Shown here: positions 1-64,000 of the stretch, piece by piece
How positions within the stretch are numbered: position 1 is the first letter of the stretch
Layout of the letters: each line of letters begins with the position of its first letter
Assembly (NCBI RefSeq): GCF_900187885.1
Contig: NZ_FYEK01000003.1
Location: 315,977-379,976, forward strand
DNA length: 64,000 nucleotides
Direction of reading: 5' to 3'
DNA from: Thermoflexus hugenholtzii JAD2
Lineage (GTDB): Bacteria > Chloroflexota > Anaerolineae > Thermoflexales > Thermoflexaceae
Notes under the pieces: generated by a model
Databases searched by the model: none
What the model saw: only the letters and a program-made list of their open reading frames with translations
What the model was told of the DNA's origin: nothing
Translations under genes and position numbers: made by a program

Positions 1-196
1 GATAGCCGCCGGCCGAGCGGTCATAGGCGACGAAGGCCCACAGGGCCAGCAGCAACGTGAAGCCGGAGACCGTGGCCGCAAAGACCCGCGCCGCCTCCTT
101 CTGATGGCGCGGGATGAGCAATAGGAGGAGCGCCCCCACCAGGGGCGTGAAGACAATGAAGCTGAGAATAGGAAGCGTCACCGCCGGGATCGTCAT
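1..196 (-). CDS. nuoM: Second NADH-quinone oxidoreductase subunit M (partial, N-terminus only)
   Basis: Only the first 65 residues lie in the window; the gene runs off the left edge. They begin MTIPAVTLPILSFIVF, form two hydrophobic segments and end in YDRSAGGY, which matches the FDRSRPGF segment at the same place in the intact NuoM at 1028-2572. That points to a second NuoM (proton-pumping antiporter-like subunit of complex I) rather than NuoN, whose N-terminus lacks this motif. The ATG at 196-194 overlaps the TGA of the upstream toxin-like gene (ATGA), and GGAGCGTGAAGG lies before it, so translation is probably coupled. The remainder, including the antiporter lysines, cannot be seen. Confidence 0.8.
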   Translation of the reverse strand, partial: MTIPAVTLPILSFIVFTPLVGALLLLLIPRHQKEAARVFAATVSGFTLLLALWAFVAYDRSAGGY

Positions 197-720
197 CCTT
201 CACGCTCCATGAACGAGAGTAAATCATTTAAATCCGCAAAAGGAGTTCGGTAACGAGCGCAAACAACCATACAACGTAGAATATCATTTGCCTCAGATAC
301 GGACAGAAACCCTCGACGGACAAGACTTGCTAAGATCCCCAAGGTTCCTGATATTTGCACTTTCATCTGTGTAGCATGGAGTCTCGCAGCTCGATCATCT
401 GTTAACAACATCCACCCCCTTACAGCCGCAATCGCGATAGATACTGCTTCCCCGAAATGCGGCTTGTTGGGAAGTTTTGCGAGCAGTTCGACCTCTCTGG
501 GATCTTCTAAAAAGACAATTTTAAGCCAGCCATCTGGATGAAGCGGATAAGTGACCTTTTCGACGGATCTCAGAAATTCATAACCGTCTTCCACGCCCTT
601 TCGGATTTCTTCGAAAACTGGATATGCGATATATATCTCATTCCACAATAACGGGAGAAGGTCCAGACGCTGCGCGGCGGCGAAATTTGATAAGACTGTT
701 GTATCAACTATTGCCGACAT
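193..720 (-). CDS. PIN-like toxin, DUF3368 family
   Basis: This 175-residue protein starts MSAIVDTTVLSNFAAAQ, with an acidic residue early in the first strand. It has a central E-x-R segment (VFEEIRKG) and a conserved LLTDDRAARLHA, then SGTLGILASLVRRGFLS. This layout is typical of DUF3368, a PIN-like nuclease family usually encoded as the toxin of a type II pair. It overlaps the upstream antitoxin-like gene by 17 bases, and its stop overlaps the start of the second nuoM. Base composition is about 45% GC in sampled lines against about 70% in the nuo genes around it, which suggests recent transfer. RNase activity is inferred from the family. Confidence 0.75.
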   Translation of the reverse strand: MSAIVDTTVLSNFAAAQRLDLLPLLWNEIYIAYPVFEEIRKGVEDGYEFLRSVEKVTYPLHPDGWLKIVFLEDPREVELLAKLPNKPHFGEAVSIAIAAVRGWMLLTDDRAARLHATQMKVQISGTLGILASLVRRGFLSVSEANDILRCMVVCARYRTPFADLNDLLSFMEREG

Positions 721-1015
721 TCAGGAAGTCCTCCAACGCTCGGATCTCGGCCAAAGCTTCCGTGCGATCTGCAGGTCCTAAGCGCAGGGGTACACCGTAG
801 CGCTCTAGGATTTCCTTCATGCTCTCCACGCTTACCCTGGCGATCGCAGCCGCTTGAGCCAAGGTCAGCTCGGGATCCGTTCGATAGCGATGCACCGCCA
901 AGGCCACTCGTAGGTGTGGGCGATCCTGAAGCAGAAGGCGCAACGCCTCCTCCATCACCTCCTCTTCGCTCTTATATAGGCCTGCTTCTACCAAGTCACG
1001 GATCCGGATCTCCAT
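704..1015 (-). CDS. Small antitoxin-like protein (UPF0175-like)
   Basis: This 103-residue protein has a short N-terminal IRDLVEAGLYKSEEEVMEEA segment resembling a ribbon-helix-helix antitoxin, then a helical ELTLAQAAAIARVS segment of the UPF0175 type. UPF0175 proteins are the usual partners of DUF3368 toxins, and that partner is the next gene, overlapping by 17 bases. The gene begins 12 bases after the nuoM stop, with AAGGAGG ahead of the ATG, so it is read as part of the nuo operon. Expected role: bind and neutralise the downstream PIN-like protein and perhaps autoregulate, although no separate promoter is visible. Family assignment is by pattern and moderately sure. Confidence 0.65.
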   Translation of the reverse strand: MEIRIRDLVEAGLYKSEEEVMEEALRLLLQDRPHLRVALAVHRYRTDPELTLAQAAAIARVSVESMKEILERYGVPLRLGPADRTEALAEIRALEDFLNVGNS

Positions 1016-1027
1016 AAAGCGCCTCCT

Positions 1028-2572
1028 TCATCCGAACAGCCCACGCAGGGCTGCGTCCAGGGTGGGCACGATCCAGGCCGGCCACAGGCCGGTGAGCAAC
1101 ATGAAGGCCATCAGCGGCGCCACGGCGAGCAGTTCCCGCCCGCCCATGTCCGGCAACCGGGCCCACTGAGGGTTCAGCGGTCCATGCAACACCTTCTGAA
1201 TGGCCTTCGTAATGAACGCGCCTGTGATGAGTAACCCAAGCATGGAGATGGCCGTGAGGGCGGTGAACACTGGCCAGGCCCCCTGCACCACCATATACTC
1301 CGCCACGAAGCCCGCCAGGCCCGGCAGCCCCACCGAGGCCATTGCGCAGTAGATCAGCACCCCACCGTAGCGGGGCATCCGCGCCCATAGCCCGCCATAA
1401 GCCTCCAGATCCCGGGTGTGCGTGCGATCGTACACCACTCCCACCAGGGCGAACATCGCCGCTGAGGAGAGGCCGTGGGCGAACAGCTGCAGCGCCGCCC
1501 CGTTCACCGCCATCAACGCATGATCCCGCACCGCCGGGTTGCCCAGGGCATAGCCGGCCACGGCGATCCCCAGCACCACGAAGCCCATGTGGTTCACCGA
1601 AGAATACGCCACCAGCCGCTTAAAGTCCCGCTGGCCCAGCGCCGCGTAAGAGCCCAGGACGATGGCCGCGGTGGCCAGGAGGGCCAGGGCAACGGCGAAC
1701 CGGGCGGATTCGGCTGGAAACAACGGGAAGACGATGCGCAGGAAGCCATAGGCCCCCAGCTTCAGAAGGATCCCCGCCAGGATCATCGAGCCCGCCGTGG
1801 GCGCCTCGGTATGGGCGTCCGGCAACCAGGTGTGGAAGGGCCAGACCGGCACCTTAATGGCGAAAGCGATCACGAAGGCCCAGAACACAATGGCCTTCAC
1901 CACCTCCATCGGAACCCCTGCCAGGGTCCCCTGGAGGGCCGGCCAGTGCCGGCTGATCTCCAGCAAATCGAAAGTCCCACCCTGCGTTCCCCCCAGGGCC
2001 GCCCAGATCAGCTGGATCCCCAGCAGAAGGCCCAGGGATCCCGCCATCGTGTAGAGGATGAACTTCAGGGCCGCGTAATGCCGCCGCTCCGGCGCCCCCC
2101 AGTTGTTGATCAGGAAATACATGGGCACCAGGCCCAGCTCCCAGAACAAGAAGAAGAGCACCAGATCCAGGCTGACGAACACCCCCAAGATCCCCGTCTC
2201 CAGGGCCAGGAAGAGGGCGAAATACGTCCGGGGATCCTGAGTGATGTTAAAGGAGACCAGGACCCCCAGGGGCGTGAGCAGCGCCGTCAGGAAGATCAGC
2301 ATCACGCTCAGGCCGTCCACCCCGAGGAAGTAGCTGGCGTTCACCTGGGGGAACCAGACCGCCCGTTCCACGAACTGGAAGCCCGGGCGGCTCCGGTCGA
2401 AGTTCAACCACAGCCAGATGGAGAGGGCCAGCGGGATCAGGCTGAAGGCCAGCGCCAAGCCGCGCTGCAGCCGGACGCTGTCCCGCGGCGTCAGCGCGAT
2501 GAACCCCGCCCCCAGCAACGGGATGAACGTGATCAAAGTGAGGATCGGGATCGGCTGCCCGAAGAGCGTCAT
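1028..2572 (-). CDS. nuoM: NADH-quinone oxidoreductase subunit M
   Basis: This 514-residue polytopic membrane protein is close to the usual NuoM length. It carries the family signatures FFLFWELGLVPMYFLI (containing the conserved glutamate of the antiporter channel), FAIKVPVWPFHTWLPDAHTEAP and GSYAALGQRDFKRLVAYSS, including the lysines thought to carry protons. It is one of the three antiporter-like subunits of the complex I membrane arm and moves protons across the cytoplasmic membrane. It lies 42 bases after nuoL. The next genes downstream are a toxin-antitoxin-like pair and then a second nuoM, an unusual arrangement. Confidence 0.97.
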   Translation of the reverse strand: MTLFGQPIPILTLITFIPLLGAGFIALTPRDSVRLQRGLALAFSLIPLALSIWLWLNFDRSRPGFQFVERAVWFPQVNASYFLGVDGLSVMLIFLTALLTPLGVLVSFNITQDPRTYFALFLALETGILGVFVSLDLVLFFLFWELGLVPMYFLINNWGAPERRHYAALKFILYTMAGSLGLLLGIQLIWAALGGTQGGTFDLLEISRHWPALQGTLAGVPMEVVKAIVFWAFVIAFAIKVPVWPFHTWLPDAHTEAPTAGSMILAGILLKLGAYGFLRIVFPLFPAESARFAVALALLATAAIVLGSYAALGQRDFKRLVAYSSVNHMGFVVLGIAVAGYALGNPAVRDHALMAVNGAALQLFAHGLSSAAMFALVGVVYDRTHTRDLEAYGGLWARMPRYGGVLIYCAMASVGLPGLAGFVAEYMVVQGAWPVFTALTAISMLGLLITGAFITKAIQKVLHGPLNPQWARLPDMGGRELLAVAPLMAFMLLTGLWPAWIVPTLDAALRGLFG

Positions 2573-2614
2573 CGCCGGCTTCCCCCTTCCGCCTTCAGGA
2601 TCACAGGCACGACT

Positions 2615-4759
2615 TCAGAACCCTCGCAGCATGGGCGCCACCGTGTACAGCACGATGAAGCCCAGAACCCCCAGCACCACCACCAGCAGATAGTTCTGGA
2701 CCAGGCCGGTCTGCAGGGCCCGCAGCTCCCGGCCGGCGGCCTTCACCGCCTCCCCGATCCCATCGCCGATGCCGTTGACCACGACCCGATCGAAGAGGCG
2801 CAAGGCGCCCCCCATCGACCAGACCGCATCGGCGACGCCGTGGAGGAACCCATCGATCACCACCCGATCCACAAAGAACGCCACGGCCCGCTCGGCCAGC
2901 CACAGGGTCGGCTGGACAAAGACACGATGGTAGAGATCGTCGATATACCAGCGGTTCCGAAGGAAGGTGTGGATAGGGCCCAGGCGAACCAGAGGATCCG
3001 GCTCGCCTGCCGCCAGGGGCCGACGGGCGTAGACCAGCCCGCCCAGAGCCAGCCCACTCAGCGCGATGAGAGAAGAGAGCACGACCGGGACGGCGTTGAA
3101 GGGCGGGGCCTTGGGGTGCTCGAGGAGGGTGCCGCCCACGAACTCATGGAACCAGTTCCGCCCGAACAGCGCGCCCAGGACCGGGAACCCCTCCGGCACC
3201 CCCACGTAGCCTCCCAAGACCGCGAAGAGAGCGAGGATGATCAACGGCATGGTCATGGAAGCCGGGCTCTCTGCCGCGTGAGCGGCGGCTGGGGACCGAG
3301 GCTCCCCGAGGAAGGTCAGGGCGATCTGGCGCATCGTGTAGAAGCCGGTGAGGACGGCGGCCGTTGCCAGCAACAGGAAAACCAACAGCGGCAGGAGCTC
3401 CCCTTTCTCGAAAGCCCCGTGGAAGGCCTCTCCCAGGATCTCATCCTTGCTCCAGAAACCGGCCGTGATCAGCGGGAAGCCCGCCAGGGCCAGCCCGCCG
3501 GCCAGGAAGGTCCAGAAGGTCACCGGCATCCGCCGGGCCAACCCGCCCATCTGCAGCATATCGTTGGGATCGAAGGGCTCCTCATGGCCATGGCCGTGAC
3601 CGGCGTGATGGTGCCCGTGCTCCATGGCATGGATGACCGAGCCGGAGCCCAAGAAGAGCAGCGCCTTGAAGAAAGCGTGGGTGATCAGATGGAAGGCCGC
3701 GGCGACGTAAGCGCCAATTCCCACCGCAGCCAGCATGTAGCCCAGCTGGGAGATGGTGGAATAAGCCAGCACCCGCTTGATGTCGTTCTGGGCCACGCCC
3801 ATCGTGGCCGCCATGAAGGCCGTGAAGGCGCCGATCAGGGCCACAACCCAGAAGGCGGTCTCCCCGCCCAGGCCGTGCTGACCCGCCTGAAGCAACGGGA
3901 ACATCCGGATGGTGGTGTAGACGCCGGCCGAGACCATGGTCGCGGCGTGGATCATCGCGCTGACCGGCGTGGGACCCTCCATCGCGTCCGGCAACCACAC
4001 GTGCAGCGGGAACTGGGCGCTCTTGCCCACCGTGCCGGCGAACAGCAGCAGCGAGGCCAGGGCTGCCACCGAGAGGCCCGCTACATAAGAGGGCGTCTCC
4101 GCCAGCGTCTTCAGCGTCTCGGGATTGCGTAGGATGTCGTGGAAGTTCAGGGTGCCGGTCTGAGCGTAGAGGTAGGCGATGCCCAGGAGCATCAGCACAT
4201 CGCCCACCCGGGTGGTCATGAAGGCCTTCACGGCGGCGCGGTAGGCCGAGGGCTTGCGATACCAGAAACCGATGAGGGCGTAGGAGCAGAAGCCCATCAC
4301 CTCCCAGCCGATGAACAGCATCAAGAGGTTATCCGCCACCACCAGCAGCAACATCGCCGCCTCGAACAAAGAGAGCAGCGCGAAGAAGCGACTGTAGTGG
4401 GGATCCCCCGCCATGTAGCCCACGCTATAGATGAAGATCATCAACGAGACCAGGGGGACCATGAAGAGCATCACCGCCCCCAGGGGATCCACCAGCACCC
4501 CGAACTCCAAGGGTCGCGCCCCCACCGGCAACCAGGGGATGCGGGCGGCGATGGGGTGCTCCCCCAGGTGCTCGATCCGGAGGGCGCTCCAGAACACCAC
4601 CTGGGAGAGGACGAAAGAGATCGTCACCGAGCCGATGGCCAGGGTGTGGCTGAGGCGCTTCCAGCGGTTTGCAAAGAGTGAAATCAGGCCGAAGGCGATG
4701 AACGGCGGCCACGGGATCAGGGCCGTCAACAACGCCAGGATCGTCCCCTGGTTCTCCAT
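2615..4759 (-). CDS. nuoL: NADH-quinone oxidoreductase subunit L, long form
   Basis: At 714 residues this is longer than common NuoL (about 610-660). It shows the expected features: FIGWEVMGFCSYALIGFWY with the channel glutamate, KSAQFPLHVWLPDAMEGPTP, NDIKRVLAYSTISQLGYM and a C-terminal amphipathic lateral helix with a final membrane anchor. Two oddities account for much of the extra length. A histidine-rich loop (about 12 residues, near 3580-3627) interrupts the usual HAM...DMLQMGGL region. A tandem 26-residue repeat lies in the lateral helix (residues about 631-682). It is the distal proton-pumping subunit of complex I. RBS GGAGGAG precedes the ATG. Confidence 0.97.
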   Translation of the reverse strand: MENQGTILALLTALIPWPPFIAFGLISLFANRWKRLSHTLAIGSVTISFVLSQVVFWSALRIEHLGEHPIAARIPWLPVGARPLEFGVLVDPLGAVMLFMVPLVSLMIFIYSVGYMAGDPHYSRFFALLSLFEAAMLLLVVADNLLMLFIGWEVMGFCSYALIGFWYRKPSAYRAAVKAFMTTRVGDVLMLLGIAYLYAQTGTLNFHDILRNPETLKTLAETPSYVAGLSVAALASLLLFAGTVGKSAQFPLHVWLPDAMEGPTPVSAMIHAATMVSAGVYTTIRMFPLLQAGQHGLGGETAFWVVALIGAFTAFMAATMGVAQNDIKRVLAYSTISQLGYMLAAVGIGAYVAAAFHLITHAFFKALLFLGSGSVIHAMEHGHHHAGHGHGHEEPFDPNDMLQMGGLARRMPVTFWTFLAGGLALAGFPLITAGFWSKDEILGEAFHGAFEKGELLPLLVFLLLATAAVLTGFYTMRQIALTFLGEPRSPAAAHAAESPASMTMPLIILALFAVLGGYVGVPEGFPVLGALFGRNWFHEFVGGTLLEHPKAPPFNAVPVVLSSLIALSGLALGGLVYARRPLAAGEPDPLVRLGPIHTFLRNRWYIDDLYHRVFVQPTLWLAERAVAFFVDRVVIDGFLHGVADAVWSMGGALRLFDRVVVNGIGDGIGEAVKAAGRELRALQTGLVQNYLLVVVLGVLGFIVLYTVAPMLRGF
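2714..2869 (-). repeat. Tandem 26-residue duplication in the NuoL lateral helix
   Basis: Within nuoL, residues about 631-656 begin DRVVIDGFLHGVADAV and residues about 657-682 begin DRVVVNGIGDGIGEAV, exactly 26 residues apart. Standard NuoL has one such unit between YDRLF and LQTG...NY. The duplication would lengthen the lateral helix that runs along the membrane arm. This is seen directly in the translation. Confidence 0.8.
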
Positions 4760-4778
4760 TCTCCTCCACCTCGAGAGA

Positions 4779-5087
4779 TTAGCCCCTGAGGAGGTCGATG
4801 TTCTCCACGTCGACCGTCTCGCGGTTCCGGTAGATGCTGATGATCAGCGCCAGGCCGGCGGCCGCCTCCGCCGCCGCCACCACCAGCACGAAGAGGGCAA
4901 AGGCCTGCCCCACCATTCGATCCGGATGCAGGTAGCGCCAGAAGGAGACCAGACTGAGGTTCACCGCGTTGAGCATGAGCTCGATGGCCATCAGGATCGC
5001 GATGGCGTTGCGCCGCGCCAGGACCCCATACACGCCGATGCAGAACAGCGCCGCCGCCACCAGCAGATACCAGGTCAAAGGGATCAT
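4779..5087 (-). CDS. nuoK: NADH-quinone oxidoreductase subunit K
   Basis: This is a 102-residue protein with three membrane helices. It carries the NuoK signatures GVYGVLARRNAIAILMAIEL and FVLVVAAAEAAAGLALI, including the two membrane-buried glutamates needed for proton transfer. The ATG at 5087 is preferred over an upstream GTG at 5102 because GGAGGG lies six to seven bases before it. It sits 19 bases before nuoL and 45 bases after nuoJ in the same operon. Confidence 0.95.
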   Translation of the reverse strand: MIPLTWYLLVAAALFCIGVYGVLARRNAIAILMAIELMLNAVNLSLVSFWRYLHPDRMVGQAFALFVLVVAAAEAAAGLALIISIYRNRETVDVENIDLLRG

Positions 5088-5132
5088 CGGGAAGCCCTCC
5101 ACCGCGCGAAGATCAGGCCCGGCTCCGGGATC

Positions 5133-5633
5133 TCAACGCTTCTCCCGGGCGATGAAGATCGCCCCGATCAGCGCCGCCAGGATCATCACCGATGCCAGCT
5201 CAAAGGGCAGGGCGAACTGGTTCGGGTCCACCAGGGAGCGTCCCAGGGCCTCGATGGCGTCCGCCGGCACCCCGGGGGCGGCCGTCGGCCATGGGAACCC
5301 GGCCAGCACCGGGGCCAGCAGGACGAAAAAGAGCCCGGCGATCACCGCAGCGGCCAGGCTCTGGTTGTTCAACGGCGGGCCGGGGTTCCGGGCCATCCCC
5401 CGGGTGAGCATGACGGCGAAGATGATCAGGATGGAGATGGCCCCGATGTAGATCAAGACCTGCACCCCGGCCAGGAACTCCGCCTCCAGCAGGATGAAGA
5501 GGCCCGCCACCCCCACCAGCGAGAGGATTAAATAGAGCACGGCGTGGAACAGATGCCGGCTGAGGACGGTCATCAGCCCCGCCCCCAGGGTCAGGGCCGC
5601 GAACAGGATGAAAACTGCCTGGATCAACGTCAT
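5133..5633 (-). CDS. nuoJ: NADH-quinone oxidoreductase subunit J
   Basis: This membrane protein of about 166 residues has the NuoJ pattern HAVLYLILSLVGVAGLFILLEAEFLAGVQVLIYIGAISIL. The glutamate and tyrosine positions belong to the pi-bulge helix (TM3) that couples quinone reduction to pumping. The frame is open further upstream to 5735, but the ATG at 5633 (MTLIQAVFILF) starts at the first membrane helix and is preceded by GGAG, so the extra 34 residues are probably not translated. There is no nuoI between nuoH and nuoJ, unlike the usual order. Confidence 0.93.
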   Translation of the reverse strand: MTLIQAVFILFAALTLGAGLMTVLSRHLFHAVLYLILSLVGVAGLFILLEAEFLAGVQVLIYIGAISILIIFAVMLTRGMARNPGPPLNNQSLAAAVIAGLFFVLLAPVLAGFPWPTAAPGVPADAIEALGRSLVDPNQFALPFELASVMILAALIGAIFIAREKR

Positions 5634-5709
5634 CGTCCACCACGCTCCCGGAAGGTCTCCTCGGGCGAAGGAAACAAGTCTAGTGAGGTTCCTGTACTTC
5701 CCTTGCCGT

Positions 5710-6921
5710 TCAATGCGCCGCCATAGCGGCCTCAACGGCTTCCGCCTCCGCCTCGGCTGCCAGCGCCGCCATCCGGGCCCGGCGCCCCAGATACCCCGGC
5801 AGGGCCAGCGCTCCGATCAGCATCGCCATGTTGAACAGGAAGAGCCCGGCCGCCCACATCCCGCCGCTCACCCCCGCCGCCCGCAGGCCTTTGTCCACCA
5901 GCGCCACCCCGATCAGATTCAGGATCATCAGGGGCGTCAGGAACTTCCAGTTCAGGTTCAGCATCTGATCGATCCGAATCCGGGGAAGCGTGGCCCGCAG
6001 CCAGAAGAAGAGGAAGATCCCTACGCTCATCTTGATGAGCATCCACAGATAGGGTGGGAGCCACGGCCCCCGCCAGCCACCCAAAAAGAGGACAGCGAAG
6101 AGGGCGGAGACCACCAGGGCGTGGACGAACTCACCCAGGAAGACCAAGGCGAACTTCATGCCGCTGTATTCGATGTGGAAGCCGGCCACGATCTCCGACT
6201 CGGCCTCCAGCAGATCGAACGGCGTGCGGCCTACTTCTGCCACGCCCGAGAGGAGGAAGGCCAGCGCCGCCACGGGGAGCACAAAGAGATACGGCACATC
6301 CTGGGCCTGCACGATCCCCACCGTGGACATGGTCCCCGCGATCATGACCACGACGACCACACTGAGCACCGCGGGGATCTCATAGCTGATCAGCTGGGCC
6401 ACCGCCCGGAAGGCGCCCAGCAGCGCGTATTTGTTGTTGCTGCCCCAGCCGGCCATCAGCACCCCCACCAGGGCCCCCGACCCCACCGCCAGGACATAGA
6501 GGACCCCGATGGAGAGATCCGCCCCGATGGCCCCCGGGCCGAAGGGGATCACCACCAGCGGCGCCAGCGCACATGTGGCGATGATCAGGGGCGCCAGGTT
6601 GTAAACCCAGCGATCCGCCCCCGCCGGCATGGTGTCCTCTTTCGTCAGCAGCTTGATCCCATCGGCCACCGGCTGCAGGATCCCATACGGGCCCGCCACG
6701 TTCGGCCCCAGTCGGTCCTGGAAGCGGGCCACGATCTTACGCTCCACATAGGTGAGGATGGCAAACCCGATGAGACCGAAGTTGGCCAACAGGAAGGCCT
6801 TGATCAGGCCTACCACCAAAAACACGGCCTCCTCCGAGAGGCCCAGGCTCCGCAGGAACCCGTACAGCCACATCCCCAGATAGGGCAACAAGTTATAGAT
6901 AAAATCGTAAATCTGCCCCAT
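5710..6921 (-). CDS. nuoH: NADH-quinone oxidoreductase subunit H
   Basis: This 403-residue protein has the NuoH signatures LTYVERKIVARFQDRLGPN and GPYGILQPVADGIKLLTKED, the loop AGWGSNNKYALLGAFRAVAQLISYEIP, and AEVGRTPFDLLEAESEIVAGF. NuoH links the quinone site to the membrane arm. It follows nuoA directly; the genes normally between them (B, C, D, E, F, G) are absent here. The last 30 or so residues are rich in alanine and glutamate and look like a cytoplasmic tail. Confidence 0.97.
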   Translation of the reverse strand: MGQIYDFIYNLLPYLGMWLYGFLRSLGLSEEAVFLVVGLIKAFLLANFGLIGFAILTYVERKIVARFQDRLGPNVAGPYGILQPVADGIKLLTKEDTMPAGADRWVYNLAPLIIATCALAPLVVIPFGPGAIGADLSIGVLYVLAVGSGALVGVLMAGWGSNNKYALLGAFRAVAQLISYEIPAVLSVVVVVMIAGTMSTVGIVQAQDVPYLFVLPVAALAFLLSGVAEVGRTPFDLLEAESEIVAGFHIEYSGMKFALVFLGEFVHALVVSALFAVLFLGGWRGPWLPPYLWMLIKMSVGIFLFFWLRATLPRIRIDQMLNLNWKFLTPLMILNLIGVALVDKGLRAAGVSGGMWAAGLFLFNMAMLIGALALPGYLGRRARMAALAAEAEAEAVEAAMAAH

Positions 6922-6968
6922 GCGAACCTCACACGGGAAGGTTCAAGCGTCCAGGGAGATCGCAACCC

Positions 6969-7325
6969 TCACACCCACTCCAGCGCGCCCTTTCGCCAAG
7001 CATAGAGCAAGCCGCCCAGCAGCAGGAGCAGGAAGAGGGCCATCTCGATCACGGCATACAGACCCAGCTGGTTGTAAGCCACGGCCCACGGGAAGAGGAA
7101 CACCGCCTCCACATCGAAGAGCACGAAGATGAGGGCGAAGATGTAATACTGGGCACGGAACTGCACCCAGGTATCCCCGACCGTCTGCACGCCGCATTCA
7201 TAGGCCTCAAGTTTGAGGGGGTTTGGCTTCTTGGGCCGCAACGCCCACCAGAGGAGCAGAGTGGCTCCCAGAAGGACCAGGGAGAGCAAGAGATACAACG
7301 CGACGACCGCATAGGCCGACAGCAC
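6969..7325 (-). CDS. nuoA: NADH-quinone oxidoreductase subunit A
   Basis: This is a 118-residue, three-helix subunit with the conserved loop KLEAYECGVQTVGDTWVQF and the signature YYIFALIFVLFDVEAVFLFPWA. It is the first gene of the operon. The start is a GTG at 7325 behind the strong Shine-Dalgarno AAGGGGGAGGGG. Its promoter lies at 7369-7397, giving a leader of roughly 35-40 bases. Confidence 0.96.
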   Translation of the reverse strand: MLSAYAVVALYLLLSLVLLGATLLLWWALRPKKPNPLKLEAYECGVQTVGDTWVQFRAQYYIFALIFVLFDVEAVFLFPWAVAYNQLGLYAVIEMALFLLLLLGGLLYAWRKGALEWV

Positions 7326-7368
7326 GTCCCCTCCCCCTTGTTGCAGATATCACAAAAAACGCAAGCCT

Positions 7369-7397
7369 ATTATAGCATCAGGAGAGGGCACTGACAA
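7369..7397 (-). promoter_or_regulatory. Sigma70-type promoter of the nuo operon
   Basis: Read on the minus strand, TTGTCA (7397-7392), a 17-base spacer and a perfect TATAAT (7374-7369) lie about 45 bases upstream of the nuoA start. It stands in the only AT-rich patch between nuoA and the divergent gene. Confidence 0.8.
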
Positions 7398-7612
7398 GGC
7401 CACGCACGCTTCCCCGGATATCCTAAGCCGGATCAAGGCCTGGACAACTGGGGCCGCCCACAACAGACGGATGATCCATCCATCAGGACGCCAGCGGCGA
7501 TCTCTCCGTGACCGCCACGCTTATCCGGACAGCCTGCCTTAGCGGGAAGGCATCCCCCTGGCGAAGGAGAGAGAATAAGATAACCGAAGCTCTCACGCTT
7601 GTGGGAAGATCG

Positions 7613-8725
7613 ATGGAGATCTGGATCCTAGATCCTTGGGGGACAGAGGAGCGGCGGGCCTGGGCGGAGGGGTGGACTCGGCACAGCCGGCACCAAATCC
7701 GCCGGCTCGCCCTCCCCGCGGATCCGCTCCCACCCGACCCCGTCCGCGGGCGGGAGCGAGCCTTGGCCCTCGCCCGCCGCATCCGCCGCGCCCTCACCGG
7801 ATCCGCCACCCCGGATCCAACCCGCCTGCCCGCCGGCCGGCCCCACCTCCTCCTGGCCCTGGACGGCATGGATGTCGCCGTCTTCCGGGAAGCGACCGCC
7901 GATCTTCTGGAGGGGATCCCCGTCTGGATCTACTGGCACGACAGCGCCCTCGGGCGGCGGCGCTTATCGGATCCCAACCGCGCGGCCCTGGAGGCGTCGT
8001 CCGCCCGCGCCGCGGACCGCCTGCTCTTCAACGCCGAGGGGCACCGCCAGCGCTTCCTAACTGCTCTACAGGCCATCGACCCAGCTGCGGCCGCCATGGG
8101 GGCAGCCCGCTCGGCCACCCTCCCACCCGGCTTCTCCTTCCCTACCTCATCTCCCCGGCTAACGGCCCCCGAGGCCATGGGATGGTTCCTCTGGATCTTT
8201 CGAGGCGATCTGGAGGCCCTCGATCGCCTCCTGGACGCCATGGGGCTGGCGGCGGCGAAAGGGATCGACTTCCGCCTGATCGCGCTGAGTGAAGATCCGC
8301 CCCGAGCGGCCCGCGCCCTCGAGCGGCTCCCCCGCCCCCTGAAGGCCCGCCTGTTTGGGATCCTCCATCCGGAGGACCCTGAGGCCAGCCGCTGGGCCGC
8401 CCGAAGCCACGCCCTCCTGGAAACAGACCCGGAGACCCGCTCCCCCATCTGGACTATGACCTTCGCCGCCCGAGGGATCCCTCCCTGGGTTCCCGAGGGG
8501 TCCGTGCTGGCGGAGCTGTTGCCCGGATTGCCCACGTGGCGAAACGGAAGGGAACTGGCGGAGTGGATCGAGATGGAACGAGGGGGCGCCGCGTCGGCCT
8601 CCTCCCGCATCCCTACTCGAGGATTCACCTTTTGGCTGGAAGCCCTTCGGCCCTATGCGTGGCCTGCCCTCGCCGCCCGCTATGATGCGTCCATGGCCGG
8701 CGGAGAAGCGGAGGGCGCGCCTTGA
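7613..8725 (+). CDS. tRNA-queuosine mannosyltransferase-like protein (DUF3524-related)
   Basis: This 370-residue protein begins MEIWILDPWG and contains WAEGWTRHSRHQIRRLALP, LLLALDGMDVAVF, IYWHDSALG and AADRLLFNAEGHRQRFL. These match the order of motifs in DUF3524, the N-terminal domain of the GTDC1/queuosine-tRNA mannosyltransferase family, whose usual motifs include FHENQLxYP and AxxVxFNSxxNRxSF. The C-terminal half retains a GT-B-like FGILHPEDPEASRWAARSHALL but is weakly conserved. The ATG at 7613 follows GGGAAG; a longer open frame from 7508 has no support. It overlaps crtB tail-to-tail by 46 bases. Function is inferred and the substrate could differ. Confidence 0.6.
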   Translation: MEIWILDPWGTEERRAWAEGWTRHSRHQIRRLALPADPLPPDPVRGRERALALARRIRRALTGSATPDPTRLPAGRPHLLLALDGMDVAVFREATADLLEGIPVWIYWHDSALGRRRLSDPNRAALEASSARAADRLLFNAEGHRQRFLTALQAIDPAAAAMGAARSATLPPGFSFPTSSPRLTAPEAMGWFLWIFRGDLEALDRLLDAMGLAAAKGIDFRLIALSEDPPRAARALERLPRPLKARLFGILHPEDPEASRWAARSHALLETDPETRSPIWTMTFAARGIPPWVPEGSVLAELLPGLPTWRNGRELAEWIEMERGGAASASSRIPTRGFTFWLEALRPYAWPALAARYDASMAGGEAEGAP

Positions 8726-9666
8726 GCGCCCGGCCTGCGTTCCGCCCACCACGCGCGGAGGGCGATCCACAACCGGGCCACCGGGCCCAGGGCGGCGCGG
8801 CGGGTGAACACATCGTAGCCGTTGCGCTCGATCGCCCCGAGGATCCCCTGATACAGCTCGGCGGCGGCGCGGATGGCCACCCGCCCCTCCGGGGAGAGCC
8901 AGCGCAGGCCGGGGAGAGCGGCGGCGTAGAGGCGCCGCGCCCGCGTGATCTGGAAGCGCATGAAGGCCCGCCATCGGGCATCCACCCGCCCCTCCGCAAT
9001 CTGCTCCTCTGAGATCCCGAAGGCCCGCAGCTCCTCCCGGGGCAGATACAGCCGGCCCGCTCGCCAATCCTCCCCCACATCCCGCAGGATGTTCGTGAGC
9101 TGCAGGGCCACTCCCAGCCGGACGGCGTAAAGGAGGGCTGAGCGATCCGTGTAGCCGATGATGAACATGCTCATCAGCCCCACCGTCGAGGCCACCCCGT
9201 AACAGTAAGCCGCCAGCTCCGCAAAGGTCTCGTAGGGACGCAAGTCCAGATCCCGGGCAACCCCATCCAGAAACTGCTCCACATAGCCGCGGGGGATGCG
9301 GTAGCGTCTTCGGGCATCGGCCCAGGCTACCAGCACCGGCTCGTCCGCCGGAGGCTGAGGGGAGAGGGCAAGAGCCCGCCACCGCGCCAGGGCCACCGCA
9401 GGATCGGTCCGCGGTGCATCGACCAAATCATCTGTTACCCGACAGAAGGCATAAAGGGCCCGCACCGCCCGTCGCTTCTCCGCCGGCAACAGGGACGAGG
9501 CCAAGGCGAAAGACCGGCTGTAACGCCGGATGATCCCCTCGCAGACCGCATACGCCCGATCCACATCCCCCACCCTCGGAGAAGACTCCAGAGCCTCCGA
9601 GCGGGCCGCCTCATACGCCCACCCCACAAGAGGACGCTCCCACTCCGCCCAGGTCTCCTCCCGCAT
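8680..9666 (-). CDS. crtB: Phytoene synthase
   Basis: This 328-residue squalene/phytoene synthase family enzyme condenses two geranylgeranyl diphosphates to phytoene, the first committed carotenoid step. Both aspartate motifs are present: RVTDDLVDAP (binding the first Mg/diphosphate) and QLTNILRDVGEDWRAGRLYLP. YSRSFALASSLLPAEKRRAVRALYAFCR is also typical. The ATG at 9666 (MREETWAEW) is preferred because GAGGGAGGGG precedes it; an upstream in-frame ATG at 9717 overlaps the promoter. It is divergent from crtI and shares its control region. Confidence 0.95.
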   Translation of the reverse strand: MREETWAEWERPLVGWAYEAARSEALESSPRVGDVDRAYAVCEGIIRRYSRSFALASSLLPAEKRRAVRALYAFCRVTDDLVDAPRTDPAVALARWRALALSPQPPADEPVLVAWADARRRYRIPRGYVEQFLDGVARDLDLRPYETFAELAAYCYGVASTVGLMSMFIIGYTDRSALLYAVRLGVALQLTNILRDVGEDWRAGRLYLPREELRAFGISEEQIAEGRVDARWRAFMRFQITRARRLYAAALPGLRWLSPEGRVAIRAAAELYQGILGAIERNGYDVFTRRAALGPVARLWIALRAWWAERRPGAQGAPSASPPAMDAS

Positions 9667-9698
9667 CGACCCCTCCCTCACCCCGAATGTCAAGGTCA

Positions 9699-9727
9699 AG
9701 GATAGCGCCTTGTCCATGTTTTGTCAA
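9699..9727 (-). promoter_or_regulatory. crtB promoter
   Basis: On the minus strand TTGACA (9727-9722), a 17-base spacer and TATCCT (9704-9699) lie about 30 bases upstream of the crtB start. The -35 hexamer overlaps the left arm of the inverted repeat at 9719-9754. Confidence 0.65.
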
Positions 9728-9754
9728 TATTTTGCCCACAAATCCTTGACAAAA
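9719..9754. promoter_or_regulatory. Candidate operator for the CarH/LitR-type repressor
   Basis: TTTTGTCA (9719-9726) and its exact inverse TGACAAAA (9747-9754), 20 bases apart, span both -35 elements of the divergent crtB and crtI promoters. The nearest regulator gene is the B12-dependent MerR-type repressor at 11437, so light-relieved repression of both promoters at once is the natural reading. Binding is inference. Confidence 0.5.
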
Positions 9755-9774
9755 TATGTGTGCCGTGGTAAGGT
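9746..9774 (+). promoter_or_regulatory. crtI operon promoter
   Basis: TTGACA (9746-9751), a 17-base spacer and TAAGGT (9769-9774; weak -10) precede crtI by about 110 bases. The good -35 and poor -10 would suit a regulated promoter. Confidence 0.5.
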
Positions 9775-9817
9775 GGAGTGGGGTGCACCGGGGGAGCGGA
9801 TCCCACTGGTTCCCGGG

Positions 9818-9847
9818 CGGGTCCCCCCGGTCAGCTGGGGGGACCCG
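9818..9847 (+). other. GC-rich hairpin in the crtI leader
   Basis: CGGGTCCCCCC (9818-9828) pairs perfectly with GGGGGGACCCG (9837-9847) around an 8-base loop. It lies between the crtI promoter and its ribosome binding site. There is no U-run, so it is not a standard terminator. A second possible stem (AGTGGG at 9777-9782 with CCCACT at 9802-9807) lies just upstream. Confidence 0.6.
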
Positions 9848-9882
9848 TCTCCGGGGAAATCCATTGGTCAAGGAGCGTGCCG

Positions 9883-11421
9883 ATGAGGACATTGGAGGTT
9901 GTAGTGATCGGAGCAGGGGTGGGGGGGATCGCCCTTGCTGCCCGGCTGGCGCGACAGGGGGCGCGCGTGACCGTGTTCGAGAAGAACGAAGGGCCGGGAG
10001 GCCGCTGCGACCGCTGGGTGTGGGAGGGCCATCGCTTCGACACCGGGCCCACGCTGCTGTTGATGCCCGAGATCTTCGCCGAAACTTACGCTGAGCTCGG
10101 CGAGCGGCTGGAAGACCATCTCGCGCTGCGGCGGGTGGATCCCACTTACCTCGTGCATTTCGAAGATGGGACCGTCCTGCAGATGACGGCGGATCTGCCG
10201 ACGATGCGGGATCAGCTGGAGGCCCTGGAGCCGGGCAGCTTCACGGCCTTCCTGCGCTATCTCGCGGATGGGCACCGCTTCTACGAAGTCGCCCGGCGGG
10301 AGTTCATCGGGCGCAATTTTCGCCACTGGTGGGAATACTTCAGCCCTGCTCGCCTGCCCCTCCTCCTGCAGCTGCGGGCCCTCACGGCCCACTATCAGGA
10401 TGTGGGGCGCTATTTCCGGGATCCGCGGCTGCGCGCCGCCTTCACCTTCCAGGACATGTATCTGGGCCTCAGCCCTTTTGAGGCCCCCGCCACCTACGCG
10501 CTGCTGGCAGCGTCGGAGATCACCCAGGGCGTCTGGTTCCCCAAGGGAGGGATGTATCGGGTCGTGGAGTCCCTGACGGCCATCGCCGAAGGCCACGGCG
10601 TTCGCTTCCACTACCGCACCCCGGTGGCCGCGATCGAAGTCGATGAGGACCGGGTGACAGGGGTTCGTCTGGAGGGCGGGGAGCGAGTGCGGGCGGACCT
10701 CGTGGTGGCCAACGCCGACCTTCCCTATGTGTATCGCCATTTGCTTCCTCCGGGGCCGGAGGCGGAGGCCATGGCCCGGCTTCGTTACACATGCTCGGCG
10801 ATCACCTTCTACTGGGGCCTTCGGAAGTCGCTGCCCGACCTGTGGGCTCACAACGTGTTCCTGGCCGGAGACTATCGCAAGAGCTTCGAACAGATCTTCC
10901 GGGACCTCCGGCTGCCGGAGGAGCCCAGTTTCTACGTGCACGCCCCGGCCCGCCTCGACCCAGACGCCGCCCCGCCTGGCGAGGACACCGTGATGGTTTT
11001 GGTGCCCACCGGACATCTGCCTGCGGATGGTCGTCCGCCAGAGGACCTGCAGGCCATGGTGGAGCGGGCCCGAGCGGCGGTGGAGGCGCGTCTGGCTCGG
11101 GCCCTGGGGTGGCCGCTGGGGCCCTTGCGAAAGTTCGAACGGGTGTATACCCCGCACACGTGGCAGACGCGTTACCATCTGGAGCGCGGGGCCGCCTTCG
11201 GCCTAAGCCACACGTTCGCCCAGGTGGGCTACCTGCGCCCGGCGAATCGTCATCCGCGTTACCGCAACCTCTACTTCGTGGGCGCCAGCACGCATCCGGG
11301 GACCGGGTTACCGATCGTGTTGCTGTCGGCTCGGTTAACGGCCCAGCGCATCGTCGAGGAATGTGCGGCGTGGTTTGCAGCACGCCGCTATCCGGTGCCG
11401 AGGGCGTCAGCGACCGCGTAA
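9883..11421 (+). CDS. crtI: Phytoene desaturase
   Basis: This 512-residue FAD enzyme of the CrtI family desaturates phytoene towards lycopene. The N-terminal dinucleotide-binding motif is VVIGAGVGGIALAARLARQG, followed by NEGPGGRCDRW and HRFDTGPTLLLMPEIF. The C-terminal CrtI signature is YFVGASTHPGTGLPIVLLSA. The ATG at 9883 follows AAGGAG; the frame is open upstream to 9778 but that stretch encodes the leader hairpin. It is the first gene of the plus-strand carotenoid/photolyase operon, 15 bases before the CarH-type regulator. Confidence 0.94.
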   Translation: MRTLEVVVIGAGVGGIALAARLARQGARVTVFEKNEGPGGRCDRWVWEGHRFDTGPTLLLMPEIFAETYAELGERLEDHLALRRVDPTYLVHFEDGTVLQMTADLPTMRDQLEALEPGSFTAFLRYLADGHRFYEVARREFIGRNFRHWWEYFSPARLPLLLQLRALTAHYQDVGRYFRDPRLRAAFTFQDMYLGLSPFEAPATYALLAASEITQGVWFPKGGMYRVVESLTAIAEGHGVRFHYRTPVAAIEVDEDRVTGVRLEGGERVRADLVVANADLPYVYRHLLPPGPEAEAMARLRYTCSAITFYWGLRKSLPDLWAHNVFLAGDYRKSFEQIFRDLRLPEEPSFYVHAPARLDPDAAPPGEDTVMVLVPTGHLPADGRPPEDLQAMVERARAAVEARLARALGWPLGPLRKFERVYTPHTWQTRYHLERGAAFGLSHTFAQVGYLRPANRHPRYRNLYFVGASTHPGTGLPIVLLSARLTAQRIVEECAAWFAARRYPVPRASATA

Positions 11422-11436
11422 GCCAGGGAGGTCAGG

Positions 11437-12762
11437 ATGGAGGAGGCCGACCGGGCCCCCACCTACAACCTCCGCGCGGTGATACGCGAGACCGGGATCC
11501 GCCCGGACACGCTGCGGGCGTGGGAGCGCCGGTACGGGCTGCCGCGTCCCCACCGCACCCGTGGCGGGCATCGCCTTTACTCGCGTCGGGACATCGAGAT
11601 CATCCGCTGGTTGATGGCCCGAGAGGCGGAGGGGATGCGGATCGGCCAGGCCGTTGCCCTCTGGCGCGCCCTGGAGGCCGAAGGCCAGGACCCCCTTCGG
11701 GTTCGCCCAGTTCGCTCAACGCGGGACCAGCTTGCCGCCCTGCGGGCGGCCTGGATCGAGGCCTGCTTGCGCTTCGACGAGAAGGAGGCCGATCGGATCA
11801 TGGGCGAGGCCTTCGCCCTGTATCCGGTGGAGCAGGTGTGCCACGAGATCATCGAGGCAGGGCTCGGGGAGATCGGCGAGCGGTGGTATCGTGGGAAGGC
11901 CACCGCTCAACAGGAGCATTTCGCCTCCGCGCTGGCGATGCGCCGACTGAACGCCCTGATCGCGGCGGCTCCGCCTTCCGTGCGTCCCCAGCGGATCCTG
12001 ATCGGCTGCCCACCGGAGGAGTCCCATGCCCTGCCCGCTCTGCTCCTCACCCTCCTCCTCCGACGCCGAGGATGGGAGGTGATCTACCTGGGCCCCAATC
12101 TGCCTCTGCTGCGTTTGGAGGAGGCCCTGATCGCCATCCGCCCTCACCTCGTGATCATGCTGGCCCAGATGCTTCCGACCGCCGCCACCCTGGCCGACGC
12201 CGCTGAGATCGTCGCCCAAAAGGGGATCCCACTGGGCTACGGTGGGCGGATCTTCCAGCGACCGGGGCTGGGGGACGCCATCCCAGGGGCTTTCCTCGGC
12301 ACCACGTGGGAGGAGGCCGTAAGCCGAGCGGAGGCCCTCGTGGCCCTCGGGCGCCCCATCCCGCCGCTTGCGCCACTTCCCGAGGCCTTCCGCCGGGCCC
12401 TCCAGGCCTACCGTGCCGCCCGGCCCCAGCTGGAGCTGGAGATCTGGCAAGCATGCGGGACGATCCAAGCTTTGCTGGAGTCCCTGGATTTAGGACCGAT
12501 GACCCCTCTGCGGATCATGGAGGCCGCCCTACGGCTCGGGCGGCCGGAAGCGGTGGCCGAGGAATGGCGATGGGCGGCCGGCTTGCTGCGCCATCACGGC
12601 GGGTCGGTCTCCCTCCTGGCCGAGCTCACCCGTGCCTATGCCGGAGCCCTGCGCCGCCTCCTGAGCGGGGAACCCGCGGTCATCCGGCTGGCGGAAGTTT
12701 TGGAGGCCTGCTTGACCTCTCTGGAGGGATCGGAATGCGGTTCCGACACGCCTTCATCGTGA
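11437..12762 (+). CDS. carH: CarH/LitR-type B12-dependent photoreceptor transcriptional repressor
   Basis: This is a 441-residue regulator. Residues 8-75 are a MerR-type winged helix (IRPDTLRAWERRYGLPRPHR, GGHRLYSRRDIEIIRWL). A helical B12-cap region (about 100-170) contains W150, nine residues, then E160-H161, the Wx9EH signature of CarH photoreceptors. The Rossmann B12-binding domain has E195-x-H197, where H197 would be the lower cobalt ligand; the last residue of ExHxxG is P instead of G. In the known family, adenosylcobalamin drives tetramer binding to DNA in the dark and light releases it. The final 130 or so residues go beyond the usual CarH length and are of unknown role. It is probably autoregulated within the operon it controls. 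Confidence 0.88.
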   Translation: MEEADRAPTYNLRAVIRETGIRPDTLRAWERRYGLPRPHRTRGGHRLYSRRDIEIIRWLMAREAEGMRIGQAVALWRALEAEGQDPLRVRPVRSTRDQLAALRAAWIEACLRFDEKEADRIMGEAFALYPVEQVCHEIIEAGLGEIGERWYRGKATAQQEHFASALAMRRLNALIAAAPPSVRPQRILIGCPPEESHALPALLLTLLLRRRGWEVIYLGPNLPLLRLEEALIAIRPHLVIMLAQMLPTAATLADAAEIVAQKGIPLGYGGRIFQRPGLGDAIPGAFLGTTWEEAVSRAEALVALGRPIPPLAPLPEAFRRALQAYRAARPQLELEIWQACGTIQALLESLDLGPMTPLRIMEAALRLGRPEAVAEEWRWAAGLLRHHGGSVSLLAELTRAYAGALRRLLSGEPAVIRLAEVLEACLTSLEGSECGSDTPSS

Positions 12763-13181
12763 GCGCGCCCTTCGAACGGGTGGCGGCCTTCCACCGCGAT
12801 CCCATCGCCCTGGCCCGCCTGACGCCGCCTCCGCTGTCGATCCGCTGGATTCATCGCGAGCCGGTCGCCGAGGGAGCACGGGCCCGCTTCATCCTGCAGT
12901 GGGGCCCCGTCGCCATCCCATGGGAGGCGGTCCATCGGGAGGTCTCCGCAACAGGCTTCGTGGACGAGCAGGTGGCGGGACCGTTCCGAAGGTGGGTTCA
13001 CCGTCATCGCTTTCGGGAGATCGCCCCGGGGGTGACCGAGATCGTCGATGAGATCGAGGCGGCGCTGCCGCGGCATCCCCTCCGGGCGCTGGTGGCCCTG
13101 GCGATCTGGTTGGGGCTTCCCCTCCTCTTCGCCTACCGCGCCCGGGCTACCCGGCGCGCCCTTCAGACCGCCTCTCAATGA
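12735..13181 (+). CDS. SRPBCC-fold protein (START-like ligand-binding)
   Basis: This 148-residue protein starts MRFRHAFIVSAPFERVAAFH and continues with the alternating strands of a polyketide-cyclase/START-like fold (GPVAIPWEAVHREV, FVDEQVAGPFRRWVHRHRF, TEIVDEIEAALP). It ends in a hydrophobic helix (ALVALAIWLGLPLLFAYRAR). Such proteins bind small hydrophobic ligands. Its place between carH and a carotenoid desaturase suggests a role with carotenoids or their precursors, which is inference. It overlaps carH by 28 bases, with GGAGGGAT before its ATG. Confidence 0.7.
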   Translation: MRFRHAFIVSAPFERVAAFHRDPIALARLTPPPLSIRWIHREPVAEGARARFILQWGPVAIPWEAVHREVSATGFVDEQVAGPFRRWVHRHRFREIAPGVTEIVDEIEAALPRHPLRALVALAIWLGLPLLFAYRARATRRALQTASQ

Positions 13182-13193
13182 GGAGAAGATCCC

Positions 13194-14753
13194 ATGCGTG
13201 TCGTTGTGATCGGAGCGGGCATCGGCGGGCTGACGACGGCCGCCATCCTCGCCCACGACGGGCTAGAGGTGGAGGTGCTGGAGGCCCACACGGATCCGGG
13301 GGGGTGCGCAGCCACCTTCTCCTATCGAGGTTTTCGCTTCGACGCAGGGGCAACGCTGGCCGGCGGGTTCGCCCCGGGGATGCCCATGGCGATCCTGGGG
13401 GAACGGCTGGGGATCTCGTGGGGCATCCATCCGGAGGCCCTCGCCATGCAGGTTCACCTGCCCGATGGGACGACGATCTCCCGCTGGACGGATCGAGAGC
13501 GGTGGCGGATAGAACGGCGCGCGCACTTCGGCGCAGCGGGAGAGCCCTTTTGGGCGTGGCAGGAGCAGACCGCTCAAGCCCTTTGGGATCTCGCGCGAGA
13601 AGGGTTTCCCTGGCCCCCTCAGGACGCCGGTGAAGGATGGAGGCTCTTTCGGAGGGCAACCGCCTGGCTGCGGCGGCATCCGGGGATGTGGAGCTCCATC
13701 GTTCAGGATGCCTTCCGCCCGGTGGCGGCGCGGCTGCCTGAAGGGGAACGATTGCGCTTGTTCGTGGATGCCCAGTTGATGATCAGCGCCCAAGCCCCTG
13801 CAGCGCGGGCCAACGCTCTCTACGGAGCGGTCGCCCTGGATCTCCCACACACCGGTGTCGGGTCCATGCCTGGCGGCATCGGGGCGATCGCTGAGCGGCT
13901 GGTGGAGGCTGTGCGAAGGGCCGGGGGGCGGGTGCGCTTCGGCCAGGAGGTCCAACGGGTTCGGCGTTCCGGGCCGCGCGCCTTCCGCGTGGAGACAGGC
14001 GCCGGGGAAGGGATGGAGGCAGACGTCGTGATCTTCAACCTGCCGCCCAGCAACGCGGCCGCCCTGCTGGGTGAGGAGGCGCCGCCCATCCTGCGCAGGC
14101 TCCCGGAGGCCCCGCCCGACGGCTGGGGCGCCTTCATGGTCTACCTGGGGGTGCCGGAGGATCGGATCCCCCCGAACCTGCCGCTCCACCACCAGATCCT
14201 GACTGAAGAGGGGCTTGCGGAGGGAGGGATGATCTTCCTAACTCTCAGCCCATCGTGGGACCCCACTCGTGCTCCACCGGGGTTTCGATCCATTACCCTC
14301 AGCACCCACACGGCCCTGGCGCCCTGGTGGGAGGCGCTGGCCCGCAGCCCCCAAGCTTACGCAGCCCGGAAGGCCGAGCTGACCGCGCGCGTCCTCCGGG
14401 CAGCCCGCCGCCTCCTCCCCGATCTGCCCGCATCCGAGGCGGAGTGGCCGGAAGGATGGGTCCTCCGGACCGCCACGCCGGTCACCTTCCATCAGTTTAC
14501 CCGCCGTGCCCGGGGATGGGTGGCCGGTTTCCCCCAGACTTCCCTGTGGCGATATATCGGCCCTCGCCTGGCCCCTGGGTTGTGGCTCGTGGGAGACGCC
14601 ATCTTCCCCGGCCCCTCGATCCCCGCCGTGGCCCTGGGAGCCATGCGCGTGGCCCAGCAGGTGCAGCGCGAAGCGGCCCGGGCCCGGCGCTGGCTTCTCT
14701 GGGGCCGTCCGCTCCCTTCATCCTCTTCGCTTTCTGGAGGCTCGATCCGATGA
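13194..14753 (+). CDS. CrtI-family FAD carotenoid desaturase or isomerase (CrtD-like)
   Basis: This 519-residue FAD oxidoreductase has VVVIGAGIGGLTTAAILAHD, then DPGGCAATFSYRGFRFDAGATLAGGF and a C-terminal LWLVGDAIFPGPSIPAVALGAMR. The GCA-TF-YRGFRFDAGAT pattern is typical of CrtD-type C-3',4' desaturases and related carotene isomerases rather than phytoene desaturases, so it probably acts on a later carotenoid intermediate. It starts 12 bases after the SRPBCC gene and its stop overlaps the next start (ATGA). The exact reaction cannot be assigned from sequence alone. Confidence 0.75.
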   Translation: MRVVVIGAGIGGLTTAAILAHDGLEVEVLEAHTDPGGCAATFSYRGFRFDAGATLAGGFAPGMPMAILGERLGISWGIHPEALAMQVHLPDGTTISRWTDRERWRIERRAHFGAAGEPFWAWQEQTAQALWDLAREGFPWPPQDAGEGWRLFRRATAWLRRHPGMWSSIVQDAFRPVAARLPEGERLRLFVDAQLMISAQAPAARANALYGAVALDLPHTGVGSMPGGIGAIAERLVEAVRRAGGRVRFGQEVQRVRRSGPRAFRVETGAGEGMEADVVIFNLPPSNAAALLGEEAPPILRRLPEAPPDGWGAFMVYLGVPEDRIPPNLPLHHQILTEEGLAEGGMIFLTLSPSWDPTRAPPGFRSITLSTHTALAPWWEALARSPQAYAARKAELTARVLRAARRLLPDLPASEAEWPEGWVLRTATPVTFHQFTRRARGWVAGFPQTSLWRYIGPRLAPGLWLVGDAIFPGPSIPAVALGAMRVAQQVQREAARARRWLLWGRPLPSSSSLSGGSIR

Positions 14754-15328
14754 ACGCCCTGCGCATCCTGGAGGATTTCTACCGCGGGATCATGGCCAGC
14801 TATCCCCCGCAAGGGGAAGCCCTGCTCGCCCGGGTCCGGCCGGAGGCCTGGCGGCAGCTTGCCTTCCGCTACACACTATCGGTCGAGGCGATGACCCAGA
14901 TAAGCCACATCATCGAAGAGCAGGCGATGCAGCATCCCCGACCGGTCTGCTTCCATGTCTCGTTCCAGACCCTGTCCCGCTTCCTGCCCCAGCGCGAGCG
15001 TTACCGAGCGCTGGCCCCCCGGGTGGAGCGGCTCTGGCTATATGGGGCCTTCGATGTGGCGGACCCCGAGGAGGCCCAAGTGGGCCCGAACGTGATCCTC
15101 ATCGATACGGAAGGAACCCTTCTGTTGTCCTACTGGTTCGTCATCGCGTATGGGCCCGGGCTCTCGATGTGCCTGCTCGCCCGGGAGATCCCGGCGTTGG
15201 ACGGCCAGGGCCGATTTTACGAGGGATTCTATACTTTTGAGCCCACAGTGGCCTATGAAGTTCTCTCCATGCTCCACCTGGCCTTTCCGAAACAGGTGCC
15301 TGTGCCGACACCGGTGGAGGAATTGTGA
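14750..15328 (+). CDS. DICT-type sensory domain protein
   Basis: This 192-residue protein has a central CFHVSFQTLSRFLPQRERYR segment, then VERLWLYGAFDV and LLLSYWFVIAYGPGLSMCLLARE. This resembles the DICT domain, a putative sensor module often attached to light-sensing signalling proteins. The N-terminal 60 residues are helical. It has no output domain of its own. Its start overlaps the CrtD-like stop and its stop overlaps the photolyase start region, so it is tightly co-translated with light-response genes. A sensor or adaptor for light stress is inferred. Confidence 0.65.
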   Translation: MNALRILEDFYRGIMASYPPQGEALLARVRPEAWRQLAFRYTLSVEAMTQISHIIEEQAMQHPRPVCFHVSFQTLSRFLPQRERYRALAPRVERLWLYGAFDVADPEEAQVGPNVILIDTEGTLLLSYWFVIAYGPGLSMCLLAREIPALDGQGRFYEGFYTFEPTVAYEVLSMLHLAFPKQVPVPTPVEEL

Positions 15329-16746
15329 TGGCCGAGGTGGCCCTCTGGTGGATCCGGCGGGATCTGCGTCTCCACGACGCCCCGGCCCTGCACGCTGCCC
15401 TGAGGGCCGCTGCCGCAGTGGTTCCCGTCTTCATCCTCGATCCCACCCTGACCCGAGCCCCGGGAGCGACCATCCGGCGGCGATTCCTGATCGGCGGATT
15501 GCGGGCGCTGGACGCGGCCCTGCACGCCCGCGGGGGCTGCCTGGTGGTTCGGGAGGGATCGCCCGCGGAGGTCTTAGAGGCCCTGATGGCCGAAACCGGC
15601 GCCTCGGCGATCTTCGCGGAGCGGGATCTCACCCCTTACGCCCGGCGTCGGGATGCGTTCGTGGCCCGTTCGCTTCCCCTGCGCCTGGTGGGCCATCCGA
15701 CCATCCATCCTCCTGAGTCCTTGGTCCGCGCCGACGGGGGCGCCTATCGGGTGTTCGGGGCCTTCCGTCGCGTCTGGGAAGCACTCCCCCTTCCCGCGCC
15801 CCTGCCTCCGCCGGAGCGGTCCTTGGCCACACCCACCGGATTGTTCTCCCTCCTCCACGTCGAGGGATGGGAAACGAGGATGATCGCGCAAGAGGAGGAG
15901 TTCCCTCCGGGAGAGGCCGAGGCGCTGCGGCGGCTGCGGGCCTTCACGGAAGGGCCCGAGGCGCCGATCTACCGCTATGCCCGGGAGCGGGATCGATTGG
16001 ACCGCGAGGGGACGGCCCGGCTCTCCCCTTACTTCCGGTTCGGGATGCTCTCGCCGCGCACCGCTGCGGCGGCCGCCATTGCGGCCATGGCGAACGCCCC
16101 CGATGCGGAGGGCCAGCGGAGCGCTCAGGCATGGCTGAGGGAGCTGATCTGGCGAGACTTCTTTTACGTGCTGTTCGCCCACGAGCCGGCGCTGCGCCGG
16201 CGGAGCCTGTTTCCCTTCGGCGAACGCATCCCATGGCGGTCGGATCCCGAGGGCTTTGCGGCCTGGGCCGAGGGGCGCACTGGCTATCCCCTGGTGGACG
16301 CCGGGATGCGTCAGCTGCAGGCGACCGGATGGATGCCCAATCGCGTGCGGATGGTGGCGGCCGCGTTCCTCGCCAAGCATCTGCTCATCGACTGGCGATG
16401 GGGAGAACGGTGGTTCATGACCCACCTTCTCGACGGCGACCCGGCCGTCAACGGGGGGAACTGGCAGTGGGCCGCGGGGGTGGGGGTGGACACCGCGCCT
16501 TACGTGCGCATCTTCCAGCCCGCGGCCCAATCCCGACGCAGCGACCCGCACGGCGCCTACATCCGGCGCTGGGTGCCGGAGCTGGCGGACGTCCCGGACG
16601 AATACGTGCACGCCCCATGGGAAATGCCTCCTGAGATCCAGCGGGCCGCAGGCTGTCGCGTTGGAGTCGATTATCCAGCGCCCTGGGTGCCGGAAAGGGC
16701 AGCGGCGCAGGCGCGGGTGATCTTCCGGGAGGCGCGACGACGATGA
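15328..16746 (+). CDS. phrB: Deoxyribodipyrimidine photolyase
   Basis: This is a 472-residue cryptochrome/photolyase-family enzyme. The N-terminal antenna-binding domain begins VALWWIRRDLRLHDAPAL. The C-terminal FAD domain shows LIWRDFFYVLFAHEP, TGYPLVDAGMRQLQATGWM, NRVRMVAAAFLAKHLLIDWR and the signature GNWQWAAGVGVDTAPYVRIF. This is the class I CPD photolyase pattern: light-driven repair of cyclobutane pyrimidine dimers. The ATG at 15328 follows GGTGGAGG; a GTG three bases earlier is possible. Membership in the carotenoid operon suggests the same light-controlled expression. Confidence 0.94.
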   Translation: MAEVALWWIRRDLRLHDAPALHAALRAAAAVVPVFILDPTLTRAPGATIRRRFLIGGLRALDAALHARGGCLVVREGSPAEVLEALMAETGASAIFAERDLTPYARRRDAFVARSLPLRLVGHPTIHPPESLVRADGGAYRVFGAFRRVWEALPLPAPLPPPERSLATPTGLFSLLHVEGWETRMIAQEEEFPPGEAEALRRLRAFTEGPEAPIYRYARERDRLDREGTARLSPYFRFGMLSPRTAAAAAIAAMANAPDAEGQRSAQAWLRELIWRDFFYVLFAHEPALRRRSLFPFGERIPWRSDPEGFAAWAEGRTGYPLVDAGMRQLQATGWMPNRVRMVAAAFLAKHLLIDWRWGERWFMTHLLDGDPAVNGGNWQWAAGVGVDTAPYVRIFQPAAQSRRSDPHGAYIRRWVPELADVPDEYVHAPWEMPPEIQRAAGCRVGVDYPAPWVPERAAAQARVIFREARRR

Positions 16747-18053
16747 AACCAATGAAAGAGAAGACCGATGGCCACGCGCCGCCCATCCCCTCAGTGGAAA
16801 GCCGGCTGCGCGCCCTCGCCGTGCGACTGCGCGGCGGCACGTGGCTGGATGCTTTAGAGGCGCTGCGCGCAGGGGCCGGGGACGTGTTCCGCTTGGAGAT
16901 GCCGGGCTTCCGAGCCGTGGTGGCCGCCGGCCCCGCCTCCATCCGCGCGGCCCTGGTGGAAGCGGTCTCCTCCCTGCGCTCCCGGGTGGATCCGGACCCG
17001 GTGGTGCGCCTGTTCCGGACCGGGATATTGGTGATGGACGGTGCGGAGCACGCCGCTCTACGTCGGATCGCCGCGCCCTTCTTCCGGCCGGCGGCGCTGG
17101 AGCGCTTCGCCCCCACGATCGTCCGCGCCGCCGACCGACAGATCGAAGCCTGGGCGGACGGAGCGCATGTGGAGATCATCGAGGCGATGCGGACGCTGGC
17201 CCTGGAGGTCCTCCTTGAAGCCCTGTTTGGAATCCCCGGGCCGACGGAGGCGCCGCGGCTGCTCCCGCTGCTGCGGGCCGCCCAGGCGTATATCTCCCCG
17301 GGCCCCTGGCTCCTCCATCCCGCCCTCTCCCGACCCGGCCTGAAAGGGCCCCTTCAGGAGCTGGAACAGGTGCTCCGGGATCATATCCGTGAGCGCCGAG
17401 CATGCCCGATGGGGGGAACCCTCCTGGACGCCTGGATCGAGGCCTTCGGGGGCGATGAAGAGCGAGTGCGGGATCAAATGCTCACCATGCTGATCGCCGG
17501 TCACGACACGGTGGCCGCCTGGCTGGCGTGGACAATGATCCTCCTGGCCGCCCATCCGGAGGTTCAGGAGCGAGCCCGAGCAGCCGTGGACGCGCGGCTG
17601 GGCTGGGGAACGCCAAGCCCGGAGGCCCTGCGCGGCCTGGAGGAGCTGGAGGGGATCGGCTGGGAAGCCCTGCGCCTGTATCCGCCGATCCCCGTTCTCA
17701 ACCGGCGGGCGACGGCCTCCTGCACGCTGGAGGGATGGACGATCCCCGCCGGAGTTCGAGTGATGGTCTCGCTCTACACGCTCCATCGCCACCCGGGCCT
17801 GTGGGCGGAACCTCACGCCTTCCGCCCCGAGCGGTTCCGAGGGGAAGGGATGGGGCTGCGGTTTCTGCCTTTCGGGGCGGGGCCGCATACCTGCATCGGC
17901 GCACCGCTGGCGCGGCTGGAGTGGAAACTGGCCGTGGCGCGGATGCTCCAGCGGGCGGCCTTTGAGCCGGCGTTCTCCACCCCGCGGCCGCGGATGGGGG
18001 CCACGCTGGAGCCCGCGCCCGGCCTCCTCGTGCGGATCCGACGGAGGTGGTAA
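16743..18053 (+). CDS. Cytochrome P450, CYP175-like carotenoid hydroxylase
   Basis: This 436-residue soluble P450 has all the family landmarks: an I-helix AGHDT at about residue 250, the K-helix WEALRLYPPIP (ExxR), the FRPERF segment and the heme loop FGAGPHTCIGAPLA with the axial cysteine at residue 384. The position beside phytoene synthase, photolyase and lycopene cyclase genes matches Thermus, where CYP175A1 hydroxylates beta-carotene to zeaxanthin. The same reaction is the likeliest role here. A redox partner is not encoded nearby. The start overlaps the photolyase stop (ATGA). Confidence 0.85.
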   Translation: MKPMKEKTDGHAPPIPSVESRLRALAVRLRGGTWLDALEALRAGAGDVFRLEMPGFRAVVAAGPASIRAALVEAVSSLRSRVDPDPVVRLFRTGILVMDGAEHAALRRIAAPFFRPAALERFAPTIVRAADRQIEAWADGAHVEIIEAMRTLALEVLLEALFGIPGPTEAPRLLPLLRAAQAYISPGPWLLHPALSRPGLKGPLQELEQVLRDHIRERRACPMGGTLLDAWIEAFGGDEERVRDQMLTMLIAGHDTVAAWLAWTMILLAAHPEVQERARAAVDARLGWGTPSPEALRGLEELEGIGWEALRLYPPIPVLNRRATASCTLEGWTIPAGVRVMVSLYTLHRHPGLWAEPHAFRPERFRGEGMGLRFLPFGAGPHTCIGAPLARLEWKLAVARMLQRAAFEPAFSTPRPRMGATLEPAPGLLVRIRRRW

Positions 18054-19124
18054 GTGAGCGGGCGTTCCCTCCGCGATCTCCCGATCCCTGAGCTGGCGGC
18101 GGTCCTCCTCTCATGGTGGGCCTTCGCCCGGGCGAGCCGCCTGCCGCGACTGGCCCTTCCGCCTCCACAGGAACTTCTGCCCGCCCTCTCCATCATCGTG
18201 CCGGCGCGCAACGAGGCCCGGAACCTGCGCCGACTGCTGCCCTCCCTGTGCGGCCTGCGCTACCCGGGCCCCTTGGAGATCCTGGTGGTGGACGATGAGT
18301 CAGAGGACGAGACGGCAGAAGTGGCCGTGGCCTTTGAGGCGACCGTGCTCCGCGCAGGCCCACGCCCGCCGGGCTGGCTGGGGAAGCCCTTCGCCGCCCA
18401 CCGGGGCGCGGAGGCTGCATCCGGGGAATGGTTGCTTTTCACCGATGCCGACACCTGGCACGCTCCCGACAGCGCCGCGAGGGCCGTGGCCTGGGCGCTT
18501 CAGCATCAGGTGGATGCCCTGACCCTCTTCCCCGATCTGGAGACCGAACGCATCTGGGAGGCAGCCGCCCTCGCCGTGGCCTTCGCCGGGCTCTTCGCCG
18601 GCCTGCGCCGCTTCGACGGGCTGATCAACGGCCAGTATCTCCTGATCCCCCGCGCCGTCTACTTCGCCAGCGGAGGGTTCGCCGCGGTGCGGGACCGGAT
18701 GCTGGAGGATCTGGCTTTCGGGCAACGGCTGCGAGCCCTCGGCTATCGCATCGCCCTGGTGGACGGACGCGATGTCGTGCGGGTGCGAACGGATGGAGAT
18801 CTTCGGGCATGGATCCACCGGATGGGGCGCTGGGCCGCGGGGGTGATGGAAGCACAGGCCATGCGCCCGTGGGTCCCGGTGTTGCTGACCGCAGGGATGG
18901 CCTTCCCGCTGGGCGAGGTGAGGCGAGGGCGTCTGGGAGCACGCCTCCTCCGCTGGGCATTGGCCGGGCTGGGGGCCTATCCCTGGGCGCAACGATGGGG
19001 ATGGCCGGCCGCGGCCGGGCTGGCCCCGTTGGGAGCAGCCCTCCTCGCGGGGAGCGCCCTCTGGGGGCTGGCTCGCCGCTGGAGCGGGCATGGGATCCCG
19101 TGGAAAGGCCGAAGGGTTCGTTGA
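18054..19124 (+). CDS. GT2 glycosyltransferase, probable carotenoid glycosyltransferase
   Basis: This 356-residue protein has a GT-A catalytic domain with LSIIVPARNEARNLRRLLPS, VVDDESEDETAEVA, LLFTDADTWHAPD and MLEDLAFGQRLRALGYRIAL, followed by C-terminal hydrophobic helices and the ending IPWKGRRV. This layout is shared with CrtQ-type carotenoid glycosyltransferases. It starts with GTG directly after the P450 stop, behind GGAGGTGG. The expected role is to transfer a sugar onto the hydroxyl made by the P450, at the membrane. The sugar and acceptor are inferred from context. Confidence 0.75.
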   Translation: MSGRSLRDLPIPELAAVLLSWWAFARASRLPRLALPPPQELLPALSIIVPARNEARNLRRLLPSLCGLRYPGPLEILVVDDESEDETAEVAVAFEATVLRAGPRPPGWLGKPFAAHRGAEAASGEWLLFTDADTWHAPDSAARAVAWALQHQVDALTLFPDLETERIWEAAALAVAFAGLFAGLRRFDGLINGQYLLIPRAVYFASGGFAAVRDRMLEDLAFGQRLRALGYRIALVDGRDVVRVRTDGDLRAWIHRMGRWAAGVMEAQAMRPWVPVLLTAGMAFPLGEVRRGRLGARLLRWALAGLGAYPWAQRWGWPAAAGLAPLGAALLAGSALWGLARRWSGHGIPWKGRRVR

Positions 19125-19149
19125 AGTTCGAGGAATCGCGGAGACCACG

Positions 19150-19905
19150 ATGACCTACCTGGGATTTCTCGCTCTGTTTTTAGGGATCCCGATTCTCGTC
19201 CTGGGAGCCCTTGCGCGCCGGCGTCCGACAGAGCGGCGAGCATGGACGGCTATGGCGGCCCTTAGCCTCATCGCCCTCCTCTACACCACACCATGGGACA
19301 ATCACCTGGTGGCCATGGGGGTTTGGGGCTACGACCCGCAGCGGGTCCTGGGGATCACCCTGGGCTGGGTGCCGCTGGAGGAATATCTGTTCTTCGTGCT
19401 CCAGCCGCTCCTGGTAGGCCTGTGGGCGATGGCAGAAGGCCCCAAGCCGCCCCCGCCGGAAACGACAGGCGGGAAGGGCCGATGGGGTCTCCTCATCGCC
19501 CTGGCTGCCCTGGAGATCGGGGCCCTTGGAGTCTGGATCAGCGGCCTGCAGGAAGGGGCCTACCTCAGCCGGATCCTGGCGTGGGGGCTGCCGCCGCTGG
19601 CCCTCCAGGTGGCGGTGGGCGGGGACCGACTGTGGGCGGCGCGAGAGGTGCTAGCCCGCCGCTGGGCCGGACCCACCTTGTGGCTGTGGCTGGCCGATGG
19701 GATCGCGATCCGGGCCGGCATCTGGTTCATCCGGCCTGAATTCACCGTCGGCCTGGGACTCGCTGGGCTCCCCCTGGAGGAAATGGTCTTCTTCGCCCTG
19801 ACCAACCTCCTGGTGGCCAACGGCTGGACGCTGGCACTCGATCCTGTGGTGGAGCGGCGGATCCGCCAGGCGGAGTTCCGCCCTCTGCGCATTCCCTCGG
19901 ATTAG
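19150..19905 (+). CDS. crtYcd: Lycopene cyclase, fused CrtYc-CrtYd type
   Basis: This is a 251-residue membrane protein with two homologous halves. The first has PWDNHLVAMGVWGYD and GWVPLEEYLFFVLQP; the second has IWFIRPEFTVGLGLAGLPLEEMVFFALTNLL. The repeated PxEE-xxFF motif defines the heterodimeric CrtYc/CrtYd lycopene cyclases, here fused in one chain as in some actinobacteria, archaea and Thermus. It closes the ends of lycopene to beta rings, providing the substrate for the P450. The ATG at 19150 is 25 bases after the glycosyltransferase stop. Confidence 0.9.
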   Translation: MTYLGFLALFLGIPILVLGALARRRPTERRAWTAMAALSLIALLYTTPWDNHLVAMGVWGYDPQRVLGITLGWVPLEEYLFFVLQPLLVGLWAMAEGPKPPPPETTGGKGRWGLLIALAALEIGALGVWISGLQEGAYLSRILAWGLPPLALQVAVGGDRLWAAREVLARRWAGPTLWLWLADGIAIRAGIWFIRPEFTVGLGLAGLPLEEMVFFALTNLLVANGWTLALDPVVERRIRQAEFRPLRIPSD

Positions 19906-19919
19906 AAGGGGCCGAAGAG

Positions 19920-20495
19920 ATGGAGCTCGGGCTTCGGATCGGACTGTGGACCCTGATCGCCGGGGGGATGGGCGCCCTTCCCCTGGCGTGGGCCATCGGA
20001 CGGTGGGGGATGGGCGTGGAGATCCGATCCTTCGGCGACGGGAACCCAGGGGCGATGAACGTGCTGCGGGCCGGAGGATGGAGGTGGTTTCTGCCCGCGC
20101 TGCTGCTGGAGTTCCTCAAAGGCGCGGCGCCCATCGCGCTGGCCCGGTGGATCGGGGGCCTCTCCGGATGGGCCCTGGTCCCCCCTGCCCTGGCCGCGCC
20201 CCTGGGCCACGCCTTCACCCCCTGGTTGCGGTTCCGGGGCGGAAAGGCGCTGGCCGTCACCTTCGGCGTCTGGTGCGGCCTCACCGAATGGCGGGTCCCT
20301 ATGCTGTTGGGAGGCCTGTTCGCTGTGACACTGCGGCTCTTCCGCGCAGAAGGGCAAGCGGTGCGCGCAGGGATGCTCGCCCTGAACCTCCTGCTCGGAG
20401 GCGCTGCCCTTGCCGGATTCGCTGACATCAGCCTCTGGGCGGTCGCTCTCGGCCACACGCTGCTCCTGTTCTGGACCCATCGGAGGTCATCATGA
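19920..20495 (+). CDS. PlsY-family acyltransferase (divergent)
   Basis: This 191-residue multi-pass membrane protein has the three PlsY motifs in altered form: GDGNPGAMNVLRAGG (usual GSGNPGxTNxxR), LEFLKGAAP and APLGHAFTPWLRFRGGKALAVTFG (usual GGKGVAT). PlsY moves an acyl group from acyl-phosphate to glycerol-3-phosphate. In this operon, after a carotenoid glycosyltransferase and cyclase, a divergent copy could instead acylate a carotenoid glycoside; that is inference. It follows lycopene cyclase by 14 bases. Confidence 0.75.
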   Translation: MELGLRIGLWTLIAGGMGALPLAWAIGRWGMGVEIRSFGDGNPGAMNVLRAGGWRWFLPALLLEFLKGAAPIALARWIGGLSGWALVPPALAAPLGHAFTPWLRFRGGKALAVTFGVWCGLTEWRVPMLLGGLFAVTLRLFRAEGQAVRAGMLALNLLLGGAALAGFADISLWAVALGHTLLLFWTHRRSS

Positions 20496-20506
20496 GGAGG
20501 GAGATC

Positions 20507-21127
20507 ATGGAGATCGTGATCTTCGGAGCCACAGGCGGCATCGGGCGCGCGCTGGCGCAGGCCCTGCAGGGTCGGGGCCGGCTCTGGCTCACCGGGCGCA
20601 ACGAGGCCGCTCTCTTCGAGCTGGCCGAGACCCTGGGGGCCGAGGCGGAGGCGATGGATCTCTCCGACGAGACCGCCGTTCAGGCTTTCCTGGCGGAGAT
20701 CGGCCCGGTGGATCGGCTGTTTTACGCCGCCGGGGCCGTCTTCCCCGCCCCCCTCGCGCGGACCGATCGCGAGGCGTGGGAGCGGACGTTCACGGCCAAC
20801 CTGTGGGGCGCCTTCCTCGCCATGAAACACGCCCGATGGGGAGCGGGCGCGCGGGGAGTGTTCCTCGGCGCTTACCCCCAGCGGATCGCCCTTCCGGGCC
20901 TGGGGGCCTATGCGGCCTCGAAGTGGGCCCTGGAGGGCTTGCTCACGGTCGCGCGTCGGGAGCTGCGTGGGGTGCGTCTGATGCTGGTCCGCCTGCCAGC
21001 GGTGGCCACCGGCATCTGGGCGCCTTTCGGCGGTCCCCCGAAGGGCGCCATGGACCCTGAGGAGGCCGCCCGGCGCATTCTGGAGGCCGTGGAGGCGGAG
21101 GCGCCTCCAGATATCCTGGAGCTTTGA
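20507..21127 (+). CDS. Short-chain dehydrogenase/reductase
   Basis: This 206-residue Rossmann-fold protein has IFGATGGIGRALAQAL (NAD(P) binding), LFYAAGAVFPAPL, and the catalytic pair YAASKWALEG (Y-x-x-x-K). The upstream serine appears replaced by the LGAYPQR segment, so catalysis may be altered. The ATG at 20507 with AGGAGG six bases before it is preferred over an ATG at 20492 that overlaps the previous stop. The substrate is unknown; oxidation of a carotenoid hydroxyl or sugar is possible from context. Confidence 0.75.
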   Translation: MEIVIFGATGGIGRALAQALQGRGRLWLTGRNEAALFELAETLGAEAEAMDLSDETAVQAFLAEIGPVDRLFYAAGAVFPAPLARTDREAWERTFTANLWGAFLAMKHARWGAGARGVFLGAYPQRIALPGLGAYAASKWALEGLLTVARRELRGVRLMLVRLPAVATGIWAPFGGPPKGAMDPEEAARRILEAVEAEAPPDILEL

Positions 21128-21139
21128 GAGGAGGAAGCA

Positions 21140-22105
21140 ATGGGCTTCCCTCGCCCGCGCGTGGTCGTCAGCGCCTGCCTGGGATTCGCCGCCTGTCGGT
21201 ATGATGGGAGCCTCATCCCCCACCGCGTGGTGGAGGCCATGGGGCGTTATGTGGAGTTCATCCCGGTCTGTCCGGAGGTGGAGATCGGCCTGGGGACGCC
21301 CCGGCCGCCGGTGCGGCTGGTGCAGGAAAAGGGGACCGTGCGCCTGATGCAGCCGGACACCGGAAAGGATCTCACCGAGGCCATGCAACGCTTTGCCCGG
21401 GCCTTCCTGGACCGCCTGCCTCCGGTGGACGGCTTCCTCCTCAAGAACCGCTCCCCCTCATGCGCCGTCAAGGACGCCATGGTCTACACGGCGGATGGAA
21501 TGCGGGGACCCGGCCTGCGGGCCGGGCTGTTCGCCGAGGCGGTGCTGGAGCGGTTCGGAGATCTGCCGGTGGAGGACGAAGGGCGTCTCACCAACCGCAG
21601 CATCCGGGAGCACTTCTTCACGGCCATCTTCGCCCTCGCGGCGCTGCGAGAGACCCTGGAAGAGGGCAGGATGAAAGACCTCGTGGCCTTTCACACCCGC
21701 TACAAGCTGCTGCTGATGGCTTACAGCCCCCGGCGGCTTGGGGAGCTGGGGCGGATCGTCGCGAACCCGGAGCGGGCGCCCCTGGAGACCGTGCGCGCCC
21801 GCTACGCGGCCGCCTTCCGCGCCGCCCTGCGCCACCCGCCCCACCGGCCCGTGGTGGTCAATGCCCTCCTGCACGCCTTCGGGTATTTCTCCGATCGCCT
21901 GAGCCGGGCGGAGAAGGCCCACTTCCTGGAGACCGTGGCCGCCTACCGGGCGCGGCGGCTGCCTCTGAGCACGCCCCTGGCCTTGCTGCGCTCATGGACC
22001 GCCCGCTTCGATGAGCCGTATCTTCGCCAGCAGGCTTTCCTCCTCCCCTTCCCCGAGGAGCTGATCTCCCTGGAGGATTCGGGGCGCGGCGAGGGCTGGG
22101 TGTGA
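21140..22105 (+). CDS. DUF523 and DUF1722 domain protein (YbgA-type)
   Basis: This is a 321-residue two-domain protein. DUF523 (residues about 5-150) shows VVSACLGFAACRYDGS, PVCPEVEIGLGTPRPPVRLV and FLLKNRSPSCAVKDAMVY, with conserved cysteines. DUF1722 (about 190-305) shows LVAFHTRYKLLLMAYSPRRLGELGRIV and YFSDRLSRAEKAHF. This combination is repeatedly found beside photolyase genes (as in E. coli ybgA-phr), and here too it ends the photolyase operon. Its biochemical function is not established. An RBS (GAGAGGAGG) precedes the ATG. Confidence 0.88.
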   Translation: MGFPRPRVVVSACLGFAACRYDGSLIPHRVVEAMGRYVEFIPVCPEVEIGLGTPRPPVRLVQEKGTVRLMQPDTGKDLTEAMQRFARAFLDRLPPVDGFLLKNRSPSCAVKDAMVYTADGMRGPGLRAGLFAEAVLERFGDLPVEDEGRLTNRSIREHFFTAIFALAALRETLEEGRMKDLVAFHTRYKLLLMAYSPRRLGELGRIVANPERAPLETVRARYAAAFRAALRHPPHRPVVVNALLHAFGYFSDRLSRAEKAHFLETVAAYRARRLPLSTPLALLRSWTARFDEPYLRQQAFLLPFPEELISLEDSGRGEGWV

Positions 22106-22140
22106 GCAGAGGATCGCGGCTGTAGCCGCTCATACAAAAA

Positions 22141-22214
22141 GGCGGTTTCTGTAGGAGGGGCCTCGGCCCCGAACCTCCGCCTTCGATGGCGCAAGGGTCG
22201 CAGCGAAAGCCGCC
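22141..22214. repeat. Multi-branched palindromic repeat element
   Basis: An outer stem (GGCGGTTTC at 22141-22149 against GAAAGCCGCC at 22205-22214, with one bulge) encloses a hairpin GGAGGGGCC-TC-GGCCCC...CCTCC (22154-22178) and a second hairpin CGCC-ttcgat-GGCG. It sits between two convergent genes and resembles the element at 32470-32525. It could be a REP-like dispersed element and may also stop transcription from both sides. Confidence 0.5.
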
Positions 22215-22243
22215 CCGATAACTCCGAACACCTGACTCCCGAC

Positions 22244-23161
22244 TCAGTCCTGGGCCACCTGAAAGCGGCCGTTCTCAAAGACCACCTTCTGGATGATCCG
22301 CTGGTCGACCAGCGGCGTCTCGGGGCGGGCGCACACCACGATCCGCACTCGATCCTTCAACGGCGTCACCACCACCTTGCGGGCCAGGATCTCCTGAACC
22401 TGGAAGATCCCCGCCGAGTTGCTCAGGTAGACCGCGATCTCGATGGGCAGATCCCCTCCGTCCCGGATCTCCACCGCATCCACAGCCAATGCGGACACCG
22501 AGTGGATGTCCACTTTCCCCAGATCAAAGGCTGCCCGCCCCCGCCCCTTGGTCATGTCTGTGCCGTCGGCGATGGCCACTACCGCGGCCTCCACCGTCAG
22601 CGGTGGGGGCGATCCATCGTGGCTGGCGATACACGAGAGGATGAATCCGGTGATCAGCTGCTCCTGCTCGGGATCCGGGTAGATCTCCGGCAGCCAGCGA
22701 GGGAGCAACTGAGCGGCCAGGAACACTCCATATTCGATGTGTCCTGCCCGATGCACCATGTTCCCGATGTCATGTAGCATCTCCGCCGCCATCACCACCA
22801 GGAAGGCGTCGTCCAGCTCCCCCGCCCCTGACGTCACCACGTCCATGGGAACTTGGTGACGCACCAGCAGCTGCATCATCTGCATCGCCGCAGCAGTAGC
22901 CACCCGCGCGTGGACCGGCCCGTGGTCGTTGTAGTTGAGCTTGTAAACGGCCATGTAGTTCGAAAGATCCCAGCACGCCGAGGCCCGCGGATCCCGGACG
23001 ATGCGCTCATAGAGGTGAGCGGCCCGCGGATAATCCGCCAGGATCCGGCGGATGGTGGCGTCGGCCTGCTCCGCCAGCTGCTGATAATCCGGGGCGATCT
23101 CGATGACCACCCCGTGATCCCGATAGGAGATGCGACGCCGCGGCATCCGTACCTTGCTCAT
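22244..23161 (-). CDS. HD-domain phosphohydrolase-like protein
   Basis: This 305-residue protein has the HD metal-binding pattern spread over HARVATAAAMQ, AAEMLHDIGNMVHRAGHIEYG and IASHDGSPPPLTVEAAVVAIADGTDM. The C-terminal third (after about residue 215) is a separate beta-rich region (VVVTPLKDRVRIVVCARPETP). The family contains phosphohydrolases and nucleotidases; the substrate is unknown. The ATG at 23161 overlaps the mutS stop (ATGA) and has AAGGAGG before it, so it is coupled to mutS. Confidence 0.8.
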   Translation of the reverse strand: MSKVRMPRRRISYRDHGVVIEIAPDYQQLAEQADATIRRILADYPRAAHLYERIVRDPRASACWDLSNYMAVYKLNYNDHGPVHARVATAAAMQMMQLLVRHQVPMDVVTSGAGELDDAFLVVMAAEMLHDIGNMVHRAGHIEYGVFLAAQLLPRWLPEIYPDPEQEQLITGFILSCIASHDGSPPPLTVEAAVVAIADGTDMTKGRGRAAFDLGKVDIHSVSALAVDAVEIRDGGDLPIEIAVYLSNSAGIFQVQEILARKVVVTPLKDRVRIVVCARPETPLVDQRIIQKVVFENGRFQVAQD

Positions 23162-25794
23162 CCCCAACCTCCTTCCGGCCCCGCTTCCGCTGAGGAGCCC
23201 GCGCGCGAGGATCCTTCCACCATCCCTTTCAGCTCATAGAGTTTGTGGAGCGCCTCCAGCGGGGAAAGGGAATCCGGGTCCAGGTTCCGCAGGGCCTGGA
23301 CCACGGGGTGCTCGGCGAAAAGGGGCAGGGGCGCAGCGGGGGGCGCCTTGGGCTGAACGGCCGGTTCCCCGCGTTCCAGCCGACGCAACAGCTCCCGCGC
23401 CCGCCGGATGACTGCGCGAGGCAGGCCCGCCAGCTCCGCCACGTGGATCCCGTAGCTGCGATCCGCGCCGCCGGGCCGCACCTGATACAGGAAGACGATG
23501 CGGCCCTCCACCTCCGCCACCGCCATGTGCGCGTTCCGAACGCGAGGGAGATACGCCGCCAGGGCGGTCAGCTCATGATAATGCGTGGCGAACAGCACCT
23601 TGGGCCGCCGCTTCGGATGGTTGTGCAGATGCTCGGCCACCGCCCAGGCGATGGCCAGCCCATCATAGGTGCTGGTCCCCCGCCCGATCTCGTCCAACAC
23701 CACCAAGCTGTCCGACGTGGCCTGATGCAGGATATAGGCCGTCTCGTTCATCTCGACCATGAACGTCGAGCGGCCCGCGGCCAGCTCATCGTGGGCCCCG
23801 ATGCGGGTGAAGATCCGATCCACCGGCCGCAGCCGGGCCCGATCCGCGGGCACGAAGGAGCCCACCTGGGCCATCAACACGATCAGGGCCACCTGGCGCA
23901 GCAGGGTGCTCTTGCCGGCCATGTTTGGGCCGGTCAGGATCAGGATGCGGCCCTCCGCATCCAGCACGACGTCGTTGGGGACGAAGCGCCCGGCCAGGGC
24001 CTGCTCCACCACCGGGTGCCGTCCGCCTCGGATCTCCAGGACGTCCTCCTCGGTCAGCTCGGGGCGGACGTAGCGATGCCGGGCGGCGGCCTCCGCCAAG
24101 CTGGCCACCGCGTCCAGATGGGCCAGGGCTTGGGCGATCGCGCGCAGGCGGGGAAGCTCCTCCCCGATCCGGCGACAGAGATCCCGGAACAGCTCGGCCT
24201 CCAGCTCCGCCTGGCGGGCTGCTGCGTTCAGGACCTGGGTTTCGTATTCCTTGAGCTCCGGCGTGATGAACCGCTCGGCGTTGACCAGCGTCTGCTTGCG
24301 GATGTAGTCCGAAGGCACCGAATGGGCCGCTGCCTTCGAGATCTCGATGTAATACCCGAACACCTTGTTGTAGCCGACCTTGAGGGACCGGATGCCGGTC
24401 CGTTCCCGCTCCCGTTGCTCCAGCTCCGCCAGCCACGCCTGGGCCTCCCGGGCGAGGGACCGCCAGCGGTCCAGCTCCTCGGAGAACCCCGGTCGGATTA
24501 CCCCACCCTCCGAAAGGGTCGCCGGCGGATCGTCCACCAGGGCCCGGCTCAGCAGCTCCAGCAGCTCCGGAAGGGGCTCCAGGCGATCGGCCAGGGGCCG
24601 GACGGCCCCCGCGTGCGGGCCCTCCATTCGGCGAAGCAGGGCCTGGATCTCCGGCAACGCCGTGAGGGCCCGGCGCAGCGCCGCCAGGTCCCGGGGGGAG
24701 GCGAGCCCGCTCCCGATCCGCCCAGCCAGGCGCTCCAGATCGGGGAACCCGCGCAGGTGCGCTGCCAGACGATCCCGGGCGATGGGATCTTCCACAAAAG
24801 CCTCCACCTGATCCAGGCGGGCCTCGATGGCGGCCCGATCCCGCAGGGGTTGCGAGAGCCAGGCTCGCAGCAGCCGACCTCCCATCGGCGTGCGGGTGAA
24901 GTCCAGGACCGAAAGGAGGGATCCGCGCCGGCCGCCCCCCGAGGCGCTCTCCACCAGCTCCAGGTTCCGCCGGGTGGCCGGGTCCAGGAGCATATAGCGA
25001 GCAGTGGAATACATCTCGATGGAGACCAGCAATGAGAGCGCCTCCGGACGGGTCTCCTGAAGATACTGGAGGATCGCCCCCGCGGCCCGGAGGGCGAGCG
25101 GTTGATCCTCCAGGCCGAAGGCGTGCAGTGAAGTCACCCGGAAGTGCTCCAGCAACGCCGTGCGCGCCACCCCGGGCGCGAAGCGATGAGCCGGGAACGG
25201 CGTGAAGGCGCAGGCGACCTCTCCGGCCGAGGGCAACGGCGGCGTGGCAGGCTCCCCCGGCGTCACGGGATACAGACACTCCCGGGGCGAGAGACGCAAC
25301 CACTCGGCCTCCGCCTCTCGCCGGGCCTCCGGGCCCGTCCACTGGGTGGCCGCGAACTGCCCTGTGCTCACCTCGCAATAGGCCAGGCCGATCCCCTCCC
25401 CCTCCTCGACCCACGCCGCCAGATAGCTCGGTGCCCGCTCCTCCAGCAACGTCGGCTCCAGGGCGGTGCCCGGGGTCACTACCCGGACCACGCGGCGGGG
25501 CATCAGGCCGTTCACCGGTTCGCCGACCTGCTCCGCGATGGCCACGCGATAGCCCCGCTCCACCAGCCGGGCGAGGTAAGCCTCCAGGGCATGGGCCGGG
25601 ACGCCGGCCAGGGGCACCCGTTGCCCCTTCCCAACCGGCCGGGAGGTGAGCACCAGATCCAGCTCCCGGGCGACGATCTCCGCGTCCGCATCGAAGGTCT
25701 CGTAGAAATCGCCCAGCCGGAAGAACAGAATGGCGTCCGGATGCTGGCGTTTCAGATCCAGATACTGGCGTCGGATGGGGGTGAGATCCTCCAC
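23158..25794 (-). CDS. mutS: DNA mismatch repair protein MutS
   Basis: This protein of about 878 residues is standard for MutS1. The N-terminal mismatch-recognition domain contains LFFRLGDFYETFDADA, with the F-x-E wedge. The C-terminal ATPase has Walker A GPNMAGKSTLLRQVAL, the LVLDEIGRGTSTYDGLAIAWA segment and FATHYHELTALA. It recognises base mismatches and recruits MutL; no mutL is in the window. A GTG at 25794 (VEDLTPIRRQY) behind GGAGAGG is preferred to an upstream ATG at 25860, which would fall in the promoter region and add 22 unconserved residues. Confidence 0.96.
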   Translation of the reverse strand: MEDLTPIRRQYLDLKRQHPDAILFFRLGDFYETFDADAEIVARELDLVLTSRPVGKGQRVPLAGVPAHALEAYLARLVERGYRVAIAEQVGEPVNGLMPRRVVRVVTPGTALEPTLLEERAPSYLAAWVEEGEGIGLAYCEVSTGQFAATQWTGPEARREAEAEWLRLSPRECLYPVTPGEPATPPLPSAGEVACAFTPFPAHRFAPGVARTALLEHFRVTSLHAFGLEDQPLALRAAGAILQYLQETRPEALSLLVSIEMYSTARYMLLDPATRRNLELVESASGGGRRGSLLSVLDFTRTPMGGRLLRAWLSQPLRDRAAIEARLDQVEAFVEDPIARDRLAAHLRGFPDLERLAGRIGSGLASPRDLAALRRALTALPEIQALLRRMEGPHAGAVRPLADRLEPLPELLELLSRALVDDPPATLSEGGVIRPGFSEELDRWRSLAREAQAWLAELEQRERERTGIRSLKVGYNKVFGYYIEISKAAAHSVPSDYIRKQTLVNAERFITPELKEYETQVLNAAARQAELEAELFRDLCRRIGEELPRLRAIAQALAHLDAVASLAEAAARHRYVRPELTEEDVLEIRGGRHPVVEQALAGRFVPNDVVLDAEGRILILTGPNMAGKSTLLRQVALIVLMAQVGSFVPADRARLRPVDRIFTRIGAHDELAAGRSTFMVEMNETAYILHQATSDSLVVLDEIGRGTSTYDGLAIAWAVAEHLHNHPKRRPKVLFATHYHELTALAAYLPRVRNAHMAVAEVEGRIVFLYQVRPGGADRSYGIHVAELAGLPRAVIRRARELLRRLERGEPAVQPKAPPAAPLPLFAEHPVVQALRNLDPDSLSPLEALHKLYELKGMVEGSSRAGSSAEAGPEGGWG

Positions 25795-25833
25795 GGCACT
25801 GCCTCTCCATTCCGCTACGCGAGGTGGAAATTC

Positions 25834-25839
25834 AGTATA
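25834..25839 (-). promoter_or_regulatory. Possible mutS -10 element
   Basis: TATACT on the minus strand lies 40 bases upstream of the mutS GTG start in a locally AT-rich stretch. No convincing -35 accompanies it. It faces away from the kinase promoter 15 bases further on. Confidence 0.35.
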
Positions 25840-25853
25840 GCCCTTATTTCTCC

Positions 25854-25882
25854 TTGACACAGCCCCAAGGTTGCCTTATCCT
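25854..25882 (+). promoter_or_regulatory. Promoter of the multi-GAF histidine kinase
   Basis: TTGACA (25854-25859), a 17-base spacer and TATCCT (25877-25882) lie about 70 bases before the kinase start. The -10 hexamer is identical to the one proposed for crtB. Confidence 0.6.
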
Positions 25883-25953
25883 AACGAACGAAAGAAAAGG
25901 GTTCTGAGGAAGATAGAGGAATTCCGCCAGGGCTTCGGAGGAGCGCCTTTCGA

Positions 25954-28900
25954 ATGGCGTGGGTTCTGGGTGTCCTCCTCGGGTGGATCGGCCTGCTCCT
26001 GACCTATCGGGGCGTGCGGCGCTCCCGCTCCTCGGAGGCGCGTCTGTGGGGGCTGGCCCTCCTCGCCCTGGCCCTCTGGACCTGGAGCGAGAGTCTGATC
26101 ATCGGCACGTCCGATCCCGAACTGTGCATCCTGGGGTTTCAGGTTCAGGCGCTGGGGGTGGCGGGGGTCGCTCCTTTCTTCCTCTTGGGCGCCCTCCGAT
26201 ATTCCGGCCTCCGCCCTCGTCTCCGCCTCTGGCACCTGATCGGAGTCCTTCTGATCCCCAGCCTGACCGTCCTGCTGGCCTTCACCAACGATGCGCATCA
26301 CCTCGTCTGGTCCACCTTAGTCGTCCGCCCGGACGGCTCCCTCGCGGTCTCTTACGGGCCCTGGTTCTGGGTGCACACCCTGTTCGCCCTTCTGGCTTTC
26401 CTCGGCGCGGTGATCCTCCTGCTTCCAACCCTGATCCACGCTTACCGGGTCGCGTTCCGGGTCCTTGTCGGGTTCCTGCTCGCCGTCGCCCTGGTCATGG
26501 TCAGCGTCTTCATGGCGCTGCACGATCCTTCGTATGCGCAGCTCCCCACGGCATGGCGAGGGGCGCCGGCGATCGCGCTGGGGCTGGCCACCGTGTTGCT
26601 GGGCCTGATCTTCCAGGCCCTCCCGCGCCTCCGCCCCATCCCCCTCGCCCGGGGCCTGCTCATCGAGAGGATATCCGAAGGGATGATGGTGCTGGATTCG
26701 CAGGGTCGGGTGCTCGACCTCAACTCCCGGATGGCCGAGCTGCTGGGACGTCTCCCGACCGAATGCCTCGGCGCGCCGGCGGAGGACCTGCTCCGGGCAT
26801 GGCCGGAGCTCCGGGATGTATGGCGTGCGGCAGTCCATGAAGGCGGGGAAAGGATCGCAGAGCTCCGCCATCCGGCTCAGGAGCGCTGGTTCCTCTTTTC
26901 CATCCATGCGATCCCTTCTCAAGGGGAGCCTGAGGGGTGGCTGGTTCGAGCCAGCGAGATCACCGAACACCGGCGCCAGGCTCTCCGACGCGCCCGCCAG
27001 CAGGAGGCGCTGCTGCGCCTGGCCCGGGATCCCCGGATCCAGAACGGGGAGCTCGAGGAGGCCATGGCCCGGATCGCCTGGACGGCCGCGGAGACCCTGC
27101 AGGTCCACCGGGTGAACATCTGGCGGCTGGACCCGGCCACCGGCCGCCTGTCCTGTCTGATCCATGTGGAGTGGCCGGAGGGGCGGACGGGGAAGGAAGC
27201 GGATCTGCGCGCGGACGAGTTCCCCACATATTTCCGGGCCCTGGAGGAGGGGCGCGCCATCGACGCCTCGGACGCCTGGAGCGATCCGCGAACCTCCGAG
27301 CTGCGGGAGCGCTACATGGCGCCTCGGAACATCCGCTCGATGCTGGACGCGCCCATCCGCCAGGGGGGACAGGTGATCGGGGTGATCTGCCATGAGCAGG
27401 TCGGGGAGATCCGCATCTGGACTGCGGATGAAATCGCCTTCGCAGCGGAGGTGGCGGATCTCATCGCCCTGGTCTGGAGCAACGCGGAGCGACGGGCCGC
27501 GGAGGCCCGGGCCCAGCGCTATGCCCGGCAACTCCAGCTGCTCCAGGGGATCTCCCAGGAGCTCTTCCGCGCCGCAGATGTCGAGCACCTCTACGCGCTG
27601 ACCCTTCGGGGCGTGCGCGAAGTGCTGGGGGCGGATCGAGCGGCGGTGCTGGTGCGGGATCCAGATGGGGTGGCGCGATTCAAAGCGTGGGAGAACCTCT
27701 CCGATGGATACCGGCGCGCCGTCGAAGGACACTGGCCCTGGGACCCCTCGGATCCGAACCCCCGCATCCTCTGGATCCCGGACGCCGCCCAATCCCCCGA
27801 GTTGGGGGATGTGGGGGAGGCCGTGCTTCGGGAAGGCATCCGGGCCCTGGCCTTCGTCCCCATCCGGAGCGAGGGGCAGACCTTAGGCAAGCTGATGCTG
27901 TATTACGATGCCCCACGCCATCCCGATGAGGACACCCTCCGTCTGGCGGAGACCCTGGCGGACGCCGTGGGCATCGCCCTGCGCCGGCGGCGGGAGATCT
28001 GGCTGTGGGAGGCAATGGCGGGAGCGCTCCAGGAGATCCTGAGCACCCCTCCGGAGTTCTCCGAGCGGGTGCGGACGATCCTCCGGGGCGCCAAACGGCT
28101 GCTCGGCGGCGACCGCGCGGGCGTCTGGTTCTACGAGCCCATCCGGGAGCAGGTGGCCTGCGCTGGGGCGGATGGGCTTTCGCCGGACTACGTTCAATGG
28201 CTCCTGGAGAGTTACCGTCGCGTCCCCGGGGTCCGGGCCATTGAAATCCCCACAGTGATCCATGTCTCAGACGTTCAGACCGATCCGCGCACCCAGGCCG
28301 TTCGCGAGCGGCTGCTGCAAGAGGGGTTCCGCGCCTACGTGGTCTTCCCCCTTTGGGCTCCCGCCATGACAGGCAGCCAGTTCCCCTTCCGCGGGGTGCT
28401 CACGGTTTACTGGGATACGGTCCGCGCGCTGACGACGGAGGAGCTGTTCATGGGCCAGGCCTTCGCCAACGCCGCCGCCCAGGCCCTGGCCAACGCGTAT
28501 CTGCTTGAAGAGACCCGGCGGCGTGCTGCTTACGAGGCGGCGCTGCATCAGGTGGCCACCGCGATCCTGCAGGCGGAGGACTTAGAGGGGATCCTTCGTG
28601 CCGGCCTGGAGCATGCGCGCGCGGCGGTCGGCCTGCGGATGGGGGAGGTTTATCTGTGGGACGAGAGCGCAGGCTGTCTACGCCTGCACGCGGCGATGGG
28701 ATTGCCTCCGGATGTCCAAGCCCTTCTGACAGAATGCTACCCGGAGAAAGGCTTGGCGGGACGGGCCTTCGCGGAAGATCGCGTCCTCGTTTATGGGGAT
28801 CTCACACTGGAAGCCCCGAAGATCACTCTCCCATTGCCACAGGACTTCATCCGGGCATGGATCGGCGTCCCGCTGCACGCCGGTACTCACCCGGTAGGTG

Positions 28901-30642
28901 TCCTCAGCCTGCACGATCCCGAGCCGCACCTCTTCACCGACCCGGAGATCCGGATGCTCCAGGCGCTGGCCGATCACCTGGCTCTGGCGGTGGAGCGGGC
29001 GGCTCTGGTCGAGCGGATGGCCAAGCAAGTTCGGGAGGTCTCTTTGCTCTACGAGGCCAGCGCGAACCTGCTGGCCGCCCAGGAGGTCAATCGGGTGCTG
29101 ACCCTGCTGGGCCGCTTCCTCTGCGACATCACCGGCGGGACCTATGCGCGCTTCTACCGGTATCGGCCGGAATCCGGGACCCTGGAGGTCCTGATGGAGT
29201 TCACGGCCCCGGATGCCGCCCGGAAAGGACCGCCGGGCTGGCCGGAAGGAACCCGGGGGAACCCCCTGGCCGTGCGGATCTCCGTGCTTCGGGAGCGCAG
29301 GCCGATCGCCCTCCGGCTCGCGGATCCGGAGGCGGAACGATCGCTGTCGGCGGAGGACCGGGAGACCCTGGCCCGGCTGGGGGTGAGGCGCCTCATGATC
29401 CTGCCGCTGGCGGTGGGGACGCGGGTGTTCGGCATTGCGGAAGTATGGGACCGGGTCGGGGACCAGCCCTTCTCCATGAACCAGATTGCCCTGAGCCAGG
29501 CCATCGCCAACCATGCGGCGGTGGCCCTCGAGAACGCGCGGCTGCTGGAGGACCTCCGGACGGAGCGCAGCCGGCTGCGGGCGCTCATCGACGCGGCGGT
29601 GGACGGCATCCTCCTCATCCGGGCAGGAGGGGAGGTGGTGGAGATCAACCGGGCAGCGGCCCGCCTGCTCTCCCTGGACGGGGAGCCACAATCCTGGATT
29701 GGGCGTTCGGTCAGCGACTTGCTCTGCCATCTGAAAGGGCGGCGGCCCGCTCTGGCCCGGGGGTTGGCCCGCTACCTGCGGGCGTGGCGCCGGAACCCGG
29801 AAAGCCGTCCCACCGTGGAGCTGGAGGCCGGCCCCTACGCCCTGCGGATCCACGGGGTCCCCATCGCCGAGGGTTCCTCCATCACAGGCTGGCTCCTTTG
29901 GATCTACGACATCACGCCGCTGCGGGAGCTGGAGCGCCTGCGCGAGGAGTTCTTCCATATGATCGTCCACGACTTGCGCAACCCCGCGGCCTCCATCCAG
30001 ACCGCCCTGGACTTCCTGCTGAGCGAAGGGGTGGGTCCGCTGCTGCCGGAGCAACGGGATGTGCTGACCATCGCCCGGGACAACGTGGGGCGCATGCTGC
30101 GCATGGTGAACACCATCCTTGATCTGCGCCGGCTGCAATCCGGGCAGGCGATCCTCCAGCGGCGGGCGTTCTCCCTGGCGGAGCAGGTCGCCGGGATCCT
30201 GCGAGAGCTCTCCCCCTTGATCCGCGAGAAAACCTTGGAGGTGCGAATGGAGATCCCACCGGATCTCCCACCGGTATGGGCGGATGAGCTGCTGGTGGCG
30301 CGGGCGCTTCAGAACCTGCTGGACAACGCCATCAAGTTCACGCCATCCGGTGGGACGATCTGGATCCGGGCAGCGGTGGAGGATGCGAGGGAGATGCGCG
30401 TGGAGGTCGCCGACTCCGGGCCCGGGGTGCCACCGGAGCTGCGAGAACGCCTCTTCCAGCCCTTCGTGACCGGGATGACCAAGGGGCGTGGGTTCGGTCT
30501 GGGCCTGGCCTTCTGCAAGCTCGCCGTAGAGGCCCACGGCGGCCGGATTTGGGTGGAGGATCGACCCGGAGGCGGCGCCCTGTTCGTGTTCACGCTCCCG
30601 CTGGTTCCGCCTTCCCCCGGAAACGGAGGCCCCCGCCGTTGA
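25954..30642 (+). CDS. Membrane sensor histidine kinase: 7TM, PAS, five GAF, PAS, HisKA, HATPase
   Basis: This is a 1,562-residue sensor kinase. Residues about 1-230 form seven hydrophobic helices of the histidine-kinase 7TM type. A PAS domain follows (GLLIERISEGMMVLDSQGRVL), then five GAF domains in series between about 350 and 1210, each closing with an A-x-ALxNARLLE-like helix. A second PAS (LIDAAVDGILLIRAGGEVVEIN) precedes HisKA, where H1339 in FFHMIVHDLRNPAASIQ is the phosphoryl acceptor. The HATPase shows NLLDNAIKFTPSGG and GRGFGLGLAFCKLAVEAHGG. None of the GAFs has a clear bilin-binding cysteine motif. No response regulator is adjacent, so its partner lies elsewhere. Confidence 0.92.
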   Translation: MAWVLGVLLGWIGLLLTYRGVRRSRSSEARLWGLALLALALWTWSESLIIGTSDPELCILGFQVQALGVAGVAPFFLLGALRYSGLRPRLRLWHLIGVLLIPSLTVLLAFTNDAHHLVWSTLVVRPDGSLAVSYGPWFWVHTLFALLAFLGAVILLLPTLIHAYRVAFRVLVGFLLAVALVMVSVFMALHDPSYAQLPTAWRGAPAIALGLATVLLGLIFQALPRLRPIPLARGLLIERISEGMMVLDSQGRVLDLNSRMAELLGRLPTECLGAPAEDLLRAWPELRDVWRAAVHEGGERIAELRHPAQERWFLFSIHAIPSQGEPEGWLVRASEITEHRRQALRRARQQEALLRLARDPRIQNGELEEAMARIAWTAAETLQVHRVNIWRLDPATGRLSCLIHVEWPEGRTGKEADLRADEFPTYFRALEEGRAIDASDAWSDPRTSELRERYMAPRNIRSMLDAPIRQGGQVIGVICHEQVGEIRIWTADEIAFAAEVADLIALVWSNAERRAAEARAQRYARQLQLLQGISQELFRAADVEHLYALTLRGVREVLGADRAAVLVRDPDGVARFKAWENLSDGYRRAVEGHWPWDPSDPNPRILWIPDAAQSPELGDVGEAVLREGIRALAFVPIRSEGQTLGKLMLYYDAPRHPDEDTLRLAETLADAVGIALRRRREIWLWEAMAGALQEILSTPPEFSERVRTILRGAKRLLGGDRAGVWFYEPIREQVACAGADGLSPDYVQWLLESYRRVPGVRAIEIPTVIHVSDVQTDPRTQAVRERLLQEGFRAYVVFPLWAPAMTGSQFPFRGVLTVYWDTVRALTTEELFMGQAFANAAAQALANAYLLEETRRRAAYEAALHQVATAILQAEDLEGILRAGLEHARAAVGLRMGEVYLWDESAGCLRLHAAMGLPPDVQALLTECYPEKGLAGRAFAEDRVLVYGDLTLEAPKITLPLPQDFIRAWIGVPLHAGTHPVGVLSLHDPEPHLFTDPEIRMLQALADHLALAVERAALVERMAKQVREVSLLYEASANLLAAQEVNRVLTLLGRFLCDITGGTYARFYRYRPESGTLEVLMEFTAPDAARKGPPGWPEGTRGNPLAVRISVLRERRPIALRLADPEAERSLSAEDRETLARLGVRRLMILPLAVGTRVFGIAEVWDRVGDQPFSMNQIALSQAIANHAAVALENARLLEDLRTERSRLRALIDAAVDGILLIRAGGEVVEINRAAARLLSLDGEPQSWIGRSVSDLLCHLKGRRPALARGLARYLRAWRRNPESRPTVELEAGPYALRIHGVPIAEGSSITGWLLWIYDITPLRELERLREEFFHMIVHDLRNPAASIQTALDFLLSEGVGPLLPEQRDVLTIARDNVGRMLRMVNTILDLRRLQSGQAILQRRAFSLAEQVAGILRELSPLIREKTLEVRMEIPPDLPPVWADELLVARALQNLLDNAIKFTPSGGTIWIRAAVEDAREMRVEVADSGPGVPPELRERLFQPFVTGMTKGRGFGLGLAFCKLAVEAHGGRIWVEDRPGGGALFVFTLPLVPPSPGNGGPRR

Positions 30643-30646
30643 GAAT

Positions 30647-30675
30647 GTAGGGGCGCAGCGGCGCTACGCCCCTAC
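30647..30675. terminator. Inverted repeat after the histidine kinase gene
   Basis: GTAGGGGCG (30647-30655) pairs with CGCCCCTAC (30667-30675); within the 11-base loop AGC and GCT can pair as well. It starts four bases after the kinase stop. There is no T-run, so it may be a rho-dependent stop, an mRNA-stabilising end or a dispersed repeat. Confidence 0.5.
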
Positions 30676-30840
30676 CCTTGGGCCGCCTCTCGATTTCACG
30701 CGGCGCCGTGCGTGGCTTCGGATGGCAGCCAGAATGTAGAGCAAGAGCACAGGGGTCATCCTAAAGACGCAGGCCCTTCACCTGATCCCCCACGATCTGT
30801 CCCCGAAAGGGACCTGGCAAAGATGGGCGAGCCTGGGTAA

Positions 30841-30867
30841 AATTTTTCTGGAATTTTCGGAAATTTT
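30841..30867 (+). promoter_or_regulatory. Three helically phased AATTTT tracts
   Basis: AATTTT occurs at 30841-30846, 30852-30857 and 30862-30867, 11 and 10 bases apart, just after a possible -10 (TAAAAT, 30838-30843) and upstream of the regulator gene at 30883. In such GC-rich DNA this is striking. It could be a bent segment or an autoregulatory binding site. Confidence 0.45.
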
Positions 30868-30882
30868 GTGTAGAGGTGGGGG

Positions 30883-31557
30883 ATGGGCGCGCTCACCCGT
30901 CGTCAGCGGGAGTTTTTAGCCGCCTTCCTGCGGCTGCATCGGAGGTGGCGTCGGCCCCTCCATTACGCCGTGGTAGCCCGCGCCCTGCGTATCGGCCGGG
31001 CGACTGCATATGAGATGCTGGCCTTGCTGGAGCGCATCGGCCTGGTGGAGCGGCGATATGAAAGCCTGGCAGGGCCAGGCCGGCCCCGCGTGGTCTTCCG
31101 TCCTACCGCCCACGCGCAACGGATCCTGACCCCGGTGTGGGATGCTGCGGCCTGGCGGAGCGCCCGGGCACGCGTGCAGCAGGAGATCCATACGCTGCAG
31201 GCCCGGATGGATCCAGGGGCTCTGCTACGATGGTTGCTCACCATACCGGAGGAGGCACCAGCCGCCGAGGGCATGGCCCGGATGGCTGCTGGGCTGATGC
31301 TGGTCTTCCGCCTGCTGGAACAACCCAGCGAGGAGGAGCGAACGCCTCCCCCCCGTCGGGCGCTGGATCTGGGGGCACTGGCCGGATTGAGCGCCGCCCT
31401 GGTCGCCCTGACCCACCCCCCGCCCCAGCAGATCCGGGCACTTCTGGCGAAGATCCGCTGGTTCCAGGAGCAATGGGAGCGCCTGGATCCCATGGATCGG
31501 CGCCGGCTGTCTCACTTCGCGGCCCAAATCCTGCAAGAAGAGAATGCCCACGAATAA
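30883..31557 (+). CDS. Winged-helix transcriptional regulator-like protein
   Basis: This is a 224-residue protein. Residues about 5-75 look like a winged helix: TRRQREFLAAFLRLH, LHYAVVARALRIGRATAYEML, ALLERIGLVERRYE and a wing PGRPRVVFRPTAHAQ. The rest is helical with no recognised domain. It begins 16 bases after the phased AT tracts and ends 27 bases before a glycosyltransferase with which it may be co-transcribed. Targets are unknown; local autoregulation is plausible. Confidence 0.65.
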   Translation: MGALTRRQREFLAAFLRLHRRWRRPLHYAVVARALRIGRATAYEMLALLERIGLVERRYESLAGPGRPRVVFRPTAHAQRILTPVWDAAAWRSARARVQQEIHTLQARMDPGALLRWLLTIPEEAPAAEGMARMAAGLMLVFRLLEQPSEEERTPPPRRALDLGALAGLSAALVALTHPPPQQIRALLAKIRWFQEQWERLDPMDRRRLSHFAAQILQEENAHE

Positions 31558-31584
31558 GGGATGCGGATGGGGGAGTGGAGATCT

Positions 31585-32475
31585 ATGGTCAGCGTGATCA
31601 TCCCAACCCTGAACGAAGCGGCGTATCTCCCCCAACTCCTCGAGGCCCTGGCCCGTCAGACACAGCCGCCGGAGGAGGTGATCGTCGCTGACGCGGGGTC
31701 GGAGGATGGGACGCCGAAGATCGCCCGGGCCTGGGGCGCCCGGGTGGTCCCCGGGGGACGACCGGCCGTCGGCCGGAATGCAGGGGCCCGGGCCGCCCGG
31801 GGGACGTGGCTGGTCTTCCTGGACGCGGACGTGGTCCCCCGGCCGGATTTCCTGGAGAAGGCACTGCGAGAGATCGAGGCGCGGCGTCTGGATGTGGCCA
31901 CATGCTTGATGGAGCCCCTGAGCCCCCGGCCGACGGATCGGGTGTTCCACGAGGTGGCCAACGGATATCTGCTGGCGCTCCAATGGATCTCCCCCCGCGC
32001 GCCGGGGTTCTGCATTCTGGTTCGCCGCGCCCTCCACGAGGCCATCGGGGGGTTCGATGAAACCCTGGTGCTGGCCGAGGATCACGATTACGTGCGACGG
32101 GCGGCCCGCCACGGCCGGTTCGGGGTGCTGACCTCGGTGCGCATCCCGGTCTCCACCCGCCGGGTGGAGGAGGAAGGCGTTTTCCCCCTATTGCTGAAAT
32201 ACCTGTGGGCGGAGGCCCACGTGTGGGCCGGGCGCCCGATCCGGTCGCTTCCGTTCGATTATGCCTTCGGGCATCACCGCCCATCCTCATGCCCATGTGG
32301 AGATGCGGAAAAGGAAGAAGAGGAGAAGGAGAGCTGGCTGGCTTGGCCGCCCGCCCTCCATCCCCAATCCATGATACGAAGTATGGGAAGCCGGCCCGCG
32401 CGCCTTCTATGGCCCTGGAGGCGGACGCTTCCTTCGGGAGATCGGCCTTTGCCGACCTCCTCTGGAGACCGGTAG
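31585..32475 (+). CDS. GT2 family glycosyltransferase with an abnormal C-terminal tail
   Basis: This protein of about 296 residues begins MVSVIIPTLNEAAYLPQLLEAL and shows the GT-A features VIVADAGSEDGTPKIA, GRNAGARAARGTWLVFLDADVV and IGGFDETLVLAEDHDYVRRAA. The ATG at 31585 follows GGGGGAGTGGAG; the one at 31561 is less likely. After about residue 235 (YAFGHH) the sequence turns into a charged, low-complexity run (DAEKEEEEKES) and proline/arginine-rich residues unlike the family. The last bases of the reading frame run into the palindromic element at 32470. The native C-terminus was probably replaced by repeat DNA. The acceptor is unknown. Confidence 0.75.
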   Translation: MVSVIIPTLNEAAYLPQLLEALARQTQPPEEVIVADAGSEDGTPKIARAWGARVVPGGRPAVGRNAGARAARGTWLVFLDADVVPRPDFLEKALREIEARRLDVATCLMEPLSPRPTDRVFHEVANGYLLALQWISPRAPGFCILVRRALHEAIGGFDETLVLAEDHDYVRRAARHGRFGVLTSVRIPVSTRRVEEEGVFPLLLKYLWAEAHVWAGRPIRSLPFDYAFGHHRPSSCPCGDAEKEEEEKESWLAWPPALHPQSMIRSMGSRPARLLWPWRRTLPSGDRPLPTSSGDR

Positions 32476-32525
32476 GAGGAGCTTTCGCCTCCGACCTTTG
32501 GTCGCTGCTGAAGCGGATCCTACCG
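32470..32525. repeat. Multi-branched palindromic repeat element
   Basis: The outer stem CGGTAGGA (32470-32477) with TCCTACCG (32518-32525) encloses GGAGG...CCTCC (32475-32492) and the hairpin CGACC-ttt-GGTCG (32492-32504). The core GTAGGAGG-A/G-GC matches the element at 22141-22214. It supplies the stop codon of the upstream glycosyltransferase frame. Confidence 0.5.
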
Positions 32526-32571
32526 ACATGGATCATTGACACGGGCAAAGCCCCAGCGCGGAGGGTCTGAT

Positions 32572-34176
32572 ATGCCGGATCGCCTGCGGAAATGGAACGG
32601 CTGGGGTTATGAAGGGGAAGGGATCCCGGCGGAGCGGGTCGCCCGCTGGTTGAAAGCCGTGGAGCCATGGCTACGGATCTCCCTAAAGGACCATCAGCCG
32701 CCTCTTCCCCTGGAGTCCCTCCGGATTCCTCCGCCTCGGATCTCTGTGGAGATCCCAGGGTTTAAGGGCGATCTCACAGCCACGCCTTATGAGCGGGCGT
32801 TACATGCGGCGGGACGGAGTTTCGGAGATCTGGTGCGGTTGCGGACCGGCCAGGATCTCTGTTTCCCCGACGCTGTGGCCTATCCGGAGGACGAATTGGA
32901 TCTGCTCCGTCTGCTGGAGAGCGCGGAACGCCAGTCCATCGCGCTCATCCCGTATGGGGGCGGAACCTCTGTCGTTGGCGGGGTGGAGCCCGCTGTTCCA
33001 CCGGGCTTCCAGGGGGTCCTCTCGGTGGATCTCGCTCGGATGAATCGAATCCGGTACCTCGATCCATCCAGCCGTCGGGTTCGGGTGCAGGTGGGGATTC
33101 GCGGGCCGGATCTGGAGGAGGCGCTAAGGGCGCATGGCTTAGCCTTCCGGCATTACCCCCAGTCCTTCCAGATGTCGACACTGGGGGGCTGGATCGCGAC
33201 GCGGGCGGCGGGGCATTTCGCCACCGCGTGGGGGAGGATCGAGCATCGCGTGGAAAGCCTGCGCGTGCTCACCCCCCGCGGGGTTCTGGAAACCCGCGAG
33301 GTCCCTGCCTCGGCTTCGGGGCCGGATGTGCGATCGTGGATCGTGGGGAGCGAGGGGGCGTTCGGATTCATCACCGAGGCGGTGGTGCGGGCGGTGCGGC
33401 CACCGGTTGCCAAGCGGGCGGGCGGTTTCCGTTTCCCGGAGTTCTCGGCCGGCCTGGAAGCCTTGCGGAGGATAGTGCAGGCAGGCTTAGCGCCGGCGGT
33501 TCTCCGCCTGCTCGACGAGTATGAAGTGGCGATCAGCGCCGCCCTCACCGGTCGTCCGCTGGAGCCAGGCGCACTGCTGCACATCAGCCTGGAGATCGAG
33601 GATCCCGAGGACGCGCATCGGGCGGAAGCCAATTGGCGCTCAGCCCTCCGATGGATCGAACGAGCGGGGGGCATTCCGGCGTCGGAGGCGGTGGAGACGT
33701 GGAAACAGGCCTACTTCGAACAGCCTTACTGGCGAGACCTCATGATCGACTTCGGCTTGCTCCTGGATACAGTGGAGACCGCTGTGCCATGGTCTCGTGC
33801 GGAGAACACCGTGCGGACCGTGCGGGAGCGGTTACTTCAGCGGATCGACCGCTGGTCACCGGTCGGCGGGGTGATGACGCGGGTGACGCACGTATATCCG
33901 GATGGCTGCGCGCTGTATTTTACCTTCTTCGCCCGTCCGCCTCGAGAAGCGCTGCGTGAGGCATGGCAGGATCTTCGAGGGACGGCCCTGGAAGCGTTTC
34001 TGGAATGCGGGGGGACGATCACCCATCACCATGGAACGGGACGGGACCTCCAGTCCCTTCTGATGGCTGAGCATGGCTCGCTGGCTGTGGATATCCTTCA
34101 GAGGGTGAAAGGCGCGCTGGATCCATCCGGGATCATGAATCCGGGCGTGCTGGTGGCCCCCACACCGCATGGGTAG
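32572..34176 (+). CDS. FAD-linked oxidase, alkyldihydroxyacetonephosphate synthase-like
   Basis: This 534-residue flavoprotein is of the vanillyl-alcohol-oxidase fold. The FAD-binding half shows FPDAVAYPEDELDLLRLLE, ALIPYGGGTSVVGGVEP and VGSEGAFGFITEAVVRAV. The C-terminal cap contains the triple-histidine motif THHHGTGRD, which is diagnostic of alkyl-DHAP synthase (AGPS), where these histidines act in exchanging the acyl chain for an alkyl ether. An early RKWNGWGYEGEG segment is also AGPS-like. Bacterial homologues are often annotated this way without proof, so an ether-lipid role is a hypothesis; no other ether-lipid gene is adjacent. GGAGGGTCTGAT precedes the ATG. Confidence 0.75.
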   Translation: MPDRLRKWNGWGYEGEGIPAERVARWLKAVEPWLRISLKDHQPPLPLESLRIPPPRISVEIPGFKGDLTATPYERALHAAGRSFGDLVRLRTGQDLCFPDAVAYPEDELDLLRLLESAERQSIALIPYGGGTSVVGGVEPAVPPGFQGVLSVDLARMNRIRYLDPSSRRVRVQVGIRGPDLEEALRAHGLAFRHYPQSFQMSTLGGWIATRAAGHFATAWGRIEHRVESLRVLTPRGVLETREVPASASGPDVRSWIVGSEGAFGFITEAVVRAVRPPVAKRAGGFRFPEFSAGLEALRRIVQAGLAPAVLRLLDEYEVAISAALTGRPLEPGALLHISLEIEDPEDAHRAEANWRSALRWIERAGGIPASEAVETWKQAYFEQPYWRDLMIDFGLLLDTVETAVPWSRAENTVRTVRERLLQRIDRWSPVGGVMTRVTHVYPDGCALYFTFFARPPREALREAWQDLRGTALEAFLECGGTITHHHGTGRDLQSLLMAEHGSLAVDILQRVKGALDPSGIMNPGVLVAPTPHG

Positions 34177-34267
34177 TCCGCGCAGCATCGAAAGACATCT
34201 CTTCCCCATGTCTCCTCCGGGCTTTCCTGCCCTCTTGGGAAACCAGAAACCATGACGCTGCAACCCC

Positions 34268-34296
34268 TTGACAGAATCAGCCACGCCGAGTATCAT
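34268..34296 (+). promoter_or_regulatory. Promoter of the polyol catabolic operon
   Basis: A consensus TTGACA (34268-34273), a 17-base spacer and TATCAT (34291-34296) form one of the best promoters in the window. The operator at 34308-34321 lies just past the expected start point. Confidence 0.75.
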
Positions 34297-34307
34297 AAGA
34301 AAAAATC

Positions 34308-34321
34308 TGCACACGTGTGCA
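34308..34321. promoter_or_regulatory. LacI-type operator
   Basis: TGCACACGTGTGCA is a perfect 14-base palindrome with the central CG typical of LacI/GalR operators. It is 12 bases after the -10 hexamer and 6 bases before the GTG of the LacI-family gene, the expected place for autorepression by roadblock. Confidence 0.75.
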
Positions 34322-34326
34322 ATCCC

Positions 34327-35397
34327 GTGGGCCGACGCACTTCCCGCCAGGTCTCCATCAAGGATATCGCCCGGAAGGCGGGCGTCTCCCACTCCACGGT
34401 CTCCCGGGCGTTGCGGGGGAGCCCGTTGGTCAATCCCCGCACGGCGGAGCGGATCCGCCGGCTGGCGGCGCGGATGGGGTATGTCCCGAATGCCGCCGCC
34501 CGCAGCCTGGCCACCGCCCGCACCGGCATCGTCGGCCTGGTGATCACCACCCTGGCCGATCCCTTCCTGGCCGAGATCGTCCGCGGCGTGGAGGAGGTGG
34601 CCCTGGAGGCGGGCTATCGCCTGTTCCTGGCCACCTCCAACGCCGACCCCGAGCGGGAGCTGGCGGCGGTGCGGGCCCTGGCCGAGAGCCGGGTGGAAGG
34701 GGTGATCGTGGCCTCCTCCCGCGTCGGCGAGCTCTACCTCCCGCACCTGGAGGCCCTGGGCGTCCCCATCGTGCTGATCAACAACCAGCGGGAGGAGCCT
34801 TTTATCTACTCGGTGGCTTCGGACAGCTATCAGGGAGCGGTGCAGGCGATCTCTTACCTGGTGGCGCTGGGCCACACCCGCATCGCCTACATCGCCGGGC
34901 CGCCCACCGCCCGCTCGAACCGGGAGCGCCTGGCCGGCTACCGGGAGGCGATGGCCCGGGCCGGGCTCCCGGTGGACCCCGCCTGGATCGCCGAGGGGAA
35001 CGGCCGGCCGGAGGGCGGGGAATGGGGATTGCGCCGCCTGCTGGAGGCCCCGCGTCCGCCAACGGCCGTGTTCTGCTACAACGACATGACCGCCATCGGG
35101 GCCCTGCGGGCCGCCCGGGCGGCCGGCCTGCGGATCCCGGACGATCTCTCGATCATCGGGTTCGACGACATCCTCTTCGCCTTCTACACGGAGCCCCCGC
35201 TGACCACGGTCGCCCAGCCCAAGTATGAGATGGGGCGGACCGCGATGAGCATGCTGCTGCGCCTGCTACAGGGGGAACGAACGCCGACGCATCTGCGCCT
35301 GCCCTGCCGGCTGGTGGAGCGCGCTTCATGCGGCCCGCCCCCGGAGGAAGGGATGGATCTTCTCCCCCAATCCCTCACAGAAAGGAGGTTGCCATGA
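34327..35397 (+). CDS. LacI-family transcriptional repressor
   Basis: This is a 356-residue regulator. Its N-terminal helix-turn-helix is VSIKDIARKAGVSHSTVSRALRGSPLV with hinge PNAAARSLATARTGIVGLVI, followed by a sugar-binding periplasmic-like domain (ERLAGYREAMARAGLPVD, PPTAVFCYNDMTAIGALRAARAAG, DDLSIIGFDD). I chose the GTG at 34327 although it lacks a clear Shine-Dalgarno, because the longer frame (ATG at 34252) begins upstream of the promoter and operator. It probably represses its own operon and is released by a polyol or sugar. The stop overlaps the start of the binding-protein gene. Confidence 0.92.
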   Translation: MGRRTSRQVSIKDIARKAGVSHSTVSRALRGSPLVNPRTAERIRRLAARMGYVPNAAARSLATARTGIVGLVITTLADPFLAEIVRGVEEVALEAGYRLFLATSNADPERELAAVRALAESRVEGVIVASSRVGELYLPHLEALGVPIVLINNQREEPFIYSVASDSYQGAVQAISYLVALGHTRIAYIAGPPTARSNRERLAGYREAMARAGLPVDPAWIAEGNGRPEGGEWGLRRLLEAPRPPTAVFCYNDMTAIGALRAARAAGLRIPDDLSIIGFDDILFAFYTEPPLTTVAQPKYEMGRTAMSMLLRLLQGERTPTHLRLPCRLVERASCGPPPEEGMDLLPQSLTERRLP

Positions 35398-36374
35398 TCC
35401 GTCACGCCCACCGCTGGATCCTGATCCTGTTGGCCCTCGCCCTGCTGGCCGGAGCATGCGCCCCGGCCACGCCCGCCCCCACCCCGGTGCAGAAGGAGTT
35501 CACCTTCTACATCGTCTCTCACGGCGGCCCCGCGGACCCCTTCTGGGGCGTGGTCCTCAAAGGGATGAACGACGCGGCGAAGGTCTACCCGGTGGAGGCG
35601 AAATACTTCGGCCCCGAGAAGTTCTCCATCCAGGAGCTGGTTAACCTCCTCAACAGCGCCATCGCCGCCAAGCCCGACGGCCTGGCGGTGACCATCACCG
35701 ACCCCAAGGCCCTGGATGAGCCGCTGCGCCGGGCCATCCAGCAGGGGATCCCCGTGGTGGCCATCAACGTCGCCGATCCCCGTCCAGAAGGCGAGCGCAT
35801 CCCCTATATGTTCTACATCGGCATGGACGAATACCTGGGCGGGGTGCGGGCGGCCCAGCGGATGCTTGCCGTGCGCACGCCCAAGCGGGCGGTGTGTGCC
35901 ATCCACGAGGTCGGCCACGTGGGCCTCGAGGCCCGTTGCCAGGGCTTCCTGGATGAGATGAGCAAGAAGAACGTGCCGGTGGAGAAGCTGGACATCGGCA
36001 CGGACCCCACCAAGGCCGTGGAGGCCCTGAAGGCCTACTTCACCCGCAACCCCGACACCGACGCCCTACTCACCCTCGGCCCCCTGGGCACGGACCCGGC
36101 GGTGAAGTTCCTGAAGGAGGACAACCTGGTCGGCAAGGTGCTCCACGGCACCTTCGACCTGCACCCCGGGACGCTGTCGGCGATCAAGGAGGGGGTGACG
36201 CTGTTCGCCATCGATCAGCAGCAGTATCTGCAGGGCTACATGGCCATCACCTGGCTCTATCTCTACAAGAAATACGGGCTGCGCCCGGCCAACGACGTGC
36301 TCACCGGGCCCGGGTTCGTGGACAAAGACAACGTGGGCCTGGTGGAGGAGCTGATCAAGCAAGGGATCCGCTGA
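35394..36374 (+). CDS. Sugar/polyol ABC transporter substrate-binding lipoprotein
   Basis: This 326-residue protein has a lipoprotein signal (hydrophobic run ending LAGAC), a proline-rich linker and a type I periplasmic binding fold (FYIVSHGGPADPFWGVVLKGM, KPDGLAVTITDPKALDEPLRRAI, GIPVVAINVADP, FYIGMDEYLGGVRAA). This is the ribose/inositol binding class (CUT2 family). AAAGGAGG precedes the ATG and the start overlaps the lacI stop. Given the catabolic genes that follow, myo-inositol or a related cyclitol or sugar is a likely ligand; the sequence does not settle which. Confidence 0.9.
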   Translation: MIRHAHRWILILLALALLAGACAPATPAPTPVQKEFTFYIVSHGGPADPFWGVVLKGMNDAAKVYPVEAKYFGPEKFSIQELVNLLNSAIAAKPDGLAVTITDPKALDEPLRRAIQQGIPVVAINVADPRPEGERIPYMFYIGMDEYLGGVRAAQRMLAVRTPKRAVCAIHEVGHVGLEARCQGFLDEMSKKNVPVEKLDIGTDPTKAVEALKAYFTRNPDTDALLTLGPLGTDPAVKFLKEDNLVGKVLHGTFDLHPGTLSAIKEGVTLFAIDQQQYLQGYMAITWLYLYKKYGLRPANDVLTGPGFVDKDNVGLVEELIKQGIR

Positions 36375-36388
36375 TCGGTGAAGACCTT

Positions 36389-36422
36389 GGCGAGGGGGGT
36401 GGGGATCCCCACCCCCCTCGCC
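36389..36422. other. Perfect 34-base palindrome between binding-protein and permease genes
   Basis: Starting GGCGAGGGGGGTGGGG and ending with its exact complement, this palindrome has 17 bases on each arm and a central GGATCC. In RNA it would form a very stable hairpin of about 15 paired bases with a minimal loop, 15 bases after the binding-protein stop. Such structures often let the binding protein be made in excess over the permease. Confidence 0.75.
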
Positions 36423-36464
36423 GGATCGGATATCCCTCGCCCGACGACCCGCGGAGCGTTCCAG

Positions 36465-37481
36465 ATGGATCCTGAGATGGTCCAGGCTCGATCCCGCTGG
36501 CAGACGTATGCGCAGCGTTGGGCCCAGATTGTCCGCCTGTCTGGATGGCGGCGCTATCCGGAGGTGGGGGCGCTGGCTGGATTCCTCGCGGTCTTTATCG
36601 GGTTCTCGGTGATCGCCCCTTACTTCCTGACCCTGGGCTCCCTGGCCGGGATCATGACCATCGCCGCCGAGCTGGGCTTGGTGGCGGTCGGCGTCACCCT
36701 GCTGATGATCGCCGGGGAGTTCGACCTCTCCGTCGGATCGGTGCTGGGGGTTTCATCCATGGCCTTCGCCCTGATGGTCCGGGCGGGGTGGCCGCACCTT
36801 GTGGCCTTCGGGTCCGCCCTGGCCCTGGCGGCGGCCATCGGGGCGCTGAACGGCTGGGTGGTAACCCGCGGCCGATTGCCTTCCTTCATTGTGACCCTGG
36901 GATCTATGATGTTCTGGCGCGGGGTCCTGCTGGCGGTGACGGGCGGATTCCCCATCGCTTACGAGGGGACATCCTCCCTCATGTTCGCCCTCTCGGGGCG
37001 GCTGCCCGGAGGCTTCCACGCCTCTGCCCTCTGGTTCCTGGCCATTGCCGGGATCGCCACGGTAGTCCTCACCCGCACCCCCTTCGGCAACGCGGTGTTC
37101 GCCGCCGGTGGGAACCCCCAGGCGGCCCGGGCCCTGGGGGTGGAGGTCCACCGGGTCAAGCAGATCGGCTTCGTCCTGACGGCCGTGCTGGCCGCCCTGG
37201 CCGGGATCATCCAGTTCAGCCGCTTCGGCTCCGTAGACCCCCTACGAGGGGAGGGGGTGGAGCTGGAGGCCATCGCGGCCACGGTGACCGGGGGGACCCT
37301 GCTCACCGGCGGCTACGGCAGCGTGATCGGGACGGTGCTGGGGGCGCTCATCGTGGGGATGGTGCGCAACGGGCTGGTGCTGGCCGGGGCGCCCGCCTAC
37401 TGGTATCGCGCCTTCATCGGCCTGGTCCTGGTGCTCGCGGTGATCATCAACCTGCGGATCCGGCGATCTGCCGGAGCATAA
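36465..37481 (+). CDS. Sugar/polyol ABC transporter permease (CUT2 family)
   Basis: This 338-residue permease resembles RbsC. It shows LGLVAVGVTLLMIAGEFDLSVGSVLGVSSM, FIVTLGSMMFWRGVLL, TPFGNAVFAAGGNPQAARALGVEV and ATVTGGTLLTGGYGSVIGTVLGALIVG, with about ten membrane helices. The ATG at 36465 follows GCGGAGCG; the frame is open to 36378 but that part covers the palindrome. It forms the membrane channel of the transporter, probably as a homodimer since only one permease gene is present. Confidence 0.93.
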   Translation: MDPEMVQARSRWQTYAQRWAQIVRLSGWRRYPEVGALAGFLAVFIGFSVIAPYFLTLGSLAGIMTIAAELGLVAVGVTLLMIAGEFDLSVGSVLGVSSMAFALMVRAGWPHLVAFGSALALAAAIGALNGWVVTRGRLPSFIVTLGSMMFWRGVLLAVTGGFPIAYEGTSSLMFALSGRLPGGFHASALWFLAIAGIATVVLTRTPFGNAVFAAGGNPQAARALGVEVHRVKQIGFVLTAVLAALAGIIQFSRFGSVDPLRGEGVELEAIAATVTGGTLLTGGYGSVIGTVLGALIVGMVRNGLVLAGAPAYWYRAFIGLVLVLAVIINLRIRRSAGA

Positions 37482-37532
37482 GCGAGCGCCCGGCCTCTGG
37501 AAGGTGGATCCCCTGTGGTGCAGGAGAGGACG

Positions 37533-38303
37533 ATGACCGCAGGTCGCTGGCTGGTGGAGATGCGAAGGATCGTCAAACGGTTCGACGGTGTGGAGGCCCT
37601 GGCCGGGGTGGATTTCGCGGTGGGCTATCAGGAGGTGGTGGGCCTGCTGGGGGATAACGGGGCCGGCAAATCCACCCTGATCAAGATCCTCACCGGGGTC
37701 TATCCGCCGGACGCGGGGGAGATCTACTTCGAGGGACGGCCGGTCCGCTTCCGCTCGCCCCGGGAGGCCCGGGCCCTGGGCATCGAGACGGTCTATCAGG
37801 ACCTGGCCCTGGTGGAGAGGATGAGCATCGCCCGCAACTTCTTCCTGGGCCGGGAGCCGGTGCGACGGATCGGGCCGCTCGCGTTCCTGGACATGAAGGA
37901 GATGGAGCGGGTGACCCGGCAGGTCCTGGAGGAGATCGGCATCCGCGTGCGTTCGGTGTGGGAGCCGGTCTCCGCCCTCTCCGGCGGCGAACGCCAGTCC
38001 ATCGCCATCGGCCGCGCCCTCCATTTCGGCGTCCGCCTGCTGATCCTCGATGAACCCACCTCCGCCCTCTCCATTAAGGAAACCCGAAAGGTGCTGAGTT
38101 ATGTGGAGGAGGTGCGCCGCCGGGGGCTCTCAGTGATCTTCATCACCCATAACATCTATCACGTCTATCCGGTGGCCGACCGGCTGGTCATCCTGAGCCA
38201 CGGCCGCAAAGTCGGGGATTTCCCTAAACACCAGATCTCGCCTGAGCAGGTGGCGGAGCTCATCGCGGGCGGGATCACCATCCCGGAGGAGGAGAAGCCA
38301 TGA
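37533..38303 (+). CDS. ABC transporter ATP-binding protein, single-domain CUT2 type
   Basis: This 256-residue ATPase has Walker A GDNGAGKSTLIKILTG, Q-loop VYQDLALVERM, signature LSGGERQSIAIGRAL and Walker B LLILDEPTSAL, with the H-loop in FITHNIYHV. It is half the length of the usual double-domain RbsA and resembles the single-domain ATPases of FrcA-type systems, so it would act as a homodimer. The ATG at 37533 follows GGAGAGG. Its stop overlaps the next start (ATGA). Confidence 0.93.
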   Translation: MTAGRWLVEMRRIVKRFDGVEALAGVDFAVGYQEVVGLLGDNGAGKSTLIKILTGVYPPDAGEIYFEGRPVRFRSPREARALGIETVYQDLALVERMSIARNFFLGREPVRRIGPLAFLDMKEMERVTRQVLEEIGIRVRSVWEPVSALSGGERQSIAIGRALHFGVRLLILDEPTSALSIKETRKVLSYVEEVRRRGLSVIFITHNIYHVYPVADRLVILSHGRKVGDFPKHQISPEQVAELIAGGITIPEEEKP

Positions 38304-39502
38304 AAGCGGTGGTGGTGGAAGCGAAATGGGATCCCCGTCCGGATTACCCGCTCTCGGATTGGGAGCGCGAAACCGGCAAGGCGATCACCGGGTCCAGCAT
38401 CTGGCGGCAGCCCCGCTTCTCGATCCAGGAGGTCCCGGACCCCACCCCGGGCCCGGATGAGGTGGTGATCCGGGTGAAGGCCTGCGGGGTGTGCGGGTCG
38501 GATCTCCATTTCTACGAGACCGACCCGGAGGGCTACATCCTGTATCCCGGCCTGGTGAAGTTCCCGGTGATCCCGGGCCACGAGTTCTCCGGGGAAGTGG
38601 TGGCGGTGGGAAAGGAAGTCCGGGATCTGCGGCCCGGGGACATGGTGACATCGGAGGAGATGCTGTGGTGCGGGGTCTGCATGCCATGCCGCAGCGGCTT
38701 CTTCAACCACTGCACCAACCTGGAGGAGCTGGGCTTCACCGTGCCCGGAGCCATGGCCGAGTATGTGGCGGTCAAGGCCAAATACTGCTGGAAGATCAAT
38801 GCGATTGCTGAACGCTACGGCGACGTCGACAAAGCCTACGAAGCGGGGTCGCTGGTGGAGCCCACCAGCGTGGCCTATAATGGGATTTTCGTCCGCGCGG
38901 GCGGGTTCCGGCCGGGGGCTTATGTGGCCGTCTTCGGGGCGGGGCCCATCGGCCTGGCGGCCATCGCCCTCTCCCGGGCGGCAGGGGCCGGCAAGGTGAT
39001 CGCCTTCGACGTGAGCGCGCCGCGACGGGAGATGGCCCGGCGGATGGGAGCGGACATCGCCCTGGATCCCCGGGAGGTGGCCCCCAGCGAAGCGGTGCGG
39101 GAGCTCACCCGAGGGGAGGGAGCCGACCTGTTCGTCGAGGCGGCGGGGGCCCCTACGCGGACGCTGCCGGAGATGGAGAAGGCCCTGGCCATCAACGGCC
39201 GCATCGTGGTCATCGGCCGGGCGGCGGAGCGGGTGCCGCTGTATCTGGAAACCCTGCAGGTGCGGCGGGGACAGATCTTCGGCTCCCAGGGCCACTCGGG
39301 CGACGCCATCTTCCCCAGCGTGATCCGGATGATGGCCGCCGGCTTGATCGACATGACCCGCATCATCACCGCCCGTTATCCCCTGGACCGCGCGGTGGAG
39401 GCGGTGGAGCGGTTGAGCCGGCGGCTCGACGCCAAGATCACCATCAAGCCGGACCTGCGGGAAGTTCCGCAAGTGGAGCCGGCCGCCGCGACGGTGGCCT
39501 GA
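38300..39502 (+). CDS. iolM: Zinc-dependent dehydrogenase, scyllo-inosose 3-dehydrogenase-like (IolM)
   Basis: This is a 400-residue medium-chain dehydrogenase. Catalytic zinc ligands are in CGVCGSDLH and GHEFSGEVV; structural zinc cysteines in EEMLWCGVCMPCRSGFFNHC; NAD binding in VFGAGPIGLAAIALS. From my memory of the Thermotoga IolM sequence, KWDPRPDY near the start, EEMLWCG, SLVEPTSVAYN and GSQGHSGDAIFP are shared with that enzyme, which oxidises scyllo-inosose to a diketo-inositol. Presence of IolN-, IolO- and UxaE-like genes in the same operon supports this. A general polyol dehydrogenase is the alternative. Confidence 0.78.
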   Translation: MKAVVVEAKWDPRPDYPLSDWERETGKAITGSSIWRQPRFSIQEVPDPTPGPDEVVIRVKACGVCGSDLHFYETDPEGYILYPGLVKFPVIPGHEFSGEVVAVGKEVRDLRPGDMVTSEEMLWCGVCMPCRSGFFNHCTNLEELGFTVPGAMAEYVAVKAKYCWKINAIAERYGDVDKAYEAGSLVEPTSVAYNGIFVRAGGFRPGAYVAVFGAGPIGLAAIALSRAAGAGKVIAFDVSAPRREMARRMGADIALDPREVAPSEAVRELTRGEGADLFVEAAGAPTRTLPEMEKALAINGRIVVIGRAAERVPLYLETLQVRRGQIFGSQGHSGDAIFPSVIRMMAAGLIDMTRIITARYPLDRAVEAVERLSRRLDAKITIKPDLREVPQVEPAAATVA

Positions 39503-39514
39503 AGGAGGCATCTC

Positions 39515-40543
39515 ATGACGGGGACCCGTATGCCGGCCATCGTCTTCCAAGGGGAAGGACGCTGGGCGCTGGAGGAGCGGCCTCAGCCTTCCATCCGGCA
39601 ACCGGACGAGGTGCTTCTCCAGGTAGAATCCTGCGGCATCTGCGGCACGGATCTGCACATCCTGGAGGTGCCCCCGGGACATCCGGCCACCCCCGGTGTG
39701 ATCCTGGGCCACGAGGTGATCGGCCGCGTCGTGGAGGTGGGGCCGGCGGTGACCCACCTGCGGCCGGGAGATCGGGTGGCGGTGGCCCCAAACCTGTATT
39801 GCGGCGTCTGCCGGTTCTGCCAGCGCGGGCTTTACAACCATTGCGAACAGTTCACCACCTTAGGGGTCTTCCTGGACGGAGGCCTGGCGCCCTACGAAGT
39901 GGCCCCCGCGCGGGCCCTGTTCCCGATCTCCCCGGAGGTCCCCCTGGAGCGGGCGATCTTCACGGAGGTGCTCTCCACAGTGGTGGGCGGCACTCTGCAG
40001 ATCCGCCTCCACCCCGGAGAATCGGCGGTGGTGCTGGGGTGCGGGCCGGTGGGGCTGCTGTTCATCCAGGTCCTCCGGGCGGGCGGGGCCGGCGCCCTGA
40101 TCGCGGCGGACATCGCGCCCTTCCGCCGGGAGTTCGCCCGACAGATCGGGGCGGATGTGGTGGTGGACCCCCGGGTGGAGGATCTGGAGGGGGTCGTGCG
40201 GGAAACCACTGGAATCGGGGCCGATGTGGTGGTGGACGCGGTGGGCTCACTGATGACGACCGCGCTGCGGCTCGCCCGGCCGGGAGGAACAGTGGTCCTT
40301 TTCGGCATGAACGCCCGGGCCCGGGCGGAGGTCGCCCAGTATGAGATCACCCGGCGGGAGCTGCGGGTGGTGGGCAGCTACGTCGGCCGTCACACCTTCC
40401 CTCTGGCCATCCAGATGCTGGAGCGCGGGGTGATCCGCCCCGAGACGCTGGTCACCCACCGCCTGCCGCTCTCCCGCTTCGGGGAGGGGCTGGAGCTGCT
40501 GCGCCGGGGAGAGGCGGTGAAGGTGATGATGGTGCCCGCTTGA
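39515..40543 (+). CDS. Zinc-dependent alcohol/polyol dehydrogenase
   Basis: This 342-residue medium-chain dehydrogenase has CGICGTDLHILE, GHEVIGRVVEVG, the structural zinc lobe NLYCGVCRFCQRGLYNHC and NAD binding in VLGCGPVGLLFIQVLRAGGA. It resembles sorbitol and threonine dehydrogenases. The Thermotoga inositol pathway starts with an IolG-type dehydrogenase of another family, which is missing here; this enzyme could take that step or act on a different polyol. Spacing of 12 bases from iolM and a GGAGG before the ATG support co-expression. Confidence 0.85.
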   Translation: MTGTRMPAIVFQGEGRWALEERPQPSIRQPDEVLLQVESCGICGTDLHILEVPPGHPATPGVILGHEVIGRVVEVGPAVTHLRPGDRVAVAPNLYCGVCRFCQRGLYNHCEQFTTLGVFLDGGLAPYEVAPARALFPISPEVPLERAIFTEVLSTVVGGTLQIRLHPGESAVVLGCGPVGLLFIQVLRAGGAGALIAADIAPFRREFARQIGADVVVDPRVEDLEGVVRETTGIGADVVVDAVGSLMTTALRLARPGGTVVLFGMNARARAEVAQYEITRRELRVVGSYVGRHTFPLAIQMLERGVIRPETLVTHRLPLSRFGEGLELLRRGEAVKVMMVPA

Positions 40544-40586
40544 GAGACAGACCGTCCACGGATACACCAACGGCGGGAGGTTCGCG

Positions 40587-41561
40587 ATGGGCAAGTGGCA
40601 GATCCCACCGGAAGGCGGCCACATGGATCGGCCGACGGGGATTTACTTCCAGAACATGACCGGCAAGCAGGTCATGGAGCGCCTGAAGCAGAACGACCTG
40701 ATCATCATCCCGGTGGGCGCGACGGAGGCCCACGGCCCCCACGCGCCCTATGGAGAGGACGTCTTCCTGGTCACCCGGATGGCCGAACAGGTGGCCCTGC
40801 GCACCGGGTGCACGGTGAGCCAGCCGTTGTGGTTCGGCTCCCATCCGTATCACCACATGGGGATGCCGGGGACCATCGTGGTGCCGGAGGATGTGTTCGT
40901 CGGGATGCTCACGGCCATCATCGCCGGGTTCTGGAACGCCGGCTTCCGCAAGCAGATCATTCTCAACGGCCACGGCCAGGAATATGTCATCCCCATCGCC
41001 ATCCACCGCTTCGCCAAGACCTACAAGGTGCCCGCGGTCATCGTCAACGTCAACTGGTATCACGCCATCCCCGATCATTTCAAGCTGAAATCCGAAGGCG
41101 GACCCTACGAGACCCACTTCATCCACGGGGATGAGGTGGAGACCAGCTGGAGCCTGGCCCTGTTCCCTGAGTTCATCCGTATGGAGGACGCGGTGGACAC
41201 GGAGCCTTACAGCTTCCTGCCCACCGACAGCGAGCACATCGACAAGGCGGGGAACCTGTTGCGCAAGCCCATCGCCTGGTACGCCCAGGTGGGCTTGCGC
41301 CCCATCGAGGTGAAGGCCTACCAGCCGGGCGTGGTGGGCAAGGCCACCCTGGCCAGCGCCGAGAAGGCCAAACCCGGGGTGGAGCAGCTCTTGGACTACC
41401 TGGAGAAGCTGGTGCGGGACATCCTGGAGGCGTTCCCGCCGGGGAAGCTGCCCCCGCTGGAGGGGGTGACCGAGCGGGAGCGGGAGATGCTGGAGCCCTA
41501 CCTCAAGATGCCCTTCGAGCCCGGCTGGCGCAGCCTGTATGAGCTCCATTACCCGATGTGA
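40587..41561 (+). CDS. iolN: Creatininase-family hydrolase, 3-dehydro-scyllo-inosose hydrolase-like (IolN)
   Basis: This is a 324-residue creatininase-fold metal hydrolase. Metal and catalytic residues lie in PVGATEAHGPHAPYGEDVFL (E, H, D) and ILNGHGQEY, with a further VETSWSLALFPE segment. In Thermotoga a creatininase-family enzyme, IolN, opens the ring of diketo-inositol to 5-keto-L-gluconate. The adjacent IolM-like gene and downstream IolO- and UxaE-like genes make the same role likely. A GGGAGG precedes the ATG. Confidence 0.75.
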   Translation: MGKWQIPPEGGHMDRPTGIYFQNMTGKQVMERLKQNDLIIIPVGATEAHGPHAPYGEDVFLVTRMAEQVALRTGCTVSQPLWFGSHPYHHMGMPGTIVVPEDVFVGMLTAIIAGFWNAGFRKQIILNGHGQEYVIPIAIHRFAKTYKVPAVIVNVNWYHAIPDHFKLKSEGGPYETHFIHGDEVETSWSLALFPEFIRMEDAVDTEPYSFLPTDSEHIDKAGNLLRKPIAWYAQVGLRPIEVKAYQPGVVGKATLASAEKAKPGVEQLLDYLEKLVRDILEAFPPGKLPPLEGVTEREREMLEPYLKMPFEPGWRSLYELHYPM

Positions 41562-41594
41562 GCGGCAGCGTCCGGGAGGAGGCAGCGCTCTTCT

Positions 41595-43019
41595 ATGATG
41601 CTCTCCCCAGAGGCCCTTGCGGAAGGATTGCGCCTGTATGGGCTCCATCTGATCGTGGGATCCATCCGGGAGCTCCCCGACGGCGGGGCGATCTTCGCCG
41701 CCCGTCAGGGAAGCGAGCGACGGATCGGATGGATCGGGGAGACATCCCCCTTCCCCGCCCCGGATCCGCGCATGTCGATGCGCGTCCAGGAGCATCTCGT
41801 GTGGATCCACCCCTGGACGTGGGCCCATTATCGCATCCTGCGGGAGCGCCTCCCAGCCCTGTCCCCCACGCGGTGCGATCGGCCCGCCTCCTTCGGGGCG
41901 GGGGATCGCCTGGGGATGGCCACGGCGGCTCAGATCGCCGCCCTGGAGCGCTACCCGGTCTTCCCGGTGCTGGCCCAGCAGTCCCCCCGGGAGCTCGCCC
42001 GCACCGGCCGGGATTTCCGCTCGGTCCTGCTCGACGCCGCGTGGGGGGTCTTCGCCTCCGGATTCGCGGGCCCCTTCGGCGCCGATGCGGATCACCTCCA
42101 GGATGACGAACAGCTGCGCGCGGCGGCCGAGGCCGGTTACTCCCTTTACACGTTCGATCTGCGCCGGGCCCTGGCCCGGGGCCCCCGTCCGTGGGAGGCG
42201 CTTTCGCCCCTCGCCCGCTCGGTGGTCGCCGAGCTGGCGGACCGGCGGGTCGAGGCGCCACAGGGCCCGCGAACGCTGGAGGAATCGGCCCTGCGGGCCG
42301 CAGCCTGCCGCTACGAGCCGGCCCTGGAGGAGGTGGTCCGCGGGGCCGAGATCCTCCGCGATCAGGGGATCGACGCCGACCTGGAGGTGTCGGTGGACGA
42401 GACCGAGGAGGAAACCACCCCGGAGGCCCATGCCTTCATCGCCGTGTATCTGCAACGGCGCGGGGTGGCCCTCTGGAGCCTGGCCCCCCGCTTCCCGGGG
42501 GTCTTCGAGAAGGCCGTCGATTATGAGGGGGAGGTGGAACGCTTCGCGCAGGCAGCCGCCCTCCACACCGCCGTGGCCCGGACCTTCGGGGGCCACCGGC
42601 TCAGCCTGCACTCCGGCAGCGAGAAGTTCCGCATCCTCCCGGTCTTCCGAGAGGCAACCGGAGGACGTTTCCACGTGAAAACCTCGGGGACCACCTGGCT
42701 GCAGGCGGTGCGGGTGGTGGCGCGGGCCGTCCCCGCTCTCTTCGCGGAGCTCTACGCCATCGCCCGGGCGCATCTGGAGGAGAGCCGCCGGGATTACCCC
42801 ATCGCGCTGCAGCCGGAGGCGCTGCCCCCTGCCCTCCCCGACGATCCCGAAGCCGCGCTGGCCGACCGCGCCGTGCGACAGCTTTTCCACATCTCTTACG
42901 GCGTGCTGTTGCGCGAGCGAGGGCCCGCGATCCGGGCACTCCTGGAGGCCCACGAGGCGGAACACTTCACCGCCGTCCGGGAGAACCTGGAGCGCCACTT
43001 AGAGGCATTGCTAAAATAG
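41595..43019 (+). CDS. uxaE: Tagaturonate/fructuronate epimerase UxaE
   Basis: This 474-residue protein of the UxaE family has ASFGAGDRLGMATAAQIAAL, VLAQQSPRELARTGRDFRSV, AWGVFASGFAGPFGADADH, the acidic EVSVDETEEETTPEAH, LSLHSGSEKFRI and HVKTSGTTWLQAV, in the order I recall for the Thermotoga enzyme. UxaE interconverts D-tagaturonate and D-fructuronate, metal-dependently, in the cytoplasm. Tagaturonate would come from the IolO-like enzyme at 48924, and fructuronate would go to the SDR at 48085. The first of two adjacent ATGs is used. Confidence 0.82.
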   Translation: MMLSPEALAEGLRLYGLHLIVGSIRELPDGGAIFAARQGSERRIGWIGETSPFPAPDPRMSMRVQEHLVWIHPWTWAHYRILRERLPALSPTRCDRPASFGAGDRLGMATAAQIAALERYPVFPVLAQQSPRELARTGRDFRSVLLDAAWGVFASGFAGPFGADADHLQDDEQLRAAAEAGYSLYTFDLRRALARGPRPWEALSPLARSVVAELADRRVEAPQGPRTLEESALRAAACRYEPALEEVVRGAEILRDQGIDADLEVSVDETEEETTPEAHAFIAVYLQRRGVALWSLAPRFPGVFEKAVDYEGEVERFAQAAALHTAVARTFGGHRLSLHSGSEKFRILPVFREATGGRFHVKTSGTTWLQAVRVVARAVPALFAELYAIARAHLEESRRDYPIALQPEALPPALPDDPEAALADRAVRQLFHISYGVLLRERGPAIRALLEAHEAEHFTAVRENLERHLEALLK

Positions 43020-43053
43020 ATCGGGGGTGAGAGAGCCCAACGTGCTCCACCTC

Positions 43054-43164
43054 AACGATTCGTCAGTCCAACGGAGGGATAAATAAATGAGCTTCACAGG
43101 CCCGAGCCGATCGCCGTGAAAGCGCTTCCGGGATATCGACTCTGGATCCGGTATTCGGATGGCG
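43054..43164 (+). repeat. Upstream copy of a 110-base direct repeat
   Basis: This stretch repeats 43705-43816 with about ten substitutions and one indel, covering the start region and first 25 or so codons of the DUF2442-like gene. It marks a partial duplication that brackets the two small genes at 43235-43707. Confidence 0.85.
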
Positions 43165-43172
43165 GAGTCTGA
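43089..43172 (+). pseudogene. Truncated DUF2442-like gene copy
   Basis: Reading GAG-CTT from 43089 gives ELHRPEPIAVKALPGYRL, the same as residues 3-20 of the intact gene at 43735, then WIRYSDGGV and a stop. It has no start codon in frame and lacks the last three quarters of the protein. Confidence 0.75.
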
Positions 43173-43234
43173 GGAACGCAGGCGGCGCGTGCGTCCTCCC
43201 GGATAGCCCGTTTGTTAGCACGCGAGCATGACAA

Positions 43235-43474
43235 ATGAGTCCAAGATTCAAGATTCTCGGCGAGATCAGAGACATTGAGACCATCGCATCAGGCCGAGGC
43301 GTGTATATCCGACGCCATCTGGAACGCATTTACGGCCGAGGGCGATGGCGGAAAATGAAAGGCATCGCCATCGTCGAGCTTCCGGATGGCACAATCTGTG
43401 AAGCAGAAATACACTGGTATGAGGCCCATGGAATAGGCCGCCGAGATTTCAAAATCAAGAGGGTGATCCGATGA
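43235..43474 (+). CDS. Small hypothetical protein
   Basis: This 79-residue basic protein begins MSPRFKILGEIRDIETIA and contains YIRRHLERIYGRGRWRKMKG followed by VELPDGTICEAEIHWYEAHG. I recognise it as a recurrent small protein of cyanobacteria and Chloroflexota accessory regions, without known function. Its stop overlaps the start of the next gene (ATGA), suggesting a two-gene unit. GC content is clearly lower than in the flanking catabolic genes. A toxin-antitoxin-like role is possible but unproven. Confidence 0.6.
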   Translation: MSPRFKILGEIRDIETIASGRGVYIRRHLERIYGRGRWRKMKGIAIVELPDGTICEAEIHWYEAHGIGRRDFKIKRVIR

Positions 43475-43707
43475 GCGAATTTGTCATATGCATCAACAAT
43501 GAAGGGAATCCGGCCAGCCTGATTGTCGGCAAAGTGTATCGCAGGCTGCCTGATCCAGAAGCGGAGTCCCACCATATGATTCGCATCATCGATGAGGACC
43601 TATCGGAGCCCGATGGGTATCTCTACCCCGCATCCATGTTTGTGCCTGTGGAACTGCCGGAGGAAGCGAAGCGGATATTCACGGCGATAGGAAACCGTAC
43701 TGAATAA
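43471..43707 (+). CDS. Small hypothetical protein
   Basis: This 78-residue acidic protein begins MSEFVICINNEGNPASLIVG and continues KVYRRLPDPEAESHHMIRII and GYLYPASMFVPVELPEEA, a probable small beta-barrel. Partner of the preceding basic protein by overlap. Function unknown. The opposite charges of the pair would suit complex formation. The start of the gene is AT-rich for this genome. Confidence 0.6.
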   Translation: MSEFVICINNEGNPASLIVGKVYRRLPDPEAESHHMIRIIDEDLSEPDGYLYPASMFVPVELPEEAKRIFTAIGNRTE

Positions 43708-43734
43708 CGATCCGCCAGCCCAACGGAAGAATGG

Positions 43735-44037
43735 ATGAGTGAGCTTCGCAGGCCCGAGCCGATCGCCGTGAAAGCGCTTCCGGGATATCGACTCTGGATC
43801 CGATATTCAGATGGCGTAGAAGGCACGCTGGATCTCTCGGACCTGGTTGGGAAAGGCGTCTTCGCGGCATGGGAGAACGAACAGGAGTTTGAGAAAGTCC
43901 ATATCGGATCCGGCGGGGAGATCTCCTGGGGTGAGGAGATCGAGATATGCCCGGACGCGTTGTATCTGCGGATCACCGGGAAGCGGCCGGAAGATCTGTT
44001 CCCAAGGTTGCGAGAACTGGTTCAGCAGCATGCCTGA
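43735..44037 (+). CDS. DUF2442-like protein
   Basis: This 100-residue protein has the DUF2442 pattern: PIAVKALPGYRLWIRYSDG, EGTLDLSDLVGKGVFAAWE and GEEIEICPDALYLRITG. DUF2442 genes are commonly found in small accessory modules, often paired with DUF4160-type genes as putative antitoxins; no DUF4160 is visible here. A truncated copy of its 5' end lies at 43054-43172. The ATG follows GGAAGAATGG. Confidence 0.7.
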   Translation: MSELRRPEPIAVKALPGYRLWIRYSDGVEGTLDLSDLVGKGVFAAWENEQEFEKVHIGSGGEISWGEEIEICPDALYLRITGKRPEDLFPRLRELVQQHA

Positions 44038-44151
44038 GAGCTGCGGGAACGCGCTGTGCAACACCAGCTGCTCTATCGCCTGCCTCCTCTCGAATGAGCA
44101 TCCCCTGGAAGATCGATCCACCTCGATCCTTAGTGGAGAAGGATAGCCGCT

Positions 44152-45162
44152 ATGCGTCCGCGCATCGCCATCGTGAACTCCAGCAGCTTCGGCCGCTACT
44201 TCCCGGAGCACCTGGAGCGCCTATCCACCCTGGGGGAGGTCCGGCGGCTGGACTTCCCCCCGCACATCGATGGCTGGGCCCTGGCTGAGGCGCTCCGCGG
44301 CTTCCCGATCCTCATCGTGAGCGTCACCCCGCGGTTCGGCCCGGAGTTCTTCGCCCATAAGGACGAAACCTGGTTGATCGCCCGTCACGGCATCGGCGTC
44401 GACAACATCCACCTCCCCTCCGCCACCGCCCACGGGGTCCTGGTCACCCGGGTGACGCCCTGGATGGAACGGGAGGCGGTGGCGGAGCTCACCGTCGGGC
44501 TGCTGCTCGCCCTGCTCCGCCGCATCCCCGAGGCTGCCGCCGCGGTCCGGGCGGGCCGTTGGACGGAGCGGGCGGCCTTCGTCGGATGGGAGCTCCGGGG
44601 CAAAACCGTAGGGCTCATCGGCTTCGGGAACATCGGAAGCCGGGTGGGGGAGATCCTGGCCCAGGGCTTCCGCGCCCGGGTGCTGGCCTATGACCCGAAC
44701 GTGCCGCCGGAGGCGATCCGGGCGGCGGGGGCTGAGCCGGCGGACCTGGAGACCCTCCTTCGGGAGGCCGACATCCTCTCCCTCCACGCCGCCCTCACGG
44801 AGGAGAACATCCGTATGCTCTCCGGCGAGGCCTTCGCGAAGATGAAGCCGGGCGTGATCCTGGTGAACACGGCCCGGGGGGAGCTGATCGATGAGGCCGC
44901 CCTGATCGCCGCCCTGGAGGAAGGACGGGTGGCTGGCGCGGCGCTGGATGTGATGACGGAGGAGCCCATTCCCGCAGACCATCCCTTGCTGCGCTTTCCC
45001 AACGTGCTCATCGTCCCCCACATCGCCGCGTATACCCGTGAGACCCTGCGGCGGATGGGGGAGAAAGTGATCTCCGATGTGGAACGGGTGCTGCGCGGGG
45101 AGATCCCGGAGGAAGTGGTGAACCCCGAGGTCCTTCCCCATGCCCGGGCCTGGCGACGATGA
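44152..45162 (+). CDS. D-isomer-specific 2-hydroxyacid dehydrogenase
   Basis: This 336-residue protein has the two-domain fold of phosphoglycerate and 2-ketogluconate reductases: RHGIGVDNIHLPSATAHG, TVGLIGFGNIGSRVGEILAQ (NAD binding), VNTARGELIDEAALIAAL (catalytic R), EEPIPADHPL (E) and VPHIAAYTRETL (H). In this operon it could reduce a keto-sugar acid such as 2-ketogluconate, feeding the kinase and 6-phosphogluconate dehydrogenase that follow. It is separated from uxaE by the small-gene islet. Confidence 0.88.
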   Translation: MRPRIAIVNSSSFGRYFPEHLERLSTLGEVRRLDFPPHIDGWALAEALRGFPILIVSVTPRFGPEFFAHKDETWLIARHGIGVDNIHLPSATAHGVLVTRVTPWMEREAVAELTVGLLLALLRRIPEAAAAVRAGRWTERAAFVGWELRGKTVGLIGFGNIGSRVGEILAQGFRARVLAYDPNVPPEAIRAAGAEPADLETLLREADILSLHAALTEENIRMLSGEAFAKMKPGVILVNTARGELIDEAALIAALEEGRVAGAALDVMTEEPIPADHPLLRFPNVLIVPHIAAYTRETLRRMGEKVISDVERVLRGEIPEEVVNPEVLPHARAWRR

Positions 45163-45174
45163 TCGGAGCGGGCG

Positions 45175-46689
45175 ATGTGGATCCTCGCCGTGGACATCGG
45201 CACTACGCACGTGAAAGCGGGCTGCCTGGACCCCGAGGGCCGGCTCCGGCGCCGGGCGGTGCGGGCGCTTCCGCTGCTGCGGGATGAGACCGGCCGAGCG
45301 GAGCACGACCCGGAGGCCCTGTGGGATGCCTTCGTGGCCGCAACCCGGGAGGCGCTGGGGGAAGAGGCCCCGGCGGTGCGCGGGCTGATCCTCTCGGCCT
45401 ATCAGCTGGGCCTGCTGCCGGTGGACGCGCGGGGACGACCGCTGATGGGCCTGATGACGCTGCTCGACACCCGGCCCCGGGAGACTTTCCCGGGCTTGCT
45501 CGCCCGCATCGATGGGACCATCCTTTATGCCCGCACCGGCTGCCCGCCCCTCTTCCATTACCCCCTGGCCAAGCTGGCGTGGCTCCGGGCTCGTCGCCCG
45601 GAGATCTTCCGGGCGGCCCGCTGGTTCCTGGGGGCGAAGGAATACCTGCTGCTGCGGCTGCTGGGGAAGCCCTTCACTGAGCCCTCCCTGGCCACGGCCA
45701 CCCAGCTGATGGACCTGCGCACCCTGCGCTGGGACCCGGAGCTGCTGGCGGCGGTGGAGCTGTCCGCGGATCGCCTGCCGGAGGTGGTAGCCCCGGAGGC
45801 CCGCCTGGGCCCGCTGCGGCCGGAGGCGGCGGCCGCCCTGGGCCTCCCGCCGGAGGTGGAAGTGATCGCCGGGGTCTACGACGGGGGGGCGATGGGCCTC
45901 GGGCTGGGCGCCCTGGCGCCGGGCGTGGGCGTGATGAACCTGGGCACCACGGCGATGATCCGCATGATCGCGGCGCAGCCGGTTCTGGACCACAGCCCCC
46001 GCATGCGGCTGCAGACCTATGCGCTGCTCCCGGGACGGTGGTTTCCCGGCGGGGCCCTCAACAACGCCGGGATCGTCCGTCAGTGGCTTCAGGAGGCGGT
46101 GCTGCGGGTGGTCGACGCGGAGGCGGAAGCCCTAGCCGAGGCGACCGCGGGGCCCACGGGGATTCTGTTCTTCCCCTTTCTCGCCGGGGAGCGGGAGCCC
46201 GGGATCGGCCCTATGGCCTCCGGGGTGATCTTCGGCCTACGTGTCCACCACGGGCAGGGCCACTTGATCCGGGCAGCGATGGAGGGGGTGGCCTTCGCCC
46301 TGCGCCGCCTCCTGGAGGCGCTGCGGGAGAACGGACTGCAACCTGTTCGGCTGCGCGCAGGGGGCGGCGGCACCCGCTCCCCGCTCTGGATGCGGATCCT
46401 CGCCTCTGTCTTCGAGATGCCCATCGAAGTCCCCGAGATCCCGGAGCCCAGCCTCCTCGGGAGCGCGATGTTGGCCTGGAAAGCCCTGGGGATCCTCCCG
46501 GACCTCTCTGCCCTCCCCCCTGGAGTGCCGGTTCGGGTGTATTCACCGGTGGAGGACTGGATCCCCGTTTACGCAGAGCAGTTCGCCCGCTTCCAGGCCG
46601 TGCTGGCGAATCTGGAGGCCGCGTTCCAGCATGGAGGGAGTTCCGAAGCCCACCACCTCACGATGGGAGGCGCGCATGAACCGTTGTGA
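45175..46689 (+). CDS. FGGY-family carbohydrate kinase
   Basis: This 504-residue sugar kinase has WILAVDIGTTHVKAGCLDPEG (phosphate loop), VEVIAGVYDGGAMGLGLGAL and MNLGTTAMIRM (ATP site), PTGILFFPFLAGERE and a C-terminal LRAGGGGTRSPLWMRILASVF. The family includes gluconokinase, xylulokinase and glycerol kinase. The overlap of its end with a gnd gene favours gluconate as substrate, giving 6-phosphogluconate; this is inferred from context. Confidence 0.88.
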   Translation: MWILAVDIGTTHVKAGCLDPEGRLRRRAVRALPLLRDETGRAEHDPEALWDAFVAATREALGEEAPAVRGLILSAYQLGLLPVDARGRPLMGLMTLLDTRPRETFPGLLARIDGTILYARTGCPPLFHYPLAKLAWLRARRPEIFRAARWFLGAKEYLLLRLLGKPFTEPSLATATQLMDLRTLRWDPELLAAVELSADRLPEVVAPEARLGPLRPEAAAALGLPPEVEVIAGVYDGGAMGLGLGALAPGVGVMNLGTTAMIRMIAAQPVLDHSPRMRLQTYALLPGRWFPGGALNNAGIVRQWLQEAVLRVVDAEAEALAEATAGPTGILFFPFLAGEREPGIGPMASGVIFGLRVHHGQGHLIRAAMEGVAFALRRLLEALRENGLQPVRLRAGGGGTRSPLWMRILASVFEMPIEVPEIPEPSLLGSAMLAWKALGILPDLSALPPGVPVRVYSPVEDWIPVYAEQFARFQAVLANLEAAFQHGGSSEAHHLTMGGAHEPL

Positions 46690-48088
46690 GATCGGAATCA
46701 TCGGCTTGGCGGTGATGGGGCAGAACCTGGCCCTGAACTTCGCCCGCCACGGCATCTCCGTGTGCGTCTACAACCGGACCCGGGAGCGCACCGAGGCGTT
46801 CATGCGGGAGCGGGTGCGGGGCGAGCCCATCACCCCGGCGGATTCGCTGGAGGAGCTGGCCCGGTGTCTCACCCGTCCTCGCCGCATCCTCCTGATGGTC
46901 CAGGCCGGGCTGGCGGTGGATCAGGTGATCGAAGCCCTGCTTCCCTTCCTGGAGCCCGGAGACCTGGTGATGGACGGGGGGAATTCCCATTACGCGGACA
47001 CCGAGCGGCGGATGGAGGCCCTGGCCGCCCGCGGGATCCGGTTCCTGGGGGTGGGGATCAGCGGGGGGGAGAAAGGGGCGCTCCTCGGCCCCTCGATCAT
47101 GCCCGGGGGGACGCCGGAGGCGTATGCGCTGGCGGAAGAGTTCCTCCTGCGCATCGCCGCGCAAAGCGAGGAGGGTCCGTGTTGCGCCTATATGGGCCGG
47201 GGCGGCGCCGGCCATTTCGTGAAGATGGTGCACAACGCCATCGAATACGCCTTCATGCAGGGCATCGCCGAGGCCTATGATTTCATGAAAAACGCGCTGG
47301 GGATGCCGGCCGACGCCATCGCCGAGACCTTCGCGCGCTGGAACGAGGGGACGCTGAACGCGTATCTGGTGGAGCTGGCCGCGCGGGTGCTCCGATACCG
47401 GGATCCCGAGACGGGGGAGCCCCTGGTGGAGCGGATCCTGGATCAGGCGGAGCAGAAGGGAACTGGCCGCTGGGCCGCCCAGGCCGCCCTGGAGCTGGGC
47501 GTCCCCACACCCACGCTGACGGCGGCGGTCATCGCCCGCACCCTCTCCCACTTCAAGGCCGACCGGGAGCGGATCGCGGCCGGCTTCCCGTGGCCCGACC
47601 GCCGGTCGGAGGCGGCGGATCCGTCGGCCGTCACGGATCTGGAGGCCGCGCTGAACCTAACGGTGCTGAGCGCCTTCTCTCAGGGCCTGTGGCTGCTGCA
47701 CGAAGCCTCCCGGGCCTACCGTTACGGGACGGATCGAACCGAGGTGCTGCGGGTGTGGCGGGCCGGCTGCATCATCCGCGCCCGCTGGCTGATCTTCCTG
47801 CGGGAGATCCTCCGTGAGGACCCCGAGGATCCTCACCTCCTGTTCCACCCACGGTTCCGCCAGGAGCTCCAGGGACGGCTCCCCGCCGCCGGCCGGGTCC
47901 TGGCCCGGGCCTTCGAGGCCGGGATCCCCATGCCGGCCCTGCGCACAGCGGTGGATTACGTGCTGTCCATGCGGCGGGCGCGGCTCCCGGCCAACCTGAT
48001 CCAGGCCCAGCGGGACGCCTTCGGCGCCCACACCTACCAGCGGATCGATCGCCCGGGGACCTTCCATACGGAGTGGGAGGAGGGATGA
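46676..48088 (+). CDS. gnd: 6-phosphogluconate dehydrogenase, decarboxylating
   Basis: This 470-residue enzyme has EIGIIGLAVMGQNLALNFARHG (dinucleotide binding), VMDGGNSHYADTERR, FLGVGISGGEKGALLGPSIMPGG, GRGGAGHFVKMVHNAIEYAFMQ with the catalytic lysine, and DQAEQKGTGRWAAQAALELG. It converts 6-phosphogluconate to ribulose 5-phosphate and CO2. The ATG at 46676 follows GGGAGG, overlapping the kinase end by 14 bases. Its stop overlaps the next start. The pairing suggests a shunt from sugar acids into the pentose phosphate pathway. Confidence 0.95.
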   Translation: MNRCEIGIIGLAVMGQNLALNFARHGISVCVYNRTRERTEAFMRERVRGEPITPADSLEELARCLTRPRRILLMVQAGLAVDQVIEALLPFLEPGDLVMDGGNSHYADTERRMEALAARGIRFLGVGISGGEKGALLGPSIMPGGTPEAYALAEEFLLRIAAQSEEGPCCAYMGRGGAGHFVKMVHNAIEYAFMQGIAEAYDFMKNALGMPADAIAETFARWNEGTLNAYLVELAARVLRYRDPETGEPLVERILDQAEQKGTGRWAAQAALELGVPTPTLTAAVIARTLSHFKADRERIAAGFPWPDRRSEAADPSAVTDLEAALNLTVLSAFSQGLWLLHEASRAYRYGTDRTEVLRVWRAGCIIRARWLIFLREILREDPEDPHLLFHPRFRQELQGRLPAAGRVLARAFEAGIPMPALRTAVDYVLSMRRARLPANLIQAQRDAFGAHTYQRIDRPGTFHTEWEEG

Positions 48089-48918
48089 GCTTCCTGGAGG
48101 ACCTGTTCTCGCTGAAGGGGAAGGTGGCCCTGCTCACCGGGGGAGCGGGGATGCTGGCGGGGGCCATCGGCCGGGGCCTGGCCCGGGCCGGCGCCCGGGT
48201 AGTGTTCACGGACTACCGTCCTCCGGCGGAACGCCTGGAGGCCCGGCTGCAGGCCCTGCGGGCGGAAGGACTGGAGGTCTATGGTGAGCAGATGGATGTC
48301 CTGAAACGGGAGGAAATCGAGGCAGCGGCGGAACGAGTGCGGCGGGAGATCGGTCCGGTGACCATCCTGGTGAACCTGGCGGGGGGCAATCTCCCGGAAG
48401 CCACGGTGGGGCCGGAGCGCTCGTTCTTCGATCTGCCTCTGGAGGCCCTGGAGAAGGTGGTGGCCCTGAACCTCTTCGGCGGGGCCATCCTCCCCAGCCA
48501 GATCTTCGCCCGGCAGATGGTCGAGGCCGGCGAGGGGGTGATCCTGAACGTCTCCTCTATGGCGGCCTTCCGCCCCCTGAGCCGGGTGGTGGGCTACGCG
48601 GCCGCCAAGGCGGCGGTGAACAACTTCACCCGATGGCTGGCCGTGCATCTGGCCCGGGAGTATTCCCCCCGGATCCGGGTCAACGCCATCGCCCCGGGGT
48701 TCTTCCTGACCGAGCAGAACCGTTTCCTGTTGCTCGACGAGCAGGGGAACCTGACCCCTCGGGGGCGAGCGATCCTCGCCCGCACGCCCATGGGGCGGTT
48801 CGGAGACCCGGAGGATCTGGTGGGCACGGTGATCTGGCTCGCCTCCCCCGCCAGCGCCTTCGTCACCGGCATCGTGGTCCCGGTGGACGGCGGGTTCGAC
48901 GCGGATTCGGGGGTGTAG
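48085..48918 (+). CDS. SDR oxidoreductase, D-mannonate oxidoreductase (fructuronate reductase)-like
   Basis: This 277-residue SDR has KVALLTGGAGMLAGAIGRGL, LVNLAGGNLPEATV, NVSSMAAFRPLSRVVGYAAAKAAV (S, Y, K) and RVNAIAPGFFLTEQNRFLL. The GFFLTEQNRFLL stretch and the NLAGGN motif are characteristic of SDR-type D-mannonate oxidoreductases, which reduce fructuronate. UxaE in the same operon would supply fructuronate. A 5-ketogluconate reductase role, feeding the kinase and Gnd, is the main alternative. Confidence 0.8.
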   Translation: MSFLEDLFSLKGKVALLTGGAGMLAGAIGRGLARAGARVVFTDYRPPAERLEARLQALRAEGLEVYGEQMDVLKREEIEAAAERVRREIGPVTILVNLAGGNLPEATVGPERSFFDLPLEALEKVVALNLFGGAILPSQIFARQMVEAGEGVILNVSSMAAFRPLSRVVGYAAAKAAVNNFTRWLAVHLAREYSPRIRVNAIAPGFFLTEQNRFLLLDEQGNLTPRGRAILARTPMGRFGDPEDLVGTVIWLASPASAFVTGIVVPVDGGFDADSGV

Positions 48919-48923
48919 CGCGG

Positions 48924-49748
48924 ATGTTCCCGCTGGCCTTCGTCCTTTCCTGGCAACCGACGCGCTTCGAGGCCGCCGCGGCCGTCGAGGATCTGGAACG
49001 TGCCCTGGAACAGCTCCGGGGGCTGGGATATCAGGGCGTGGAACTGGCGGTCCGGGACCCCGCCGCGGTCCCGGTGGGGCGGCTGCGGGCGCTCCTTGCC
49101 CGTTACGACCTGCGGGTCCCAGCCATCGGCACCGGCCAGGCCTGGGTGGAGGAAGGGCTCTCCCTGACCCATCCTGATTCGGCGGTGCGGCGCGCCGCCC
49201 TCGCCCGGTTGGAGGCCCACTTGGATCTGGCGGCGGAATGGGGCGCGCAGGTCATCATCGGGCTGATCCGGGGAAGGCGTATGGCGGGTGTGGAGGCCGA
49301 GCGTGCGCGGGGATGGCTTATGGAGGCGCTGGAACACCTGGCCCCCCGCGCCGCTGCCCGGGGTGTCCGCCTCGCCCTGGAGCCGCTGAACCGGCGGGAG
49401 ACGGACTTGCTGAACACCGTAGCGGAGGTCCGGGCCCTGGTGGAAGCGGTCGGCCATCCGAACGTGGGGGTGCTGGTGGATACGTTCCACGCCTTCCTGG
49501 AGGAGCCCTCCATCGAGAGGGCCATCGAGGAGGCCGGCGATCGGCTTTTCCATGTCCACATTGCCGACTCCAACCGGCGGGCACCGGGATGGGGCGGGTT
49601 GGACTTCCGGCCGGCCCTGAAGGCCCTGGAGCGGATCGGCTACCGCGGGTGGCTCTCCGCGGAGGTGATCCCCTCCCCCACCCTGGAGGCAGCCATGGCC
49701 CAGGTCGCCCGGTGGGCCCGTGAAGCCCTGGGGGCTCCTCCCGCGTAA
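48924..49748 (+). CDS. iolO: Sugar isomerase/epimerase, 5-keto-L-gluconate epimerase-like (IolO)
   Basis: This 274-residue TIM-barrel protein has GYQGVELAVRDP, PAIGTGQAWVEEGLSLTHP, VIIGLIRGRRMAG, LALEPLNRRETDLLNTVAEV, VLVDTFHAFLEEP, LFHVHIADSNRRAPGWG and LSAEVIPSP. E, D, H and E in the last segments form the usual metal site. GTGQA, the SLTHP run, IRGRR and ADSNR-AP-G are, as I recall them, shared with Thermotoga IolO, which turns 5-keto-L-gluconate into D-tagaturonate. It is the last gene of the operon. Confidence 0.78.
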   Translation: MFPLAFVLSWQPTRFEAAAAVEDLERALEQLRGLGYQGVELAVRDPAAVPVGRLRALLARYDLRVPAIGTGQAWVEEGLSLTHPDSAVRRAALARLEAHLDLAAEWGAQVIIGLIRGRRMAGVEAERARGWLMEALEHLAPRAAARGVRLALEPLNRRETDLLNTVAEVRALVEAVGHPNVGVLVDTFHAFLEEPSIERAIEEAGDRLFHVHIADSNRRAPGWGGLDFRPALKALERIGYRGWLSAEVIPSPTLEAAMAQVARWAREALGAPPA

Positions 49749-49758
49749 GATCTCGACT

Positions 49759-50199
49759 TCATTCCTCGGGCAACGATCGGATCCGCCATCCAGAGGGCAG
49801 GCGTTCCACCTCCCCACGGGCTTTCCATTGCTGGAAGATCTCCCGCATCCGGGCGAAGGCCCCTCGATCCCAGAGGACGATACCGTGGTCCAGGGCCTCC
49901 AGGAGCAGCGGGTGGCGCGCTTGGAACATCCGCTCCTATTCCGGACGGCTGTAGGGGAACAGGTCCACGTTCCCCTCCACGAGCGGGGTGAAGCGAAGGA
50001 TCCGATCGATCAGACGAATGCCGTCCGCCTCCCGGAGGCCCAGGAGGAGATCATAGTCGCTGCGCCAGGACCAATCCCCCCGGGCGACGGACCCGAACAG
50101 CACCAGGAACTCGAGCTCCTCCCCGCGCTCCTGGAGGAGCCGCTCAACGGTGCGCCGGAAGCGCTCCTCATCGGGAGGGCCGGATGAGAGATTCCGCAA
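49759..50199 (-). pseudogene. MNT-type nucleotidyltransferase with in-frame stop
   Basis: The reading frame from a TTG at 50199 gives a minimal nucleotidyltransferase with FLVLFGSVARGDWSWRSDYD (GSxxxGxxxxSDxD) and NVDLFPY. It is stopped by TAG at 49936-49938. In the same frame directly after the stop, ERMFQARHPLLLEALDHG and RGAFARMREIFQQWKARGE follow, the usual C-terminal part of this family, up to a TGA at 49759. The gene is thus split by one nonsense codon. MNT proteins normally serve as antitoxin to HEPN RNases; a remnant of such a gene overlaps upstream. Confidence 0.8.
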
Positions 50200-50296
50200 A
50201 GCGGATCACCTCCGCCGCATCCTGAAGGGCCTGCCGGGCGTCGGATTCCAGGAACTGATCCACCGGTGCGCCCCGATCGAACGTGTTCGGATAACG
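50168..50296 (-). pseudogene. 3' remnant of a HEPN-domain gene
   Basis: The minus-strand frame gives RYPNTFDRGAPVDQFLESDA followed by RQALQDAAEVIRFAESLIR and a stop at 50168. This matches the final helices of small HEPN toxins, including the RYP(D/N) motif and the ED/SDA helix start. The upstream part, including the catalytic R-x4-H, is missing and is replaced by the 3' end of the acyl-CoA dehydrogenase gene. It overlaps the MNT frame, as in intact HEPN-MNT pairs. Confidence 0.65.
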
Positions 50297-50316
50297 TGAA
50301 GATCTTCCGCTTTTGA

Positions 50317-51678
50317 TCAGCGGCTCCGGCCGAATGAGCGATCTTCAGAGGGGATCTGGGGGTAAGGGACGCCGGCCAGATCCGAGGCCCAGAAGGATTC
50401 CACCAGGGCCAGCATGTTGATCTGGTTGGTGCCTTCGTAGATCGGGTTCAGCCGGACGTCCCGCAGGGCCTTCTCCACCCCCCAGGCCGGCATGTAGCCC
50501 CAGTCCCCCATCAGGTCCAGCGCGCGGGTGGTGATATACACCCCGAGATCGGCGCACAGGGCTTTGGTGGCGGCGGCGATCCCCTGAACGGGGCGTCGAT
50601 ACCGGGCGCTCTGCCAGACCATGGCCCGCATGGCCATCGTCAGGGCCCACAGCTCGGCCAGAGCGACCTGAACTTCCGGATAGGCCAAGAGGGGGCGGTT
50701 CCCCAGGCGGGTTTCCCGGGCGAAGCGGGTGGCGGCCTCCACCGCCCCACGGGCGATCCCCAGGGCGATGGCCCCCACCACCGCCCGCGAGTAATTGAGG
50801 ACGTTTCGGTTCAGAGCCCAGCCCGAGCGCTCCGGCCCGATGCGATGGGTCTCCGGGACGAACACCTGGTCGAAGAACAACTGGGTGGCATCGCAGGCCC
50901 GCTGGCCCAGCTTGCGCTCCCGTCGCCCGGTCCGGAACCCTTCCCGTCCCCGCTCAACGATGAAGGCGGTGAAATCCCGATCCACCCGCGGCGGTTGGCC
51001 GTCCTCCCGCTCCAGCACCGCGAACACCACCACGTAGTCCGCGCGGCTTCCGCCGGAGATGAAGACCTTCTGGCCCTGGATCACATAGCCCCCGCGAACC
51101 TTGCGGGCGACGGTGCAGAAGCGGGCGGAGGTGGCGCCCTCGCTCTCCTCCACATCGGAGCCCGCCTCCGGCTCGGTGATGGCATAAGCGACCAAGCGGA
51201 TCTCCCCGCGCCGGTTGGCGCGGCAGATCGGCCACAGCCACCGGCGCCAGACCCCCAAGTCGCCGCAGAGCAACAGCGGGGCCATCCCCAGGTCGTGGAA
51301 CAGTAACGCCAGCCCGATGCCCCCGCAGGCGGCGCAGAACTCCTCCGCTTTCAAGGCGAAGTGGAAGATATGCCGCCCGGGGATCGCCCGCCAGGGCATG
51401 GCCCCGATGGGCCACGGCGCGGCCTCGGAGAGGAAACCCCGACGGCCGGCCTCCCGATACAGCGGCCCGAGATCCACCCCTTCTGGATCTCGATCCGCCT
51501 CCCGGGCGAGGGGCGCAATGAACTGCTCCGCGAAGCGGCGGTAGGCCCGGCGACGCCGCTGCAGATCCCGGGGCAGCGTGCGGGTGTCCCGCTCCCACAG
51601 GGTTTCCGTGGAACCGTCATACAGCCAGCGCCCCAAGGGCTTCAGGCGCTGGATGGAATCGAGCAGCTCCGGATGCAT
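50317..51678 (-). CDS. Acyl-CoA dehydrogenase with catalytic glutamate
   Basis: This 453-residue flavoprotein has AYAITEPEAGSDVEE, GGYVIQGQKVFISGGSRADYVVVFA, ATQLFFDQVFVPE, MGDWGYMPAWGVEKALRDVR and IYEGTNQINML, where E of YEGT is the usual catalytic base. It is longer at the N-terminus than most (about 380-400). It follows the second acyl-CoA dehydrogenase by 27 bases on the same strand, so the two may form a heteromeric enzyme. The acyl substrate is unknown. Confidence 0.92.
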   Translation of the reverse strand: MHPELLDSIQRLKPLGRWLYDGSTETLWERDTRTLPRDLQRRRRAYRRFAEQFIAPLAREADRDPEGVDLGPLYREAGRRGFLSEAAPWPIGAMPWRAIPGRHIFHFALKAEEFCAACGGIGLALLFHDLGMAPLLLCGDLGVWRRWLWPICRANRRGEIRLVAYAITEPEAGSDVEESEGATSARFCTVARKVRGGYVIQGQKVFISGGSRADYVVVFAVLEREDGQPPRVDRDFTAFIVERGREGFRTGRRERKLGQRACDATQLFFDQVFVPETHRIGPERSGWALNRNVLNYSRAVVGAIALGIARGAVEAATRFARETRLGNRPLLAYPEVQVALAELWALTMAMRAMVWQSARYRRPVQGIAAATKALCADLGVYITTRALDLMGDWGYMPAWGVEKALRDVRLNPIYEGTNQINMLALVESFWASDLAGVPYPQIPSEDRSFGRSR

Positions 51679-51705
51679 CGCGCCTCCTGTTCCTCAGAAA
51701 AAAGA

Positions 51706-52833
51706 TCACTCGGCGTAGCACAACCGGATCCGGTCGGGCGACCCGTGGAGCACGCGCAGGGTGGAGACATCCCGCAGGCGTCCAGCCAGGCCGTGGTCCT
51801 CCATGTAGCCGTATCCGCCCATCACCTGCAGGCTGTTCGAGACCGCCCGCCAGGCGTGCTCGGCGATGGCCAGCTTGGCGACGGCGGCCCAGCGCTCCAG
51901 GACATCCTCCGACAGCGCCGACAGGGGCTGCTCCGCGTGGGCCTTCAGCAGGAGCTCCAGGGTCATCACATCCGCGGCCGCCGTCCCCAGCAGGCTGCGC
52001 ACCGGCCCATGGGCGATGATCCGGCGTCCCCCCTGATAGCGGGTTCGGGCGTATGCCCGCGCTTGATCCAAGGATCGTCGGGCGACCCCCAGGGCGATGG
52101 CCGCATGGCCCAGCCAGTCCAGGGCAAGGAGCCGCCGCAGACGCCGATGGGCTTCCTCTCCCCGGGCGAGGATGCGGGCGGCACCCTCTCGCGCGATGAG
52201 AACCCCGTCCGCCTGCAGATGGCCCATCCACGCCGCCCGAAGCCCCAGGCGCTCGGGGAGGGGTTCGAGCCGGACCCCCGGGAGATCTGCGGGGAGGGTG
52301 ATCAGCGCCCAGGAAGAATCCTCCGCAGCGCGGGCGAAGAGCAGGAGGCCCTGGGGAGGGCCGGCCGAGATCAGAAACCAGGAGCGACCTTCCAGAAGGA
52401 GACGGTCATGCGGCCCGGTGAGGCGCAGCCCATCCTCCTCCTCTCCTGCGAAGGGGCTCGGGGAGATCCCATCGGCCAGCAGTCCGCCCAGGGTCAGCCG
52501 GGCGCCCCGGGGGAAGAACCGGGCGCCCTCCAGGGCCGCGCAGGCGATCCCCTGGGCGTGGAGGGCGAGGGCGAACCCCGCACAGGCCTCGCCCAGCCGA
52601 GCCAGCGCATGCAGGGAGAGGCCGAGGCGTTCCGTCCATGTCCAGCGCCCCCAGATGCCCGTTGTGAAGCCCGGCGCCTCAGGATCCGGATCCGCCAACA
52701 GACCGATCGCCTCCGCCTCTTTTAGAAGGGCCTCTCGGCGCGCCGGATCCGCCTCCGGATCCTCGGCCTCCAGCCGCTGGAGAAAGCGGCGGAGCGCGAC
52801 CTCCAGAAGCCGCGCCTCTTCTTCAACGCTCAC
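51706..52833 (-). CDS. Acyl-CoA dehydrogenase-like protein lacking the usual catalytic glutamate
   Basis: This 375-residue acyl-CoA dehydrogenase-fold protein has LALDWLGHAAIALGVARRSLDQARAYARTR, VMGGYGYMEDHGLAGRLRDV and ends LRVLHGSPDRIRL. The position of the catalytic YEGT motif reads LHGS, so the base is absent. In the N-terminal half the FAD and substrate motifs are weak. It overlaps the upstream decarboxylase-like gene by 11 bases. It is probably the non-catalytic, FAD-binding or structural partner of the neighbouring dehydrogenase, as in mycobacterial alpha2beta2 pairs. Confidence 0.8.
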   Translation of the reverse strand: MSVEEEARLLEVALRRFLQRLEAEDPEADPARREALLKEAEAIGLLADPDPEAPGFTTGIWGRWTWTERLGLSLHALARLGEACAGFALALHAQGIACAALEGARFFPRGARLTLGGLLADGISPSPFAGEEEDGLRLTGPHDRLLLEGRSWFLISAGPPQGLLLFARAAEDSSWALITLPADLPGVRLEPLPERLGLRAAWMGHLQADGVLIAREGAARILARGEEAHRRLRRLLALDWLGHAAIALGVARRSLDQARAYARTRYQGGRRIIAHGPVRSLLGTAAADVMTLELLLKAHAEQPLSALSEDVLERWAAVAKLAIAEHAWRAVSNSLQVMGGYGYMEDHGLAGRLRDVSTLRVLHGSPDRIRLCYAE

Positions 52834-53818
52834 GGATCCCTCCCGGATCTTCCGAAGGGGAATGGATGATCACCGGCGTGGCGGCTTCCCCATAGCGAAC
52901 CGTGAGACGGGCCACGGGACGATCCTCCCCCGGATACGGCGCGTGCGGCCGCGCTGCCGAGTCGATGGCCTCCCCGGCGGGGAGGATGGCGTAGCGGACC
53001 AGGTAATTCTTCGTCGCTACAGCCACGGGGGAAAGACTTAGGCTCCGGAGCTGATCTGCCACCGGGTGATCGCCCAGGATCAGCGTGCCGGATCCCGGGC
53101 GCAGGCCCAGCTGGTAGACCGCGTAGACCGGGATGGTGGTGCGGATCAGCGCGCCGTTGCGGACGCTGAAGGTCACCAGCGGACGCAGGTCCCGGATCAC
53201 CAGCCCGCTGGAACGGACCGTCAGGGTGAGGATATGACGGCCGCCCTCGCTGAGGCGCACCCGCTGGAAGGCCGGGGTTTTCTCGAAGTCCATATCGGCG
53301 AGGAACTTGGCGTAGCCATAGATCACCCGTCCGGCGTCCCGGGCGATGCGGGTGGTCACCGGCAGATGGAGGATGAAGGCCCCCCACCCCGGGAAGCGGC
53401 TTTCCAGGAGCACCGGGAGCCCGGGCGGGGCGGGCCGTCCATAGGTGCACAGGAGGGCGATGGCCACCTCCCCATACGGGCCGATGGTGGTGTGGATGTA
53501 ATGGAAAGCGGCGATCCCCACCAGCGCCCGGCCGCCGGGGGTCACCACCGGGTGAAGGCGGTCGGAAGGGAGCAACGCCCGCACCGCCTCCCGATCGGCG
53601 GTGAAGATCCCCAGGAAGCTATCATCCCGATAGTAGAAGATCGGAAGGTCAACCCGGCCGGAGCCCACATCGATCCCGGTGGCGGTGGGTCCGGTCCAGC
53701 GGAGGAACTCCTCCGCCGCGTCCGGCCTCCAGCCGAGGAGCGCCCGAAGGCCTCGCACGCCCACATACCCCAGGGCGGCAACGCCCATCCCCGCAAGCCA
53801 CCATCCCCTGCGTCCCAT
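52823..53818 (-). CDS. Acetoacetate decarboxylase-like protein with N-terminal membrane anchor
   Basis: This 331-residue protein starts with a short basic stretch and one membrane helix (WWLAGMGVAALGYVGV). The rest resembles the acetoacetate decarboxylase fold: PIFYYRDDSFLGIFTADRE, VGIAAFHYIHTTIGPYGEVA and VIYGYAKFLADMDFEK, with a lysine in the place of the Schiff-base lysine of YGYPKK. Only one lysine of the usual pair remains, so decarboxylase activity is uncertain. It heads the minus-strand operon with two acyl-CoA dehydrogenases. Confidence 0.65.
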   Translation of the reverse strand: MGRRGWWLAGMGVAALGYVGVRGLRALLGWRPDAAEEFLRWTGPTATGIDVGSGRVDLPIFYYRDDSFLGIFTADREAVRALLPSDRLHPVVTPGGRALVGIAAFHYIHTTIGPYGEVAIALLCTYGRPAPPGLPVLLESRFPGWGAFILHLPVTTRIARDAGRVIYGYAKFLADMDFEKTPAFQRVRLSEGGRHILTLTVRSSGLVIRDLRPLVTFSVRNGALIRTTIPVYAVYQLGLRPGSGTLILGDHPVADQLRSLSLSPVAVATKNYLVRYAILPAGEAIDSAARPHAPYPGEDRPVARLTVRYGEAATPVIIHSPSEDPGGIRER

Positions 53819-53853
53819 CGCCAGCCTCCCTCTGGTGTGCTGGGGGAGAAAGC

Positions 53854-53882
53854 TCGGAAACGACGCTCTATTCTGTTATAAT
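53854..53882 (+). promoter_or_regulatory. Extended -10 promoter for the DUF2726 gene
   Basis: TGTTATAAT (53874-53882) is an extended -10 with a perfect TATAAT. Seventeen bases upstream is only a weak -35 (TCGGAA). The gene start is 67 bases downstream. Confidence 0.55.
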
Positions 53883-53948
53883 TCTGGCCGAAATCGTTAC
53901 ATCCGCGCTTCGGGGCCCTCAGGGCGATCAGCAGGAAGGAGCCGGATC

Positions 53949-54500
53949 ATGGAGCAGCTGGGAGGGATCCTGATCGCTGCAGCATGCGGGCTGGGCCTCG
54001 TCCTGGCCCTCGCCGCCGGGTGGCTGTTGAACTCGTCCGTGCAGAGGAAGACGCCGGCGCAGGTTGTGGAGAGACCCGAGGCTCTCCAGGAGGGCTCCTT
54101 GCAGATCCGACGGATGCTCTCAGACGCCGAGGCTGCCTTCTACTGGGCGCTGAAGCGGGCCGTCGGCGATCGCTGGGTGATCCTCCCCAGGGTGCCCCTT
54201 CATCGCGTGTTCCGCCGCATCGAACATCTTCCCCACGAGATGTATACCATGCTGGAGAACGGCGAGGTGGATTTCCTCCTGGTGCATCCACGCTCCTGGG
54301 AACCGGTCTGTGGGATTGAGTTGGACGACAGCACGCATCACAGTCCCACCCGGCGGGAGCGGGATCGCCGCAAGGAGGCGCTGTTTCGGGCCGCAGGCCT
54401 ACCCCTGCTCCGCTGGAGCATGAGCGAGCGCTGGGACGTGGAAGAGATCGCCACACGGGTGAGCGCCACCCTGAACGCCGCTCGAGAATCCCAGAACTGA
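53949..54500 (+). CDS. DUF2726 domain protein with N-terminal membrane helix
   Basis: This 183-residue protein begins with a membrane helix (GGILIAAACGLGLVLALAAGW). A C-terminal DUF2726 domain follows: MLSDAEAAFYWALKRAVGDR, VDFLLVHPRSWEPVCGIELDDSTH and RRKEALFRAAGLPLLRW. The D...E-x-D pattern resembles the core of PD-(D/E)XK nucleases, to which DUF2726 is related, but catalysis is unproven. It is divergent from the decarboxylase-like gene. Confidence 0.8.
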   Translation: MEQLGGILIAAACGLGLVLALAAGWLLNSSVQRKTPAQVVERPEALQEGSLQIRRMLSDAEAAFYWALKRAVGDRWVILPRVPLHRVFRRIEHLPHEMYTMLENGEVDFLLVHPRSWEPVCGIELDDSTHHSPTRRERDRRKEALFRAAGLPLLRWSMSERWDVEEIATRVSATLNAARESQN

Positions 54501-54534
54501 GCGGGGACCTCTTATCGACCTATCGGAGGCCACC

Positions 54535-55461
54535 ATGGAACGCATTGGGTTCATCGGCCTGGGGGTGATGGGCAAGCCCATGGCTCGCAATCTGCTGAAG
54601 GCGGGCTATCCGCTGGTGGTCTACAACCGCAGCCGTCCCCCCATGGAGGAGCTGGCGGCAGAGGGGGCGGAGCCGGCCGGCTCCCCCCGGGAGGTCGCCC
54701 AACGCAGCGATGTGGTCATCACCATGCTGCCGGACACCCCGGAGGTGGAGCAGGTGTTAGACGGGCCCGACGGGGTCTTCGAGGGCGGACGGCCGGGCCT
54801 GATCGTGATCGACATGAGCACCATCGATCCGATGGCCGCGCGGCGCCTGGCGGCGCGGGCCGCGGAGCGGGGCATCGTGATGCTGGACGCGCCGGTCTCC
54901 GGGGGGGAGATCGGGGCAATCCAGGGGACGCTCTCCATTATGGTGGGAGGGGATGCGGCGGCCTTCGAGCGCTGCCTGCCCATCCTGCAGGCGATGGGCC
55001 GGAACATTATCTATATGGGGGAATCCGGCGCGGGTCAGGTCACGAAGGCGGCCAACCAGGTGGTGGTGGCGTTGACCATCGCCGCCATCAGCGAGGCCCT
55101 GGTGCTGGCGGCCAAAGCCGGGGTGGATCCGGCGAAGGTGCGCCAGGCGCTCCTGGGGGGCTTCGCCGGCAGCCGCATCCTGGAAGTCCACGGCCAGCGG
55201 ATCCTGGAGCGGAACTTCCGCCCGGGGTTCCGGATCCGCCTGCACCACAAGGATCTGCGGATCGCCCTGGGTCTGGGCCGGGCAGTAGGAGCCAGCCTGC
55301 CCCTCACCGCGCTGGTCCACGAATGGCTGGGGGCGCTGGTGACGCGCGGACATGGCGATCTGGATCACGCCGCGCTGGTCACGCTGGTGGAGGAGTGGGC
55401 CCAGACCCAGGTGCGCCCCCACCCGGAAGCGCCACCTCCTGAGAGGTCCGCCAGGCCATAA
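54535..55461 (+). CDS. Beta-hydroxyacid dehydrogenase, tartronate semialdehyde reductase-like
   Basis: This 308-residue enzyme has RIGFIGLGVMGKPMARNLLKAG (NAD(P) binding), MLDAPVSGGEIGAIQGTLSIMVGG (substrate loop) and GAGQVTKAANQVVVAL with the catalytic lysine. It belongs to the 3-hydroxyisobutyrate/2-hydroxy-3-oxopropionate (GarR) family. The DAPVSGGEIGA segment is more like GarR. It stands alone between DUF2726 and DUF488 genes, so context does not fix its substrate. Confidence 0.9.
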   Translation: MERIGFIGLGVMGKPMARNLLKAGYPLVVYNRSRPPMEELAAEGAEPAGSPREVAQRSDVVITMLPDTPEVEQVLDGPDGVFEGGRPGLIVIDMSTIDPMAARRLAARAAERGIVMLDAPVSGGEIGAIQGTLSIMVGGDAAAFERCLPILQAMGRNIIYMGESGAGQVTKAANQVVVALTIAAISEALVLAAKAGVDPAKVRQALLGGFAGSRILEVHGQRILERNFRPGFRIRLHHKDLRIALGLGRAVGASLPLTALVHEWLGALVTRGHGDLDHAALVTLVEEWAQTQVRPHPEAPPPERSARP

Positions 55462-55537
55462 GGTCCGGGCAGATCCCTGCCCTCCCCTGACCTCATAGCC
55501 CTCAGGGAGAGTGCCCTTCGTCAGCAAAGGAGGAGCG

Positions 55538-55924
55538 ATGATCAAAGTGAAGCGGGTCTATGATCCCGCGGAGCCGGATGACGGGAGGCGGTTCCTGATG
55601 GATCGGCTGTGGCCGCGAGGGGTCAAGAAGGAGGCCCTGCGGATGGACGGCTGGCTGCGGGAGGTGGCGCCCAGCGACCGGCTGCGGCGGTGGTTCGGCC
55701 ACGATCCGAAGAAGTGGGAGGAGTTCCGGCGGCGCTACTTCGCGGAGCTGGAGGCGCATCCTGAAGCCTGGCAGCCGTTGCGGGAGGCCGCCCGCGCCGG
55801 CAATGTCACTCTGCTCTTCAGCGCCCGCGACACCTCCTACAACAACGCCGTGGCCCTCCGGGAGTTTCTCGAGGGAAAGCTGACAGAGCCCAACGATCCT
55901 TCGCTCCAGGCCTCAGGCCTATAA
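55538..55924 (+). CDS. DUF488 family protein
   Basis: This 128-residue protein has IKVKRVYDPAEPDDGRRFLM, RLWPRGVKKEALRMDGWLRE, SDRLRRWFGHDPKKWEEFRR and VTLLFSARDTSYNNAVALRE, the full DUF488 pattern of short stand-alone members. Function is not known. The ATG at 55538 follows AAAGGAGGAG. Confidence 0.88.
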   Translation: MIKVKRVYDPAEPDDGRRFLMDRLWPRGVKKEALRMDGWLREVAPSDRLRRWFGHDPKKWEEFRRRYFAELEAHPEAWQPLREAARAGNVTLLFSARDTSYNNAVALREFLEGKLTEPNDPSLQASGL

Positions 55925-55956
55925 CGTCTTCGTTCGCTTGAGTTGAGGTCCGAACT

Positions 55957-57219
55957 CTATTTGCCCCTTACGGGCAGCGAGGGGAGGATCAATCGCACCA
56001 CCCGTTCGTAGAACAGATAATCCCATGCCCAGCCGGAGAGCACCACCAGCCGGTTCCGCATCCCGATCAGGCGGATGAGATGGACCCCCAGCCAGAGCAA
56101 CCAGGCCGCGAAGCCGGTGAAGGCGCGCCCGAACACATGGGCGACGGCGGCGTTCCGCCCGATGGTCACCAACGTCCCCGGATCCCGATACCGGAAAGGG
56201 AGCGACGGGCGGCCCTTCAGGGCGCGCAGGATGTTCCGCGCGGCGAGGGTTCCTTGCTGGATGGCCACCGGCGCGACCATAGGCAGCTTCCCCGGCCCTT
56301 CCGGGAGCGCCAGATCTCCCACCACGTAGATCTCCGGATGGCCGGGCACCTGGAGGGCAGGGGTCACCGGCACCCGCTCCCCTGGCCCGAGGGGAAGCCC
56401 CAGGGCCGCCCCCAGGGGATGCCCGCGCACGCCGGCCGTCCACACCACGGTGGCCGTCTCGATTGCTTCCCCATCCTGCAGGCGCACCCGATCGGGTCCC
56501 ACCGCGGCCACGGGAGCGCGCCGCCGCACCTCTACGCCCAAATGACGAAGCCGCTCCCGCGCATAAGCGGAAAGGACCGCCGGCAACCCGGGGAGCACCT
56601 CCGCCATCGCCTCGAGGAGGAGCACGCGGACCTCCCGGAAGTCCAGGGTGGGGAAATCCCGGCGCAGCGGGCGCGCGATGAGCTCGGCGAGGGCGCCTGC
56701 GAACTCCACGCCGGTGGGGCCGCCGCCCACGATCACGAAGGTCAGCAGACGCCGCCGGCGGAGCGGATCCGGCTCCCGGGCCGCCCGCTCGAAGACCGAC
56801 AGGATGTGATTACGCAGGGCGACGGCCTGATCCAGGTCCTTGAGGAAGAAGGCGTGCTCGGCGACTCCGGGGACGCCGAAGGTGTGCGCCAGGCTCCCGG
56901 GAGCCAGGATCAGGAAGTCGTAATCGATGGGCGGGCCGTCGGTCTCCAGCCGGCGGGCGGCCGGATCGATCCCCCGCACCTCCGCCATCTCGAAGGCCAC
57001 GTTGGGAAAGCGCCGCAGGAGCCCTCGAATGGGGAAAGCGATGGCCTCGGGCTCGATCTCGGCGGCCGCCACCTGATAGAGCAAGGGGAAAAACGTGTGG
57101 TGGTTCCGGCGGTCTACCAGCAGCACCTCCACCGGCTCAAAGGCGAGGGTCCGCACGGCCCACAACCCGCCGAACCCTGCCCCCACCACCACGATCCGTG
57201 GTCGCCTGCGCTTTCCCAT
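55957..57219 (-). CDS. ndh: Type II NADH:quinone oxidoreductase
   Basis: This 420-residue flavoprotein has two dinucleotide-binding motifs, RIVVVGAGFGGLWAVRTLAF and VIVGGGPTGVEFAGALAEL. It also has RRNHHTFFPLLYQVAAAEIEPE, TVVWTAGVRGHPLG and YVVGDLAL. The C-terminal amphipathic and hydrophobic part attaches it to the membrane. It transfers electrons from NADH to quinone without pumping, an alternative to complex I. The start follows GGGAGGTC. Confidence 0.92.
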   Translation of the reverse strand: MGKRRRPRIVVVGAGFGGLWAVRTLAFEPVEVLLVDRRNHHTFFPLLYQVAAAEIEPEAIAFPIRGLLRRFPNVAFEMAEVRGIDPAARRLETDGPPIDYDFLILAPGSLAHTFGVPGVAEHAFFLKDLDQAVALRNHILSVFERAAREPDPLRRRRLLTFVIVGGGPTGVEFAGALAELIARPLRRDFPTLDFREVRVLLLEAMAEVLPGLPAVLSAYARERLRHLGVEVRRRAPVAAVGPDRVRLQDGEAIETATVVWTAGVRGHPLGAALGLPLGPGERVPVTPALQVPGHPEIYVVGDLALPEGPGKLPMVAPVAIQQGTLAARNILRALKGRPSLPFRYRDPGTLVTIGRNAAVAHVFGRAFTGFAAWLLWLGVHLIRLIGMRNRLVVLSGWAWDYLFYERVVRLILPSLPVRGK

Positions 57220-57264
57220 AGATGACCTCCCTTCCGGGATTCTGAGCGGTCGAATCCTGAGCCT

Positions 57265-57282
57265 CTTTGCGCGCGCGCAAAG
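57265..57282. promoter_or_regulatory. Perfect 18-base palindrome between ndh and the NnrS-like gene
   Basis: CTTTGCGCGCGCGCAAAG lies midway in the 154-base divergent intergenic region, 46 bases from the ndh start. A regulator site acting on one or both genes is likely. Confidence 0.5.
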
Positions 57283-57373
57283 CGAGCTCCGCCGATCGGA
57301 GGTAAAACATCAGCGCAACCGTGCTTCCGGAGCCGGCAAGCTTCTAAGATTTGATCCCGGGTGAAGAGTCAGG

Positions 57374-58456
57374 ATGCCACTGCGGATGCGGTTCCCGTTC
57401 ATGCTCGTTGCGCTTCTCTCCCTGGGGGTGGGGATCTGGGCCGGGTGGATCCGGATGGGGTGGGCGTTCCCCCGGCCGAACCCGGCCTGGCCAGGCGCGC
57501 ATGGGGCGCTCATGATCTCCGGGTTCCTGGGCACCCTGATCGCCCTGGAGCGGGCGGTCGTCGGCCCCCGCTGGTCCTGGGCGGCTCCCCTTCTGGCCGC
57601 CCTGGGCAGCCTCACCCTGCTCCTGGGCCGTCCGACAGCTGGGAGCGCGCTCCTGTTCCTGGGCAGCGCCATCGTCCTCATCCTCTTCTTCGGCGATGCC
57701 GCCCGCCGGCATCCCGATCCCTCCATCCGGGTGCTGGGGATCGGTGCGGCGCTGTGGGGCATCGGCCAGGCGATCTGGCTCGTCCGCGGGACCCCCGCCC
57801 CCGCCGTCCCATGGTGGACCGCTTTCCTTGTGCTGACCATTTTTGGGGAGCGACTGGAGCTCGCCCGCCTGATCCCCCGTGGGCGAGGGATGGCGAGCCT
57901 GTTCGGGGCCGGCCTGGCATGCGTCCTGCTGGGGCTGGCGCTGGGGGAGATCCAGCCGATGTGGGGCCGGCGGGCGCTGGGGCTGGGATGGCTGGTCCTG
58001 GCCGCCTGGCTGGCCCGTTACGACATCGCCCGGCGCACTGTCCGCCAGCGCGGCCTGGTCCGTTACGTGGCCGTGTGCATGCTGGCCGGCTACGCCTGGC
58101 TGGGGATCAGCGGGGCCCTGGAATGGCTCCCCGGCGAGGCGACGGCTGGACCCCTTTACGATGCGCGAGTGCACGCCCTCCTCATCGGCTTCGTGTTCTC
58201 GATGATCTTCGGCCACGCCCTGATCATCTTCCCGGCCGTGTTGCGGGTGCGCCTCCCCTTCTCCATTGCCTTCTATTTCCCCCTTGCGATCCTTCACCCC
58301 TCGCTCCTGCTCCGCCTCGGCGGGGATCTCGGCGGATGGCCGGACACCCGGCGTATCGGCGGGCTGCTGAACGGCCTGGCCATCCTGATCTTCCTGCTCC
58401 TCATCGCCCGGGCCCTCCGGGCCGGACGCCGCGCGCCTTCTCCAAATTCCGCTTAG
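57374..58456 (+). CDS. NnrS-like multi-pass membrane protein
   Basis: This 360-residue protein has about ten to twelve hydrophobic helices. HGALMISGFLGTLIALERAVV near the start and DARVHALLIGFVFSMIFGHALIIFPAVL near the end, with conserved histidines, resemble NnrS-type proteins linked to nitric oxide and copper/heme oxidases. The gene stands directly upstream of nirK. It may protect against or handle NO, or help metal loading. The match is to general features only. Confidence 0.65.
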   Translation: MPLRMRFPFMLVALLSLGVGIWAGWIRMGWAFPRPNPAWPGAHGALMISGFLGTLIALERAVVGPRWSWAAPLLAALGSLTLLLGRPTAGSALLFLGSAIVLILFFGDAARRHPDPSIRVLGIGAALWGIGQAIWLVRGTPAPAVPWWTAFLVLTIFGERLELARLIPRGRGMASLFGAGLACVLLGLALGEIQPMWGRRALGLGWLVLAAWLARYDIARRTVRQRGLVRYVAVCMLAGYAWLGISGALEWLPGEATAGPLYDARVHALLIGFVFSMIFGHALIIFPAVLRVRLPFSIAFYFPLAILHPSLLLRLGGDLGGWPDTRRIGGLLNGLAILIFLLLIARALRAGRRAPSPNSA

Positions 58457-58483
58457 AGGGACGACCAAAACGCATCGCTTCGG

Positions 58484-58499
58484 GGTGAGCTTTGTCACC
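58484..58499. promoter_or_regulatory. Crp/Fnr-type binding site upstream of nirK
   Basis: GGTGAGCTTTGTCACC is a palindrome of the GTGA-N6-TCAC type recognised by Crp/Fnr family regulators. It lies 125 bases before nirK, and a Crp/Fnr-type gene follows nirK. Confidence 0.5.
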
Positions 58500-58623
58500 C
58501 GGAACGCGTGATCGAAACCGTCAGATCGATGACGCCTGTCACACCGGAACGTTGGGTAAAGTCAACGAGGAGGCCATTGGGCTCGGGGAAGATCGGGCCG
58601 GAATCCCTTTGCGGAGGTGAATG

Positions 58624-59697
58624 ATGGTTCCAGCCCGATGGCTCCTGATCGGCGCGCTGATGATGGCCCTGACGGCGTGCACGACCATGGCGGCTGCGCC
58701 CGCCGTGCCCACCCCGTCTCCCGCAGTCTCTTCAGAAACCCATGTGCATCCTACGCCCACCCCGGGCGGGCCGAAAGTCCGGGTGGTCCGGGATCCGGCG
58801 GACGTGCCGCCCCCGATCCGGCGCACGGAGCCCACCACGGTGGAGGTCACCCTCACTGTGAAGGAAGTGGTGGCGGAGCTGACCGACGGGGTGACCTTCC
58901 CCTTCTGGACCTTCGACGGGACGGTGCCCGGCCCGATGATCCGGGTGATGGAGGGGGACACGGTGGTCCTCCACCTGGTGAACCCTCCGGAGAACCACGT
59001 CTCCCACAACATCGATCTGCACGCGGTCACCGGCCCGGGCGGCGGAGCGACGGTCACCACCGTGGCGCCGGGGGAGACCAAGACCCTGGTCTTCAAGGCC
59101 CTGAAGCCCGGCGCGTATATCTACCACTGCGCCTATCCGCCAGCCCCACTGCACATCGGGATGGGCATGTATGGGATCATCGTGGTGGAGCCGAAGGGGG
59201 GTCTCCCGCCGGCCGACCGGGAGTTCTACGTCGTGCAAGGCGAGTGGTATACCTCCCTCCCCTTCGGCCAGCCGGGCCTGGCCTCCTTCGACTCCGCTAA
59301 GGCCCAGGCGGAGCGCCCGGAATATTTCACCTTCAACGGCCACGTGAAGGCCCTCACTGACCTCCACCCCCTGCAGGCGCGGACCGGCGAACGGATCCGG
59401 CTCTTCTTCGGGGTGGGCGGCCCGAACGTCGGCTCGAACTTCCACATCATCGGGGAGATCTTCGACCGGGTATATGTAGGCTCGCCGGACACCTTGGTGG
59501 CGAACGAAGAGACCGTTTATGTGCCGCCGGGCTCGGCAGCGGTCTTCGAGCTCACCACCGAAGTCCCCGGCCGCTACGTGCTGGTGGATCACGCGTTATG
59601 GCGGATGCTGCGGGGGCTGTCCGGATACCTGACCGTAGAAGGCCCCGAGCGGCCGGATTTGTTCCAGGGCATTCCGTCCGGCAACTCCGGGCACTAA
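58624..59697 (+). CDS. nirK: Copper-containing nitrite reductase
   Basis: This is a 357-residue two-cupredoxin enzyme that reduces nitrite to NO outside the membrane. A lipoprotein signal (MALTAC) is followed by a proline/threonine linker. HNIDLHAVTGPGGGA gives the type 1 histidine and type 2 ligands, and YIYHCAYPPAPLHIGMGMYG gives the remaining type 1 C, H and M and a type 2 H. NFHIIGEIFDRVY and VDHALWR are in the second domain, carrying the catalytic and third type 2 histidines. The C-H spacing in the type 1 loop is one residue shorter than in classical NirK. The ATG at 58624 is better spaced from GGAGG than the one three bases earlier. Confidence 0.9.
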   Translation: MVPARWLLIGALMMALTACTTMAAAPAVPTPSPAVSSETHVHPTPTPGGPKVRVVRDPADVPPPIRRTEPTTVEVTLTVKEVVAELTDGVTFPFWTFDGTVPGPMIRVMEGDTVVLHLVNPPENHVSHNIDLHAVTGPGGGATVTTVAPGETKTLVFKALKPGAYIYHCAYPPAPLHIGMGMYGIIVVEPKGGLPPADREFYVVQGEWYTSLPFGQPGLASFDSAKAQAERPEYFTFNGHVKALTDLHPLQARTGERIRLFFGVGGPNVGSNFHIIGEIFDRVYVGSPDTLVANEETVYVPPGSAAVFELTTEVPGRYVLVDHALWRMLRGLSGYLTVEGPERPDLFQGIPSGNSGH

Positions 59698-59714
59698 GGG
59701 ATGGGCCAAGATGG

Positions 59715-59749
59715 GGGGCTGGGAGATCGCTTCTGGGTCTCCCAGCCCC
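59715..59749 (+). terminator. Terminator-like hairpin after nirK
   Basis: GGGGCTGGGAGA (59715-59726) and TCTCCCAGCCCC (59738-59749) form a perfect 12-base stem with an 11-base loop, 17 bases after the nirK stop. No T-run follows. Confidence 0.6.
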
Positions 59750-59873
59750 TGAATGCGCGCAGCCCCAGCGATCCCCTGCGCCCGCATGCTCCGAATGCAG
59801 CAAAATAAGAAGGCAAGGCGGGAAAGGCCTTCCCTTGTTCACCGGCAGGTGGATCCCGGATCCGGAGAGGCGG

Positions 59874-60686
59874 ATGGAACAGAGGCGGCCCGGGACGACG
59901 GAAGGAGAGCTCCTGGAGGTCTTGAGCGGATATCCGCTTTTCCGCGGCGTGCCGCGCGAGAGCCTGCGGGCGCTGATCCATATGGGAGTGGAACGGAAAT
60001 GCCCCGCTGGCCGCTTCCTGTTCCTGGAGGGGGATCCGGCAGAAGGGGTTTATTTGCTCCTTGAGGGCTATGTGAAGGTCGTCCAGACGGACGTCAGCGG
60101 ACAGGAGGTGGTGGCTCAGGTGGCTGGACCCGGGGAGCCGCTGGGCCTGATCGCGATGTTCGCGGATTCGCCCTACCCGGCCTCCGCCCAGGCGGTCTCC
60201 CCCGCCCGGGCCCTCTGGCTCCCCGGGGAGGCCCTGCGCGGGTTCCTGCTCCGCCACCCGGAGGTCGCCCTGCGGCTCCTGCGGGTGCTGGCGGAGCGGC
60301 TGCACGAGACGCATCGGCGGCTGCTGGAGGTCAGCATCCTCCGGGTGGAGCGCCGGCTGGCCCGGGTGCTGGTGCGGCTGGCCAGCCGGCTGGGGCAGCG
60401 CACGGAAGAAGGGATCGCTGTGGCAATGCCCCTGAGCCGGGAGGAGCTGGCGGAGCTGTGCGGGACTCGCCTGCACACCGTGAGCCGGTTGCTCAACCGC
60501 TGGCAGCGGGCCGGCTGGGTGCGCCTGGGCCGACGCCGGATCGTGCTGCGAGAGCCCCACGCCCTGGTCGCCCTGGCGGAGGAGCTAGAGCCTCGAGAGC
60601 CTCCCCTTGCCTTGACCGGGCGCAAGGTAGGGGAAGGAAAGACCGTCGATGATCGAAGGGGAACACGCCCGGGGAGGACGGAATGA
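59874..60686 (+). CDS. Crp/Fnr-family transcriptional regulator
   Basis: This 270-residue regulator has an N-terminal cyclic-nucleotide-like barrel (FLFLEGDPAEGVYLLLEGYVKV) and a C-terminal helix-turn-helix (LSREELAELCGTRLHTVSRLLNRWQRAGWV). There is no N-terminal cysteine cluster for an Fnr iron-sulfur centre, so it is of another Crp/Fnr branch, such as those sensing NO via heme. Location between nirK and DUF1858 suggests it controls nitrite reduction, perhaps through the site at 58484. The ATG at 59874 follows GGAGAGG; upstream frame is not coding. Confidence 0.88.
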   Translation: MEQRRPGTTEGELLEVLSGYPLFRGVPRESLRALIHMGVERKCPAGRFLFLEGDPAEGVYLLLEGYVKVVQTDVSGQEVVAQVAGPGEPLGLIAMFADSPYPASAQAVSPARALWLPGEALRGFLLRHPEVALRLLRVLAERLHETHRRLLEVSILRVERRLARVLVRLASRLGQRTEEGIAVAMPLSREELAELCGTRLHTVSRLLNRWQRAGWVRLGRRRIVLREPHALVALAEELEPREPPLALTGRKVGEGKTVDDRRGTRPGRTE

Positions 60687-60889
60687 TCCGGGAGGACTGG
60701 TCCATTGAGGAGCTCCTGGCGCGCTACCCCCGATCTCGGGAGGTCCTGATCCGCTGGGGGATGTGGTGCCCGGTGTGCGCCCTGGCCGGCCTGGAGACGC
60801 TGGCCGACGCCGCCCGGGTGTATGGGATCGACATCGAAACGCTGATCCGGGAGCTCGAGGAGCAGGAAGGAGGCGGTTCCTCACGCTGA
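60683..60889 (+). CDS. DUF1858 domain protein
   Basis: This 68-residue protein has WSIEELLARYPRSREVLIRW and GMWCPVCALAGLETLADAAR, with the C-x-x-C of the DUF1858 family, and ends in a charged helix. These proteins occur next to Crp/Fnr regulators and nitrogen-oxide genes. Its start overlaps the regulator stop (ATGA). Redox or metal sensing through the cysteines is plausible. Confidence 0.85.
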   Translation: MIREDWSIEELLARYPRSREVLIRWGMWCPVCALAGLETLADAARVYGIDIETLIRELEEQEGGGSSR

Positions 60890-60961
60890 CATTCTGCCTC
60901 CATGCCGGCCTCCGCGCCGAATAGTAGAATCTTCTCCGAAGCCGCGCATCGGAGGTCCGTT

Positions 60962-62122
60962 ATGCCCCAGGCCGAGGTGCTGGCAACCGGCACGGAGCTG
61001 CTCAGCGGGGATGTGGTCGACACGAACTCGGCGCGCATCGCCCGCGCCCTGCAGCCCCTCTCCATCCCCCTGGTCCAGATCACGGTGGTGGGAGATGATC
61101 TCCCCCGCATGGTGGCAGCCATCCGGGCGGCGCTGGCCCGTAGCGAGATCCTCGTGATCAGTGGGGGGCTGGGGCCCACGGCCGACGATGTGACCCGGGA
61201 GGCGGTGGCGGAGGCCCTGGGGCGTCCCCTGATCTTCGACCCGGAGCTGCTGGAGGTCATCCGGGCCCGCTTCCAGGCCTTCGGGGTGTCCATGCCCGAG
61301 AACAACCGGCGCCAGGCCTTCCGGCCGGAGGGCTCTCGCGTCATTCCCAATCCCATCGGCACCGCCCCCGGGTTCCTGGTTGAGACCAACGGCCGCCTCC
61401 TCTTCGCCCTCCCGGGCGTCCCCCGGGAGCTGGAGCGGATGCTTTCGGACACGGTGGTCCCTTACCTTCGGGAGCGGTTCCCTCCCGCGGAGGCGTTGGC
61501 CTGGCGGGTGGTGCGCACCATCGGGTTGGGGGAAAGCTGGATCGATGAGCGGCTGCAGGATCTGCTTCGGGGCGAGAACCCGCAAGTGGGGTTGAACGCC
61601 CATCCGGGGATGGTGGACATCCGCATCCAGGCCCGGGGATCCACCCCGGAGGAAGCCGCCGCCCGGGCCGAGGAGGCCGTCCGCCGGGTCCGGGAACGCC
61701 TGGGCTGGGCGGTTTTCGGGGAGGGCCACCAGGCGCCGGAGGAGGCGGTGATCGCCGCCCTTCGGGCCCGCGGGGCGACCGTCGCCACGCTGGAGCGGGG
61801 CACCCTGGGGATGCTGGGGGGGCGCCTCGCGGCGGTGGATCCTGAAAGCGAGGTCTTCCGGATCGGTGAGGTCCGCGCCCGGCTGGCCACCGCCCCGGAG
61901 CACGCCGCCGAGGCCATTCGACGTCAGGCCGGGACCACCTTCGGGCTGGCGGCGGAGGTCCTCCCCGAAGCCGAGAGCTTTCAGATCACCGTGGCCCTGG
62001 CGGCCCCGGAGGGTTCCCGAAGCGTCCGGCGCGGCCATCGCGGCCCGCTCCCCCATGCAGCCGAATGGGCCGCGCACGCGGCGATGGGCCTGCTCTGGCG
62101 CTGGCTCCGGGAGGGGCCATGA
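60962..62122 (+). CDS. cinA: CinA-family protein with degenerate C-terminal domain
   Basis: This 386-residue protein has an N-terminal molybdopterin-binding-like domain as in CinA: EVLATGTELLSGDVVDTNSARIA, ISGGLGPTADDVTREAVAEA and IPNPIGTAPGFLVE...LPGVPREL. The C-terminal domain (from about 270), which in CinA/PncC carries the nicotinamide-nucleotide amidohydrolase motif TAESCTGG, here reads TLERGTLGMLGGRL, so the catalytic serine region is lost. The ATG at 60962 follows GGAGG. It ends overlapping scpA. Confidence 0.87.
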   Translation: MPQAEVLATGTELLSGDVVDTNSARIARALQPLSIPLVQITVVGDDLPRMVAAIRAALARSEILVISGGLGPTADDVTREAVAEALGRPLIFDPELLEVIRARFQAFGVSMPENNRRQAFRPEGSRVIPNPIGTAPGFLVETNGRLLFALPGVPRELERMLSDTVVPYLRERFPPAEALAWRVVRTIGLGESWIDERLQDLLRGENPQVGLNAHPGMVDIRIQARGSTPEEAAARAEEAVRRVRERLGWAVFGEGHQAPEEAVIAALRARGATVATLERGTLGMLGGRLAAVDPESEVFRIGEVRARLATAPEHAAEAIRRQAGTTFGLAAEVLPEAESFQITVALAAPEGSRSVRRGHRGPLPHAAEWAAHAAMGLLWRWLREGP

Positions 62123-62853
62123 CACTCCCGTTCCGTCCGACGCTGCCCCCGGTGCGCCTGCCCGTCTTCGAGGGCCCGCTCGATCTCCTCCTGTACCTGA
62201 TCGAGCGGAACGACCTGGATATCACCCAGGTCTCCCTGGCCCAGGTCACCGAACAGTATCTGGAATACGTTACCATCCTGCAGGCGCTGACCCTGGACCA
62301 GCTGGCAGAATATCTGGTGATCGCCGCCAAGCTCCTTTACATCAAGTCCTCCCTGCTCCTCCCTCGCCCACCGGAGCCGGATGAGGCCGAGGAGGATGTG
62401 GGAGAAGCGCTGGTGGAGCAGCTCAAGGCTTATCGCCTCTTCCGGGAGCTGGCCCGCCGGCTGCGGGAGCGAGAGGGGTTCACCGCCTACGGCCGGACCG
62501 CGCCGCCGCCCCGGCCCGAGGTCCCCGGGACCGGCCTGGAGGGCATCACCCTGGAGGATCTCCTCCGGCTGGCCCGCCAGGCCCTGCGCCCGGCGGGCGA
62601 AGCGGCCCCGGTGGAGGCGTTCCTTCCCGCGTATCGCCTGACGATCCAGGAGGCCATGGAGCGGATCCTGGAGGCGGTGCGGGAAGGAAAGCGGGTAGCC
62701 TTCACCGGGCTGCTGCGGGCGGCGGGAAACCGTTACGAGGGCATCGCCTTCTTCCTGGGGCTGCTGGAGCTGTTGAAGCAGCGCCGGGTGGTGGCCTATC
62801 AGAGCCGGCTGTTCGATGAGATCTACATCGAGCCCTTCCCGGAGCGCCCATAG
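62119..62853 (+). CDS. scpA: Segregation and condensation protein A
   Basis: This 244-residue kleisin has FEGPLDLLLYLIERNDLDITQVSLAQVTEQYL and LAEYLVIAAKLLYIKSSLLLP at the N-terminus, an acidic linker and a C-terminal winged helix (VAFTGLLRAAGNRYEGIAFFLGLLELLKQ). It joins the SMC heads in chromosome condensation; scpB is not in the window. Start overlaps the cinA stop (ATGA). It overlaps the aldehyde dehydrogenase tail-to-tail by 31 bases. Confidence 0.95.
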   Translation: MTLPFRPTLPPVRLPVFEGPLDLLLYLIERNDLDITQVSLAQVTEQYLEYVTILQALTLDQLAEYLVIAAKLLYIKSSLLLPRPPEPDEAEEDVGEALVEQLKAYRLFRELARRLREREGFTAYGRTAPPPRPEVPGTGLEGITLEDLLRLARQALRPAGEAAPVEAFLPAYRLTIQEAMERILEAVREGKRVAFTGLLRAAGNRYEGIAFFLGLLELLKQRRVVAYQSRLFDEIYIEPFPERP

Positions 62854-64000
62854 GGGAACCACCAGGGTTTCTCCCCGCCCTCGATGTCCCAGTGGACGTG
62901 CTTGGTCTCCCGGAACTCCTCCAGCCCCTCCAGGCCCAGCTCCCGGCCGATCCCGCTGAGCTTCATGCCCCCGAACGGCCCGGCGTAGTTATCCGTGAGG
63001 GGATCGTTGATCCAAACCGTGCCCGCCTTCACCTCCTCATAGAAGCGGCGGATCAGACGGGGATCGTGGCTCATCAGGCAGGCGCCGAGCCCATAGGGGT
63101 TATCGTTGCACAGCGCAATGGCCTCATCGAAGGTCCGGTAGGGCATCAGAGGGATGACGGGCCCGAAGGTCTCCTCGCGCATGATCTTCATCGTGTGATC
63201 CACATCCACCAGCACCGTGGGCTCATAGAAGAAACCGCGGGGCAGGTGAGGGGGCCGGCGCGCCCCAGTGAGGGCATGAGCCCCCCGCGCCAGGGCATCG
63301 GCCACATGATCCTCCACCTTCGCCCGATAGGAGGGCCCCGCCATCGGCCCGATGTCCGTTTGCGGGTCCAGGCCGTGGCCCAGGCGCAGGGTGCTGACAA
63401 AAGAAGCGATCTCCTCAGCGAACCGATGGTAAATCGAAGCCGGCACATACACCCGTTCCGTGCTGGTGCAGACCTGGCCGGCGTTGATCAGGGCCGCATA
63501 CGCCAGGGCCTTCACGGCGAGCTCCAGCGGCGCGTCCGGCCCGACTACGAAAGGATCCTTGCCGCCCAGCTCCAGGTGGAGCTTTTTCATCATCGGGGCG
63601 GCCAGGGCGGCGATCCGCTGGCCGGTCGCCAGAGATCCGGTGAAGGCGATGACCGGGACCTCCGGATGCGTCACCAGCGGCTCGCCGACCTCCGGCCCGT
63701 ATCCCGTCACGATGTTCACCACGCCCGGCGGGAGATGATCCATCGCCACCTCGGCCAAGCGCAGCGTGGTCAGGGGGGTGAGCTCGGAGGGCTTGACGAC
63801 CACCGTGTTGCCGGCGGCCAGGGCCGGCGCGACCTTCCAGGCCATCAGGAGGATGGGGTAGTTCCATGGGACGATGCATCCCACCACACCATAAGGTTCC
63901 TTGAGCACCAGGCTGAGCTGACCGGGCTCCGGTGAGGGGATCACCCGGCCCCGCTCATGACGGGCGAGCTCCGCGTAGTAATCAAAAGTGTTCGCCGACC
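62823..64000 (-). CDS. NAD(P)-dependent aldehyde dehydrogenase (5' end outside window)
   Basis: About 392 residues are visible; the N-terminus lies beyond the right edge, since the frame continues upstream of 63944 as FDYYAELARHERGR. It has GCIVPWNYPILLMAWKVAPALAAGN, KPSELTPLTTLRLAEV, FTGSLATGQRIAALA (NAD), LELGGKDPFVV (catalytic E), NAGQVCTSTERVYVP (catalytic C) and EETFGPVIPLMPY. It is the betaine/succinate-semialdehyde type of aldehyde dehydrogenase. The substrate cannot be told. Confidence 0.93.
   Translation of the reverse strand, partial: SANTFDYYAELARHERGRVIPSPEPGQLSLVLKEPYGVVGCIVPWNYPILLMAWKVAPALAAGNTVVVKPSELTPLTTLRLAEVAMDHLPPGVVNIVTGYGPEVGEPLVTHPEVPVIAFTGSLATGQRIAALAAPMMKKLHLELGGKDPFVVGPDAPLELAVKALAYAALINAGQVCTSTERVYVPASIYHRFAEEIASFVSTLRLGHGLDPQTDIGPMAGPSYRAKVEDHVADALARGAHALTGARRPPHLPRGFFYEPTVLVDVDHTMKIMREETFGPVIPLMPYRTFDEAIALCNDNPYGLGACLMSHDPRLIRRFYEEVKAGTVWINDPLTDNYAGPFGGMKLSGIGRELGLEGLEEFRETKHVHWDIEGGEKPWWFPYGRSGKGSM

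Follow-up and report, generated by a model that had tools for sequence, protein, structure and literature searches.

The analysis points to a divergent pair of sigma-70-type promoters that would be governed by a single CarH-type operator, with dark repression of both the crtB and the crtI promoter. From the comparison of sequences, we put the probability of this reading at roughly 75%. The promoters, the repeat array and its conservation, the domain make-up of the regulator and the inventory of cofactor genes were all observed directly. The stretch of DNA that was analyzed, here called the window, is 64,000 nucleotides long and comes from a Thermoflexus genome (phylum Chloroflexota); among its named relatives, Thermoflexus sp. 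629H.11 (genome G006) is the closest.

In the window, crtB and crtI diverge from one short control region, and downstream of crtI comes a run of genes on the same strand, which overlap or are separated by short gaps:

8680-9666, minus strand: crtB, phytoene synthase (SQS_PSY; Pfam PF00494, E 1.6e-80)
9883-11421, plus strand: crtI, phytoene desaturase family (TIGR02734, E 4.3e-139, above cut-off)
11437-12762, plus strand: carH-like regulator gene (MerR domain at about residues 9-75, B12 domain at about 105-300, photoglobin-like domain at about 306-430)
12352-12759, plus strand: photoglobin-like C-terminal domain of the regulator (AlphaFold model, pLDDT 81, pTM 0.75)
12780-13181, plus strand: small protein, SRPBCC-like by eye, conserved in the cluster; no match in Pfam or NCBIfam
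13194-14753, plus strand: second CrtI/CrtD-like FAD desaturase (TIGR02733, E 1.8e-75, below cut-off)
14744-15328, plus strand: DICT sensory domain protein (PF10069, E 5.4e-10)
15325-16746, plus strand: DNA photolyase (PF03441, E 1.8e-82)
16743-18053, plus strand: cytochrome P450 (PF00067, E 1.8e-56)
18054-19124, plus strand: glycosyltransferase, HpnB/CruG-like
19090-19905, plus strand: CarR-type lycopene cyclase domain protein (TIGR03462, E 5.1e-40, above cut-off)

The original prediction had placed a B12 photoreceptor-type gene in the crtI operon, and the regulator gene indeed starts 15 bp past the crtI stop codon on the same strand. The divergent order of crtB and crtI-carH is kept in seven Thermoflexus loci, including the window, and also in G028 and G034; in G003, the genes from DICT onward sit on the crtB side instead. 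The DICT protein is a stand-alone protein that is kept across the genus within the carotenoid gene run, and DICT domains have been reported among proteins with light-responsive B12 domains (PMC11796333). Another genome of the same genus, the one-contig genome G004 (L073), contains only a crtB remnant of 55 residues with 80% identity (G004:C1:875734-875895), and no carH was found in it. This pattern would fit an apparent deletion of the whole cluster at once.

The control region between crtB and crtI contains the following elements:

9704-9699, minus strand: crtB -10 element, TATCCT, 17 bp from the -35 element
9727-9722, minus strand: crtB -35 element, TTGACA, doubling as the core of the central CarH-type repeat
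9746-9751, plus strand: crtI -35 element, TTGACA, itself a TnnACA motif on the plus strand
9769-9774, plus strand: crtI -10 element, TAAGGT, 17 bp from the -35 element
9733-9743, minus strand: CarH-type repeat 1, ATTTGTGGGCA, degenerate (TnnGCA)
9722-9732, minus strand: CarH-type repeat 2, AAATATTGACA, full TnnACA, present in 7 of 7 Thermoflexus loci, core identical with the crtB -35 element
9711-9721, minus strand: CarH-type repeat 3, AAACATGGACA, full TnnACA, with a full unit at offset +11 in 6 of 9 loci
9715-9758, no strand: imperfect inverted repeat with arms 9715-9734 and 9739-9758, 20 nt each, 80% complementary

The back-to-back TTGACA-N17 promoters that had been predicted for the two genes were thus found at 9699-9727 and 9746-9774. 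In all seven cluster-bearing Thermoflexus loci and in G028, the two -35 elements are found again together with plausible -10 elements, while the flanks diverge; for the crtB promoter of G005, the best-fitting spacer is 18. The 48 bp from 9711 to 9758 have a GC content of 33%, compared with 68% for the window. The longest crtB open reading frame would begin at an ATG at 9717 and overlap the promoter; this start was rejected, and the ATG at 9666 is likelier. In G006, an in-frame TAG directly precedes the equivalent of the latter ATG, and the whole promoter and candidate operator site is therefore non-coding.

The crtI leader (9781-9870) was noted as a separate feature. It starts with a conserved GGTGC(A) motif and contains a very stable hairpin with its core at 9818-9847. 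The hairpins of G002, G003, G005 and G007 have perfect or near-perfect stems of 14-16 bp and 4-nt loops, and their differing stem sequences suggest compensatory change. Neither the hairpin nor the window matched Rfam, and the genome holds a single instance of the promoter-plus-GGTGCA pattern.

CarH operators consist of head-to-tail 11-bp repeats of the form nnnnTnnACAn, and the array encloses a -35 or -10 promoter element (PMC9304148, PMC8156234). On the crtB strand, positions 9743-9711 hold the three repeats in perfect 11-bp register, with the cores TGGGCA-TTGACA-TGGACA. Two full units and one degenerate unit thus stand in tandem and overlap a promoter element; in G002 and G005, all three units are full. 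A blind scan requiring three 11-bp units was applied to 11-20 kb per carH locus, that is, to the first 20 kb of the window. It turned out that the scanned part of the window contained one array, which lay in the crtB-crtI gap, and that an array was found in the same gap in 7 of 7 Thermoflexus loci. G028 and G034, which are among the most distant loci with the divergent gap, fell below the three-unit threshold; each has two full units, which are on the crtB strand in G028 and on the crtI strand in G034.

It could be argued that AT-rich divergent promoters in a GC-rich genome happen to hold TnnACA-like motifs by chance. One unit per promoter is indeed automatic, because TTGACA is itself a TnnACA motif. 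However, extra units at exactly 11 bp recur in diverged loci and are nearly absent at other offsets. In nine loci, 12 full TnnACA units lay at an offset of +11 or -11 from one of the -35 elements, against 3 at all other offsets within 40 bp, counts that do not represent independent events since the loci are related. Shuffled sequences yielded about none (0.0-0.1 arrays expected per locus), and we regard a chance origin of the array as highly improbable. When the whole genome was searched with a relaxed consensus, the crtB-crtI site alone was matched. The idea of a wider CarH regulon in the same genome was rejected, as there was no second site with the relaxed consensus; a site with three perfect units was likewise not found in the genome.

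The two -35 elements are also embedded in the symmetric sequence TTTTGTCA-N20-TGACAAAA, as originally predicted. This sequence occurs once in the 64 kb, at 9719, and it had been proposed to be the operator; in that case, a dimer would sit symmetrically on the palindrome itself, in the manner of classical MerR proteins. The inverted repeat does exist, and the window holds no second copy of it. Five of the seven Thermoflexus loci retain the TTTT/AAAA flanks on both sides and the remaining two on one side, and inverted repeats have been described for Myxococcus CarA sites. However, most of the mirror symmetry is accounted for by the fact that both -35 elements are TTGACA anyway, and TtCarH and BmCarH bind direct repeats (PMC9304148, PMC8156234). 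Furthermore, the gap between the -35 hexamers is 18 bp in most loci, but 8 bp in G001, 19 bp in G028 and 30 bp in G006 and G034, whereas the 11-bp head-to-tail spacing is constant. Because the spacing varies from 8 to 30 bp in the relatives while the 11-bp repeats are kept, the palindrome was rejected as the recognition unit, and symmetric binding is very unlikely. The variable distances themselves follow a pattern. G006 contains 12 bp extra, which read as one more (fourth) TGTC unit, and G001 has one unit fewer; in these few cases, the promoters therefore seem to have moved apart or closer together in steps of roughly one repeat, or one turn of the helix.

With the head-to-tail array as the candidate operator, it has to be considered whether it acts on both promoters or only on crtB, the crtI promoter being constitutive or otherwise controlled. 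The crtB -35 element lies in the middle of the array (9711-9743), and the crtI -35 element, which begins at 9746, is outside it. On the other hand, a 33-bp array goes with a CarH footprint of about 34-38 bp, which would extend to the crtI -35 element or end right beside it, and the crtI strands of G001 and G034 bear a tandem TnnACA pair of their own. Control of crtB alone thus seems unlikely, and we favor one operator for both promoters. The earlier idea of one repressor site for both promoters is retained in the form of a CarH-type site that, judged by homology and conservation, overlaps or abuts both of them, and it is abandoned with respect to the palindrome.

Arrays of three 11-bp units were also seen in other Chloroflexota, 850 bp upstream of carH in L040, at -61 in L052 and at -88 in L057. 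These three arrays lie directly upstream of carH or of a gene that precedes carH. The presence of autoregulated CarH sites more widely in the phylum is suggested.

The regulator contains an N-terminal MerR-type DNA-binding domain (PF13411, E 2.1e-11) and was aligned with TtCarH (5c8d) with an E-value of 5.6e-27. The Wx9EH and ExH motifs that had been reported for the gene at 11437 were recovered as W-YRGKATAQQ-EH and E-S-H, and the equivalents of W131, E141, H142 and H177 are kept. The NCBIfam CarH equivalog NF052513 is the best-scoring NCBIfam model, but its score of 140.5 bits is below the cut-off of 400, and the protein is therefore called CarH-like and was not filed as a CarH equivalog. 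Two features of the regulator had been overlooked in the original prediction, namely, the photoglobin-like domain and the replacement of His132. In the alignment, Tyr stands at the His132 position of the window's regulator, as it does in most of the long-form homologues from Chloroflexota. His132 is the second axial ligand, a feature of the light state of TtCarH that is not common to all B12 photoreceptors (PMC10979010). In addition, the equivalents of Arg176 and Asp201, which form a dimer contact in TtCarH, are Ser and Asn. A PduO-type adenosyltransferase is present in the genome, so AdoCbl can be made; a CobA-type adenosyltransferase was not found. In the carH gene of G006 (L034:3987-5309), which accompanies the enlarged array, the Wx9EH motif reads AQHGH, with Gly substituted for Glu141; this may represent a drifting photoreceptor or an assembly error.

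The last ~140 residues of the regulator are also present in the long-form Chloroflexota homologues. On its own, this domain matched no Pfam family and had no significant sequence match in the PDB (E 0.5 for its sequence profile). In contrast, a profile of 22 long-form proteins matched the photocobilins 8j2w/8j2x with an E-value of about 6e-28 over profile positions 108-419. Because the full-length model is of low confidence in the Rossmann part (pLDDT <50 for 175-312), the C-terminal domain was modelled alone, and matches of the full-length model were used as support only. The best structural match of the isolated domain was photocobilin 8j2x, with a Z-score of 10.8, which helical models can reach by chance, and 3.3 Å over 113 residues; Foldseek E-values for the domain alone were weak (best 0.11). 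The next matches were almost only phycobiliproteins and smURFP. Since the domain is collinear with the photocobilins after the B12 domain and its invariant Trp, W379, aligns with Trp296 of SasPcob, it is likely to be a photoglobin, the bilin-binding globin type of photocobilins.

Whether a bilin would be bound is a different matter. The position of Asp270, the biliverdin ligand of SasPcob, is occupied by Thr in the window and by Ala, Ser or Glu in other Thermoflexus, in a loop where the alignment is uncertain. Heme oxygenase PF01126 was absent from nine Thermoflexus genomes and from fifteen other Chloroflexota with a CarH homologue, a search that covered this one family. Because Asp270 is missing and no PF01126 heme oxygenase was found, the case for a dual B12-bilin sensor is weakened, and the regulator is probably a bilin-free MerR-B12-photoglobin protein. 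A tentative and rather doubtful extension would be that the photoglobin-like domain without bilin serves as a structural lid or as a sensor for some other signal, and that the operator spacing evolves by whole 11-bp units.

The same features raise the question of whether the regulator binds the array but does not sense light, and instead reports the AdoCbl supply or another signal via the photoglobin-like domain. The replacement of His132 by Tyr and the loss of Arg176/Asp201 would fit this explanation, as would the lack of a detected heme oxygenase for a bilin chromophore and the loss of Glu141 in G006. The H132A variant of TtCarH mostly remains tetrameric after light; in that study, loss of His132 largely blocks dissociation, contrary to an earlier report (PMC10442372). 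However, SasPcob has no bis-His ligation in its light state, with a water-ligated cobalt, and yet is monomeric (PMC10979010). The equivalents of W131, H142 and H177 are kept, together with E141 in the window, and the photolyase in the same gene run fits a light response. We therefore see a small chance for a function other than light sensing and prefer a light-responsive repressor.

For the preferred reading, binding, oligomeric state, repression of both promoters and light release are inferred as follows. In the dark, the AdoCbl-bound repressor would occupy 9743-9711 and hide the crtB -35 element at the array center, and the edge of the array and footprint would crowd the crtI -35 element at 9746, about 2-3 bp beyond the array. 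Because the array covers one -35 element and reaches near the other, neither promoter would be used; repression of crtI would rely on the footprint edge, since the array stops 2 bp short of its -35 element. In the light, the Co-C bond would break and the repressor would disassemble, which would allow expression of crtB in one direction and of crtI, carH (with autorepression), the second desaturase, photolyase, P450, glycosyltransferase and lycopene cyclase in the other. Given the Tyr at the His132 position and the photoglobin-like domain, the light step would probably resemble that of photocobilins, with dissociation without bis-His ligation, rather than that of Thermus CarH. Further points that speak against the preferred reading are the degenerate first repeat, the lost Arg176-Asp201 contact, the absence of Glu141 in G006 and the NF052513 score below the cut-off.

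The system is related to three known ones. Like CarH/LitR of Thermus thermophilus (5c8d, 5c8e), it has a MerR domain, a four-helix bundle plus Rossmann B12 domain, Wx9EH and ExH, carotenoid targets and three tandem 11-bp repeats with the -35 element inside. Unlike the Thermus protein of ~290 aa, the Thermoflexus regulator has 441 aa with the extra photoglobin-like C-terminus and has Tyr for His132, Ser for Arg176 and Asn for Asp201, and its array would serve the crtB promoter as well as the divergent crtI promoter. A single CarH site made up of three 11-bp repeats, with a footprint of 34-38 bp, overlies two divergent carotenoid promoters in Sorangium cellulosum (PMC9304148). The single three-repeat site is a common feature, whereas the phylum and the gene pair differ, Thermoflexus having crtB opposite crtI-carH and a repressor with a photoglobin-like domain. 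The photocobilins SasPcob and AbDPcob (8j2w, 8j2x, 8j2y; PMC10979010) also have a B12 domain followed by a helical photoglobin domain, and SasPcob shares the invariant Trp (Trp296, equivalent to W379) and, in the absence of a bis-His light state, parallels the absence of His132 in Thermoflexus. In contrast, photocobilins are stand-alone or joined to a cyclase, whereas the Thermoflexus protein is fused to a MerR domain, has Thr for Asp270 and is encoded in a genome in which no heme oxygenase was found.

One CarH site at divergent promoters (PMC9304148) and B12-photoglobin proteins (PMC10979010) are thus already known, and database mining has listed fusions of B12 domains with HTH and with biliverdin-binding domains (PMC11796333). 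The unusual feature is the combination of MerR, B12 and photoglobin-like domains in a carotenoid repressor that apparently has neither the axial His nor a bilin. The predicted switch would extend B12-based light control of carotenoids to thermophilic Chloroflexota of the genus Thermoflexus, with a concrete candidate operator. A natural repressor that joins the CarH and photocobilin architectures, with no second axial histidine and apparently no bilin, gives direct access to the contribution of the photoglobin domain and to the manner in which such a repressor lets go of DNA in the light.
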